Source of the DNA: Cristatella mucedo
Taxonomy: Eukaryota > Bryozoa > Phylactolaemata > Cristatellidae
Assembly (NCBI GenBank): GCA_009760855.2
Contig: WPIO01000125.1
Coordinates: 491,001 to 555,000, forward strand
Length of the DNA: 64,000 nt
Reading direction: 5' to 3'
The notes beneath the pieces were generated by a model, which worked only from the letters and a program-made list of their open reading frames with translations, made no database searches and was not told where the DNA came from. Shown here piece by piece: positions 1 through 64,000 of the stretch (position 1 is the stretch's first letter; each line of letters begins with the position of its first letter). A program made the translations under genes and the position numbers.

Positions 1-1479
1 ACAGAAGGGGGCAGCTGATTTATCAGAATCTTTATGATTGGTTTTAGCACTTGAACCACAGCAATCGCTACCGAACCATGGAACACTTGAGCTTCGGTGT
101 GTTATGGCAACAGCCCAAATAATCTATAACCCGTACAGTGTCAGCTGCATTCCTATGACCCAACGTGTGACTGCATTACATAGCCCTGCACATGTATCCA
201 GTCATGCTGGTGAAGCCCCAATGTGACCGCCGGTCCACGTCAAACTAGCCGAATGGCTAACTTGCACGAGGCTATACCTGCATGTACGAGGCTGCATTCA
301 ATCGAGTTAGCTGTATTATACTCACCTGCAGCACACTATTACATGCATGGATGTTGTAGTGATGGTAGCAGTTTATGACTGCATCATTTTGTTACAGAAG
401 CTCCAATGAACCCTGAATAGTAGCACATCTACATCTTGGCGCGACCGCAAGAATCTAATCCTGACTGTGCTGCCCATCCAGCATATGTTAATTGCCTAGA
501 AAGTGCTGACTGTGCTGCCCTTTTCTGCTAACTTTACATAGCATACCAGGAAGTCTCAAGCAACGACGATTTTTCGTGCAAGCTATCCTACAGAGGAGCC
601 AGGAGACACGAGGTAGAAAGAGTTAAGGAGTACCATTGGAACATTGCTCGTAGGCTAACTACAGAAGCAAAACCGTAGTGGGGGGGGGGGTTGACAGAGC
701 ATGCACTGGCCTCCCCCAATTAGACACAGGGGCATGTCTGGTACTTGTTGTTTGCCGTGCCCTTTCAACCCTCCTATGATCGCATCCTCAGTCAAGGTTT
801 GGCCACATATTTGGATGAATCCTGGGCATAAGTTTTAACCAGCATCCATCAACACAGAGACGTGACACTCATGGGCATGGCACAGTGAAACAGACAAGGC
901 CATCCATCTGTATGTCTTGCAAGAGGAAAAAAGCAAAAACTAGACAGCTACACTAAGCACTCAAGTGGATGCATACACTTTCAACCTGTGGGTACTTTTT
1001 CCTGCAAGTAATTTATAGCTCCGTGGCACTTGAGCACCTGAACAGACATTTAAGTTCTCTTAGGGTACTATACACATGAATTATTTATAGCGAGACCTCA
1101 ACCATGGCAACTAACGGCCATGGGGGGCACACAGCAGTCTCAACCACTATTGCAAACACCAACTCTTGCAAAAGGTCATTTAAACAACACAAAGATAACT
1201 AAACATCAGACTACCTGGTCTCATTAAATGTAATCGTTCCATTTTCTTTCTCGTTGGGAAGGTGTGCCAAGCTGCATGGGGTTCTCTGCTCCACGGCCTC
1301 AATCTACTCCACTCCCACACTAATGCACTTAGAACAAGTTCTTAGTGATTCACCGTGGTCTGGCAAGACAACAGTAACTAGCAGAAGTGATCTTAGAATG
1401 CAAACGAACTAAGACGCACCAATGCAGGCGTGCTTATAGCTGTTAGATAGTAAATTCGCAAGGTAACTACCTAAAAGGC
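1..1479. other. Spacer without recognisable gene
   Basis: I see no exon-like conserved protein segment on either strand. The stretch contains a ten-base G run near 681 and only short open frames with no family resemblance. Confidence 0.5.
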
Positions 1480-1775
1480 ACTATTTTCCCAAACACGACC
1501 CAGGTCGTGGATTTGAATCATGCAGTGGGCAATCCTTTATTGCCACGCTGGTTTGGCCCAGTGGTTAAGGTGCTCCCCGACCGAAGTCAAGGTGAGAATG
1601 TATTTGATGGCCGAGGTGGTGGGCTCAAACCCCGTGGCACGTCATTCGCTGAATAGGGATTAGGTTGTTTGATCACAATAGAAATGAATTATATTTTTTT
1701 ATTACCCACTACAAGTGTCAGCCGTTAAGGCTCTTCTGCCGCTATCTAAATCGGGCTGTTAAATCAGCCAACCTT
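1480..1775 (+). repeat. tRNA-like SINE (family 2) interrupted by another SINE
   Basis: The left part (about 1480-1540) has a B-box-like segment, GATTTGAATCATGCAGTGGG. The right part (about 1700-1775) ends in TTAAGGCTCTTCTGC and GGCTGTTAAATCA. The same two parts lie next to each other, uninterrupted, at about 58795-58950. Here they are separated by a family-1 SINE (about 1541-1700), so the family-1 copy inserted later. Confidence 0.55.
1541..1700 (+). repeat. tRNA-derived SINE, family 1 (long subfamily)
   Basis: The head resembles a tRNA gene: an A-box-like stretch in GGCCCAGTGGTTAAGGTGCT and a B-box-like GGGCTCAAACCCC. The tail resembles the LINE-A 3' end. An extra segment of about 27 bases between the two boxes is shared with the copy at 44778. 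It is not a functional tRNA, because no cloverleaf with an anticodon arm closes. Confidence 0.6.
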
Positions 1776-1789
1776 TAAACACATTTGCC

Positions 1790-2445
1790 AAAAGTGCAAA
1801 ACTCCTCAGCAAGGCTTGTCTGCCGTGTCGCAGTTGCTACATCTTACCACTTCTCACCGACCTGAACTGGCTTCCACTTAAGCAATGTATCGACTTAAAG
1901 GTTATGTCCCTCACTTTTAGATCCCTTCATTCTTTGGCTCCAGCCTACCTACAGATCTACTCCCCCACCAGGCTAAGCAGCCTACCTACAGATCTACTAT
2001 CCCACCAGGCTAAGCATCGTACAACCCACTGTTCGGAATCTTAACTGTTTACCCATACCTTGTACAAATCTCAAATCCTTTGGAGACCGTGCCTTTAGTT
2101 CGTATACACCCAAAGCCTGGAATTTTCTCCCCACATCCGTCACGATATCCCCTGACCTGACCACATTTAAAAAGAAATTAAAAACGCACCTATTTATCAC
2201 AGCATTTAGTGGGTCCCTGTGATTCGTCCTTTATGTGCTTATGAGTGCTGACACTGCATGCTGCCACTAACCATACTTGCATGCTGACCCTGTGCATGTC
2301 ACCCCTAACAATGTTAGGCTTGTTGTTTATTGAGCATGCTACCACTAAGCATTCGATCGTGCTTCATTTGCAGCAAATGCAAAGTGCCTAGAAAGAGATT
2401 GAGTTCTCGGAGGGTGCTATATCAAATGCAGTATTATTATTATAC
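1790..2445 (+). repeat. LINE family A, 3' fragment
   Basis: Degenerate C-terminal part of a non-LTR retrotransposon ORF2: remnants of the [28 protein letters not shown] and [19 protein letters not shown] blocks. The 3' untranslated tail ends in a hairpin and TATTATTATTATAC. A direct duplication of about 42 bases covers the CCTACCTACAGATCTACT segment near 1945-2000. Frames are broken. The clade is probably CR1/L2-like, inferred from these motifs. Confidence 0.8.
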
Positions 2446-2844
2446 GATGCAATATGTCAATGGCATGGTGTGAACTAATGTCGATTGAATTTTCTGTTAC
2501 ACACGATGAACTGTTAAATCCCCGATGCAAGCAGAGTTGAGATTGTTGGCTAAATGAACATATTCTGGCAGCCGATAAATCTATGCATTAGACAGGAGAA
2601 TTGATGATTATAAAACAAGCTGGTAAATAAGTAGCTCAAGCTAGTATACTTGTTTATGTTCTTTGCTTTCCATCGATAGTTTCTTTCTCACGTACCTCAC
2701 TGCCGGCTATTTAGGGCAAGGTATCTTTTCCCAATTTCTATTGCATTTTCCTATTTTCTAGCATCCTGGCATCATTTAGCTTGCAACGAAGCTGTTGCCA
2801 GGTCCCCACTAAGTCGGGATAACTTAAATTGGCCTAATATTGAC

Positions 2845-2930
2845 CTAATAATAATAATAATGCTAATATATTTGTATAGCACCCTCAGAGAACTTATCTC
2901 TTTCTTGGCACTTTATTATTATGATTATTT
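2845..2930 (-). repeat. LINE family A, tail-only fragment
   Basis: Only the last ~80 bases of LINE family A are present, in reverse orientation: an AATAATAATAAT tract followed by the reverse complement of the 3' hairpin (CCCTCAGAGAACTTATCTC). An extreme 5'-truncated insertion. Confidence 0.65.
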
Positions 2931-3232
2931 TCCAAATAAGTACACAACCTTGGAGTGGTGCCCGTGGCTCACTGCTTGACAAATTATCATTATAGATTAA
3001 GATCAATCTACAAGCTGCAGCATTCAAAAGTGATAAGCAAAAGCATCCAACGGTGTTTGTTAATGAATTCATTGGTTATCGCTCAATCACGATTGAAACT
3101 GAGACGAAAACCAATCCGGAAGATCTTCAGGTGAACGGCAGGCCTTAAGATTGTTTGCTGCTGAATAGAGGCCAACAGACCACAGATTAGTGGGTGGCTG
3201 GTGTAAATCAGGTGGACACGTTCGCACTTCGG

Positions 3233-3536
3233 CTACCGGAACAAGACCGTCTTTCGACGAACGCATGGCATGCTAGATCGCTTCCTCAGACGTCGAACTG
3301 CCTCACGGATATGCTTTGGACGTAGCGGACTGCCAGTCTCTGATCCTGAGCCACCACTGTTGGCATTCCCCTGGCCGAGGACATCGAGTGCTTCCTCAAC
3401 AATCTCACCGACAAACACTTTGGCAATACCAGACATTGCTATGACAACGTTCTGAGACACTGCCTGTCCCGTGACTGACTGCATCAGCCGCTTAATAGAC
3501 GCCTTGGGAAATGCTGCCCGACGAAACATCTCGTAC
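3233..3536 (-). CDS. TAF11: TAF11 exon 2 (histone fold)
   Basis: Encodes the rest of codon 119 through the stop TAG at 3235-3233. It contains the whole TAFII28 histone-fold domain. The acceptor CCAG precedes 3536. A longer open frame runs upstream into the intron, but that part has no TAF11 similarity. Confidence 0.95.
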
Positions 3537-6500
3537 CTGGAATGATGCAACAGATCGACGTCAGACCCAAGTTTCATGCAAAAGCAACCAACAATATGTG
3601 CATCATGCATAACAACTTTGCAGGCAACCATTCCTAGATTGCAAACGACCAACGTCTTAAACTTTGCAATCAGCAAGTTCATAGATCTCTGCTCTCCCAC
3701 TGTACTGTCTCCCACTCTCAGACCTAAGTTTCATGCAAAAGCAAACAATATTCACACAATTATAAAATATATTAGTTGATTTAACAGTCTCATGTGTATA
3801 GCAGCAAAAGAGCCTCAACCGCTTGCAGATGGCAATAAAGGATCACCCACTGCAGGATTCGAACCCTCAGTCATTAAGAGCAAGCAAGTCACATCCTGGG
3901 CTATCACAACCGACATGCACAACATGCACAATAGGCACAACAGGATGCAGGCAAAGATCCCTTATAATAATAATGCACTTGATAAAGCGCCCCCAGAAAA
4001 CTCAATCTTTATCTAGGCGCTTCACATTTGCTGCAAAGGGAAATGCAATTGAATGGTGAGTAAATTCATGCTCGATAAACAAACAACATGAATAACATGG
4101 TTAGGGGTGACATGCACAGGGTCAGCATGCAAATGTGGTAAGTGGCAGCATGCACAGTGTCAGCACGCATAAGCACATCAAGGACGAATGACAGGGACCC
4201 ACTAAATGCTGTCCTAAATAGGTGTTTATAAGTTCTTTTTAAACGTGGTCAAATCAGATGATGTTCTGACGCAAGTCGGGGATGAGTTCCAGGCATTGGG
4301 AGCATACGAACTAAATGCACGGTCTCCAAAGGATTTGAGGTTTGTATGAGGTATTTGTAGACTGTTGGATTCTGAAAGGCGGGTAGTACTATGCTTGCTT
4401 GGCCTGATGGGGGAGTAGATCTGAGAGATAGGCTGGAGTCAAAGAATGAAGTGACCTAAAAGTGAGCGAAAAAACCTTGAAGTCAATCCGTTGCTTGACT
4501 AGTAGCCAGTGCAGGTCAGCGAGAAGTGGTGTAATGTGGCAACTGCGATGCTCACGACAGACAAGCCTAGCTGCGGAGTTTTGCACCAGCTGCAATCGCC
4601 TGATCGCACATGCTGGTAGGCCAGTAAGCAGTGAGTTGCAGAAGTCGAGACGGGATGTCACGAATGCATGGACCAACTTGGACGTGGTATCCTTATGTAA
4701 ACAAGCCCGAATTTTAGCAGCGTTATGAAGCTGAAAATAGGCAGACTTGACTGTGGAGCTGATATGGTCGTCTAACGAGAGGTCGCTTTGAAATATGACA
4801 CCTAGATTTCGAGCTGATTCTACAGGAGATATGCTGGCAGAGCCAATTTTGAGCGGCAGCCTTTCCAATTTGTGAATTGATTGCGAACGACAAATGTCTA
4901 TTGTTTAGCAATCAGCAGGTCCATACATCTCTGCTCTCCTTCTGCCCTGTTTACAAGTCTACATGCGTCTCTTCTCTCTTTCTCTCCTTTTCTCATACTG
5001 CCTCTACATTTTCTGTGCATAGACTCGGGGAGCTTTTTCTTTACTTTATTCTTTGCACACGATGCACACATTACATTTGTACAGCCCCTTAATCGAACTC
5101 TAAATCTTTCTTTCTAAATCTTTTCTTGGGGCATTTTACATACACAGAATAGGAAGCATGTTAACTCATTGGTAATAACATAAAAGCACGTCAGCACACA
5201 AAAGCAATCAGGAACACGGAGCAAATGGTGAGACGAACAGCGGGTTTTAACTATGTTGTAAGTGTTGTTAATAATAATAATAATAACGCAATTGATAAAG
5301 CACCTCAGAGAACTCAATCTCTTTCTAGGCACTTTACATTTGCTGCCAATGGAAACGCGATTGAATGGTGAGTAATATCATGCTTGATAAACAACAGATA
5401 TATAATATATAATTCATTTGTATAGCACCCCAAGAGAACTTAATCTCTATTCAGGCGCTTCACACATGCCTCGGGGCTCAAGCCCCCCCCCAACTCAGCT
5501 AGGCCTTGGTCGGGGCTAGCACCATATGAATAACATGGCTAGGGGTGATATGCACAGGGTCAGCATGCAAAGGTGGTTAGTGGCAGCATGCAGTATCAGC
5601 ATGCATAAGCACATGAAGGACGAATCACAGGGACCCACTAAATGCTGTCCTAAATAGGTGTGTTTTTTAAGTTCTTTTTAAATGTGGTCAAGTCAGGGGA
5701 TGTTCTGACGCAAGTCGGGAGTGAGTTCCAGGCATTGGGAGCATACGAACTAAATGCACGGTCTCCAAAGGATTTGAGGTTTGTACGAGGTATTGGTAGA
5801 CTGTTGGATTCCGAATAGCGGGTGGTATGATGCTTGGCCTGGTGGGGGAGTAGATCTGAGAGATAGGCTGGAGCCAAAGAATGAAGTGACCTAAAAATGA
5901 GCGACAAAACCTTGAAGTCGATGGATTGCTTGACTGGAAGCCTGGTCGGCGAGAAGTAGTGCGATGTGGCAACTGCTACGCTCACGACAGACAAGCCCAG
6001 CTGCAGAGTTTTGCACCAGCTGTAAGCGCCTGCTTTCACAGGCAGGTAGACCAGCAAGCAGTGAGTTACAGAAGTCAAGACGGGATGTCACAAATGCACG
6101 GGCCAATTTAGATGTGGTATCCCTGTCCTAAACAAACACGAATTTTAGCAATGCTATAGAGTTGAAAGTAGGCGGACTTGACTAAGAAACTGATGTGGTC
6201 GCCTAGAAGAGATTGAGTTCTCCGAGGGCTCTTTATCAAATGTATTATTATTATTATGATAATGAAAGGTCATTTTGGAACACGAAACCTAGATTTTGTG
6301 CAGATTCAACAGGAGATATGCTGGCAGAGCCAATTTTGAGAATTAGCCTTTCCAGTTTCTGAATCACACTTGGTTTGCCCATAACTAGTAAGTTGGTTTT
6401 TATCAATATTCAATTTAAGAAAATTTGCTGCCATCAATGTGCGGATGTCATCAATGCATGTAGCAAGGAAGTTTGGAGAATTCGACGTGCTGGAAGGGAT

Positions 6501-8083
6501 CAAAGCAAAGGTACAACCGAGTGTCATCTGCATAGAAGTGAAAGCCTAGATTGTGCTTGGCAATTATCTCGGCAAGAGGGAGAGTATAAATCGTGAAAAG
6601 AACAGGACCAAGCACAGATCCCTGAGGTACCCCATAATTCAGATGTTTCTCGGATGATCTTTATCCACTCACATCAATACTCTGGAGTCTCCCACTGAGA
6701 TAGGACCTGAACCATTACAATGCAGTGCCAGTGATGCCCAGGTGGGATGAGAGGCACTCAAGAAGGACTTGGTGATCGATAGTATCAAAAGCTGCCAAAA
6801 GATCAAGCAAAACAAGCAGATATACTCCACATAAGTCTGTGTTCCTAAGTAGGTCGTTATACACCCGAAGCAATGCTGACTCTGTGGAGTGATTAACTCT
6901 AAAACCAGACAGGAACTTGCTAGCAAGGTTTGAAGTTTCAATATATGAGTTCAGCTGGTCTGCCACGACTCGTTCGTTCCTGTGACTTTGATAGGAACGG
7001 TAGAAGGGAGACTGGGCAGAAGTAGCATCGTGCGGTGTCTGGTTTGGGCTGCGAATGCTAGCAAACAGATGCTTTAAATCATGGCTGTTGCTCGTGGCAT
7101 CATGCCAGAGCATACCGTCGGGATTGTTCACTCGAGTGTTGCTCCCCATCCCTAGCACGAAGGCTGTTCACAGCCCTACTCGATCCTTCCGGATCTGGGT
7201 AGAATATGCTGACACATTCAGTGTAACGTGTGACCCAGAACATTTAACGGCATGATTGAAAGCTGGGAGGCCTAAAAGCAGAGGTAGATCGGTGTGTCAA
7301 CGGCATAGAAGTGAAAGCTTGGAGGGCTTCTCTCCAACGATGGTCACGGGTTTGCTCCTCTCATTGTGGAGCTTTTGCCATATTCACCGCGGACCCTATT
7401 AACCTCTCGACGTTGGTTTTACCAAGTCTGCGATAGCGCTGTGAAAAAGTTTCGGTATTCTTGAAAGTTCTTCGTAAAGCGTCAGTGTGAGGCCTTTATT
7501 TAAAACACCAGCGAGTGCGAAAGCTACCATTAGCCCCCCCCCGAGGCCATGCAATGTCGAGAAAGACAAGAGCTAATAGAGACCGGAGCGACACGAGGCT
7601 CTTAGAGCTCGACGATGAATGAGTTCATACAGTGGCACTCAGCTAACAGTACTGGTCATTAGCGACGAATAACAATTTCGCGCACGCCTTGACACACAGC
7701 AGAACGAACGCGCAAACGCTTCATTACCTGTTTAGTTGGTCTTCTGAGAAATTTGAGACGAGTATTTGCATTTTCTTGCGTTCTTCCTCTTGCTTCTCTT
7801 TCTTATTTATCTGCTTCTGCTCCGACGATGCGGCAGCATCAGCAGCGCCTTCATCCATGATCTGGTCGCCATTATTTGAGTCCTTGCTCTTTTCTGAATC
7901 CTTCTCCATATGAACTTCTGACTTATAGCTTGCTGACCCTTTACTCAGAGAACCAGGAGCAGAAGCAAGGCTACTGCCACTATCCGATTCGCGACGACCG
8001 CTGCCGGCGGTAGCCATAGCTTTTCTTACAGCTATTCCAATTCGAGCAGCCGCCTGAGCGGAAGTTGGACCGTCTTGTGCCAT
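3233..8083 (-). CDS. TAF11: TAF11, TFIID subunit 11 (two exons)
   Basis: Predicted TBP-associated factor 11 (TAFII28), the histone-fold subunit that pairs with TAF13 in TFIID for RNA polymerase II initiation in the nucleus. Exon 1 is 8083-7728 and exon 2 is 3536-3233. The join (AACAG|GTAATG donor, CATTCCAG|G acceptor) splits an Arg codon and gives 219 residues, close to the ~211 of the human protein. Residues 1-110 are low-complexity and charged. Residues 110-219 hold the conserved block [19 protein letters not shown], the helix around [18 protein letters not shown], and [12 protein letters not shown] near the end. Between EEALDV and RPKHIREA the loop is about ten residues longer than in vertebrates and Gly/Ser-rich. 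The start is the first ATG of exon 1 at 8083. The 4.19 kb intron holds two reverse-oriented LINE copies and a SINE. Identity is very likely; splice sites are inferred, not tested. Confidence 0.95.
3826..3910 (-). repeat. tRNA-like SINE fragment (family 2)
   Basis: Read in reverse, it contains GGTTCGAATCCTGCAGTGGG and a following TCCTTTATTGCC, matching the copies at 1480 and 58795. It lies inside the TAF11 intron. Confidence 0.5.
3966..4876 (-). repeat. LINE family A fragment in TAF11 intron
   Basis: A reverse-oriented 3' fragment with its (AAT)n tail at 3966. A continuous frame of about 159 codons (4868-4389) encodes the reverse-transcriptase C-terminal region, with [38 protein letters not shown] and [12 protein letters not shown]. 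The downstream part is frame-shifted. It lacks the endonuclease and RT core, so it is dead. Confidence 0.85.
5267..7320 (-). repeat. LINE family A, long copy in TAF11 intron
   Basis: A reverse-oriented copy reaching from the tail at 5267 up through the RT core near 7158. Visible RT motifs, in broken frames, are [18 protein letters not shown], an [18 protein letters not shown] block and a YADD-like strand near 6490-6540. It is interrupted by a SINE (about 5397-5522) and by a tiny plus-oriented LINE tail (about 6203-6252). A short duplicate of its RT segment sits near 7260-7320. Confidence 0.82.
5397..5522 (-). repeat. tRNA-derived SINE family 1, nested in LINE A
   Basis: Reverse-oriented. The LINE-like tail (CCCCAAGAGAACTTAATCTC) comes first, followed by a B-box region (GGGGCTCAAGCCC) and GCTAGCACC. 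Uninterrupted LINE copies read GATAAACAACATGAATAACA across this point, so the SINE clearly split the LINE. Confidence 0.7.
7728..8083 (-). CDS. TAF11: TAF11 exon 1
   Basis: Encodes residues 1-118 plus two bases of codon 119. It is Ser/Ala/Lys-rich and ends in the conserved [12 protein letters not shown], which leads into the histone fold. The donor GTAATG begins at 7727. Confidence 0.93.
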
Positions 8084-8689
8084 GGTACGCGACCACGTAA
8101 CTTGCGTTTACACTATTGACTTTCCTCTTTGCCGATGTCGACTTTCCACGTAATTGGTGCGTTTAAAATACCGATTCAGGAAACTTTGATGGCCAACTTC
8201 GTCCCGACACGAGCCCCTGCTCTAATGCGGGAGGCTGATATGAAAGATGGTTTCCCCGGGAGCTAACTCGGCGGAATTTGAGTTCGCCGCTATAGTCATC
8301 ATTATATACGAATATAGAAGAAGAGAAAAAAAGTAAAGATAAACATTAGGATTTTTGGGAAACTGCACAGTACTAAGTAATGTGAATCGTTACGGATGTG
8401 TTGGTTTGTAGTGCTAAGTAATTTGTGCTGTTACGGGTTTGTTGGTGCATTTCATAAGCAGACGCTCGGCGTCTTTTGTGTAGAAATGGCTAAGCCTTGG
8501 CTACATCGCATAAGCAGCCACAGTGAATCTTGCCTCCTACCTGCTTCCTACCTACTTCTGTCACACTTCGGTCTTCCTTTTTGTAGGAAGTTTACGCGGT
8601 CAGTCTTCCTCTTTAAGTCTTGCTTCCTACTCACTCTGCGCCCTGGTGTTCATGGGAAAGTTGCCTTTGTTTTTGAAACCTCTGAAATA
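8084..8689. other. TAF11 upstream region and spacer
   Basis: Holds the presumed TAF11 promoter (just above 8083). No clear TATA box or consensus element stands out. The open frame beginning near 8396 has no recognisable domain and runs into LINE sequence. Confidence 0.4.
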
Positions 8690-9557
8690 TGGAGTATATC
8701 AGAGCTTCGTTCTTGGTCCCGTTCTTTTCACGGTTTACACTCTTCCTCTTGCCGGGAAGATTGCCAAGCACAATCTAGGCTTTCACTTCTATGCAGATGA
8801 CACTAGGTTGTACCTTTGCTTTGATCCCTTCCAGCACGTCGAGCACATCGAACTGTCTCAACTCCATTGCTGCATGTATTGATGACATCCGCACATTGAT
8901 GATAGCAAATTTTCTTAAATTGAATGGTGATAAAACAACTTTACTAGGTATGGGCAAAGCAGATGTGATTCAGAAATTGGAAAGGCTAGCGCTCAAAATC
9001 GGCTCTTCCAGCATATCTCCTGTTGAATCTGCACAAAATCTAGGTTTCGTGTTCCAAAATGACCTTTCTTTAGACGACCATATCAGGTCCTCAATCACGT
9101 CTGCCTACTTTCAGCTACATAACATTGCTACAATTTGGACTTGTGTAGACAGGGATACCACATCTAAGTTTGTCCATGCATTTGTGACATCCCGTCTTGA
9201 CTTCTGTAAATCACTGCTTGCCGGTCTACCAGCCTGTGCACTCAGGCACGTACAGCTAGCTGGTGCAAAGCTCTGCAGCAAGGCTTGTCTGTCATTTGCC
9301 ACATCACACCACTTCTCGCCGACCTGCACTGGCTACCAGTCAAGCAACGCATCAACTTCAAGGTTTAATTGCTCACTTTTAAGTCCCTTCATTCTTTGGT
9401 TCCAGCCTATCTATCAGATCAACTCCCCCACCAGGCTCAGCATCGTACCACCTGCTTTTCGGAATCAAAGTGTTTACCTACACCTCATACAAACCTCCAA
9501 TCCTTTGGAGATCGTGCCTTTAGTTCGTATGGTCCCAAAGCCTGGAACTCACTCCTG
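8690..9557 (+). repeat. LINE family A, RT core to C-terminus
   Basis: Plus-oriented. Starts within the RT domain ([20 protein letters not shown]), continues through the catalytic [16 protein letters not shown] and the C-terminal blocks [20 protein letters not shown] and [19 protein letters not shown] frameshift near 9260 breaks the QNSAARLVC block. The copy stops at KAWNSL, where a reverse-oriented copy is fused. Confidence 0.85.
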
Positions 9558-10183
9558 TAATAATAATAATAATAATAATATTGCACTTGATAAAGCGCCA
9601 TCAGAGAACTTAATCTCTTTCTAGGCGCTTTACATTTGCTGCAAAGTGATACGCAATAGAATAGTAAGTAAAATCATGCTTGAAAAACAAACAAAATGAA
9701 TAACATGGTTAGGGGTTACATGCACTGGGTCAGCATGCAAATGTGGTTAGTGGCAGCATGAACAGTGTCAGCACGCATAAGCACATCGAGGACGAATCAC
9801 AAGGACCCACTAAATGCTGTCCTAAATAGGTATGTTTTTAAGTTTCTTTTAAATGTGGTCAGGTCAGGGGATGTTTGATGCAGGTCGGGAGGGAGTTCCA
9901 GGCTGTCGGAGCATACGAGCTAAATGCACGGTCTCCAAAGGATTTAAGGTTTGTACGAGGTATTTCTAGACTGTTGGATTCCGAAAAGCGAGTGGTACGA
10001 TGCTTTGCCTGATGGGGTAGTATCTCTGAAAGATAGGCTGGAGCCATAGAATGAAGAGACCTAAAAGTGAGCGAGCGACAAAACCTTGAAGTCAATCCGT
10101 TGCTTGACTGGTAACCAGTGCAGGTCGGCGAGAAGTGGAGTAATGTGGCAACTGCGACGCTCCGTCTGTCACGCCTTTCTTGT
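9558..10183 (-). repeat. LINE family A, 3' fragment
   Basis: Reverse-oriented, with an (AAT)n tail at 9558. Includes [20 protein letters not shown] and the [10 protein letters not shown] region, with the 5' break near 10183. It abuts plus-oriented copies on both sides. Confidence 0.8.
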
Positions 10184-10187
10184 CATG

Positions 10188-10521
10188 CCTTGTCTCGCCT
10201 GTCACGACATCCCCTGACTTGACCACATTTAAAAAGAAATTAAAAATGCACCTATTTATTGCAACATTTAGTTGGGTCCCTACGATTCGTCCTTTATGTG
10301 CTTATGCATGCTGACACTGTGCATGCTGCCACTAACCCACACATGCCTGCTGATACTGTGCATGTCACCCCTAACCATGTTATTATTGTTGTTTATCGAG
10401 CATGCTACCACTAACCATTCGATCGTGTTTCCTTTGCAGCAAATATAAAGCGCCTAGAAAGAGATTGAGTTCTGAGGGGGCTTTGTCAAGTGTATTGTTA
10501 TTATTATTATTATCATCTGAT
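10188..10521 (+). repeat. LINE family A, tail fragment
   Basis: Plus-oriented 3' end: a conserved CCCCTGACTTGACCACATTT segment, GCATGCTGACACTGTGCATG-type repeats, the 3' hairpin and a TTATTATTATTATTATC tail. Head-to-head with the copy on its left. Confidence 0.8.
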
Positions 10522-11300
10522 AGGTAGGCGGGAGCCAAATAATGAAGGGACCTACAAGTGAGCAACAAAACCTTGAAGTCAATGCGTTTGCTTGTCTGGT
10601 AGCCAGTGCAGGTCAGCGAGAAGCCGTGTGATGTAGCATCGATGCTTACGACAGACAAGCCTAGCTGCCGAGTTTTGCACCAGCTGTAAGTGCCTGATTG
10701 CACAGGCCGGTAGACCAGCACACAGTGAGTTACAGAAGTCGAGACGGGATGTCACAAATGCATGGACCAACTTAGATGTGGTATCCTTGTCTAAGCAACC
10801 CCGAATTTTAGCATTGTTATGTAGCCTAAAGTATTCAGACTTGATTGTGGAGCTGATTTGGTCGTCTAACGAAAGGTCACTTTGGAACGTGACACCTAGA
10901 TTTCGTGCAGATTCAACAGGAGATATGCCGGAAGAGCCGATTTTGAGCGCTAGCCTTTCCAATTTCTGAATCACATCTGCTTTGCCCATTACTAGTTAGT
11001 TAGTTTAATCATTCAATTTAAGAAAATTTGCTGCCATCCATGTGCAGATGTCATCAATACATGCAGTAAGGGAGTTGAGAGAATTCGACGTGCTGGAGGG
11101 CTGGGAGAGATCAAAGCAGAGGTACAACTGAGTGTCATCCGCGTAGAATTGAAGGCCTTAACCATGTTATTCTGGTTGTTTACTAAGCATGCTACTACTA
11201 ACCATTCAATCATGCTTCCTCTGCAGCAAATGTAAAGCACCTAGAAAGAGATTTAGTTCTCTGAGGAGGCTTTATCAAGTTTGATTATTATTATTATTAG
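10522..11300. repeat. LINE family A with inverted 5' part
   Basis: 10522-11157 is an internal LINE-A segment on the minus strand with no tail. It encodes IQKLERLALKIGSSGISPVE and the RLDFCN block. It is followed at 11158-11300 by the LINE-A 3' end on the plus strand, with a TTATTATTATTAG tail. Internal segment inverted, tail in normal orientation: the arrangement expected from twin priming during target-primed reverse transcription. Confidence 0.65.
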
Positions 11301-14300
11301 TTAAGGAGGTAGGAAATGGCCTTCCAAGATGCACTTCCTGATGAATTTTAACCTTATATTATCGCCCACCACCTCACTATTTTATTCTTGTATTACTAGC
11401 TGGTTGATTCTCATAAACAGGGAGTCTTCGGTCGAGTCGTCCACCATGGTTTTCAAAGCAATTAAGAAGGCGTCCTCTTAATGGCATCTATGACTAATAG
11501 TTATCTGAAGTGTTTGTTAAGTCTTTCCCCTTGGACGCCCCTCTATTGGAGACGTATACACTGCTAAGGCAGTGAGTGTGCTATACAAAACTCTCCTGCA
11601 TAACTCCCACACAGTCTTTATGGCTTTGTGGAGTTACAGACGGAGATACATTACAAAGACTCAAAGTTGATAGGAAGCAAGGAGGAAGCAAGACTCACTT
11701 TGTAAACCGGCTTTAGGAGTAAAGTTGATAGTGTAATAGTTGGTAGTTGTAGCTTTACCCATCTCTCTGCCGGCCCCCTGTGTCTACTACTGCGTACATC
11801 AAGTACAATGTCGGTGGCAGTTCGATACACTATGTGGTCTGGATCTTAGGTGTGTTTGGTGTATTTCACCGAAAGCAGCCATTGTACCGTTAGTACAGTC
11901 AGATGAAAAGTGGATTTGCTTTAAGACCCCTTGATTTTCATGCGATACGTGCTAATTGGTCCTTCAGTAGCCCGATCTTTTTTGCAAACCGATGACCCAT
12001 TTAGTGAACGAGTTTCAGAGCCCCATAGTTGTTCCGTTGTCTGCCTCTTCGTACGGACTTAATGGGTAAGCGTAGCCACCCATTTGCTCAAAAATAGTTC
12101 CCTTGGTTTTTCCTGCGGATGACCGTAGTTATGCAGCTAGTTTTACGAGTAGCTATAATTTCTCTGACTTAAGATTTAACCTCACCCATTAAGTATTTAC
12201 CTCACCCATTAGAGAGAGTGACTGAGAATGCTGCCGGCTTGTGACATTGCGTCCATAGTCAGTGTTGACGAGCAGCCGTGCTTTCATAGTACTGTAGTCG
12301 GTTACTTCCGGAAGGTTTAGATCGAATGGACCTCTTAACTAAAGGGTTAGTGGTATGTGCAAGAGAGCTTGTACTCTAGTCATTTTGTCAATTTCCAAAG
12401 TTGAATCCAGAAACTCACGTCAATTTAAGGTCACGAAAATAAAAGTTTCGACTAAAAGTGCTACGGAGTCTTGCCTTTAATCAAATCGTGGACGGTTTCT
12501 GCAAGATGTGGGCGTCTAGGGAATCGTATATAGTGGCCTTCTACGGAGGGACTGAAGAGCAGATGACCTCCGGTCGCTTTGTACGGTATTTTGAATATAG
12601 ACAAAATGGCATCCAATAAGAACTCGAAGATGTTTTGCCGTAGGAAGTTCTTTGGATATAATGGCTTTCATGCGCAAACAACATACTGGAGGGCTTCGAT
12701 TTGCTCTACACACAGCTCGTAATTTGGTTGTGTTGCAGTGATGAATAATTACTACAATAAATTACTCCAATATAAAAAGTTGGCAGTTGGTACCGTTCTT
12801 TGGTGTCCCGCTGCATGTGTGACCCATTTTTATTATTGTTTGCACGATTGGCCTGGCTTGAAAGCCTCAATATCACTGACAGATTTTTGTAATGCTTTCA
12901 TGACCATCCAGGCTCTAGGTATACGCGATGCCACTGGGTAACTACCGTTAGCACCCAGTGTGATCAATACATGAGCACTAACCTTTCACAACAGTGTGAA
13001 GCCAGACTTGAAGTGGAGCTCATTTTAACTCCCTTGGCAGTAATAGGCCCCCAAGGAGGCTCTATAAACCCCAACAATTTACATCTGCATTCGTAATGGG
13101 TGAGCAGCTGCACACATGGCTATTGTCGACTAGAGAGCTTAAGCACATGCTCGCTAGGGAAGTGCACCTGTATATCGGGTAGTTTTCATATACTGACCAC
13201 CATCTGCAGGGCTCACACCCCCTCCACCAGTTGCTCACTTGGTAGGTGGTGAGTCAGTAGACCAATAGAAAGTTGGTTGTAAGAACCTGAGCTGCCACTG
13301 GCGATTTTTGTTTTTCGGCTGATTGCTGCCTAATGCGAATTGTGTCGATAGTGCTATGTAAGGGTGTAGCCGAGATAGTAATTTGCTCAAAATGCAGCAC
13401 ACGTGGTTACTAGACTTCACAGCTGCGTGAACTACTACTGGTGAAGCTAAAGCTTCGAAGTACAGATAGTGAGGCACAGAGTTGCAGCTCCAATATAAGC
13501 AGGTCCAGAGACGATAGCAGAACACGCCAGCAATCAATATTGCTCAAGCATCAATCAGTTCACGTGCTTTATTGTGGCATATTCATCAAGCACAAGAGTG
13601 AGCTGGACGCCACAGGATGGAGGCTCGACAAGAGCTGGCAGTAAAATGACTAAGGAATTTTAAGACGCCCTTTATAAAATCTAAAGAAGAGGTTATGAAA
13701 CACCTGGGTGCTAATAATGATAGCTTTGGAACCGTTTCTAGTAATCTCTAACGACTGCTGTTATCCAGCTGATTAGCATGCCAGCGTTTCCATAGCGACT
13801 TGGTGCTGCAGCATCTATGTCGCTGTGCATTCCTATGGGGAAAATGCAACAAGGCCAACACTACTCTTAAGTCACTTCATGTACAGTGATATGTAATTGC
13901 TGAGGGCTTGCAGAAATAGAGCTTTCTCATAAAAGTGCTAAAATGATTCAACTTCTCACTAACTGTCAATATTTCTAAGGAAAATAGATGTCAAAACTGC
14001 TACATTACAACACTTGTCCCCGCTGCATCGGCTCTCCCGTCAAGCAGCAATATCGACTTAACGGTTTGGTCCCCTCACTTTGGGTCCATTTATTCTCTTG
14101 CTCAGGCACACTTGGTAGGGTAGTACCTCTGTACTGTGCCTCCATAGTCCAGATGTTTCTTGACTGAGTGGTCCAAAGAGTGCCCTCCGAGATCTACAGC
14201 CGCCTCACGATTTTTCGGTTTGAATTGCCATCTCTGTGGAATGACATCAAAACTGCTCTTGTACCTTAAGAAAGCTGTGCAACTGAGTGCATGTTCTGGT

Positions 14301-15013
14301 CATGTGCCAAACGTCAATATTCCATGGGCAGGTCCCTACAGGTCAATGAGTACCTTCACTTTTACTCTTACCACATCCGGGCGCCTTTGCTCGAAAATCA
14401 GTCAGTGGCTCCTGTGTAGATGGGCCAGTGTGATCACGTGATCAACCCCCCCCCTCTTGAAGGCCATCCAGCAGAACCTATTTTTGACCTGTTCCATCAC
14501 CGACAATGTCTTGGCCAATGATGACAACGTCGTATTGATAGACTGTTGCAACTAAATAATTTAGTGCAATGACTTACTCGAGTATGGGCATTAGCAACAA
14601 CCAAACTCAGAGCGATGGACCTTGTGCTTAGAAACTTTTGGAGGGCAGTGCATGTCGGTTCACTGCTTCCGAATCTCTCTACTGGAGAATGGTATTGGTT
14701 CGAACAAGTACCAATCTGTTGCTTACTGACCTATTTTAGGATCAATAGAAGATCAACAGTTGTTTCGACAAGATACTGTTAGGAAATGAATTAGAGAGCT
14801 TATTGTGAAGTTTCTCCGATTTGTCTGGTCTAAGAAGTCCAACACAGAAGAAACTGAATGCAAAAGAAAATTCCAAGTCGTCAGCAAGCAGTAACTTCCT
14901 CGAAATATATTTTCCGAAGACCTGCCAACTCTGTCGAATAAGTTGCCATTTTCTTTTAGCATGGGCTTGCATTGCCAAAAAACGCAAAAGTGGCAGACTG
15001 CTTAACAGCTACT
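11301..15013. other. Spacer between LINE cluster and MSH5
   Basis: No conserved exon was recognised. It contains a LINE-B tail (about 11560-11655) and a relic of LINE C-terminus near 14020-14110 (CGGCTCTCCCGTCAAGCAG). The rest is unassigned. Open frames near 12516-12713, 13235-13644 and 14160-14441 show no family motifs and are probably chance. Confidence 0.4.
11560..11655 (+). repeat. LINE family B, tail fragment
   Basis: Shares AAAACTCTCCTGC, a TTTATGGCTTTGTGGAGTTA block and GGAGATACATTACA with copies at 28380-28510, 43215-43300 and 58660-58780. Confidence 0.6.
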
Positions 15014-15196
15014 CTACATCTTAGCATGGTCGGCTATTCCAAGAACATAGTCATTTAAAAACTCCTTTACGTCATCTTTTTCAAGATCGAGCTCAAGAAA
15101 GCGGTCGACCATAGTCTGACATAACTGAAATCCGTGCTCTCGTGATGGTGCGTCAATGCGCTGGATCGCCTTCTTTTCTCTAAGCGCCAAGCCTAC
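15014..15196 (-). CDS. MSH5: MSH5 exon 26 (terminal)
   Basis: Residues 756-815, including [19 protein letters not shown] and a TAG stop at 15016-15014. Matches the C-terminal helix (CQTLVDKFMKLDLE) of vertebrate MSH5. Acceptor TCTGTTCAG. Confidence 0.94.
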   Translation of the reverse strand, partial: VGLALREKKAIQRIDAPSREHGFQLCQTMVDRFLELDLEKDDVKEFLNDYVLGIADHAKM

Positions 15197-18100
15197 CTGA
15201 ACAGACGAATCGGAAGCAATCAGGCAGGCACACAAGATGTCTAGATGTCTAACAGACTTTTCAATAAACTAAGAAAGGGTCGTGCAGGCCTGACCAACTG
15301 CCTTACCTCGACGGCTCGTTGGATGATCTCGAGTGGCAGCCCTGCAGCAGCTGCAGCAGAACAAGCTTCGCTACTCTTTGCCACTCCATCAATGAGTTTA
15401 TAAAGGAACACAATTTCACCGGCTTCCTCAATGCACTCCATTGTCTAAACAAGATTCACAGCAAGGTACAGGAATGGCTCGCTGCGACATCTCAGGTAAG
15501 GGGCGATGGTGTGCAAGCAAGTACTGATGCATATCTACTACCTGAAAACTTAGCATTTCTGTCTCCGGCAGCAGTCCTTTATGCGCTAACAGGCGGAAAT
15601 GCGATGAAACAAAGACGTTAGGGCACGAGCTTCCCAATGCCAACCAGTGTTGTAGCACAGCTGCTAGCAGCGAGACACCGTCGACCTAAAAAGACAAAAT
15701 GCTTCCTTTCAGCTGTTACAGATAAAAAAGCATTTTTGAATTCACACTACTGCAATATGTGAACGTTTGAACATAATAAAAAAGTTCAATTATGTTAACG
15801 AACACGATAATATAAGTACTCGTAAACCTGTGAACTTCTCTGATTGAGATTACTGCAATGCAGAGATTAAAAACCACAGCACAGACATATCGACCATTTC
15901 GAATGGTGACCACGGTGCCAGAAATAGTAACCGTGTATGATCACTTGATATGATCTAAGTGTGACTCGCCGATAGAAGTGCCAAACTTATTTAAAAATCA
16001 TAAGAGTCATTTCAGGAAGAGACGAAAACACATTTCAAAGTGCAGCAAATACAGTAGCAGGACAGATGCAACAAGAAAGTCAAAGAATGCACTAGAAACC
16101 AACATAGATGCGATGCAACCCAAATAAGCAGAGACTAGTGAGCTAGCGGCAGGGGCAGGGGTAGACTGAAGCAAACAGCAAAAACAGACAGGCAACACCA
16201 CGTTACAGACGTGCCGAGCTCTTGATTTTAGTAGGCAGCCATATCATAGGCATGTAGCTTCCGGCTGACATTAGGGGGATTGCAAAGGCCTACTGTGGCA
16301 GAAGCTGCACCAGTTGCTTGTCTGTTAAAGTCACGGTAAATGCAATTCTCATTATTTATGCACCGAATGGCAATGTGCATATCAGAGACTGAAATAGAGA
16401 GGCAACCCGACTTTGCTTGCACATCGAGAGCAAGGGGCTGCTTTATCATCTTAAGGCTGCTACTGTGTGACATCAGTTCCAGCTACGCTGTGCTGTAAGG
16501 ATTTTGTTTATGTGATCACACACTCGAAAAACGTCAATTTCTGTCCGAGAGTGGTTGGCAAACAGTTCATTTAGGAGATGGAACTTCCAGTCTTAATTCA
16601 AGCCACGAAAGCAATATGAATGTGCAACAGAAAAAACCCAATTTTAAGATCACAACGATGATGTGAAACAAAACTAGAGGTGTACGGCTGTGTTGCAATC
16701 TAAAAGCCATTATTATATCAAGACATATTGATAAGACCTGATCAATCGAATCTGTCAACCACTAAGAGTGAATGCAATCACAAGAAGCAATTATCTAGCA
16801 GCTAGCTAAACTTGCAAAAAATAGCCACCTATGCATTCCAAGTGTAAGTAGTGTCAGACATTGAAATTTTCTCTTGATCATTTACCAGTGATCATAACGA
16901 TAACAGCAAGGTGAGAAAGGATTGTCTAAATAGGTCCGGGTCTGCCAACACAGGCAACAGAAAAAAATAATAATACATGAGCATGAAGCTTGAGTCATGT
17001 GAGCCAATGGATGTCACCAGTAAAAAAAGCATGCTTTAAGGAGCCTTTTGCTGGTTTGTGGTGATGCACTCACACGTGTATTAACTTAGGTCACATAATC
17101 AGTAGCAGAGGAGTCCCACAGTTTGGGACCGGCAAAACAAAACGACTTTGCTAGCACGCTTTTTGGCATCCTTAAGGTAGAGTAATATGGGTGTTGGAAC
17201 TAACTCGAGACCCAATACTAGTTTATATATGGGTAGAGAAATGCAGTTTCAAGCCAGTTTATATGGTTCTAAGAGCTCACATAAGTTGATTGCAGCCAGG
17301 ACAATCGTGATTTAGTACTACGCCCGGTAAGGACTGGAGCTGATGGTGTTTGCATTCATGCTACCTATACCTACACCAAAAAAATCTAATCATTCAAGCA
17401 GAGCATTGATTTATACGGAAGCCATTATGTCAAGTTGCTATAATTAAGAGTTTGTGACCACCATTACAACTATTGTAATCACGGTAGTGATGGCTATTAT
17501 GGCGATAAAAAAGATGTGTGCTGACAGAATTTCTAATGCAAGGAAGCAATCGACCAACCTAGATAAATAATGTTTTCAGCCATGCAATCATTTTTTTCAT
17601 ACATTTTAGCTCCTTGTCAAGGATATAAAGTGGTGTCGTATGAAGCTGAACCGAAGAAAGGATGTTGGTAACTAATTTGCATCTTCGATGTTTCAGACGA
17701 GTGTATAATGCACACACTAAGAAGCAACTTTGGCAGGCATACGAATGACCACGTTTGAGTTGTCAGGAAGCTGCTGACTCAGCCTTCATGAGCAACAGGG
17801 CATTGTAACCGCCCCAATGAACCCGAGCTTTACTTTTACAAAATATATGCACGTTAACCACCAAGGGCTGTCACATGCCTCACAAGAATCATCCTAAACG
17901 CATGTAAAGGCCTAGTGTTAGCATGCGTCATTTAATCGTATAGAAGCTGCCAAAGTCCTGCACAATGCTGTAAGAGACTGGATGCATTCACGCAGGGGAC
18001 CAACGCATGACTTTTTATTTTTTACGCTTACATTTTTAAAGGATTAAATGTTCAGGCAAATGGTATACACTGTTAAGAGTTGTTTCACAGGAAGCCGGCT

Positions 18101-21100
18101 GAACATACAGAACCTTCAGAAGAAACAAGACAAGGATACATTTTTGGGGCCTCCACACTTGAATGGATGCAGATATTAGTACAATTCGCAGGAGCTCGGT
18201 GAGTATTAAGGGAACGAAGCTGCATGGGTGTAGAAAAGTGAGCCAGCCGGCCTCGAACCGACCTGAAGAAGCATGTCAGGTGTCTTGCCCAGGCATGATC
18301 CTGCACCTTCCTATGACTGGCTGCCTCATGAAAGGTCAAGAGTAGCACCTCCTTGGCATAATCCTGGCTATAGCAAAAATAGCTAAGGAGAGACTAATTT
18401 TAGAAATCCATTTGGATATAGGAGAATTGGCAGAGCACAATGTCTTTCGAATGCATGTTTCTAGACCAATGTGGTGTTCAAAGATGATGCTTAGATTTAC
18501 GAGAATAATAATCTTATGGGTTGGCAGCTGAGAATTTGTAGTTACTGATTACTATTAGAGTTTTTCTTCTGAAGCTGTTTGTTTGAATTTTCAAGATGTA
18601 GCAGTTTGTCTGCTCATCATTTACCCTTAAAATATGAACGCGCAGCCAAAAACACATGCAAATGAGAGACACATTTTGTCTGGTTGTTGTCGACACCGAA
18701 TGCGAGTCCCCATGACTAAAAGAGGTAAAAAATTGACAAGCGGGATCCAACGTTGTGGTCCGAATGATCTTGTCCAGAGATGCCAGGTGGGAAATAATTA
18801 CTGCATAATTAATAATTAATAATAATAATAATAATAATTAATAATTACTGAAACCACATTAGCATATATCAAAAAGGTTATGTGCGATGGACTTGCAACA
18901 TTGGAGAAATAAAGAGATCAGTCAATCAGGTCAAAAGCATCGGACAAACCGGACTAAGGCAGCAGAAAGTTTGCACCCGGTCAACTTCGAGTATCCTGAA
19001 AATGAAAGGAAAAATATCATTGGGCTCAAGAAATCGGTATTGAGATGCTGTTGTTCTAGGAAGAGATACGATAGAAAGTGATTAAAAAACCGAGCAACAC
19101 CAGTTAAATGAAACACGCTCATGCTTCCGATAGTGCTGGCACACAGCAGAATAAGCTAAACTTCATCCAAACACCACTCGAGCTTATTATGCAGAGAATA
19201 ATAATAAATCACCTGATAAATCACCCTCAGAGAACTCAATCTCTTTCTAGGCGCTTTAAGTGAAATCTCGTACCTTTTGAGCTTACTAGAGAGGCTAACG
19301 AGTAGCATTGGTCAGTGCAATTCGGGATAAAGCTTCAGGATATATTTCGAGAAAGGGTCACTGCCGTTATAGTAGGGTTTTAGAGGTGTTTTTAGCCTGC
19401 TTCAGAATAAGTCTCAAGGGGATGTCTAATGTGTACAAGAGCCAAGGTGACATGCTGGACCGTGTGCCTCTGGATTGTGGCTTCTGACTTGCTCTCCTTT
19501 TAAGGGAGCAAGAGCAGTCCTTGACCTTCCGGCAATCATACTGCCAGCATTTTTATCCTTTAAAATCAGCTTGGTAGGCTAATTTAAAAAGCTGCTGAAT
19601 GGGTTTGATCCTGTAAAAAGTTGCCTGAGAATATTACCGTTCAGCGATGTCTAGGTTTGTAGGTTGGTATTACCCAGCACTGCAGAGTGGCAAAATGAAA
19701 ATCATGTTCTGACAAAAAGCTGTGTAAACTCTTTTTTAAATGCCCACAATCACTGATTGCCTTTTTTATAAAAAATTCTATAGAATGTTGTGAATATTTA
19801 AAACAAAATCTGTTTGCCTGCTCTCATCGTGTTACATTTCGGCCTTCTCTATGAGCTAAGGGAGGAATCACTGCAAGTGCACAGCTTTACAGAAGAAGGG
19901 CAACAAAGAGCAATTCAGACAAAGCAACAGCTGTAGAACCGATTTCACTAGCATACCATTAGGAGGCAGACATCCCACATACGGTACGTACCATGTCTGT
20001 GCCTTTACCAAATTCGTCTAGAATGACCAGCGATCGAAATGTGGCATTATTGACAGCTATTGACACCTGGGAAAATAGTAGATTTTCTCATGCAGCTCCA
20101 ATGAAATACGGACGTCATGCATACACCAGTGGTTTACACGCAATCACTAAGCAAAGTACCCGGCACGATTATCCAGTATATGGATGTTACTTAATTCCAG
20201 TATTCAAGTTACCAGGAATTTAAAGTGCCTGCGTAGCAGTTCTGCTGCTCTACTCAAAGCCATAAATACTGAACATCAATCAGTAATGAATATTATCTTG
20301 AACAGCCCATAAAACCGGAAGCAATACAAGTACAGTGGCGATATGGAGATTGGCTAGCATGACAGACCTGGTTAAGGTCGATCATGAATGTTGACAAGCT
20401 CGTCGATACACTCTCCATAGTCCTCACTCGGGTCAGAATCCGATCGGTGATCCCTATCTGAGCATAATCGGCCGGCACAAAGCTTCCAATATGAGCCAAG
20501 TACACGATAAGTGCGACCTAAAGGAAAGTAAGCACTACAACACTGCAATGCAATACACTGAAGTAAACTGTAGGGATGCACAGCAGCAATACATTTCAGT
20601 GAAAATTGTAAGCTGCATACGGAGACAAACCGAATCATTAAAGGCTATGCCATGGATACACATGCACAAGGACAGAGTCGTCAGATAGACACTATTAATC
20701 GATAAGGGTTTCTGAAATACATTTCCGGCAGGGACACACACACAGCATCGAATGCTATCGAGTAACTTTGCTTTAGCACAAACGAGCAGTAATCTCTGTC
20801 TTTTTCAGGATACAAAACAACCCAGGCAAGCAAGTTCGAAGGGTGTGGCTATTTTGAGATTATGACACTGTCATTGGATTATGGGCTGTTGCGATTTATG
20901 GCAGTGGTATATAAGTAACGGGCGGCAAAGGCCCGGGAAGTGAGGTAGAGGACGCCGGCGGGCAGTCGGGTACTGGCCTACTGGCTGCGGTGTCCATGTG
21001 AGTAAACGTCTTTGAGCCGGCTTCGGTGTTCTGTTCGGTACCCTGTACCTGCCCTGCTGCTTAGAGAATATCAAACTACAAAGGGCATCAAGCTAATCAG

Positions 21101-23129
21101 GCCAGGTTAATAGCTACCACAAGAGTTTATTAATGGTTCCAGTGCTATGATTATTACCACAAACGACATTTAACTAAGGCCACGATGTCACACAAGCTTT
21201 GTTAATTTGATAATTAGTTTAGTTAGTACCAGCCATTTGTCGAGAATGGTTGTCTGCCACCGCTGCTTATATGTATGGTATGAATATTCCAAAAAATTAT
21301 TTGAGTAGAGCCAGCTGTTATCCCACAGGCACAGGGAATTGTTTCTGAGGTGTGGGCAATATCGATTATTGCCACGCTCTGTAATCGTTTTGCGTGGATG
21401 CATTTGAGCTGTTTCTACGACTCTTTAGTCAAGCTTTTGAGGCGCCAGCCCCAGCAGTATCGGTCAGCGTTATTAGGTCTGGCACCTGTTACCTTTCGTT
21501 TTTCTCTCTCGCAAAAGCCAAGCCGTTGTATGCATTCGTAATACTACGGTAGCCCCGCAATGCACAGTTCCACACCCTAACAAGACTGAGTACAATTGCC
21601 ACAGCAAAAGAATGTATCCTACCATCACTTGTGACTCAGCCAGGCTATACATCAGTAAGTGAAATGTGACACTACATACCCATGTTGAAACTACTTTAGC
21701 TACTAAAGCAATAATAATATGGCTGAACTATGAGCCGAATTTATATACCGGTAGTGACAAGAGCCTCAAAGACACATTTCAGTGCTAAGAATGAAGAAAG
21801 TTTTTTATTGCATCTTATTGTAGAATTGAACCCATGACTTCCAAAAGCATCTTTCCAACGTAGCAATTTTATTGTCAGTGGTTTTGTGGAATAATGAATA
21901 TAATGGCAGACCAAAGGAAACCTCTATGATGATAATAATAATAATAACAAGACATTTATATGGCTCCCTAAGAGAACTAAACAATTGTTTCGTGGAAAGG
22001 GCTAGGATATCGAGATTAAGACTAGTGATGATGCCTTGTGCAACGCCTAACAGCCAACAATACGACACGTGATGGACACTAACACGCATACAATATGTGT
22101 GAGATTTCCAGCTGTAGGATGTGTGAATAAAGACTGCTAGCACTGGATGCAGTTTTGAATTTTGAACTGCAGAATTGCAGCACGGACTCACGACTGCTGC
22201 ATGACAAAGCTTGCCACTGAACGATTGCTTGGGCAGCCACATCTTACTCGATACAAATATCTGAATACAAGGTTCAGGTTCACAATCGAAGCCTTCGAAT
22301 TGGTCATGACCGATCACGGTGATCTCACACAACTGTTATCAGTTATTGGGTGCACACAACATGCCAGTAGCTCAATTATTGGGTGCACACAACATGCCAG
22401 TAGCCCATACAAGCCTGAACAGATATCTTAAACATATCAGCCTGAACAGAACCTTTGGAATGGAGGACACCTAAGGCCATATGCAAGTGTTCGTGACACT
22501 ATATAACTTGCTGATAGAATTTATTTCTATTTTGTTCACATGCAGCCCAGTTTGAGGCAGCAGGCATATGCTAGCCGTACTAACCTGCTTCATATAAATG
22601 CTTTTACCAGATGCATTAGGTCCTGTGAGGATCTTCATCTTGCTGCACTGGCCACCATTTTTTGTATCGTTGGGTACAAATGAAGTGACACACACCTCTT
22701 GGAGGGGATGCCTAGTTAAGGTATGACAATCTCACATTATAATTACTAATCGATATTTAATTTTGCAAGTGTTCTTAAAGTAAAGCTGTCATAATACCAA
22801 CCGTCCTTCGTGGATGACAATCGTACTATCAACTACCATTTCAGGTCGAACATAATTGTTCTCCTTCGCATGAACACTCAAGCTTATCAAGCTGAAACAA
22901 AAGAAAGCAAGACACCCATTTAGAGTTAGAATCTGAAAACTGATGGAGGCTAGCGACTCATCTGCTTTCTAGATCATTTTGATACAGCTGTGAAAAATGC
23001 TGATCCTTCTGCCTATGCATAAGGATAGAAAGAATGAAAGAGTAAGAATGAGAAAAATAGCAACAGACAAAATAGGGTCATCACAATGACACTTAGACAG
23101 AGTGATATGGAGGGAAACCACAGCAAGAG

Positions 23130-23191
<62 letters not shown>

Positions 23192-24869
23192 GTATATAGC
23201 TAGAAAATTACTTACATATATATACATAGATGGATAGATAGAGTGAGACAGACAGACAGACAGAAAGGGAGAGAGGCAGGGAGAGAGGCAGAGAGGGAAG
23301 AGAGAGAGAGAGAGGGAGAGAGAGAGAGAGAGAGAGAGGAGAGAAGAGAGAATGTAATATTTGGAATTCTACTACTTGTTAAGAAACGCAACAGAGAGTC
23401 AAAAGGGCTTTCTTGCTAGACTTTTGTAATTTCTAATATGGCAGAGAAGAAACTAGAATGGTATGCCACAACACACAAATAAACCAGTCCTTGCGTTAAT
23501 TGAAGGAGTATGCAGTCGCTAACTGCAGGCGATGCTCCGAAGCTATTGATCTTTACGTGGTTACAGTGTTCCTATTGTATAGCTGCAATCTGCCATAATA
23601 CAGCATTCCAGCATTGTAAGTGAAATCAATGTCTCATAACGTATCTCCAAGCAGGTTCTGCCCCTAGTGGCCAAACATGGCCAGCCAAATATTTTATGCC
23701 CAAACCTGTCCGCCCTACATATTGGAAAGAAAGGTATGGCGACATCGAGGAACAAAAGAAAGAAGACTTTTATCGAGCTTCTTTTTTACGAGTTTATTTT
23801 TCGTGGGAGCACCTAAACAAACACACCCACCTAGGCAGGAACAGTAACTGATAGAAGAGTAGAAGACTACAAATTATTTAAGCACAAGACAAGAGCTGTA
23901 TACTCGGACAGATTTTCACACCATCTAAAAAAACTCAAGATGAATTTATACATAATGCAGAATAAAATACAACAGTAAGTCGAAGAAGCAATAATTACCA
24001 GTCAAGTTGAGCGCAGTAGTTCATGACTTCGAGAAGAACTTGACTGAGGTCTAGAATAGTGTTTTGAAGTCGATGCATAATAAGTGTCTCGCAGTCTGCA
24101 ATCAGCAATGCATGGTCATTACTGAAGCTGCATGGAAAAAATAAACTCACAATAGCCAATGCATCTATTTGCTGGCCGATTGCTTTGACATGCAATGCAG
24201 ATTTGCATTTTCAGACACAACAGATGGGTTATAAGCACTAAAATGGCATATTTCAATCTGTCTAGATTATTTTTTCATTAAAGAGTACAGATTATTTTTT
24301 CATTAAAGAGATCTATCGATAGAAAACTGCACTGAAATGGAGCTTGGATGCCTGCTTTCACACAAAAAACACAAGCACGTCCCATTATCTAAGACAATTT
24401 TCATCTCTTCAAATGTGCCACGTGCCTAGGTGATAAACATTAAACACTCTCTGAAGCAGCAAGAGAAATGATGCCATTAACAACGGATATCGGATCTATT
24501 TAGGTCCTACCATATGGTGGCTCTGAAAACTATGAGACTTTTCAAGTCAGAAAGAGAAAGAGACACACACATACAGGCAGAGAGATAGACACCGACATAG
24601 AAAAACGGACTTTAATGGCCTTAGTCACGGTCGAGGATGTATTTTGATGGTCCTATGGCCTGGTGATCTCATTGATGGAAGACGCTATAGGCTGCCTTCT
24701 TGTCAGATGCATCAAGTGACACAGCAACCTGCCTTTATTTTTTTGCCGATTACTTGGCAAAACATTCTTCCACAAGTAGATTCGAATGCAGAACCTGCGG
24801 GTTCAAGATCAATGGCACTAACTGCTATGCCAATGGCATAGCCAACAGAGATAGAGCCGTAGCACATGC

Positions 24870-24925
<56 letters not shown>

Positions 24926-27900
24926 CATACGCTCATAAGTACAGGTAACCTACCGTTGATATCACATTGTGTATCGCCATACAATGAATCCAGTTCTACA
25001 ACAACGATGTCTAAATTAATTTTAGTTCCAATAGCTATGCCAAGAGTAATGTGCCATGCTCCTTATGTTCAGGAAAGATACGAGCAGTTTTATCAAGATA
25101 CGGCTACCTTTAGTTTTGGATGACTTGTAGTGAGCCACCCCATTTGATAGAAACTGCAACAAATATAAACAATTGATGGGCTCAATCAATATGAGGACAG
25201 TGAGTTACATACATCACACAAGGATTAATTCATTCAGCCTTACATGAAATAGCACGACGTGGCAGAACCTGAATAATTGACAATATGCAGCTGAAGACGG
25301 CCGATAGGCAATGGCCACTAGCTTTCTTTAGGACAGAGCTTGCTGCATGCAATCTCATACATTCGCAATGCATTAGTGGCCACCTCTAGGTCACGACAGC
25401 TGGTTTCGAAGATTGAAGGTAGCAGGATTTTGCAATAAGTATCATCGTATGTGTTGTTGCATGCTAACCAAAACATGAGACTTATATGCTTAGGCATGCT
25501 TGTCTGAGAACAATACCGAGCATACCGTTAAACCTTGGTTATTGGTTCTCTTGTAGTGAGTTGTAAAGCATCTGTACAGAAATTTAGTTCTCTTTGGGCA
25601 CGATAAAAACGCGCTATTCATTATAAAATTATTATAAAAGCAATTGCCATTATACCAAAGATCTAACGTGTTCATGCAATATCAGAAGTGAGACGTCACC
25701 CTAAACGGCATTCAAACAAATGATGTCAGCAGGCCCCGGAAAAGCAAAGGGCGGTTGCCTGACAAACTTGTAAAGAGCAATTATACTCAGCAGCACAATC
25801 TTTTACTGCCTTTGAAGAAGACAGCATGCAGCTAATGTCCGGTATTATAATTTGCATGTTTTTGACACCCATTAGGCATCATACAGTAAGTAGGTTTACT
25901 TTGGTGCTGCTGCTAAATAAAAACAATAAGTCCACAATATTGCAAGACATCTCACGAAGCTAGCTTGCAAATAAGTGAAGCTTTCATAGCTTTCTAACTC
26001 GCATATGCTGCTCTGATGATAAGCATCACACTGGAGTGTTGCTACTGCAATACTGCCGACCTGAACGAGTTACCAAAGAAAACCAGCAATCGCTTTTTAG
26101 CAATATACTCAACGTGAAAACTGCACAAAAAAGCCGACCTTTGCATCGCCGGCACAACAACAGGAGCTCGAATCTGAGATGAGCTGCCTTGTTGTCTGCT
26201 TACCATGAATTCGACGCCGGGAAGAGTGAAGTCACGCTCTTCTTTCAAATCACCTTCAACTGGTATGGCCAGCAGGTAACCAATCTAGCAAAAAAACACG
26301 TAAAATGATAGCAGTCTTAACATAGATGGAGGAGGAGGTCAAAGTGAACACTGCATCATCGGCCAGAACTACACGGCCTTGGCCGGCTCTCGCTCTAATG
26401 CATCCAGCCTTTGCAGTCTTGCCTGCGGCAAGTACACAATGTTGCACTGTGTGATGCTATCGTCAAGCTTCTCTAGCTCCTCTGCAGCAGCCTCGGTCAG
26501 CAACTCGGGCAGCCTGTTGTAGGTGTTCTTTTCTACATTTGAAGCAGAAAGCCAGTGACCCAGCCAGTGACAAAAGTCCACGAGAACAGTCTGCAACTCT
26601 TTTGATTCTGCAGTGAATGGACACCCGCTTGCACAACTCACTGGCATCCAGATCAGGATCCACGCCGGGCTTGACGACAAACCTGTTTTGAGCAGCCGAC
26701 TCCTCGAAGTCAACCTAGAACCAGTGATTCTATAGTTTTATTTTCATTAATGCAAACTCAAACAAGATCATACAAAAAAGCCATAACATAGGATTGCAAG
26801 CATTCCGGGCCACAATACAAGTTCTTCTCTTCCAAAATAAATGTATGAGTTGACATCACAGCAAGACAGGCCACATGCATTTCCGGTCTAGTAAGCTCTC
26901 TCCGAGGGAAAGAGGCACGGTATTGTGGTATGGGGCAGGGTAGTGAAGCAATAGTCTGGAAATTTGCTCCGATACAGGTGACTATACAAACAAACATTGA
27001 GAGGCTCTTAATGTGCACCTTATTTCGAGCTGGCCTCCTGCATCACCGACATTTGCACTTGGATGGCAAGTAAATTTTTTAAATTCAATGATAGGCACGA
27101 CCAATCAAACAGTGTTAGGCAAACCAAGCATCGCTCAGCAATGGACAAGTCTTTACCTCAAAACCGGCTCAGCCACAATATCCTCCATAGCCACTAAGTG
27201 TCCTGTTCCAAACTGACGTTTTGCTTGATGACCACATTAGGTCTGCAGTCAAGTCTTCCTACATTCAGCCTTTCACTATGGCAACGATTTGGGTATGCTC
27301 AGATATGGGTACGACACCAAAGTTTGTCCGATTAAGACTTCAGTAGCTCTCTTCTTGAAGGTCTAATCTCTACCAGTCCAAACAGATGCTTACAGATAAA
27401 CTCGGCAGCACTGCAAAACTCGACAGTTGGGCTTGTCTTGTCATGAATTCTTACATTACCCACCAATTCTTTCTGACCTGCACTGGCCCCATCAAGCAGC
27501 ACAGCAACTTCGAGGTGCTGTCACCCACTTGTAGGTATCTTTATTTGTTGTTTTAACTTACTCATCTGAGTTACCTATTCCTTGCCGTCTTCAATTACCA
27601 TCTGGTCCTCAGACTGTGGTGATTTAGCCGTGTTTCCATCCGAACTCATATCTTTGGAGAGCATGCCCCAAGGCCCCATACCTATCTAAAGCCTGGAATT
27701 CTCTACAAAATCATGCCATTATATAATCTTACATGACGACATTTAAAATGAAGTTGAAATAGAGGAAGTTCTTTTAGGGTACAAAAAAATGTCATTACTA
27801 TTATTATAATGTTATTAATCACTAATCAGTTCATATATTTCCAGACCAGTCTATGTGACATGCCAATAAAGAGATTCTGTTGCCCTGGGTGCTACATAAA

Positions 27901-28773
27901 GTGCATTATTATTATTATAAAAATTCAGTAACCAAATGGATTTACTTACCTTGAAATCTGTTGAGTTATGCTTTTGCTATTGTGAGGTACTGTTTTCAAG
28001 TAACTAATAAAAACATGAGCCTATCCTATGCAGGTCAGTTCTTACGCTGACCCACAAGGCCCGCCACGGCTTGGCTCCTTCATACCTAGCTGAGCTGCTG
28101 CATCAGTTTCAGCCTGTTCGCGCCATCAGGTCCCGTGTGGACAATAAATTAGCTGTCCCATTCCTCCGCTTAAAGACAGTTGGCGACAAAAGCTTTAGCT
28201 CTGCAGGTCGTAGACTGTGGAACTCGCTTCCACAATTCTTACACAACGACAACTAATCTCCTACTGCCGACTATGGCACATCCTTTTCAGCGGTCCTGAG
28301 CTGCTACTTCTATGCTACTCACTACCTCAACTGCTCTCCTGACTCTGCTATGCTTCCCACTTTCTCTTTGTTGCGTGAGACGAAGTCTGTTGGCTACCGA
28401 ATGCGTACCGAAAGCCGCTTAGGCTGTGAGTGCGCTAAACAAAACTCTCCTGCGTAACACCCACATGGTCTTTATGACTTTGTGGAGTTACTGACGGAGA
28501 TACACACATACACACTGGCTAAAAGGCAAAATAGTATACACAGTGTAGCAAGTAGATATTGTCAGGCTTGAGTTAGCATTTCAGTGGTGAAGTCACCCTG
28601 ACATGAGGATCGATTAAAATCAGCCTGGTGCTTGCTTAAAACTGCTGTCATTGTTGTGCATTCAAGCATATTTGGCGCATGCTCTCATGTGTGTGTGCAT
28701 GTGTGGATGCGCGCGCACGTGTGTGTATGCATGATCAGTGCATATGCATGTGCACGTGTGTGCACTTGAGCAT

Positions 28774-28854
<81 letters not shown>

Positions 28855-31185
28855 CATGTACACTCAAAGGCAAAAGTATTTGGACGGTCCAGATTAGCTC
28901 GATTACCATCTTTCCCTAAGCCCCCAAACTGGACTGAAGCTGGTTCTATCTGCTAATTATTTGATGCCCAAGTAAGAATTGCCATGATACTCGGGCAAAT
29001 TATGGATGCTATGCCCAAAATTAGCCAAAATCCCTTTAAATACCTTTAAAAATGGCTATTTTGTCCAGAATAGAGCAACGGGAAATGACCTCTTCACCAG
29101 TTCATGCTGGAACCGTGAGGCTGCGCACGAGCCGGAACTGTATAGAGAACCCATTGGGGATTACTTACTTCGTCGGAAAAAGCTCACTAGTCATGCCGAA
29201 GATTGCCAAACTGTCGAGCTTAGTGAAGGGCAAAATCAGGGCACTGTACGAGGCTGGACACTCTTAAGGTCAGATAGCTACTACTTTATTAATTCCAAAG
29301 AGTACGTTTTCCTACAATGTGAAGAAGACAGAGAACACTGGAGTGTGACAATTCTACACGATCGGCCCCGTGCTACCACTATCCGGAAAAAACACCATAC
29401 TAAAGTTGGAGACATTTAAAAGACCGGTTTGCTTTGGCAAAAGCTCATGTTAATAGTCTGCATGCATCATCTGGGATTCGAGTTACAGGCGACACGGTCA
29501 GAAGATGATTAGATTAGGCTGGTCTGCCATCTCGAGCTGCAAAGAGAAAACCTCTTCAGTCGACAAAGAATATGGTACGTCGTTTACAGTGGGCTAAGGC
29601 TCGAATCCACTGAACTACTGACGATTGGGGTAGAGTTGTATGGAGTGAGAAAGCAAATTCACGCTCTTTCCAAACTGCAAGAGAAGGCTTACGTGAGTCG
29701 ACGACTCAACAAAACCTACTTACCCAATTGCTTGCAGCCAATGGTCAAATTCGGAAGAAAAAGTGTCATGGAGCAGGGTGCTTCAGAAAAAACGGCATCT
29801 GAGCCTTGAACCTCACACCGGGTATATACTCAAGACGTCTATTTAGACTTTTTTCAAAAAGTAGGTCACCCAAGTGCGATGGCAATTTGCAGACCTCATT
29901 ATATTTTCCACCACGAAAACTATCTTACCACTGCCAAAATTTAGTACTTTTTAACAATTTATCAGAATTCGGTTACCTTCCTATGAGGGCTATGGACTGG
30001 CTAAGTCAATCTCCTGACCTTAACCCAATCGAGCACTTGTGAGATGAAGTCGAGCAACGATTACGGCAGTTGGCCGTCCATATCACGACTATTGATGTGC
30101 TTTTTGCTTATCTACAACAAGCAAAGAGCAGTACAACGGCCGATGTTTGTAAGCGTTTGATCAGCTCCATGCCTGGGCAAGTCCGGCAGGTCGTTGCAAA
30201 TAAGAGAGGTGCAATGTCATATTAGCGCAATAGATTAAGTATCATAAGTGATAATTGCAAGAGCATGTTGCTTATTCTCATTTCAACCAGTGTACAACAA
30301 TTTTGGTTACACAAACGCTCGATATTGACTCTACGTGTCGGTGAGCAGGGGCAGTCACAGAGGCTGCCCCAACTGCCAAACACTTTTATGTTTAAGTGTA
30401 TATGTATGGGTGCCTGTCTGCAGTATGCCAATTGAACAAAAAAATTTGGCAGCTATGGCTGAAGTAAAAAGTACCAGGGTAGTTGTTAGTTTTGGTCTTC
30501 TACATTATACACAAAAAACATGCCCAAAAGATATTCAGAACCACGAGGGGCAAGTTCTTTTGCTTTTCATGCTGTTTTTCCTGGTTGGAATAGCATAAGC
30601 GATTTTCTACAGATTCTGTCTTACTGACGTGTCTGAAGGAGCTGCAAATACGCTTTTATATCATTTGTCCTTTTAAGCTTTATTTTTTCAATGTTGTCTA
30701 GGCCTATCTATGTTTGTTCAGTGTTGTCTAGGCCTACCTACCGGGCTAATAGTGACTGAAAAGAAAATCGCTTGTTTTGAATAGATGATCATACCTATTG
30801 CATATTGATATTGTATGAGCCTTGTAATACAGTCTAACCTGCATATAAGAACCATCAAGTGAAGGGATCAAAAGTAAATCTTATGAGCACGAGGCTGCCA
30901 TATGATAATTGGTGCCAGCCTTCAATACAATAGTTTCAGCCAATAGCAGATTCGTATTACCAACTGTCGATTAACACAGGATATATGCTAACTAGCAGAT
31001 AAGATATTTGGAACAACAAAAAGTTAGAATGCATTAGCTAGATCACGAGCTAGCCCTGATATTACCTAAGGTAAGGTGCTTGCCTTTACCGACGGGGGGG
31101 GGGGTCGAGGTCATAGTCTCGAGCCCTGATGCATATGTGCCTCGCCTGGATAAACATTAGGTTCTGATAAAACAATATACAAATG

Positions 31186-31223
<38 letters not shown>

Positions 31224-34200
31224 CAGTTCACATAGATTGCTATGTTCCTACACCTTACCGTCTAATCAATACCTGTTCTATGGTTACATAACGGTCAGGA
31301 GGCTACGATGCAATGCACATGAGTGTATTCACATTACAAACGTGCATACATATGCATTCAGACACATGTGCATGCACATACATATGCACACACACACACA
31401 CACATACACATACACACATACACACAAACACACACAGAGACACACAGGCCCACACTCTCAAATTTCTTCTCAATCTTTTCTCACTCTCAAATCACGTCTC
31501 AAATCTCTCTCACTCTCTAATCTCTCAAATCTCAACAAGAAAAAAGCTGAGTCCCTCAGCTTTTTTCTTGTTGCTTTGTAAGGGCAGACTCTGCTGCATT
31601 ACGACGCCTTGCAGTGCAACAAATGAATCAACAAAACAGGATTTATAGAACCGTGAACTTAGCTCCAAAGGGCTTGTCAGGTACTGTCCCACCTGATGGT
31701 CAATGTAATCATAGGCAAAAGTCCGAGGAATGGAATACAAGCTACACACCGAGTGGAGGCATCCTAAGAGATGAAAGACCACAGCATTTGCAAGTAGGAA
31801 GCACCTATACTTGTTGAATTGGTGCCTCTGATCAGGCTATACTGCGTACTACTTGGCACTGAATAGAACGTTGAACAAAAGAGAAGCTTACGATGCGTGA
31901 TATCAGCATAGCTATTCGGTGAAGATCGTCCGTGAAAGCATGACTGATCTGCAAAGAAAAGAAAGTTCGAGTCTCTGTCATGTCACATCTTGGCAATTCT
32001 CAAGCAGCATAAAATATGAAGTGCCTAGAAAGAGATTAAGTTATCTGAGGGCACTATACAAATATATTATTATTCTGATTTAAAGAGGTTGCCATAACAC
32101 CGAGATGCGTCTGGCAGGAGCAGCTGCAGGTCTACTGCCCAGTCGACGGGTTCCATAAGTTGACGTGTTACAGACACATACATAGCTAGCAGCAAGAACA
32201 GGCCTATTCGTGATGCTGTGTCTCAATGTGCCGAGGCCTACCCAGCCACCAGCACTGAGGCTTTAGCTTTGCAGCCTATTAGTAACATCCCTATTAGGTA
32301 TGATCATGTGTGCCTATTATCATTTTACTATGGTCGTCCAAATGCATTCCTTTCCTTGTAGTGGTTAATAATTATAATAATAATAATACACTTGATAAAG
32401 CGTCCTCAGGGAACTCAATCTCTTTCTTGGTGCTTTACATTTGCTGCAAAGGAAACAAGATCGAATGATGAGTGGTATCATGCTTGATAAACAACATGAA
32501 TAATATGATTAAGGGTGACATGCAAAGGGTCAGCATGCAAGTGTTGTTAGTAGCAGCATGCACAGTGTCAGCATGCATAAGCACATAAAGAACGAATCAC
32601 AGGCACCCACTAAATGCTGTGATACAAGGTGCATTTTTAGTTTCTTTTTAAATGTGGTCAAGTCAGGGGATGTCATGACGGAAGTCGGAAGTGAGTTCCA
32701 GGCTTTGGGAGCATACGAACTAAAGGCACGGTCTCCAAAGGATTTGAGGTTTGTACGAGGTATAGGTAGACAGTTTTCGAAAAGCAGGTGGTACGATGCT
32801 TGGCCTGGTGGGGGAGCAGATCTGATAGGTAGGCTGGATGCTGTTACAAGGATCTGTGAATTGGGAATCAAAAAAAAGAAGGCCGGCCAGTAGTCGCATG
32901 GTTTAGGGTTTCACAGAAGTCACCCGTTGGCCAGAAACGCGTGCCCAGATGCCTCTCGTGCTTGATATCCCAAGCATTGTCTGATTCCACCCTTCTGGAT
33001 CTCCTTCAAGAGCTGCTGTGATTCACTCTTACTTAGTTGTCATCAGGCAGGCACTAGCCACGGCCGCCCATCTTAACACCTGTATTTTCAATTTTTGCTC
33101 AATGTTAAATCAACCCTCAATAATACAATAATACATGCCATGATTACTGACGGCAATCTCGACCTGTTAACTTTGACTAAGACCTGGCTGAAATTGACTA
33201 ATAATCGTCCAACCATAGCCGATACTACCCACTGGATTTCTCCTTCTTCTGTACCCCTAGATCAATCAAAACTGGCAGAGAAGTCGCCATTGTCGCACGT
33301 TCCTCCCTTAATTTCATACCGTTTGCAGTTCTCTCGAAGCAGTCTTTCGACTATTTTGTTTTGAGTCCCTCCGACAATGAGCTGCCAATAGTGGAAGTAA
33401 TCGCCCCTAGGTAAGAAGGAATCCTTTATCTCAGATTTCTCTGATCTTTTTTTGATTCTGCTTGCAAAAATTGATCTTTCCTTTTAAAATTCGTTTTAAC
33501 AACTTAAATGAAGCCTTAAGCACCAAATTTCGTGCATTGACTGATTCATTTTCTCTTGTGGCTCATGTGCATGACTCCACTCACAACAAGCATAATACAC
33601 TCGATCACATATTCTCCCACAAATGTATGCTATCATCTCCTATTATTACCAAAATCTGCTCATCTGATCATATGTTGATCTCGTTCAAGCTACAGTGTGT
33701 GTCCTCCTCTACATAAAAATCACCTGTGAATTGTAAAACATTAAGAACCTTGACATCGAAGCTGTCACAGCAAAATATTTTTCTCGGCCTTGCTCCTCAA
33801 TCCCCCTTCCGACCTATCATCATTAGTAGAATGCTACAACGCGACACTTCCTGATATGCTTAACAAGTTTGTATCTCTGACTAAGTGCATTGTGCCCCCT
33901 TGCTTAGAAGGCATATGGTTTGCCGAAGGTATTAAACTAAATTAGCCAGGTCTACTAAGCGCAAGCTTGAGAGCATACAAGAGATCAGGACTGACTGTCC
34001 ATCGCCAGGCATACGAAGCATACTGTAGATCATGCCAATAAATCCTAGCAAAGGCCAAGTCTAGCTTCTGTAAACAAATTGTTGAACCACATATCTACAA
34101 TCCAAAAACGCTGATGCCTACTATCAACCATCTCCTGAACTCCATAACTGCTTCCAGACTGGCTCCTTACATAGTGATCCTTGTAGTGATCTAGCTGATC

Positions 34201-37200
34201 ACTTCTCTAGCTTCTTTGTTAGCAAGATAGAATAGATTAGAGAGCTCACCCCTAAGGTAGCAGCATCATTTCTGTTCTCATGTCACTCCACAACAACTCC
34301 AAAAGACCCCCTCTCCCAATTCCATGCAGCACTTTAATGTCTACATTCAAGAAGGCCATGGGTGACCTCATCCTAAAACTCATCTCTCCCACTCAAAGAA
34401 GACTACTAGTCCTATAGACCCTATTCCCACTGTCCGACTTCTATGATGCATACATCTGCAGCCATGCATAACTAGCATTAATAAATATATCCATAGCCTC
34501 AGGTCATGGCCCTGCACCTTTCAAAAAGGCTGTTGTTAGACCATTAATTAAAAAGGCAACATTAGACTAAGAGAACTTAAGCAGCGCTTCCGCCCAGTCT
34601 CCAGTCTACCACTCCTATCAAAGACATTGGAACGAGTTGTAGCAGGCCAGCTGAACTGTTATATTAAAATTCAAACATAGCAAGTAATTTCCTGTCTGGT
34701 TGTAGAGCTAATCACAGTCAGCATTGCTTAGGGCGTATCACGACCTTCTCAGGAAAGCAGACTTCTTGGTTAGGAGGACAGGACTTCCTAGTTAGCTTAG
34801 GTGTCATATTCCAAAGCGACCTCTCGTTAGACGACCACATCAGCTCCACAGTCAAATCTGCCTATTTTCAGCTTCATAACATTGCTAAAATTCGGGCTTG
34901 TTTACATAAGGATACCACGTCCAAGTTGGTCCATGCATTCGTGACATCCCGTCTCGACTTCTGCAACTCACTGCTTACTGGCCTACCAGCATGTGCGAGC
35001 AGGCGATTGCAGCTGGTGCAAAACTCCGCAGCTAGGCTTGTCTGTCGTGAGCCTCGCATTTGCCACATTACTCCACTTCTCGCCGACCTGCACTGGCTAC
35101 CAGTGAGGCAACGGATTGACTTCAAGGTTTTGTCGCTCACTTTTAGGTCTCTTCATTCTATGGCTCCAGCCTATCTTTCAGATATACTACCCCATCAGGC
35201 CAAGCATCGTACCACCCGCTTTTCGGAATCCAACAGTCTGGAAATTCCTCGTACAAACCTTAAATCCTTTGGAGACCGTGCATTTAGCTCGTATGCTCCC
35301 AAAGCCTGGAACTCCCTCCCAACCTGCGTCAGAACATCCCATGACCTGACCACATTTAAAAGAAACTTAAAAACACACCTATTTAGGACAGCATTTAGTG
35401 GGTCCCTGTGATTCGTCCTTGATGTGCTTATGCGTGCTGACACTGTGCATGCTGCCACTAACCACATTTGCATGCTGACCCTGTGCATGTCACCCCTAAC
35501 CATATCATTCATTTTGTTTGTTTTTCAAGCATGATTTTACTTACCATTCAATTGCATATCACTTTGCAGCAAATGTAAATCGCCTAGAAAGAGATTAAGT
35601 TCTCTGAGGGCACTTTATCAAGTGCAATATTATTATTATTATTATTATTACCTTTGAAGGCATTTAAGTTAGCTCCCTAGCCCACCAAGCCGGCAAACCC
35701 ATCAGTTACAGCCTTGTGAAGACCAGCCATACTGGCATCTCAACGATTGTGCCAGTACGGTCAGCTGAGCTTCAGCACAAAGCTGAGAGCAGCGAAGCAG
35801 AGCATTGGTGCAAACGGACCAGGGCATCACAGAGGTGTGTGGTAACCCAGCAGAGGCCTGTGGGCACAAAACGGCTGCTCTAGCCGCACATATACACCGC
35901 CACCAGGTGACGTTGATATTGCTATGGCCAATATGCCCATAGAAAAGAAAAAGACAATTTTACGATGCTGTATGTGCAACTATATCGCAGGACATGCTTA
36001 TATATGCAGTGCTGGCACACAAATCGTGCGCACCCTGGGGATCAAGGTACAAACCTAATTATTTCAGCGTTTTACGGACTGCTGATAAAAAATCCACCAA
36101 AACACGGAATTCGCACATTTAGCAATATTTGTTACAAATCATGCATGTCATTACCTTGGTTTTCTTACAAGGTGCAAAAACGTGAAAAATCACCATGCTT
36201 TTGCAGTATCTGTGGGTATTTTTACAGCTGACATAGTGGTCATTTTCGAAGAGTATTGTTATGCAGCACCGTCTGAGCACACTTGGAGTAAGTAATTGGT
36301 ATTGTTTTCCTGATGCATAACGAAAATAAGACCAACCAAACAGTTATGGCAATCATGGCATCACCATCAAGGTGGATGACCTCACTCTACAGATTGGCTC
36401 ATCTGGCATCATGCCAGAGACGTCTGCCCATATTTAGGGATTGGAACTCTCTTAAGGATTCTGTCACTACCCACACTGACATTGTATCATTAAAGTGAAA
36501 ACTAAAGCAGCATCTGCTCCTCTCAGCTTTCCCTGCGAACCACTGAATTGTATGTTTTGTTCCCATTTTCTTGCTTGCGTACCTCTGATCTAGTATGATC
36601 TAGTGCATTTTACTAACCAGAGCCACATCAACCAGTGGCCTATAGTGTCTTCTTGTCTCTTTTTGCTTAGTTGCATAAGTAAGAAACTTGTGTTCTTTTG
36701 CATGCATGTCTATGCACGCTACCGTACATGTTATTAACTCTTTGTGATTCCTTCCCTTTTAGCAAGTTAAAAACGACCTGCATATCAATTTAGTTCTCTT
36801 AATGTGCTAGGAAAACTATATACTATCATTATTGTTAGATTTACTGGAAGCACCAAGTAAATATATATATAATATATAATTTATTTGTATAGCGCCCCAA
36901 GAGAACCTAATCTCTATTCAGGCGCTTAACATATGCCTTGGGGCTCGAGCCCACGACCTCAGCCAGACCTTGGTCGGGGCGAGCACCTTAACCACTGTAC
37001 CAAACCAGCTCGCTCTCCCTAATTAATAGTCCCTTATGGTAGCATTGCTTGGCATCTATTTTGAAAAGCATGCAATGTTTGAGATTGGTATCGATTGACA
37101 AAGTGTGCAAAGGTATCGTTGCAGCACTGTATACAACAAGTAGGTTTTGAAATAGGTTTACGATTTAGGCTTTTCGGTTTAGGATTTAGGGTTAAGCATT

Positions 37201-40200
37201 TAGGGTTTTTAGGGTTCAAGGTTAAAGGCTTAGATTTGAAGCAGCTGGCCACCATGTAGTACTTGCACACCTATGCCCTTATGGGCACTATACCCACAGG
37301 TGAAACCACACTTGCATATACGTAAATGCATCAGCTTTTTAATAGCCGACTTGAAGGCAAGAGGATGCCGGAGCCCTAAAGCTCGTGGCAGAGGTGCACG
37401 ACAAGGCAAGGCACATTCCCTAGGCCAAGCAGCCTTTCACTGGTGGTGACTAGGGTTCCAGGGAGGGGATGTCAGACCGAAAGAGTGCTCTAGAGGCTTG
37501 TCGGGTAGGGTGCCATTGAAAAGCAGCCTCAAAGTCTAACTCAGAAAATGTATTGATGGTGCATTAAAGAGACTTCTTTAGTGCTTTTTGCAGAGAGCTA
37601 CAGAGATCTGATTCAGCTGGGCTATTCTTTTTAGGCAAAAGAGGTAAAGAGGCAATTCTATTCAGACGGGTTAAGAGAGATCTGCATGGCAGCATGCCAT
37701 GATGGTTTGGGATCTCTAAAAATATAATCTACCAATTTTGTTGGAGGAGCTAAAGAGCCCTCTGGGTGGCATGGATTTGGAAAGCAGATCTAGTCTGAAT
37801 AGGAAGGTATAGTTTTTGAGAGGCTACCATTATTTTGCAGAGGGGCTACTGGACCTGGCCTGCTGGACCTTTGGAATTTTAGTGTGCGCCTTCAGGGTCT
37901 CTTTCTAGTTCGGCCAGCAGGTTTAGATGGGAACTAAAGCATCATTACGGATAGTCCTAGATAGATAGCAGGTAGTCGTAGTTATGGGTTTGAATCGATC
38001 TCCTAAAGTTTAAAAGCTTTATTAAGAAGACAACTTCTACAGATAGCCTTCACGTTTGATCCGTGTGTAAGATTAGGGACTGTCTACCATGGTGGCTTGC
38101 TAAAAATATTAGTTACTACCTGGTTCTGCCAAGGCTGGACTGTTGTAACTCAAGTTTTGGCTGTGTCAAAACATGTCACTAAGCCTCTGCAGCTGGTGGT
38201 AAATATGGCTTCAAGGCTGGTCAACAAATCACAGATGTTCAGCAACGTGCTATCTTTGCTGAAAAAGATGTGATGGCTCTCCATCGATTAATAGATCCAG
38301 AGAAAAATCGGCTCCTTCATACACAGCTGAACAGCTGCATCAGTTTAAGCCTCTTTGTGCCCTCAGATCCTCTATGGACACTAAATTAGCTGTTCCATTC
38401 CTACGTTTAAAGACTGCTGGCGAATGAAGCTTTTGCTCTGAAGGTCCTAAACTGTAGAACTCATTTTCACAATTCTTTTTTGCAACGATATCTGCTCTTC
38501 TGCTGCCAACCGTGGCAATACTTTCCAACCGTTTTCGGATGCAATTTCCGTGCTACTCACTTCTTAGACTGCCCTCCTACCTCAAAGATGCATCTCACTT
38601 TCTCTTTGCCGCATGAAATCAAGTCTGTTGGCTACAGTTTTTGCATCGAAAGCTGCTTAAGCTTTGAGTTTACTATAGAAAACTCTCCTGAGTATACCAT
38701 TTTGTCTTTTTGGCCTTGTGGAATTAATAATAATAATAATACATTTTATATAGCAAACCTCAGAGAATATAATCTCTGTCTAGGCACTTTACATTTGCTG
38801 CAAAGGAAGCACGATCGAGTTAAAGAGAAAGAGATACATCACATCTCTTGAGCGAGGACTACATACTTTCTTCATCAGTTCTTCAGCAATGAAATTGCCT
38901 AACGTTTTCTCACAAAACGAGCTCTTTAGCGAGATAAGCAGGTTGATCCACACGCACTAACCACAGTAGGCCGGCTAGGAATGGTAACATTCAGCCCAGT
39001 TGCTATTAGTTGCTCTAGCCCAGCACCGCATGTCGTTAAAAGAGCACATATTTTCTATAGGCTGAAAAGCTCATCTTTGCAACAAAAATGGTTTTCCATT
39101 GACTACTGATATAAATTTACTAGGAAGACTCTGAGCATTGCCAGTTAATCATAATTATAGTGCCCTGCTCCATGGCATAGATGCAATTCAGCAACTGCTC
39201 TATTAGACCCCTGGCACCCAACCAGTCAGTTGCACATATGTGGCAAGTATGTTGAGCATAGCTGGAAGGAAGCACGTCTGCTCTCACATAAAGCTGTTAG
39301 GAGAGAAAGATTAGTAGTGTGACATCCCAACACTTCTGACGATTTCCTACCATACCCAGAGGTCAAGCTTTAGCCACCTAAAGAATTCCCAAAGGGGTAC
39401 CATAAGCCAATAGTACTTGATTCGTGCTCGGTCCTGAAGCCTTCGATCCAGCAGCATAAATCCTTTCTTGAACGATGGTCTGATGAGGTAGGAATGGAAT
39501 CGTCGAAGCTCAGCATTGAGGGATCACGGTCACGTATAGGTATGTCCATGCTGTCTCACTGCCAGGCCTTGTGATCCGACGGTCATTCATCCCTCAGCTG
39601 GCCGAATTTATAGCAAAATAGCTCTTGCAAATGTCCTGCAGCCACTGCCTATTGCAGAGTTGAAGCGAAAAATTCGATTAAACAGGGATCGTGCATGAGA
39701 ATAGCATTTATTTAATGTCGCTCTGGTTTGGCACATGGGTGCTCTGCTTTGACGACCGAGGTTGTGAGCTCGAGCACTTCGGCCTATGTGAAACGCCTAG
39801 ATATACGTCAATTTCTTTTAGGTTGCTAGACAAATAAATTATAAATTTTTTAATAGAGTCGAGTTCGGATTCGGGCATTGCAATATAGCAGACAAGTGCT
39901 TAGTCCTTTGAGCTTTAAAAATTGGGCCAGCCTTCACAATGAACGCCCAGCAAAAACTTAAGCAAGTCAATTTTCTTACTCTACGGCTAATCTTCTATCC
40001 ATTTCTGCATCTGTCGATCTCTATTTATTCTCACTCATAAAAGTCGCTCATGCCATAAAAGTTACTAAGGCTTAGCACAACTAAATGTAGTATATGCATG
40101 AGAGTTCCTACAACATTTGTACAACGATCACATAAAGATGATGGGTATACATAAATAAAAATAGTCCAAGATAATTGACAGGATAGAAACTCTGGGAGTT

Positions 40201-41800
40201 CAAATAGCAGCCTCCAACAATTAAGCAACAAGCAATTGAGAGCGTTAAGCGATTACACGAGTGACTTTTTTAAATTGACTGCTAAGCTGTAAGAATTGCA
40301 GCAACTAAAAACCGTTCCATCTATAATGCAATGCATGTAAAAATGCTGACTTTCATGCAGTCTACTTCTGATGATACAAATCGGCAAATCAATGTTTCAG
40401 CAAGTGTGAATAAACTACATACCTTCTCAAAAATACTTATAACCTTCGTACGGGTGCTGCATAGATTCCTAACTTCAACGGCATTGCAGGCAGTCTAAAA
40501 TGATATTTTGATCAGACAATCAGACCTCCAGACAGTAGTGACTATTATTTTGCTCTAACGGAATATTTGCTTCATCCACATGAATTGCCCATTGAGCTTA
40601 TGCATGCTGAAATTATGCATGCTACCATTAAACCATTGTTATACTCCTTTCCAATATATGCAAAGTGCATTGAAAGAGATTTTGCCTTCTTAAGATGCTC
40701 TATAAATATATTATTATTAAACCTCATGCCTTAGGATAACAATCGGGTACTTAAAGCAAATTCCGGTATGGCTTGAATGCATGAGTATTATTTTGATTGC
40801 AACTGAGTGGAGCTGAAACGTTATATCTACTGTGGTTTATGACAACCAGCCTTATCTATTGCTGTAATTAGACAGATCTAAGCAATTGGGATAACTCTAC
40901 ACAAACACACACACATTATCACACATACACACATATAGATACACACACACATAGACAAACACATAGACAAACACACGCACACACACATACACATATGGAC
41001 ACACCTGCACACACACACACACACATGCAGAGCCACTCAGGGGTGCCGAGCCACACATATGCACAGATACTCTCAAACGCACACACCACATACACAAGGT
41101 CAGTCTGTCCGCTGAAGCGTATAGAATGTCTGAATGCAAGTGCCAAATTTAGTAGCAGTTGAAAGTGACACAGTAATGTATTTAGTGGGTCAATCCTACT
41201 AAAATGTGAATCTAGAATTTTCTTTTGATCTCTTGCTTCCGACACACTTCTTGCTGCGAATAAAATCGGCTTTAAAAGCACTGGGAAGACTAGCTAAATT
41301 AATACACTTGGTTATTCCAGATCTTATGTTGGAACTCTGTTAGTGGTGGCAGCAAACTATCTATCTACAGCTCTCTAACACACTGTAAAACGGAAGTTCA
41401 GAGATATAAACCGCCTCCTAGTTTGACGCAGAGGTAAGTGCTTGCCTTTGACGATCAAGGTCGTGGACCCGAACCCTACAGCATATGTAAAGCACCTGGA
41501 CTGAGAGTAAGTTCTCCTAGGGTGATATAATTTAAAAAAAATGCTAGGAAGAGACAGCATGAGATTAAAGTGTGTCAAAAGTATGACCTACATGTCGACA
41601 CTTAAAGCACTTGCTGAGAATGGATTAAAAAGTATGAGCTCACATGAAAAAATGAACATGCACCCATGCCTGCACATAATACCCAAATGCTTAAACGCAC
41701 ACACAAATGCATATATGAACTAGCCCACAATCACGCACGTACACATGCATGCAAACACGCACAAACACAGACACATACACACTAGCACACACACATTAGT

Positions 41801-41834
<34 letters not shown>

Positions 41835-41954
41835 AATCACAAACAAACACACACATAAACACATACAGACGAATGTACATATACACGACGGCACGCAGAC
41901 ACGAATGCACACACACATGAATGAACACACACACGAATGCACACACACACGAAT

Positions 41955-42006
<52 letters not shown>

Positions 42007-45000
42007 ACACACACATACACACACACACACATACATGAACGCACACACAAACAAATACATAATGCTCATGCATGCACCCGGTAGATATGTAAAGCAATGC
42101 AAAGCTGGTTTGGTCCAGCGGTTAAGGTGCTCTGCCCGACCTGGCTGAGGTCGTGGGCTCGAGCCCGGAGGCATATGTGAAGCGCATGAATAGAGATTTA
42201 GTTCTCTTGGGGCGCTATACAAATTAATTATATAAAGCACGTACCACCCAGCAAAGAGAACTTACCTTGTGCAGGGCACGCCAATCACCAATCGAGACCT
42301 GAGCTTGTCTCATTCGAAGGAGTATTCTCTGCAAAGAGCAGCAGCACTATGCAAAACTGATAGAGCTATACGGTGGGTTGCTGATCACATGCACCGTCGG
42401 CATCACTTTCATGGCCACGGAAATTAAATGAACAGGATTAAGTAGTTGCAACAGGAATAATGGCTGATGCATGCCCAGGAGACTCTCACAGATATTCACA
42501 CACATAACATTGTGTTAGTGATACAAATAAATTTTAATTGCAGTATCTAGTCTTTCACTGTAATCAAGATTTCTATGGGACAATAATTTAATCAGCCATT
42601 ACAGGTTAAATAAGCAGCATCTGTTTGCTGACAACTGAACGAGCAAAAAGAGTTTTCACCAAGAATGTTCATCTCTTTGGGAAGATTTCTAAATAAACTT
42701 TGGCAATGTAAACTTCAACTAGTATCTCCAATACTTTACCGATGTTGCTTTGCTGACGACATTATCCACCAGAAAATGTATGCTATTAAGCCAAATGTCA
42801 TCAACATTTCATTTCACGGTCAGCTTAAATCGTGAAATCAGCATTAAATGGCTTCTCAGCAGTTCCAGCATAAGTGCTAGTCCATGCTTGCAGTGCAATA
42901 AGAAGAGTACAATAAAACCTAGCAAAAGCAAGCTAAACTACTCATACATTTATAACTGAATGAAAGCATGATGGAAGCATGACCGGAAAAATAAATTCAG
43001 CAGATGTTGGATTCTATGGTGCACCATTCCTTTGAAATACACTTTGAAAGCAGCACGGCATGAGTGTGGAAAACGCGCACTATCGTATATCACCGGCATT
43101 TGCATTCAAGCTAGCCAAAACCACACTGGTGCCTCATTAATAAGCTGTCAAACACGAGCTGACCTATCACAATGTACCTATCAGAACTGCTGCAGCTGGC
43201 AGAGAAAGCCCTAGTGCGCTATACCAAACTCTCCTGCGCAACACCCACATAGTCTTTATGGCTTTGTGGAGTTACAGATGGAGATACATTACATTATATT
43301 AGGACAGGCCGAACAAGTTTTAATCACAATCTCTGCGACTCGCTGCATCATCCAAGGCGCTAGAGACGTACCGGCAGAGCCTTTACACTCTTGAGGCAGT
43401 CCTGAAGTGCTGAGGTGATTTCTAAATTCTTTGGGTTTGCAAAATAGTCTAGTGAATCATGGCGGTCTTTCAGTACTGCAACATCAGTGGTAGGCCGCAA
43501 GAACCAATTCCTAGCGAACAAACAGCAGAGCCTGGGATATATTATTACAGCATATATACACACTAAAAATGACTGGTCAAATAAATGCTAACCAATAAAC
43601 CTTGTCAACTAAACACTTGAATGGGTCACAAACAAAGAGGAGCAGCAAGTACCGTAACATTCTGCTTCCAATTGCTGATCTGCATTTATTCATGATACCT
43701 AAAGCAGGTGGAGATGGACAACTCGGTGTATTTTATTTGCCGATAGATGGTTTTTTGCAGCATTTTCAAATTAGTTTTCAAAATGTTTCTATAGCCGACA
43801 AGGAGTGCTCACCAAACAGGCTTAGACCTTCCTTCGTGGAGTAAGCCTGGGATGCTTTATATACGGATGGGTGTGATTCGTGCTGGAAGATTTGCAGTGC
43901 ACTAAAAAGAAGAAAATGCGAGCTGCCTATAGTCATTTCTAGCAAATGCGCTAAATGAACAAGAGTAAATTTGAAAATAGGTGCGGCACAAGGGCAGTTG
44001 CCAATTACCCAAACGTATTGTCGTCTAAGCCCACAAGATTATCTCTAAAACATCATAGAGCAATGTAAATTCAATCAGCTTTGCAGTCAAAAGAAGCATC
44101 AGGTGCTTCTATCAGGAAGTGCAGAGCATATGGTTCAACTTAATTTTAGCTAGCACAGCTGTTAACAATTTAAACAGCTTTGAACAGAGAAAGAGCGATC
44201 GAATAAAATGCACTACAGCAAAATGGCTTACAGTGGAATTGTTTTGAGTGACAGTACAGGGATACCATCTTCCAGCTCCATACCAATTTTGCTTCTTTCT
44301 AGGAACATTATTAGGCCACCGACAGCTCGGACCTAAAGGCAAGTCTTGGTAATCTTTTTGCGATTCACAGCACCATAAGCATGTCGAACAGAGCATGTCG
44401 AACCGATGATTACAATGAAATACCAGTGCATTTCTTCCTTTAATACAAATTATGACTTTCAGAGCAGCATTTTTGGTAGGGCTTGCACAAAAAAGGGTTT
44501 CAGACACAGCTGATAAGGTTTAGTTGGGCCAGGCAAGAAGAATTCATACCATATTAATGGCATCCACGTCAATGAGCGAGTGCAAGTGAACCATCCTCTC
44601 TTGCTCGGTCAGGTGGCTGGCCAAACCAGGAAGCTGGAGGTTTGACAGAAGGTGCAAGCTAGCATCCAAGCCTAAAATGTGCCAGAATTATGCACACTGG
44701 CAGTGCATATATTTCTAGCATGCACGATCAGCATTAACAATTCTCACAATAATCGGAGTCCATCACAAGCAGCACAATCTGGTTTGACCCAGTGGTTAAG
44801 GTGCTCCCTTTAACGACCTAAGTCAAGATGAATGCATTGGATGACCGAGGTCATGGGCTCGAGCCCTGTGGCATGTGTGAAGTGTCTAAGTTAAATCGCA
44901 ATTAAAATTAATTATACTGCATTTTATATCTGATCATCCTACTTATTAGGCCAGGCACGAGACAGACAAACAGCACAAATGACCAGTTAGAACAATTCTG

Positions 45001-48000
45001 GAAGCATTAGCGTCACAACAGGAGTAGGCCCATGAGGCGAAACCGCGACTTTGCTCGTCGTGGTAAAACATATGGGTGATGAAGGATATGCCAGACGGGA
45101 GGCAGTCATAGAAGAGATGAAGCAGAATGCCTAGACAAGGCCGTCCTGCACGACATTTTGGGTGAATTCTAAAATAGGTGAAGGCTCAATGCCTCCCAGT
45201 CGGTATGCATATGGCCGTAACCATCACCGCTCATATGCTTGCCATAGCAATGAAGTAAAGGGTAGCAAAATGCTTTGAATGAGTGCAGAAGATAGGGAAA
45301 AATATTACTAAAATTCCAATGCAAACTAGAGTTGATATAAAAAACTGTTTTGCAGGAAGACTTCATTGCCTACCACAGACCCAGGTGCATCAGCTTAATC
45401 TGTTTCATAATTCATTTTATAAGAGTAGTTTTTGAAGATAATTATTGGGTCGAAAAAGGCCGAATTTAAGACCCAGCAGCAATACTATGCGACAACTCCA
45501 GCAGCCCAAGTTGGTCACACGAGCCGTTCTCGGCTTCCTTCCTACAAGCAAAAACAAGAGCACAGACGATCGATTAAAATGACATCGTATTACGAATCAA
45601 GTTAATAATACCAGAGCGAATGTACAACTAACGGGATGACGAATGTCTACCGTATAGTTCTTGGTGTAGCAATGCATTTGAGTCCAAGGTAGTTTTCGGT
45701 GAGCCGCAAAATAGGCTGCTAAAACAGCTCAAGACAAAATAATCCCATTAAATGATCCGAATAAAGTATATACTTCCGAAATATCTATAATAAAAGTAAC
45801 TAATAAATAATGAATAAGTAATAAGTAAATAACTAATACATATTAAATTGAATGGGTAAAGAGCTTTTTTCATGAGGAGCAAAACGTTATTAACATTCGA
45901 GTAAAAAATTAAATGTACTGTACGATCATGTATTTTGATATCCTTTATGTACCTTTTCTTTGATCCCTCCCAGCCTTCGAACACGTCGAAATATCTTAAC
46001 TCCCTTGCTGCATGTATTGATGACATCAGCACATGGATGGTAGCAAATATTCTTAAATTAAATGATAATAAATTAACTTAATAGTTATGGGCAAACTAAG
46101 GGTTATTTACGAATTGGAAAGGCTGATGCTCAAAATGGGTTCTTCCAGCATATCTCCTGTTGAATGTGCACGAAATCTAGGTGTAATGTTCCAAAGTGAC
46201 CTTTCGTTAGACGATCACATCAGCTCGACAGTCAAGTCTGCCTATTTTAAGCTACATAACATTGCTAAAAAAAATCTGGGCTTGTTTGGATGAGGATACC
46301 ACATCTATGTTGGTCGATGCATTTGCGACATCCCGTCTTGACTTCTGTAGCTCACTGCTTGCTGGCCTACCGGCATGTGCGATCAGGCGCTTACAGCTGG
46401 TGCAAAACTCTGCAGCTAGGCTTGTCTGTCGTGAGCATCGCAGTTGCCACATCACACCACTTATCGCCGACCTGCACTGGCTACCAGTCAAGCAGGGCAT
46501 CGACTTCAAGATTTTGTCACTCACTTTTAGGACACTTCATTCTTTAGCTCCAACCTTCCCTACCACATCTACTCCCTCACCAGGCCAAGCATCGCGCCAC
46601 TTGCTTTTCGGTATCTAACCGTTTACCTATGTACCAACCTTAAATCCTTTGGAGAACGTGCATTTAGTTCGTATGCTCCCAAAGCCTGGAACTCACTCCC
46701 GACTTGCATCACAACATCCCCTGACTTGACCAAATTTAAAAAGAACTTAAAAACACGCCTATTTAGGACAGCATTTAATGGGTCCCTGTGATTCGTCCTT
46801 CATTTGCTTATGCATGCTGACACTGTGCATGCTGCCACTAACCACACTTGCATGCTGACCCTGTGCATGTCACCCCTAACCATGTTATTTATGTTGTTCA
46901 TCAAGCATGATATTACTTACCATTCAATCACATTTCCTTCGAAGTCAAATTTTTGTAACAAATGTAAAGTGCCTAGAAAGAGATCGAGTTCCCTGAGGGC
47001 ACTTAATCAAGTGTATTATTATTTTTATTTGAATCGCAAATGAAATTGTCAGATCGTGTGCGATTCTAAGGAGGTAATCAGACTGTCATCGTAGGTTGGA
47101 ACACGAGTTTGAAGATGTCGATTGAGTTGCACGTAGTTTGCCTTCGCTGCTTATGTTTGTCCGTTCTCACTTAGAACGAGCAATATCAATCTTTACTATG
47201 TTCTGCTCTTTTCAAAATTGTCCGATGAGTTTGAATACATATGGATGATGATTGCAACCGATGGTCCGTTGAAAGGCACAGTGCCACGAAAAAGATTTAG
47301 TGCCAAACGAAAACAAAACTAAATAAGAAAAAATTGTGGAATAGATCAATTTGTTTAATTAATAAATTAATCTTGAACTACAGTCAGCTCGACTTACGAA
47401 ATAGATAGGGACCGGAAAGCATGTCCGAAGTCAAATTTTTGTAAATTGAGAATGGTATAGGATACGGTCTATTATGATACATCCTGACAACGTCAGCCAT
47501 CGTTTACTCCCTACTGTTTTCGGCATTGTCAGATTTACTGACCACTTGCAGATTTTGAAGGATTACTTGGATAGATTTTGATTTTAATTTTTTTCGTGAG
47601 ACCGTGCCCGGATTTGCATCTCCGAGTTTAAGTTGGGGGCTGACAGTATTTGTTATTCTGTGGAATACAATTTTTTATACATTTTCACTTTGTAACATGT
47701 CTAATAACAAACATTTTAATAATTGATTATTCATTATCTTAATTGCACAAGTTTGATGTTGTAGTTAACGGCAATATAACAGATTCACAAAAATATATCC
47801 ATTAATTACTCTGGGCGTTTTTCTCGGAGCTATTTTTTCGATCTCCATTGCATTGGGCTATTTTTTCATGGCGCCGTGGTTGGCAGCTCGCCAGTAGCTT
47901 TGGCTTATGTAAACTGGCACCCAACATATGGAGTTGGTTTGCATTCTGTGTGACTACCTTTCTCATCTAAAAATTACCGTTTTATGAGCCATAAGTACAA

Positions 48001-51000
48001 CAGATTTCAATATCTTTACATAAGCAGGTTTTGCTTTGAGTTTCATGGATCGAAGATGGCTGTGACTGTAAAACAAAAGTGAATGAATAACAATGGATTG
48101 TACATAGTTGCAGAACTCACTGAGCCACCAAGGTGCTAACAAGTCTTCTCAAGTCAGAGTCCTAAGTTTTTCTAAATGCTCTGGGAAAAATAGTCCTTCA
48201 GCATAAATCTCAAACAGTCAACAAAAATAATTGTCAAAGTTAGCTGCCAAACCAAAAGAACACATAAATGAATCATTTATCAGCAGTCACTGAAAATGGC
48301 ATGAACAAGTCAAAGGAAACTTTCTCTTATGTGCAGGTCACATGATCACTAATCTTGGTTGAGAATATTCAAAAATCGGTTTTCACTCCACCTTTGAACT
48401 CATCCAGCAAAAAGTTGCTTGATGAACTAGGAGCAAGGAATTGCTTAAATTTGAGTTGCCAATCCAAAATATCACCGTCGGAAAAAACTATACAAGCACA
48501 TTTCGAATGGAAATTTAGAAAGGTCAGCTTGAGCTTTCCCAAAACTGGTAGCCATGCAGATTGCACAGGCATTTGTAAGTTACAGGTGCCAACTTAATTC
48601 AAGGCCCTAATATAGCTATTAAAGACAGCCCCGACAGAAAACCTTGTATCAGCAGCCCAATCAGTTGCTAAAAACGAGGATTTTAATAAAATATGTAAGT
48701 TATAGGTATTCAAATATCAAATAAAGCATCCTAGCAAGTATTTCAGTCTGTAAATCCATCAAGTCAGGAGGATGGAGCTGCCGTCATCCCATCCTCCCAT
48801 CATTTTAATAATGATTTACTCAAGGCCTACGGTAGCCAACATCTTTCATCTCGATATAATATAATAATAATTATAATACATTTGATATAGCGCCCTCAGA
48901 GAACTCAATCTCTTTCTAGGCACTTGACATTTGCTGCAAAGGAAGCACGATCAAATGGTTAGTGGTGGCATGCTCAATAAACAACAAGCATAACAAGGTT
49001 AAGGGTGACATGCACAGGGTCAGCATGCAAGTTTGGTTAGTGTCAGCATGCATAAGCACATAAAGAACAAATAGCAGGGCCCACTCAATGCTGTCCAAGA
49101 TAGGTGTGTTTTTAAGTTCTTTTTAAATGTGGTCAAGTCAGGGGGTGTTGTGACACAAGTCGAGAGTGAGTTCCAGGCTTTGGGAGCATACGAACTAAAG
49201 GCATGGTCTCACAGGATTTGAGGTTTGTACGAGCAAGGTATAGGTAAACAATTAGATTCCGAAAAGTGGATGGTACGATGGTTAGCCTTATGCGGGAGTA
49301 GATCTGATAGGTTGGCTGGAGACAAAGAATTGAGGAACCAAAAAGTGAGTGACGAAACCTTGATGTCGATGCGTTGCTTGACTGGGAGCCAGTGCAGGTC
49401 AATGAGAAGTGGTGTGCCGTGGTAACTGAGACGCTCACGAATAAGATTAAGAAACCGAGAATAGAACCCGGGAGATATTAGGGGACCGGACCAGCATGGG
49501 CACAGTCGTGCAAGTAAAGCAAAAAGCAGCTGATTTGAGCAGACTCAGTTTTATATAGTGGCAGATCAGTCTAGGCAGCTTTCACCTAGCCAAAACGGGT
49601 AGTAGCACAATATGGAATTACCCAATGCAGGACTCAGAACATGAAACCCAGTCACGAAGCGCAGAGGTGCATGCTTTGGTAAGGTGATGTTCACATTTTC
49701 TTAACCAACAAAAGAAAAGCAGGAAGCAGATTGAAAGTAGGTAGACTGCCTAGAAAGGTAGCACCAGCAAGAATTGGCAACAGAAGAAAAGATATGTCGT
49801 TGCATTTGAATTATTTATGGATCTGTAAGTGAGTTCAACAGTCAAGAGGCTGAACAAGATAATCTTTGGCCAACAGTCTAGAAAAAGGAAAGAAAAGCTA
49901 ATTTATAGTCGAGAGAGCATGAGGCATGTAGGTTCATTACGTTATGAAAGCCGAGCCTCAGACGGTAAATAGCAGGGAAGCAACGTGTCACAATTTGTTC
50001 ATGTATTGCAGTAGGTGTAGATTGCTAAAGACATTTCTCATAGTCGTTGGTTGGAGGCCCGATTAAAGGGGGATATCAGCAGATATGCCTGACAAAAACT
50101 CCTGCAGTCAATGAATAATGGCCACAAGACCATGGCACCTCCTCTCAGGACATGCTCATTGGCAACAACCTTGGAGCAAGCATCGACACGAGAATGATAT
50201 CTCATCACTTTCAGCAGGCTGTGGGGCTATTTTAGTACAAGGAAGTCGTCGGTTGTAACGCTAGAAGGGGGAGGCCAAGACGAACAAGTGAGGACTATTC
50301 AGAGTCAAAGGCTTAAGTGTTTTGCCATGTGCAGCTATCAGCAGACCCATAGTCATAGGACCAGAGGCAAACTATGTAAACAGATGGCAATGTAGAAGCC
50401 AATGATCGGCAGCTAAATCGAATGCATGGAAGCCAATCTTAACAAAGTCCTTTCCCCACCTATGCAAATGTAGCTGTCTGGGAACGCCTCTGGCTTTTGC
50501 TAGCTTTAGTCACTACTATCGTATGGATAAGCTGCAGTAGCACTAACTCAAATACTCGCCCACCTGGAATAGTAAGTTTCTATGCACTCTAGAGATTACT
50601 TACTACTGAGAGCCTAATGTTAGCACTTCAGTTCGATTGCATTTATCCAATTTTGACTTACTGTAATCCGAATTCTGTGTGAGATGCATGTGCTCTTCCT
50701 CGTGGCCGGCTCCATACTTTTCCTTGACTGCAAACGAAAAGTAGGTGCCAGGTCCGGGATTTTTGCATCACATCCTCTCTTCCTCCCTCTATCTCTCATA
50801 TGAATATCAGAACTTATTAACACACGAGCCAATGTGACTTTCAGAGACATGCTTTCCTAACTGAAGATATGGGGTGTAACACGGTGTCTCAGGAAAGCCA
50901 GAATTAAAATCTTGATGCATTCAGCTTTAGGTTAGCCATGTCCGAATGGCCTCAAGCAACGTGTAGTAATGTGGGGATGTAGCGCATCTGAGCGATGCAG

Positions 51001-52163
51001 CAGTCGTACTCACACAAAGCTTTCAAAATCGAAAGCATCCGGTCATCCTGTCTCAAGCTGGTGACGATGTGGGTGGGATGCAATTGCTGGTACACTGAAA
51101 TAGAAACGTTGTGGAATCTTCAGGCGACTTTGTAAGACCCTCAAGTGAAGTGACAGAGTTAAAGAACTGGACGATATGCGGAGCTGCCGGCAGCAAAAGC
51201 TCTTTCTTCGTGGCAAACCCGACACCCGAAGCACGGCTTGTCAAGCATTCGATCCACGACATGCTCTCAGTGTGATAAAGCTTCTGCTCGCCGGTAGACT
51301 GCCCCCTGCAGACGGTGCATGTCTTCTTACCAAAAACACAGAAGCAACGATGCTCATACGGCATTTTGCCGAAGACCCGATTGAACGAGTTCAGACGAGT
51401 TGCTGTGGTGGGGGGGGGCCTGTGAGAGTTGCAGTGAAGTCAACTCTCGAAGACATGGCTGCGGGTGGATGCAAAAGGCACCGTGATGGCTACGACCGAC
51501 GGTTGAAGGGCTGCCACTGGGCATTGCAGCGGCCACACAGACACGGCCTCAGACATGGTGACCACAGAGAAGCCAGCCAAGCGATGAAGTGACTCACTTT
51601 GCTTAAGCATTGTGAAGGTGTCTGTTTCGGCAACATCTGCTATGACTTTGATCGAAGCTTCTTCGGCTATGTAGGCTGCCACGCCCAGCCGCCCGTGATG
51701 CCAAATCATGCTCACGATTACCTACACCGATGCTGCGAGTGATTTATGAAATCAGGCAAGTAGTAGCTTCATCAAGGCATACAGGTCCTTGCAAGTAAGC
51801 AGCATAGCACGTGATGTGCATGCAGATGCTTGCACTCGTGCACGTAAAGTGTGCACATACACATGCACTCGCACAAGCAAGGACACACCCACACACAACC
51901 TACCACTGTCACACGCACGCTCGCACGTGCGCGTGCACACGCACGCTCGCACGTGCGAGCGTGCACACACACGCACACGTCGACACACGCGTACACACAT
52001 ACACTACGTGCGAGCATATTTGTGCATGCATGAACACTCACACTATGCACACAACCCCTCACATACGTACATGCGTCCACGTGTACGCACCTGCACGTGA
52101 GCATATCCATAAGCACTCCGGAGCGTGCAATAGTGCATGTGTGCATATGGGTGTATTTGTGTG

Positions 52164-52204
<41 letters not shown>

Positions 52205-53234
52205 ACTTGTTCAGTGCTGCTTGTAAGGATGCATGCTAACAACACGTATGCTGAAGCAAAAGTATTCATAATAATAACGTACTGGTTTGAAACGCTCATA
52301 CAGAATCGTGCTCTGAACATAGCCCCTTTTGTTCACATTATGTGCCAGACTAGCAAGCTAAGCTAGGTGTGCTTCGGATGTGCGATCACAAGCAGTATGA
52401 ACTAATCTTGACGATCTGATGGCAGCATTAAGGAAGACAAACCTCTGCAGAGATAGACACCATGCTTTTATTGTGTCAGGGAAACACTAAACCACTCTAT
52501 CCGAATGATTTCAGCTCGGAGGCCATTAAAGGTTGCTTGTGGGATAGAACAGTGGAATTCCCAGACAGCGTTTTCAGGTAAAACGGACTGATATTTGGGC
52601 AAAACACAGAGGCATTAGGTGGCTTTTTAAAAATTACCAACAAGAACCTGCCTGTGGGAATATATGTCAATATGGAAGGCTACAACTCGTTTTCACATCG
52701 GGATTGAAACTACAACCACTTAAGTCAGCACAGTAATTTACAATTAAGTAGTTACGATCATGATCCTTATTGGAGGCAAGCCCACCGGAAGAAAATCCAA
52801 AAAGAAAAAGGTATGCAGCAACCTCCTGCCAGAAGCTGTAGTCTATAGCTGGTTGGTCTAATTTAGATTTTGGCAGGAAGCAGCAAGTTCACCCAAAAGA
52901 AAGTCAAAATAAATGTTTAATAGTAAGCAACCTGCAGAGCACGAGGGACTGAATCATGACAGTTTTTCATTATGCTAGTCCCAAGGTAGGTGCAAATGTA
53001 AGAGGCAACTGCAATCTCATTGGCACGACAGACAACTTTGCGATGACCTTACTGCCTCTACAGTAACACAGGTCAGCCAGCAAGGTTGCTTAAAAGTTGC
53101 AACTGTTGATTGCGCCTAGAATGTGCAAAACAATATACCTCGTCTGAAACTCCGTCCTCATCTCCATGGAAGTGTACCCTTCGTGGAAGAACTGCAGAAT
53201 CATGCGGTATCGGCATGCAGCTTTCGTATGACAT
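15014..53234 (-). CDS. MSH5: MSH5, meiotic MutS homologue (26 exons)
   Basis: Predicted MutS-family ATPase that with MSH4 forms the MutS-gamma clamp stabilising recombination intermediates and promoting meiotic crossovers in the nucleus; it is not a mismatch-repair protein. Exons, 5' to 3' (descending): 53234-53139, 51721-51598, 51094-51014, 50727-50662, 44671-44550, 44332-44232, 44044-44009, 43901-43813, 43698-43653, 43510-43372, 42328-42266, 40494-40423, 31948-31892, 26714-26642, 26532-26423, 26284-26204, 25153-25108, 24995-24954, 24095-23999, 22891-22802, 22711-22585, 20517-20368, 20066-19992, 15685-15542, 15444-15307, 15196-15014. They total 2448 bases, 815 residues plus stop, with every phase matching; the human protein is ~834. 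Walker [10 protein letters not shown] is at 573-581, STFMIDLNQ at 628-636 and Walker [11 protein letters not shown] at 650-659. The mismatch-recognition domain I Phe motif is not evident, as expected for MSH5. All introns are GT-AG except one GC-AG. Exon 1 is the least certain. Confidence 0.94.
15307..15444 (-). CDS. MSH5: MSH5 exon 25
   Basis: Residues 710-755, [20 protein letters not shown] then [17 protein letters not shown], the dimerisation region with the S-xA-xxxA-xxAGLP motif. Donor GAG|GTAAGG. Confidence 0.96.
15542..15685 (-). CDS. MSH5: MSH5 exon 24
   Basis: Residues 662-709, [20 protein letters not shown] then [13 protein letters not shown], the conserved catalytic-His segment (TxxH/N) of MutS ATPases. 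Separated from exon 23 by a 4.3 kb intron. Confidence 0.96.
15686..19991 (-). other. MSH5 intron 23, unassigned sequence
   Basis: A 4.3 kb intron with no recognised exon. Contains a small LINE-A tail in reverse (about 19199-19260) and an AT-rich (AAT/TTA) palindromic tract near 18816-18847. The origin of the rest is not recognised. Confidence 0.5.
19992..20066 (-). CDS. MSH5: MSH5 exon 23 (Walker B)
   Basis: Residues 637-661, [20 protein letters not shown] then KGTDM. Contains Walker B ILDE and the following GKGT. Acceptor CTATTTTCCCAG, donor GTACGT. Confidence 0.96.
20368..20517 (-). CDS. MSH5: MSH5 exon 22
   Basis: Residues 587-636, [20 protein letters not shown] and [13 protein letters not shown]. 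This is the ATPase signature-helix region, where MutS proteins have STFMxE/D. The donor GTCTGT is non-optimal. Confidence 0.96.
22585..22711 (-). CDS. MSH5: MSH5 exon 21 (Walker A)
   Basis: Residues 544-586, starting [16 protein letters not shown] and ending [18 protein letters not shown]. It contains the P-loop TGPNASGKS, the nucleotide-binding loop of MutS ATPases. Donor CAG|GTTAGT. Confidence 0.97.
22802..22891 (-). CDS. MSH5: MSH5 exon 20
   Basis: Residues 514-543, [20 protein letters not shown] to IHEG, the MutS segment leading to the ATPase (LALAxxAxxxxYxRPxxxxxxxxxxxxGRHP). Confidence 0.94.
23132..23352. repeat. Compound (CA)n-(TA)n-(GACA)n-(GA)n microsatellite
   Basis: A pure CA run (about 23132-23184), a short TA run, then GACA and GA runs to about 23352. 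Lies in the MSH5 intron between exons 19 and 20, about 240 bases upstream (transcript sense) of exon 20. Confidence 0.95.
23999..24095 (-). CDS. MSH5: MSH5 exon 19
   Basis: Residues 482-513, [20 protein letters not shown] to QLD, matching the QETLLMYQLQ clamp-helix region. The acceptor used is TTGCAG at 24096, chosen because it restores the frame from exon 18. Confidence 0.92.
24873..24923. repeat. (GA)n microsatellite beside MSH5 microexon
   Basis: About 25 pure GA units. On the transcribed (minus) strand this is a CU tract starting about 30 bases after the donor of the 42-base exon 18. Confidence 0.97.
24954..24995 (-). CDS. MSH5: MSH5 exon 18 (42-base microexon)
   Basis: Residues 468-481, [14 protein letters not shown], matching ELDxLLGDLHCEI. 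Acceptor TTGTTGTAG, donor G|GTAGGT. About 30 bases downstream of its donor the transcript carries a pure (CU)n tract of about 50 bases. Confidence 0.92.
25108..25153 (-). CDS. MSH5: MSH5 exon 17
   Basis: Residues 453-467, [15 protein letters not shown], matching FLSEEKLHYRSARTK of vertebrates. Acceptor TTTGTTGCAG; donor G|GTAGCC leaves one base of the next Glu codon. Confidence 0.93.
26204..26284 (-). CDS. MSH5: MSH5 exon 16
   Basis: Residues 426-452, [12 protein letters not shown] and LPGVEFM, equivalent to the IGFLLSIP...GLDFMF region. Acceptor TTTTGCTAG, donor ATG|GTAAGC. Confidence 0.94.
26423..26532 (-). CDS. MSH5: MSH5 exon 15
   Basis: Residues 389-425, with [20 protein letters not shown] and the ending CNIVYLPQ. 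The donor is CAG|GCAAGA, a GC donor. The conserved continuation into IGYLLAIP (exon 16) requires this junction. Confidence 0.93.
26642..26714 (-). CDS. MSH5: MSH5 exon 14
   Basis: Residues 365-388, [20 protein letters not shown] then DLDA: the conserved VDFExS...NRFxVxPxxDPxxD motif. Donor A|GTGAGT. Confidence 0.95.
27230..27920 (+). repeat. Divergent LINE-A-like fragment in MSH5 intron
   Basis: Degraded reverse-transcriptase C-terminus: relics of the [14 protein letters not shown] and KAWNSL blocks (for example TAAAGCCTGGAATTCTCTAC near 27690). A tail-like end with ATTATTATTATTATAA lies at about 27908. Many stops. Confidence 0.5.
28030..28510 (+). repeat. LINE family B, 3' fragment
   Basis: Encodes a C-terminal ORF2 stretch ([20 protein letters not shown], then [20 protein letters not shown] and LWNSLP), followed by a 3'UTR ending GTGGAGTTACTGACGGAGAT. 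Distinct from family A in protein and tail. In the MSH5 intron between exons 13 and 14. Confidence 0.75.
28779..28855. repeat. (TA)n(TG)n microsatellite
   Basis: About 30 TA units followed by TG units, immediately left of the Tc1-like element's left end. Tc1/mariner elements insert at TA, so this is a natural landing site. Confidence 0.95.
28860..30240 (+). mobile_element. Tc1-like transposon, dead
   Basis: A Tc1/mariner family element in the MSH5 intron, plus orientation. The left end (ACTCAAAGGCAAAAGTATTT) looks like a Tc1 terminal repeat. The transposase starts near ATG 29193 with the paired-type HTH block [20 protein letters not shown]. It continues in other frames through [12 protein letters not shown], a VVWSEK block near 29640 and [13 protein letters not shown] near 30030, which carries the catalytic Glu of the DD34E triad. 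The frame ends at a TAG near 30223. Stops and frame changes occur throughout; the middle Asp block reads HHEN instead of QDN. No matching right terminal repeat was found. Non-functional. Confidence 0.8.
31065..31190 (+). repeat. tRNA-derived SINE family 1 (degenerate)
   Basis: GGTAAGGTGCTTGCC (A-box side), AGTCTCGAGCCCTGATGCAT (B-box side), then a degraded LINE-like tail running into a (TA)n tract. A ten-base G run interrupts the head. Confidence 0.5.
31189..31222. repeat. (TA)n microsatellite
   Basis: A simple TA run at the tail of the adjoining SINE, possibly grown from the SINE's AT-rich tail. Confidence 0.9.
31387..31445. repeat. (CA)n-rich tract
   Basis: CACACA/CATACA repeats in the MSH5 intron upstream of exon 14. 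The long open frames here are artefacts of the repeat. Confidence 0.9.
31892..31948 (-). CDS. MSH5: MSH5 exon 13
   Basis: Residues 346-364, [19 protein letters not shown], equivalent to vertebrate IAQEFSDDLHHIASLIGKV. Acceptor TTTTCTTTGCAG, donor GTAAGC. Confidence 0.93.
32005..32075 (+). repeat. LINE family A tail only
   Basis: AAGTGCCTAGAAAGAGATTA followed by the hairpin's second arm and TATTATTATTC. Lies about 60 bases upstream (transcript sense) of MSH5 exon 13. Confidence 0.65.
32376..32865 (-). repeat. LINE family A, 3' fragment
   Basis: Reverse-oriented, with an (AAT)n tail at its left and protein remnants [20 protein letters not shown] and [19 protein letters not shown]. It ends near 32865. 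Confidence 0.8.
33070..35650 (+). repeat. LINE family A, longest copy (endonuclease to tail)
   Basis: The only copy with an upstream APE-type endonuclease remnant: [14 protein letters not shown] near 33150 and [12 protein letters not shown]...SSDHMLISF near 33590-33700. The RT palm follows in broken frames ([11 protein letters not shown] near 34525, [17 protein letters not shown] near 34710). About 34780 it jumps directly to [20 protein letters not shown], so the catalytic YADD segment is deleted. The C-terminal 161 codons (34926-35411) are open and well preserved. The tail is a TTATTATTATTATTATTATT run. Sits in the 8.5 kb MSH5 intron between exons 12 and 13. Confidence 0.85.
36320..36840 (+). 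repeat. Degenerate LINE fragment
   Basis: Relics of a C-terminal ORF2 block ([20 protein letters not shown]) and a tail-like TTTAGTTCTCTTAATGTGCT followed by an ATTATTG end. Family assignment is uncertain. Confidence 0.4.
36860..37017 (-). repeat. tRNA-derived SINE family 1
   Basis: One of the best-preserved copies, reverse-oriented: the A-box region reads GGTACAGTGGTTAAGGTGCT, the B-box GGGCTCGAGCCCC, and the tail hairpin GAATAGAGATTAGGTTCTCT before the TATA-rich end. Confidence 0.75.
37150..37235. repeat. Degenerate TTTAGGG-type repeat
   Basis: A run of GGTTTAGG, GATTTAGGG, CATTTAGGG and TTTTTAGGG units, a degenerate heptamer repeat resembling a telomeric motif. A CCCTAAA-type tract at 55130-55215 is the other example. 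Confidence 0.6.
38040..38726 (+). repeat. LINE family B, 3' fragment
   Basis: Remnants of PRLDCCNS (near 38140) and of [20 protein letters not shown] and [13 protein letters not shown] near 38320-38420, followed by the family-B 3'UTR (AAAACTCTCCTGAGTATACC). Frames are broken. Confidence 0.65.
38727..38822 (-). repeat. LINE family A tail fragment
   Basis: An (AAT)n run followed by the reverse complement of the 3' hairpin and CTGCAAAGGAAGCACGATCG. It replaces the end of the family-B copy on its left, so it inserted into or beside that tail. Confidence 0.7.
39720..39850 (+). repeat. tRNA-derived SINE family 1 (degenerate)
   Basis: GGTTTGGCACATGGGTGCTC, then TGAGCTCGAGCACTTCGGC and a decayed tail ending AATAAATTATAA. 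Confidence 0.5.
40423..40494 (-). CDS. MSH5: MSH5 exon 12
   Basis: Residues 322-345, [12 protein letters not shown] and KVISIFEK, a helical core segment. Phase 0 at both ends; donor AAG|GTATGT. Followed by an 8.5 kb intron with the longest LINE-A copy of the window. Confidence 0.88.
40590..40730 (+). repeat. LINE family A tail fragment
   Basis: GCATGCTGAAATTATGCATG-type 3'UTR sequence, then the degraded hairpin and TATTATTATT. Close to the acceptor side of MSH5 exon 12. Confidence 0.55.
40905..41035. repeat. (CA)n-rich tract
   Basis: Imperfect CACACA/CATACA/CATAGA repeats; apparent Cys/Val-rich open frames here are repeat artefacts. Confidence 0.9.
41412..41532 (+). repeat. tRNA-derived SINE family 1 (degenerate)
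   Basis: GAGGTAAGTGCTTGCC, TCGTGGACCCGAACCCTA and a LINE-like tail (AGCACCTGGACTGAGAGTAA, TCTCCTAGGGTGATATAA). Confidence 0.55.
41695..42050. repeat. Long (CA)n-rich tract
   Basis: About 350 bases dominated by CACACA with CATACA, CGAATGCA and ACAAACA interruptions, including near-pure runs at 41804-41832 and 41958-42030. In the MSH5 intron between exons 11 and 12. Confidence 0.95.
42103..42236 (+). repeat. tRNA-derived SINE family 1, best copy
   Basis: A complete element: GGTTTGGTCCAGCGGTTAAG (A-box region), GGTCGTGGGCTCGAGCCC (B-box region), and a tail with a GAATAGAGATTTAGTTCTCT hairpin, GGGGCGC and an AT-rich end. It stops about 30 bases before the donor side of MSH5 exon 11. Confidence 0.8.
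42266..42328 (-). CDS. MSH5: MSH5 exon 11
   Basis: Residues 301-321, [20 protein letters not shown], equivalent to vertebrate ILKRM...VSDWQVLYK. Acceptor CTGCTCTTTGCAG, donor AAG|GTAAGT. Confidence 0.94.
43215..43300 (+). repeat. LINE family B tail fragment
   Basis: AAACTCTCCTGCGCAACACC, TTTATGGCTTTGTGGAGTTA and GGAGATACATTACATTATAT. Lies within 75 bases of the exon 10 donor of MSH5. Confidence 0.65.
43372..43510 (-). CDS. MSH5: MSH5 exon 10
   Basis: Residues 254-300, [20 protein letters not shown] continuing to KSVKALP. Continues the RxWxxxPxxDxxxLxxRxD motif universal to MutS proteins. Confidence 0.96.
43653..43698 (-). CDS. MSH5: MSH5 exon 9
   Basis: Residues 239-253, [16 protein letters not shown], the MutS core motif (xxNxxxTxxGxRLLRxWxxxP). 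Acceptor CACCTGCTTTAG; the donor CG|GTACTT splits the final Arg codon. Confidence 0.93.
43813..43901 (-). CDS. MSH5: MSH5 exon 8
   Basis: Residues 209-238, [20 protein letters not shown] then STKEGLSLF. This is the MutS lever/core motif just before the GxLNRC region; unmistakable MSH5 similarity. Confidence 0.96.
44009..44044 (-). CDS. MSH5: MSH5 exon 7 (36-base microexon)
   Basis: Residues 197-208, [10 protein letters not shown], equivalent to the vertebrate HLVNIDQDTYS. Only 36 bases long; acceptor GATGTTTTAG, donor GG|GTAATT. Skipping it would keep the frame. Confidence 0.88.
44232..44332 (-). CDS. MSH5: MSH5 exon 6
   Basis: Residues 164-196, [20 protein letters not shown] followed by [10 protein letters not shown]: strongly conserved connector-domain motif. 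Donor CT|GTAAGC. Confidence 0.95.
44550..44671 (-). CDS. MSH5: MSH5 exon 5
   Basis: Residues 123-163, including [10 protein letters not shown] and the helix [20 protein letters not shown], in the equivalent of the vertebrate segment preceding VRALGGLL. Preceded by a 5.99 kb intron carrying LINE-A copies. Confidence 0.9.
44778..44925 (+). repeat. tRNA-derived SINE family 1 (long subfamily)
   Basis: Same head as 42103, but with the ~27-base extra segment between the boxes that is also found at 1541. The B-box GGGCTCGAGCCC is intact. The tail is decayed. Confidence 0.65.
45940..47033 (+). repeat. LINE family A, 3' third
   Basis: Starts at TTTGATCCCTCCCAGC, just after the YADD position, and runs through [36 protein letters not shown] and [15 protein letters not shown]. 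Frameshifts occur near 46270 and 46600. The tail hairpin and TATTATTATT end at about 47030. In the MSH5 intron between exons 4 and 5. Confidence 0.85.
47040..48860. other. MSH5 intron 4, unassigned part
   Basis: AT-rich intronic DNA with no conserved exon. A frame at 48369-48572 (minus) has no MSH5 similarity and is not needed, since exons 4 and 5 join in phase. Confidence 0.5.
48865..49440 (-). repeat. LINE family A, 3' fragment
   Basis: Reverse-oriented: tail AATAATAATTATAATACA, the hairpin, 3'UTR, then C-terminal remnants up to the [15 protein letters not shown] frame. The 5' break is near 49440. Confidence 0.8.
49441..50661. other. MSH5 intron 4, distal part
   Basis: No exon found. A short family-2 SINE-like segment (AATTACCCAATGCAGGACTC) lies near 49616. 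The rest is unassigned. Confidence 0.4.
50662..50727 (-). CDS. MSH5: MSH5 exon 4
   Basis: Residues 101-122, [20 protein letters not shown]-like and weakly conserved. Strong splice sites (TTTTCGTTTGCAG acceptor, A|GTAAGT donor) and phases matching both neighbours support it. Confidence 0.8.
51014..51094 (-). CDS. MSH5: MSH5 exon 3
   Basis: Residues 74-100, with [15 protein letters not shown], equivalent to the conserved INPxxVVTSxxQDE region. Acceptor TATTTCAG, donor T|GTGAGT. Confidence 0.9.
51598..51721 (-). CDS. MSH5: MSH5 exon 2
   Basis: Residues 33-73, including [14 protein letters not shown], the N-terminal domain I start of MSH5 proteins. Acceptor GGTGTAG has a weak pyrimidine tract. 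Donor A|GTGAGT is at 51597. An in-frame stop upstream makes either splicing or initiation at 51709 necessary. Confidence 0.88.
51840..52205. repeat. Alternating purine-pyrimidine tract with palindrome
   Basis: About 365 bases of CA/CG/TG-type alternation in MSH5 intron 1, ending in a (TG)n run (about 52156-52202). It contains a perfect 24-base palindrome at 51941-51964, centred on CGCACGTGCG. Such sequence can adopt left-handed or cruciform DNA. The many overlapping open frames are not genes. Confidence 0.9.
53139..53234 (-). CDS. MSH5: MSH5 exon 1 (candidate)
   Basis: Residues 1-32, starting at ATG 53234. The end is acidic ([10 protein letters not shown]) and meets a GTATAT donor in phase 0, matching the phase-0 acceptor of exon 2. 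Vertebrate MSH5 also has an acidic stretch just before the corresponding LxxLWxxGxLG motif. The alternative is that translation starts at ATG 51709 within exon 2. Confidence 0.5.
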
Positions 53235-53676
53235 CCCGTTGTTTGTTCCTGGTGTGCAATATTGACACGAGCAGCATGCAGCACACATCGCATTGAAAAG
53301 TCAAATGCTAATCGGATCAAGCGTCCTAAGTTTGTACGGTCAGAAACATTGTTAAGCAACGGGGGGGGGGGGTCCGGATGAAACTAGGGAGAAGAAGCAT
53401 AATGTGAGAAAGTGGGGTCCAAGGTCACTAAACGCATGATTGTGAAATCGTACTAGTTAAACTGTTGAAGGTGAGGGAGTAGCCCTCACAGGTGACAGAG
53501 AACCGATTTGGTATGGCTGAAAAGCCAATGCTCGGATGGAGCTAAGTGCATTGCAGGTTTGTTGCCCAAGTAAGCCGGATGCACTATTTACTATATATGT
53601 GCTTTGTGGTTTGCTCACGACCAACATTGCATACTGTAATTAGTTTTTTTTTAAAGGAGCCGATACTCGATCTCGC

Positions 53677-53756
<80 letters not shown>

Positions 53757-54528
53757 CGGGCCTACTAATCGTGGTGGAGACTAAAGGGGAGGCAAACGCC
53801 TTCTGAGGTAACGCCCTCCGGCAAAAAGAGGGAGGTGAGGCTGGCATCCTCAGCTCCAGCTGACTATATCGGTGCTCGGTTGGACGAGTGAATCGCTGAT
53901 GCAGCTTGATGGGTCTTTCTTCACCGAGGACGATGAACAGGTTTTCTTTCAACTCACTGTAAAACCTTGCAACTATCATTATCCTAACCTTGCCTACAGC
54001 TCCTGCATGTGCGACAGTACAGTAATCAAGCTCTCTGGGGCCTGGCTCTTTAATTTGCTCTACTAACACTTATTTCTTTACTTTTAAAGTGTGAAGCTGA
54101 TATCGAGCCGACATTTGTGAGTTGGTCACGCACACGCCTTGCCTATTAAAGCCTAGATCACTGGCGATATTAGCTATGTTTTTGATCACATTCTTCGAAA
54201 GAGAGGATACAACTGATATGCAACACGAGAAGGCCTCGGCTCACGGCTTCAGGATTCGCATAGCTGACTTCTAAGAACGAAAGCAACAGTTCTTTGAATG
54301 CAACATGTGGAGACCACAGGTACAGCTATCTAATTGGTTATGGGTGATGCAAAGTAGCATTTGGCAGCTCACAGAAATGCAGAAAATGCAGCATGTGCAG
54401 CATGGTTGAGCAAGTATCTTAGCCTGTCTAGCATGTTGGTATTCTTGACGAATTGAACAAAAGGTGAATAAGCGAGCGATGTAAACTTTCTTTCAGGAGT
54501 AATTGCATTCGTATGTTCTGGTGTAAGC
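53235..54528. other. Region upstream of MSH5 exon 1
   Basis: Presumed MSH5 promoter side. Contains a G run near 53361 and an (ATCT)n tract. A 108-codon frame on the minus strand (54069-53743) and a 64-codon plus frame (53875-54066) show no recognised domain. Confidence 0.4.
53680..53757. repeat. (ATCT)n microsatellite
   Basis: About 18 nearly perfect ATCT units. Confidence 0.97.
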
Positions 54529-55458
54529 TAGTGGCCGAGCCAGGGGGTAGGCAAGGGAGCATTTGCCTCTCACCCTAGGTCTCACCCTTGGCATCGACCT
54601 GGGCGGTTGTAGGACACCCCCCCCCCCCCCCCCAGGTCATTCCCCCCCAGTGGACCCTAGGACATCCCCCCCCCGACATTCCCCCCTCCCCGGGTAGGAC
54701 ATTTCCCCCTTATGTTGCTGAATGTATAACTAAGAATACATATATATATATATATATATTTATATATACATGATTAAATGAAGTTCATACTTTATTAAAA
54801 TAAAATCCACTCAGTATAATTAGAGGAACGGATGGATTGGAAGGATGGTTTCTAATGGAGCGAGCAGCGGTGGCGGCGTCAGCGGCGAGCTATACAGTTT
54901 GGTTCTGCGGAAGTTAGGTCCAGCTCGACGCCGCCAGGCACGTGTTCGTACCTGTCAAAGCGGGCGCTCGCTACGGCGCGCCGCGAGTTCATGCAAATGA
55001 GCGCTAAGCCTCAGAGGTCTGCTGAGTATAACTCGACCTCAACAGACTAATACGCACTAATTAAAACGCAGAATACGAGCATGGGTGGATTTAGGCGGCG
55101 GAGGCGCAGCCCGCCCTAAACACTAAAACCGTAAACGCCAAAGCCTAAATTCTAAACCCTAAACGATAAACCCTAAAAGCTAAACCCTAAAACCATAAAC
55201 ACTCAACCCTAAACCATATACGGGGGGGGGAATGTCCGAGGGGAAATGTGGGGGGGGGGGAATGTCCGTACCCCGACCTGGGCAGCCCCCTATGAATTTG
55301 CACCCGCCGACTGTCACTAACGACGAAATTGTGTCCTACTCCAGTCGACAAGCACCCATCGAGTTCGCACTGAATAAACACTACGGTTGTGTTGTGAGCT
55401 ATAATTTTTTTATTACTTACGGGTTTGCCCCTACATAAATATCCTGGCTCTGCAGCTG
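54529..55458. mobile_element. hAT-like non-autonomous element
   Basis: Terminal inverted repeats of about 16 bases: the left end TAGTGGCCGAGCCAGG pairs (12 of 16) with the reverse complement of the right end, CCTGGCTCTGCAGCTG. Flanks GTGTAAGC (54521-54528) and GTGTCAGC (55459-55466) look like an 8-base target duplication, the hAT size. The interior carries no transposase. It holds two C-rich or G-rich blocks in inverted orientation (about 54612-54715 and 55219-55270) and a degenerate CCCTAAA tract. Confidence 0.6.
55130..55215. repeat. Degenerate CCCTAAA-type repeat
   Basis: Units such as CCCTAAAC, AACCCTAAACG and AAACCCTAAAAG in tandem with variation, inside the hAT-like element. It is the complement of the motif at 37150-37235. 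Confidence 0.65.
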
Positions 55459-55466
55459 GTGTCAGC

Positions 55467-56599
55467 AGTTATGAAAGTCTGCAGAGCTTTTGGGCTGGTG
55501 TTACCATAACCAACATACTACCTTTAATTGCTAATGGACTTGCCATACGTTGCTAAAGCTCTACCTTAATAAAAAATAAAAATCAAAGTAAATGATGATA
55601 TAACCAAACCCTTCTCATCGGAAACCGTATGGTATACTCTTGATTGGAGATGCCAAAGCTAGACTATCATAGCTGCTCTGCTTTGAGCTGTTAACTATAA
55701 AGACTGCTTGGCTCTTACAATGCTTTTTATTATTATTAGTGGTGGTCTTGAGCATTTAAGCTTTATGATTATTTGTCTAAGACCATGCAAAATCGTCATA
55801 TTTGATCCTCGTCAAAATTTAGGTCATAATGGTAAACCAAAGAACACACGAGCTCCCTGTTCTCTCTAAGCTAGACGCCTGGAACTAAGTATTCGCTGTA
55901 CTGCTGCAGAAGCCACACTGACTACCGTTGGGGATGAAAAAGGCTGCTTAGTTAGTCTTAAATCCAAGAAATTTAACCATGCGTCTCCTCTGCCAAAGAG
56001 AGCTTCGCTAGCTCTAGGTTGATCAGAAGATACAAAGTGAGATTTGCTTTGACCCATAAAACTCACAATGTCTTCAATCGTCTATATGCTACAGAACTAC
56101 TTCACCAGTTTCAACCTCAGATCCTCACATCAATAGCTGCAGTGATCAACTGTGCGTGATGGAAGTTTTTGCTCAGCGAGTCCCAGGTTTTGTAATAAAA
56201 AATGCAATGACACCGGCTCTCCTGTTGTGAACTGTTGTCGGCCGATTGTGGCACTACTTTTTCAGCCACCTTTTGCATGTCTGCCAAATGCACCATATCT
56301 ACTCAGCGGTTAGTACAGGCTCAGCTTCCATAGAATTTTTTCTCTATGCATCTTTCGAACGAATATACACAATGACCTATCGGTGCTACTTGCCTCCATG
56401 TAGGCACAAGGCCATTCGCGTGCTCTTCGCCCTTTTTGCCTGCAGCAACCTCAAATTTTTATTTTTAGTGCCCCTAACTGATTGTGGCTTTTCCTGTAAA
56501 ACTACAGACTGCTCTTGGCTTTCAGACAGCTCACAAAGCAGACTTAGTCGGATCTCTGAGTCTTACGGACCTATGATAAATAATAGAAAAACCTCAGGA
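55467..56599. other. Spacer without recognised gene
   Basis: No conserved coding segment. Scattered LINE-B-like relics (for example near 56085-56180, CTACTTCACCAGTTTCAACC) suggest an old insertion. The 123-codon frame at 56246 has no domain. Confidence 0.4.
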
Positions 56600-56967
56600 A
56601 AACTTGTCAGTTTTTAAAGTAGTTCAATTTCTATCAAGGTAGAGTCTCTTTGGTAGTTTTTCTGGATCTTTCGACAGCATTTAATACTATTCATCATAAC
56701 AAATCCTGCTTGAGTACTAGTCATCTCGCCTGGCACCACTGGCGCTGTACTGCAACGGTTGAGGTCAGAAATTCGAATATAGCTCAGTCGGAAATTTCAG
56801 GGCATTGCTGTCAACGAACAATAACAATCTGAGGGGCTTTTAAAGTATGGGGTACTCCAAGGATCTGTGCTTGGTCCACTTCTTTTCACAACTTATATTC
56901 TTCCTCTTGCTAATGGTATCGCTAAGCAAAGTCCAGGCTTTCTTTTTTAAGCATGTGACAAAACAAA

Positions 56968-56990
56968 CAGACATAGACAGACAGATAGAC

Positions 56991-57059
<69 letters not shown>

Positions 57060-57096
57060 GGCAGACAGACAGACACACACACACACACACACACAC
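56968..57096. repeat. (GACA)n(CA)n microsatellite
   Basis: About 25 GACA/GATA units followed by a CA run, sitting within the family-B RT region where the catalytic strand would lie. Confidence 0.95.
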
Positions 57097-57936
57097 CTAT
57101 ACCCGAGCTTTGATCTCTCTCTGCCATCCCACACGTGAAATTTCCTTGCAGCATGTATTACTGACATTCGAACATGGAAGGTAGCAACTTTCTCAAATTT
57201 AATGACAATAAAACAAACTGATTTGTCACGGGCGAATGATTTAAGTGTTGCTCAGAAAATGGAGAGCCTAACCATCAAAACGGCATGGCACCTTAGTTCC
57301 TGTAGCATCTGCTTTGAATCTAGGTGCTCTGCCCCAAACTGAACATTCACTAGATGATCATATCAGCTCCACAGTCAAATCTACCAAATTACAGCTATGT
57401 GCCGTCGTAAAAATTACATTCTGCTCACACAGGGACACCACAGCCAAGCTGGTTCATACATTTGTGACCCTCCCGTCTTGACTTCTGTGTCACATTACTT
57501 GCCAGTTTTCTAGCCTGAGAAAAAATAAGTTTACAGTTGCAGCACAACTCTGCAGCTCGGCTTGTTTTCGGGAACGTTACATATGCCACATTACACCACT
57601 TCTCACCCACTTTCGGATGCTCTATACACTTAGCAGCATATGAATTTTAAGGTTCTGAAACCACCACCAGGTCCCTTCATTCCCTCCGTCCAGCATAACC
57701 AAATACTTCATAATCAGGCTTCACATTGCACCACCCACTCTTTTCATGTCTTTTAGCTATGCATCTAACTAACCTCAAATCGTTTGGAGACAGTGGAATC
57801 AGTTCAAATGCTCCCAAAGCTCATGATTTACTACCACCCGATGTCCCAACATCCTCTGACTTGGCGGCATTTAAAAAGGAAGCTAAGCAAGGAACATCTT
57901 CACTCCTGCTGCCGACTGAAGCACATCCTTCAAGCG

Positions 57937-58568
57937 CTTGCAGCTGGTGCAAAACTCTGCAGCCAGGCTTGTCTGTCGTCAGCTTCGCAGTTGCCACATC
58001 ACACCACTTCTCACCGACCTGAACTGGCTCCCAGTCAAGCAACGGATCGAATTCAAGGTTTTGTCACTCACTTTTAGGCCCCTTCATTCTTTGGCTCCAA
58101 CCTACCTATCAGATCTACTCCCCCACCAGGCTAAGCATCGTACCACCCACTTTTCGGAAACTAACTGTCCACCTATACCTCGTACAAACCTCAAATCATT
58201 TGGAGACCATGCTTTTAGTTCGTATGCTCCCAAAGCCCAGAACTCACTTCCGACTTCCGTCATGACATCCCCTGACTTGGACCACACTTAAAAAGAAACT
58301 AAAGCACATCTATTTATGACAGCATTTAGTGGGCCCCGTGATTCATCCTTTATGTGCTTATGCATGCTGACACTGTGCACGCTGCCACTAACCATACTTA
58401 CATGCTGACCCTGTGCATGTCACCTCTAACAATGTTATTCATGCTGTTTATCAAGCATGATATTTCCACTCACCATTCGACCGTGTTTCTTTTGCAGCAA
58501 ATGTAAAGCACAAAGAAAGAGATTGAGTTCTCTGAGGGCGCTTTATCAAGCATATTATTATTATCCTT
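57937..58568 (+). repeat. LINE family A, nested in LINE B
   Basis: Begins at GCGCTTGCAGCTGGTGCAAA and covers [46 protein letters not shown] and [19 protein letters not shown]. The tail ends ATTATTATTATCC. Flanking ATCCTTCAA and ATCCTTTCA resemble a target-site duplication. Confidence 0.8.
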
Positions 58569-58794
58569 TCAGGCCATCCATTGCTACTACTTCCATGCTA
58601 TTCATTTCCCTGAACTGCACTCCTGACAGCTATGCTTCTCACTTCTGTGTTACGTGAGATGAAGTCTGTTGGCTACCGAAAGAAGATTAGGCTATGCATG
58701 CATATAAAAAAACTCACCAGTGTAACACCAACTTAGTCCATGTGACTTTTACAGATGGAGATACATAAAATTAAATTCACCAGCTTCTCACAGC

Positions 58795-58949
58795 CTATAG
58801 GCCAGGAAGTAAGGTGCTGGCTCTTCACGACCGAGGTCGTGGATTCGAATCCTGCAGTGGACGATCCTTCATTGCAAACTGCAAGCAGTGGTGATAGCCA
58901 TTAAGGCTCTTCTGCTGCTCCTCAAACGAGGCTGTTAAATCAACTAATA

Positions 58950-58955
<6 letters not shown>
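58795..58955 (+). repeat. tRNA-like SINE family 2, uninterrupted copy
   Basis: Contains GTCGTGGATTCGAATCCTGC (B-box region), GATCCTTCATTGC, CATTAAGGCTCTTCTGCTGC and GGCTGTTAAATCAAC, then runs into a (CA)n tract. Confidence 0.55.

Positions 58956-59015
<60 letters not shown>
58950..59015. repeat. (CA)n(TA)n microsatellite
   Basis: About 25 CA units and a short TA run, between a SINE and a LINE copy. Confidence 0.95.
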
Positions 59016-59016
<1 letters not shown>

Positions 59017-59700
59017 TTGCTTGCTGGTCTACCGGCTTGTGCAATAAGGCATTTACAGCTTGTGCAAAACTCTGCAGCTAGGCTTGTCTGTCACACGAGC
59101 ATAGCAGTTGCCATATCACACCCCTTCTTGCCGACCTGCACTGGCTCCTAGTCAAGCAACGCATCGACTTCAAGGTCGTCCTACTCACTTTTAGGTCACT
59201 TCTTTCTTTGGCTCCAACCTACCTATCAGATCTACACCCCCACCAGGCCAAGCATCGTACCACCTGCTTTTCAGAATCCAACAGTCTACCAATACCTCGT
59301 ACAAACCTCAAATCCTTTGGAGAACGTGCATTTAGTTCGTATGCTCCCAAAGCCTGGAACTCACTCCCGACTTGCGTCAGAACATCCTTTGACTTGACCA
59401 CATTTAAAAAGAACTTAAAACACACCTATTTAGGACAGCATTTAGTGGGTCCGGTGATTCGACCTTTATGTGCTTATGCATGCTGACACTGTGCATGCTG
59501 CCACTAACCACACTTGCATGCTGACCCTGTGCATGTCACCCCTAACCATGTTATTCTTGTTGTTTATCGAGCATTACACGGCTCACCATTCGATCGTGTT
59601 TCCTTTGCAGCAAATGCAAATCTGAATGGATATCTGAATGAGTTTACTTGAAAGAGATTGAGTTCTCTGAGGGCACTTATCAAGTGTGTTATTGTTGTTA
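59016..59700 (+). repeat. LINE family A, 3' fragment
   Basis: From TTGCTTGCTGGTCTACCGGC through QNSAARLVC and [20 protein letters not shown] to [20 protein letters not shown]. The 3'UTR has a small rearrangement near 59620-59650, and the tail is a degraded hairpin. Confidence 0.8.
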
Positions 59701-61476
59701 TCTAGAAAGCGATTGGTTTCTCTGAATGGTGCTACATCAAACATATTATGTATTCTTACTATTATTTGCTTCGAATTCGAATTATCCTTTGCAATCAAAT
59801 GCAAGCTGACACTATATTTTCTCACTTAAAAACTGACTTGTTTCTGTTCCAGCATACGTTAAGTGCCTAGAAAGAGATGTAATTCTCTTGGAGTGTTCTA
59901 CAAATGTCTTTGCTGTTATCAATCCCATTCATCAATGCAACGTGTACAAATGGGATACGTCTCCTTATACAGACATCATTTCCCAGTCATTTGCTCTGGT
60001 TAGCTCACGGAACCTTTGCATTGCTAGGCTCTTCAAATTCATCTTTGTTCCTAACTCAAAGGCGAATGCATTTGAGTGGCCCTAACGTATTGCCGTACTC
60101 TTATTATTTACAAGCCAGGCAAAATTGCATTTATAAAGCGAATAGCATTTCACATTCCATCATGCGCCGCCAAATTCTTCACGATATTCTGTCAAATCTT
60201 ACTTTTCGTTATTGTCTGCAATGCATATCACACACAAGAATAATAATATAAACTTAATGCAATCTATAACTAGGGAAGCTGGTTCCATATTAGGAAACTA
60301 AGGATATGAATGAGTTTACTTATGTGTCTCTTCAGGGTTTAGTCCAACATTTCTGTGTGGATATTTCTGCGTATTTCGTTTAAAGTCTTTTACGATCGTT
60401 CAGTCTGGATCACGAGATTTTTACGGCACTGAAAGCGCCTGACTTTGTTTTACAACTATGTAGCAGACAGCATAAGTATAAGATCACTGAAACCAACGTG
60501 CTGCCACTCCCTGGATTTACGATAAAGATTTTACTCATTCAAGTGCGCAGTATTATGTTTACATATGAAGTACCTAACAATACCTTGCCGCAAAGCTATG
60601 GAAATGCCTCGAGTTACCGCTACTCGACCGGACGGTAAGGAAGACTATCACCGAGGTCGGTTGTCAGTTCTTGTACAAGATGCTGCACTGAAGGCCAGCA
60701 TAGGAAATAATTAACCTTTTATCCTGTACTACCTTGGCAAGTCGGTATGGTATGTCGGTACGAATAAGGTGCCCCACGCTGAAATAGCACAGTTAACATT
60801 TTAAGTGGCCGGGCGTTTGCATTACATATCCTCGAACTACCAGAATGCACTTAAGTTGCTTTAAATAGAATTAGGAAAGCTCACCAGGTTTATCTTGAGA
60901 CAAATTCCTAACGGTGGCCTTCACAGTTTATGGGCGCACGTTAGCGAGCAAAGGATCGCAGAAGGGATACGTCGCCAGCGTAGTGCTGTAGAAAGCCGGT
61001 TCTGCAGTTGTACACAGCCACTTATTGAGTGAAGTGAATGAATAACAACTTTAATCCTTTAATAATATTTAATAATCTTGGTAAGGATATATCTCAATAG
61101 AGCAAATTTCACAGGTCGCCGTCGCGTTCGTCGTTCCCACTGACCGCTTCAGACCAGACGCTGATTAAGGGACCCCTGAGGCGACGCATCGTGGCCAAGT
61201 AAATATGTAAAGCCGGTCATAAGGGAGTTAAGGTTTTAAGGGAGTACTTATTTATCACATCGCTATTTCTGGAGTTCATTGCGCTTAATATTTGATTTTC
61301 CCGAATGGGTGGACAGCAAGATCGAGTTCGTGCACCGGAAGCGCGACATTCCCTGTACATCAGAACAGCCCACGTGCGGCAGGAGGCGGAACTTTTCATA
61401 CCATATTTAGAAGTAGGCTCCCCACTCCCGACCTGCCTTATTGCGACCGGAACCACGACTGGAAGTCACGCGGCAA
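59701..61476. other. Spacer upstream of Jun
   Basis: A LINE-A tail relic near 59840-59915, otherwise no recognised gene. The final few hundred bases are more GC-rich and probably belong to the Jun control region. Confidence 0.45.
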
Positions 61477-61484
61477 TGATGTCA
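61477..61484. promoter_or_regulatory. TRE/CRE-like site upstream of Jun
   Basis: TGATGTCA, the reverse complement of TGACATCA, the variant AP-1/ATF site known from the c-JUN promoter. It lies 296 bases before the Jun start codon. Confidence 0.55.
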
Positions 61485-61491
61485 TTACCAA

Positions 61492-61496
61492 CCAAT
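61492..61496 (+). promoter_or_regulatory. CCAAT box upstream of Jun
   Basis: CCAAT in the context ACCAACCAATCACA, fitting an NF-Y-type site. It starts 20 bases before the second TGATGTCA. Confidence 0.55.
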
Positions 61497-61511
61497 CACA
61501 ATCTGGTAAGA

Positions 61512-61519
61512 TGATGTCA
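61512..61519. promoter_or_regulatory. Proximal TRE/CRE-like site of Jun
   Basis: A second TGATGTCA. Expected partners are Jun/ATF2-type dimers, which would make the gene autoregulated. Confidence 0.6.
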
Positions 61520-61523
61520 GTAT

Positions 61524-61533
61524 CTAAATATAA
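61524..61533. promoter_or_regulatory. MEF2-type site of Jun
   Basis: CTAAATATAA matches the MEF2 consensus YTAWWWWTAR at every position. It starts 12 bases after the start of the proximal TGATGTCA. Confidence 0.6.
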
Positions 61534-61574
61534 CCGCTTAGTCAGATTATATATTCTGTGCGATGTGTCAGCGC

Positions 61575-61581
61575 TGACTCA
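61575..61581. promoter_or_regulatory. Consensus AP-1 site near Jun start region
   Basis: TGACTCA, the exact AP-1 element. It falls close to where transcription is expected to begin if the promoter spacing is conserved. Confidence 0.5.
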
Positions 61582-61646
61582 TAAGCGGTTGGTCCAACAT
61601 CGCGTCGTTGTCCTCGGTACCTGTGTCTGTGCATCGAGCGGCGAGG

Positions 61647-61653
61647 TGAGTCA
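61647..61653. promoter_or_regulatory. Second consensus AP-1 site, Jun 5' leader
   Basis: TGAGTCA (complement of TGACTCA), 120 bases before the start codon, probably in the transcribed leader. Confidence 0.4.
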
Positions 61654-61772
61654 CCACCGAGGTGCCTTCGGTGTCCGGCAGCGGCTTTCATTGAACGGTC
61701 GGCTTTGCTTAGTGGCCCCACTGCTTTCCTCCGGTGATAGCCGATTCCGCTGTTCCCGTTGCAGTTGCCGGA

Positions 61773-62588
61773 ATGGAAACGAGCATGTACCAGGACGATG
61801 GCGCCATTTCGGGGTCTAGCACATTAAAGAAGTCAATGACTCTCGATTTCTCCGGATGTAATTCGAAGCAGAACAGGTTTCAGAGTTTGTTGGCCTCGCC
61901 GGATCTTCACTTGCTCAAGCTTGGCTCGCCCGAGCTCGAAAAGATGCTAATTCAGGCCAACGCCGGCAGTCTAGCGACGCCGACTCCAACACAGTTCATA
62001 TATCCTCGATATCCTGTGACGGAGGAGCAGGAGGCCTACGCTAGGGGCTTTGTCGAGGCGCTTGCCGAGCTGCATCAAGGAAGATTCACGACCGAGGCTA
62101 CTAACATCGGTGATGAACCAAGCAATGGCAGCAATACGTATTCAACTCTACAGCCTCTGTCGTTACCTGTCTCAGCTTGCGCGACTACTCAGCAGGTTGC
62201 CGGCGTTATACAAAGCAGAAAGGGTTTACCAGCTTCGAACGCTGTACCTATGGAACCGTTCCTGAGCTACAGTCCTTCGCCCAGCGTCAAGGAGGAGCCG
62301 CAAACGGTGCCCAGCTCGCCTCCGACCTCCCCGGTTGACATGGAAGACCAAGAGAGGCAGAAGCTGGACCGCAAGAGGGCCCGAAACCGCATTGCTGCGC
62401 GAAAATGCCGAACACGTAAGATGGAGCGCATTTCGAAGCTGGAGGAGAAAGTAGCCGATCTGAAAAATAAGAACGCCGAACTTGCATCCGCAGCATCGAG
62501 CTTACACGAGCAGGTTGCCGCACTCAAGCAGCAGATCGGTGAGCATGTAAAAAGAGGGTGCCAGTTTAACGGCCTACCCATTTTATGA
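61773..62588 (+). CDS. JUN: Jun-family bZIP transcription factor
   Basis: A 271-residue nuclear AP-1 protein that dimerises through its zipper and binds TGA(C/G)TCA. The start ATG at 61773 gives METSMYQDD, matching the METTFYDD start of vertebrate c-Jun; the frame runs further upstream but without an ATG. Blocks in order: KKSMTLDF (delta/JNK-docking region, ~19-26); two Ser-Pro sites in [18 protein letters not shown] (S42, S52, equivalent to human S63/S73); TPTPTQF (69-75); [20 protein letters not shown] (82-101); a VKEEPQTVP sumoylation-type motif (162-170); [10 protein letters not shown]; basic region [20 protein letters not shown] (191-210) with the redox-type Cys at 202; and a zipper with Leu at 213, 220, 227, 234 and 241. 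It ends RGCQF. A single exon, as in vertebrate JUN. Shorter than human c-Jun (331), because the central Gln/Pro/Gly-rich region is reduced. A JunB/JunD assignment is not meaningful outside vertebrates. Confidence 0.97.
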
Positions 62589-64000
62589 TCTACTTGCTAC
62601 TAACCATGATATATGCCTATATATGTGCCGGCATGCGTTCTCACGACTCTCAGAAGTGCAGAAGTATCGCAATGCCGGCGAGCCAACCCAGAGTCAGACC
62701 TCTGGGCAGGTCATTCATTATTTGTGCAGGACAATTCGTTTCATATGTGGGCTTGGCCTAGCTAAGAAACTTTCTTACCATTTCCATGTATATATTTATT
62801 TTTGTAAATACCTAGCTGGTGCTATGCGGCCAACTATTACTTGTGAGGTATCAGTACTTCATTGTCATTGTGAAGCACAACTGATGCAAATATAAGGGCT
62901 GAAAGTTTTTTGTACTGCTGATTTGACGTATTTATGCTTGCGTAGCAGCAGCAGCAGCATCTTGCTTGCAGTAGCCGCGCATGATGGATATGGATTTCAG
63001 TGCACGCTTGCCAGTATACAACAAGCACTAACCAACACACACACACACACACCAACTTTTGCTAACTTGCTCCTAGTTTACCCTAGCTGTAAGTGTTGGA
63101 ATTCTTTGCACAGACGAACAGCCGTTGGGCATTTCTGCTACTGCCACTTTGATCGTTTGACCGTGCTGCTCGGCCGGTAAACTCCTCGAGTCGAGTTCGG
63201 CAACAGTAAGCAACCGCAGGAATGCCAGCCGCTCTGAGATGGTGTGTGGGTGCTTGTAACCAACAGTAGGAATGCTAGGAGGTCTGAGATGGCTCCTGGA
63301 CTACATGGCAGCTGGGTATCCTATCCGTGCAGCATTATATTTGTCACTATTGAATGCACCTCCTAAGCCTTTGTTCGTAGCTGGATGGAGCTATTATGCT
63401 CCAACCAAGAGGCATGCTGATGGTAGCCCAGCATCTGCACTCGGCTTTGAAGTGGGTAATCGCCTGTTTTTATTGAACAGTACCCAAGCTCCGTCTGCCT
63501 CTTGGATCCACAACTTCACAGGCCCAGCTGCATCCTGTGCCAATAGGTGCAAGCCATCGATGTGGATAGGGAAGCTATGGTCTTACATGTGGAGAAAATT
63601 GGCAAGTGAAATAGCATTCGAACAAAATGGTAGGATGCATTGGCGAAGAAGTAGAGCTTGTTGTGATTATTAGAATCATGACATATGACACAGCAGATGG
63701 TGTACCGGTATGATAGCACTTATTGATCCGTTATATTGATCTTTACTTGTGGACGATTCCAAGTGCCACGGGTAAAGCAGACCATGCTTATGCAGCGGCT
63801 AACACTAAATTACCTTCGGAGCAGCAAGTCGAAGATGGAAGCCGAGGTGCAAGCACCGACGCTGGCAAGTCGATTGTGCCCACTCTCCGAGTACGGCCAG
63901 CCTATTTTTCTGGCTTCCTCCGTAACTTGAGTTGTAGCTGGCACAATTAGATAGCTTAAACAAGAACCCTTCAAGAGCTGCATGGAAATGTGACTGCTCA
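62589..64000 (+). other. Probable Jun 3'UTR and downstream spacer
   Basis: AU-rich segments containing ATTTA (62794-62798 and 62930-62934) fit the destabilising elements of immediate-early mRNAs. A short (CA)n run is at 63036. The 133-codon frame at 63272-63673 has no recognised domain and is probably chance. No clear AATAAA was seen. Confidence 0.4.

What the first reader, a model, noticed from the sequence alone, without database searches (positions are those of the whole stretch)
61477..61581. Jun promoter looks conserved in site order and spacing with the vertebrate c-JUN promoter
CCAAT (61492), TGATGTCA (61512) and CTAAATATAA (61524) start 20 and 12 bases apart. From memory, the human c-JUN proximal promoter has CCAAT at -91, TGACATCA at -71 and a MEF2/RSRF site at -59: the same order and the same two offsets. 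Here the TRE variant is the reverse complement of the human one. If real, this is a promoter grammar kept since early animals, and it predicts a start site near 61583.
Basis: partly seen in the sequence, partly recalled or inferred. Interest (0 to 1): 0.8.

Follow-up and report, generated by a model that had tools for sequence, protein, structure and literature searches.

The report
Invertebrate Jun promoter resembling human JUN's
The DNA just before a Jun gene in an unnamed invertebrate carries three control sites in the order reported for the human JUN gene, with at least one of the two distances checked as identical; this may be a control switch inherited from a common ancestor, but it rests on one species, and that species' other Jun gene lacks it.

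Summary
The sites are real: CCAAT 61492, TGATGTCA 61512, CTAAATATAA 61524, 240-281 bp before the start codon of a single-frame Jun gene (61773-62588; Pfam Jun 8.5e-29). The human TRE at -71 and the TRE-to-MEF2 offset of 12 were confirmed from print; the human CCAAT offset (20) is recalled only. The exact triple occurs once in the 572 Mb genome; TRE plus MEF2 at offset 12 arose in 0 of 100,000 promoter shuffles. Chance is unlikely, but the match was picked after the fact. Four of the window's 14 strict AP-1/ATF sites lie within 180 bp here (17 of 200,000 random placements), so an AP-1/ATF-rich, probably self-regulating promoter is the firmer reading. Against deep conservation: the paralog Jun2 lacks the MEF2 site and this TRE; no other species could be compared; GC-box forms and TTACCTCA are absent; sequence outside the sites hardly matches. 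Both TRE forms are one transition from TGACGTCA, so no inversion is needed. The mitochondrial code points to a bilaterian invertebrate; 'since early animals' is unsupported. Start predicted near 61581.

The parts
61477..61484 (+). distal TRE/ATF-like site TGATGTCA
   Evidence: the paralog Jun2 has TGACTCA at the same distance (-71) from its TATA
61492..61496 (+). CCAAT box (NF-Y type; factor recalled)
   Evidence: the only CCAAT or ATTGG found between 61000 and 62000
61512..61519 (+). proximal TRE/ATF-like site TGATGTCA, placed like human TGACATCA at -71
   Evidence: no such site at this place in Jun2
61524..61533 (+). MEF2/RSRF-type match CTAAATATAA (YTAWWWWTAR)
   Evidence: offset 12 from the TRE as in human; two MEF2-type MADS exons in the genome, named by eye
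61538..61544 (+). degenerate AP-1-like TTAGTCA, starting 10 bp before the TATA-like site
   Evidence: Jun2 has TGAGTCA at the same offset from its TATATAA
61548..61554 (+). TATA-like element TATATAT
61575..61581 (+). AP-1 site TGACTCA; A61581 is the predicted transcription start (BBCABW match)
   Evidence: start inferred, not mapped
61647..61653 (+). AP-1 site TGAGTCA in the presumed leader (overlaps a GTGAGT donor-like sequence)
61773..62588 (+). Jun coding sequence, one open frame, 271 aa plus stop

Best explanation
This is the core promoter of a Jun gene in a bilaterian invertebrate. Jun/ATF dimers bind the cluster of AP-1/ATF sites and switch the gene on in a positive feedback loop; NF-Y at CCAAT, MEF2 at CTAAATATAA and TBP at TATATAT place RNA polymerase so that transcription starts near 61581. 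The CCAAT/TRE/MEF2 block has the human JUN order and spacing, most likely because the arrangement came from a common bilaterian ancestor (with a CRE-like TGACGTCA that became TGACATCA in one line and TGATGTCA in the other) and was lost in the sister gene Jun2. Shown: sites, gene, clustering, rarity, paralog comparison. Inferred: binding, start site, autoregulation, ancestry.
For: Jun gene. Sites and offsets. Exact triple once in 572 Mb. 0 of 100,000 shuffles. Spacing test 9.6e-5 exact, 9.9e-4 within one base. AP-1/ATF cluster: 4 of 14 strict sites within 180 bp, 17 of 200,000 placements. Human TRE and MEF2 sequences and their offset from print. Jun2 also has AP-1-type sites, at -71 and -10 from TATA as in Jun1. 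MEF2-type exons (2), an SRF-like gene and CREB-like exons (2) are present, named by eye.
Against: Jun2, which shares the ARKCRTRK basic region, has no MEF2-type match near its start, no TRE at -36 and no CCAAT at this spacing; the sites the paralogs share (-71, -10) are not the human-spaced ones. The two TGATGTCA copies share ATGATGTCA 35 bp apart, so the proximal one could be a local duplicate. Against 35 printed human bases: linker 0 of 4, outside sites and linker 5 of 13. GC-box forms and TTACCTCA absent in 61001-61800. The promoter is not CpG-poor (observed/expected 1.15 in 61440-61600, window 0.62), so CpG decay of a CRE is not specially favoured. TRE-N4-MEF2 pairs are not clearly enriched in the genome once one repeated sequence is set aside: 29 places, 13 of them variants of that sequence, against 12 for the reversed control. 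One species only; human CCAAT offset recalled.
Confidence: 0.5

Rival explanations
1. An ordinary AP-1-regulated Jun promoter in which the human-like spacing is coincidence: CCAAT, AP-1/ATF and AT-rich sites are common in inducible promoters, the proximal TRE arose by local duplication, and the match was noticed after the fact.
For: Jun2 keeps only the -71 and -10 AP-1-type places; exact triples also turned up in unrelated sequence: 1 stretch in viral contigs, 2 in prokaryote contigs; one other place in this genome is one base off; little similarity outside the sites.
Against: Spacing test 9.6e-5, 0 of 100,000 shuffles, one exact place in 572 Mb and it is at Jun.
Confidence: 0.33
2. The spacing is functional but convergent: cooperative binding of NF-Y, ATF/Jun and MEF2 favours offsets near whole helical turns, so selection built the same arrangement twice.
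For: Offsets 20 and 12 are near two and one turns (inference); absence in Jun2 is easy if Jun1 gained it.
Against: No clear sign that the offset is favoured elsewhere: 29 places for TRE-N4-MEF2, 13 of them one repeated sequence and variants, against 12 for the reversed control.
Confidence: 0.14
3. CTAAATATAA is not a MEF2 site but an AT-rich TATA-type element (compatible with the other readings).
For: Three octamers in 61521-61532 score 7 of 8 against TATAWAWR, as many as the downstream TATATATT.
Against: TATATAT at 61548 corresponds to Jun2's TATATAA, each with an AP-1-like heptamer starting 10 bp before it, and lies 33 bp before the initiator match at 61581.
Confidence: 0.12

Closest known systems
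Human c-JUN proximal promoter (TRE at -71, MEF2 site 12 bases further)
   Same: TGAnnTCA-type TRE, MEF2-type site, order, and TRE-to-MEF2 offset 12; CCAAT offset 20 by recall; predicted start at about the same distance
   Different: TRE centre TG instead of CA; no GC-box form and no TTACCTCA in 61001-61800; second TRE at -106 from 61583 (human distal TRE at -190, recalled)
Jun2 promoter of the same genome (C144, L010 minus strand)
   Same: AP-1-type sites at -71 and -10 from TATA, a TATATA box, Jun gene in one open frame
   Different: no MEF2-type match near the start, no TRE at -36, CCAAT inverted at -86 and forward at -145, an extra TGACTC at -27; ungapped identity 32 of 90, reached by 6 of 86 control stretches
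Chicken JUN promoter (-700 to 0)
   Same: a Jun promoter responding to the JNK pathway (PMC11508107, passages)
   Different: conservation reported among birds; the passages seen do not describe this module

Membership tests
Jun genes | Jun N-terminal domain | tested here: met
   PF03957 8.5e-29, 101.5 bits, cut-off 26.7
Jun genes | Jun-type bZIP | tested here: met
   69% identity to a JunD chain, 62% to a chain named Transcription factor AP-1
c-JUN-type proximal promoter | CCAAT, TRE, MEF2 in this order | tested here: met
   window; the place of CCAAT in human is recalled
c-JUN-type proximal promoter | TRE-to-MEF2 offset 12 | tested here: met
   window; human from printed primers
c-JUN-type proximal promoter | CCAAT-to-TRE offset 20 | tested here: inconclusive
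   20 in the window; human value recalled, not found in print
c-JUN-type proximal promoter | GC box and distal TTACCTCA TRE | tested here: not met
   GGGCGG, CCGCCC, GGGGCG, CGCCCC, TTACCTCA, TGAGGTAA: none in 61001-61800
c-JUN-type proximal promoter | module shared by the paralog Jun2 | tested here: not met
c-JUN-type proximal promoter | module kept in related species | not testable with these tools
   the genome tool holds no relatives; no Jun locus in viral, prokaryote or phage collections
c-JUN-type proximal promoter | binding and induction by Jun/ATF and MEF2 | not testable with these tools
   needs ChIP and reporter assays

The most novel reading that the evidence does not exclude
The CCAAT/TRE/MEF2 module of JUN, with its spacing, was already present in the last common ancestor of vertebrates and this invertebrate and has stayed fixed to the base while the surrounding sequence was replaced: a promoter grammar conserved across bilaterians without alignable sequence.
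Probability: 0.45. Interest if true: 0.78.

Novelty: new variant of a known kind. Interest (0 to 1): 0.5.

Why it matters
Promoters are generally expected to diverge beyond recognition between phyla. If site spacing at an immediate-early gene has been held for the age of bilaterians, the complex of NF-Y, ATF/Jun and MEF2 would have to be geometrically constrained, and Jun promoters of many phyla would make this directly testable. If it is coincidence, it is a useful warning of how precise a chance match at one locus can look.

Tried and rejected
Jun relatives in viral contigs and genome contigs: 64 and 454 stretches matched a peptide pattern, 0 confirmed; phages by tblastn: none. Module pattern: 1 stretch in viral contigs, 2 in genome contigs, taken as chance (only L001 was looked at, 601 bases). 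The third Jun-domain place (C144:5221611-5221922) looks like a truncated copy and was left out of the promoter comparison. The MAFFT alignment of the Jun1 and Jun2 promoters did not line up the TATA boxes, so I chose a TATA-anchored ungapped comparison after seeing it. A Fos promoter for comparison: bZIP_1 gave 12 places and bZIP_2 23; 9 short stretches were fetched, 7 of them read, none recognised as Fos; dropped. NF-YA search did not complete. Literature: 10 searches, several with capped listings (25 of 8,419 papers, 15 of 32, 15 of 39); no row that I saw was a paper on conservation of the Jun promoter in invertebrates. Two papers on the human promoter were not held. Pfam on three window ORFs that look like reverse transcriptase: no family. 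PHROGs: none. Rfam and tRNA scans of the window: none.

Full report
What is there. The window is bases 491001-555000 of contig C28 of an unnamed 572 Mb genome in 688 contigs. At 61773-62588 an uninterrupted frame codes for a 271-residue Jun protein: Pfam Jun 8.5e-29 and bZIP_1 3.9e-15, bZIP 69% identical to a JunD chain. No ATG starts between 61564 and 61772. PMC10680820 (passages) reports two AUGs in vertebrate JUN and only the main one in the invertebrates examined; the start MET.. looks like that main AUG (vertebrate start peptide recalled).

The observation. CCAAT 61492, TGATGTCA 61512 and CTAAATATAA 61524 are as stated. Further sites: TGATGTCA 61477, TTAGTCA 61538, TATATAT 61548, TGACTCA 61575, TGAGTCA 61647. 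The window has 14 strict AP-1/ATF sites (TGACATCA, TGATGTCA, TGACGTCA, TGASTCA); four lie within 180 bp here, a clustering that 17 of 200,000 random placements reached. This part does not depend on any comparison with human.

The human side. In print: GTGACATCAT at -72 to -63 of human JUN (PMC11108773, passages); the ChIP primers gggtgacatcatgggctatt (PMC5706420, passages; HaCaT cells) and CAGTCAACCCCTAAAAATAGCCC (PMC2825243, passages; T47D cells) overlap by 8 bases and give TGACATCA, 4 bases, CTATTTTTAG: offset 12. A MEF2 site upstream of the start is mentioned in PMC3413818 (passages), its role in induction in PMC2628930 (passages). Against the 35 joined human bases the window matches 17: TRE 6 of 8, MEF2 6 of 10, linker 0 of 4, the rest 5 of 13. 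So the likeness lies in sites and spacing. TGACATCA and TGATGTCA each differ by one base from the palindromic CRE TGACGTCA, both by a transition, so the two forms can descend from one site in place; an inversion is not needed. The promoter today is not CpG-poor (1.15 in 61440-61600 against 0.62 for the window), so CpG decay is possible but not specially favoured.

How unlikely. In 572 Mb the flexible pattern (16 by 13 spacings, four TRE forms) has 5 places, reversed control 0: Jun with spacers 15 and 4, one on C111 with 14 and 4, three others. TRE-N4-MEF2 has 29 places, reversed control 12; 13 of the 29 are TGACGTCATGTACTAAATTTAG (6) or close variants of it (7), so without that sequence there is little excess. 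Of 100,000 dinucleotide shuffles of 61283-61582, 1,920 had the TRE 8-mer, 1,413 a MEF2 match, 35 both, 0 at offset 12. With the sites given, exact spacing has 9.6e-5, within one base 9.9e-4, within two 2.6e-3. These values ignore that the comparison was chosen after reading. Exact triples in unrelated sequence exist: 1 stretch in viral contigs, 2 in prokaryote contigs.

The paralog. A second Jun gene, C144 minus strand (Pfam Jun 1.6e-26), is identical at 164 of 341 aligned columns (48%) and shares ARKCRTRK in the basic region, where the two solved-structure chains have ASKCRKRK and ASKSRKRK; bZIP identity to Jun1 is 73%, against 69% and 62% for those chains. This suggests, on four short sequences and no tree, duplication after the split from vertebrates. 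Anchored on TATATAA, its promoter has TGACTCA at -71 and TGAGTCA at -10, where Jun1 has TGATGTCA at -71 and TTAGTCA at -10. It has no MEF2-type match within one mismatch near the start (the 7 matches in L010 lie at 5858-7007, over 2 kb upstream), no TRE at -36, and its nearest CCAAT boxes lie at -86 (inverted) and -145. Overall ungapped identity, 32 of 90, is not significant: 6 of 86 TATATA-anchored controls reach it, and the best of 120 other offsets gives 33. So the sites that the paralogs share are not the ones that fit human. This counts against deep conservation, unless Jun2 lost the block.

Age. COX1 on C688 scores 882.8 bits with code 5 and 861.4 with code 4 against the best solved chain. 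The codes differ in AGR (Ser or Arg) and in ATA, so the test mixes both; code 9 was not tried. AGR as Ser is known from invertebrate bilaterians and not from sponges, cnidarians, vertebrates or tunicates (recalled). The block ND1, ND6, CYTB, ND4L, ND4, ND5 on one strand (genes named by eye) recalls lophotrochozoans (recalled, untested). 'Since early animals' is therefore not supported.

Start site and mechanism. A donor-like AG|GTGAGT at 61645/61646 and a pyrimidine-rich CAG ending at 61764 would allow a leader intron of 119 bases; by eye only. Possible trans factors, named by eye from translations: two MEF2-type MADS exons, an SRF-like gene, two CREB-like exons; NF-Y was not tested because the search did not complete. 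Expected action, from human JUN: Jun feeds back on its own gene through AP-1 sites (PMC11108773, passages); p38 can act through the AP-1 and MEF2 sites (PMC2628930, passages); the rest is recalled. For this animal binding and induction are inferred.

Verdict. Observation confirmed; a Jun promoter with an AP-1/ATF cluster is firm; the human-like spacing is real and unlikely by chance; whether it is inherited is about even. Because the GC-box and TTACCTCA features failed and Jun2 lacks the module, it is filed as a variant, not as a full member of the human-type promoter. No account of this module in an invertebrate appeared among the rows listed in ten searches of open-licence papers (listings capped).

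Noticed in passing
G000:C144:5221611-5221922 (L016 about 1368-2000, minus): A partial copy of Jun2, about 4.4 kb upstream of it, whose frame runs into other sequence before the bZIP part; probably a pseudogene fragment.
   Followed up: partly
L038/L039, L029/L031, L026/L028, Jun1/Jun2: MEF2-type, CREB-like, CREB3-like (all named by eye) and Jun genes occur in two copies on different contigs, while one SRF-like locus was seen; could reflect a large duplication.
   Followed up: no
window 4389-4868 (-), 8791-9624 (+), 34926-35411 (+): Related ORFs that look by eye like part of a non-LTR reverse transcriptase; no Pfam family at 0.001.
   Followed up: partly
G000:C688 (L024, L025): Mitochondrial contig of 21 kb with a repeated segment: the same 82- and 87-residue frames at L025 1674/2200 and 3789/4315, and on the other strand at L024 3075/2534.
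   Followed up: no
G000, e.g. C26:1019909, C131:96381, C188:4010667: TGACGTCATGTACTAAATTTAG, a CRE followed by a MEF2-like match at offset 12, at 6 places, with 7 close variants; looks like a repeat.
   Followed up: no
window 61646-61764: Donor-like GTGAGT and acceptor-like CAG that could bound a short intron in the Jun leader.
   Followed up: no
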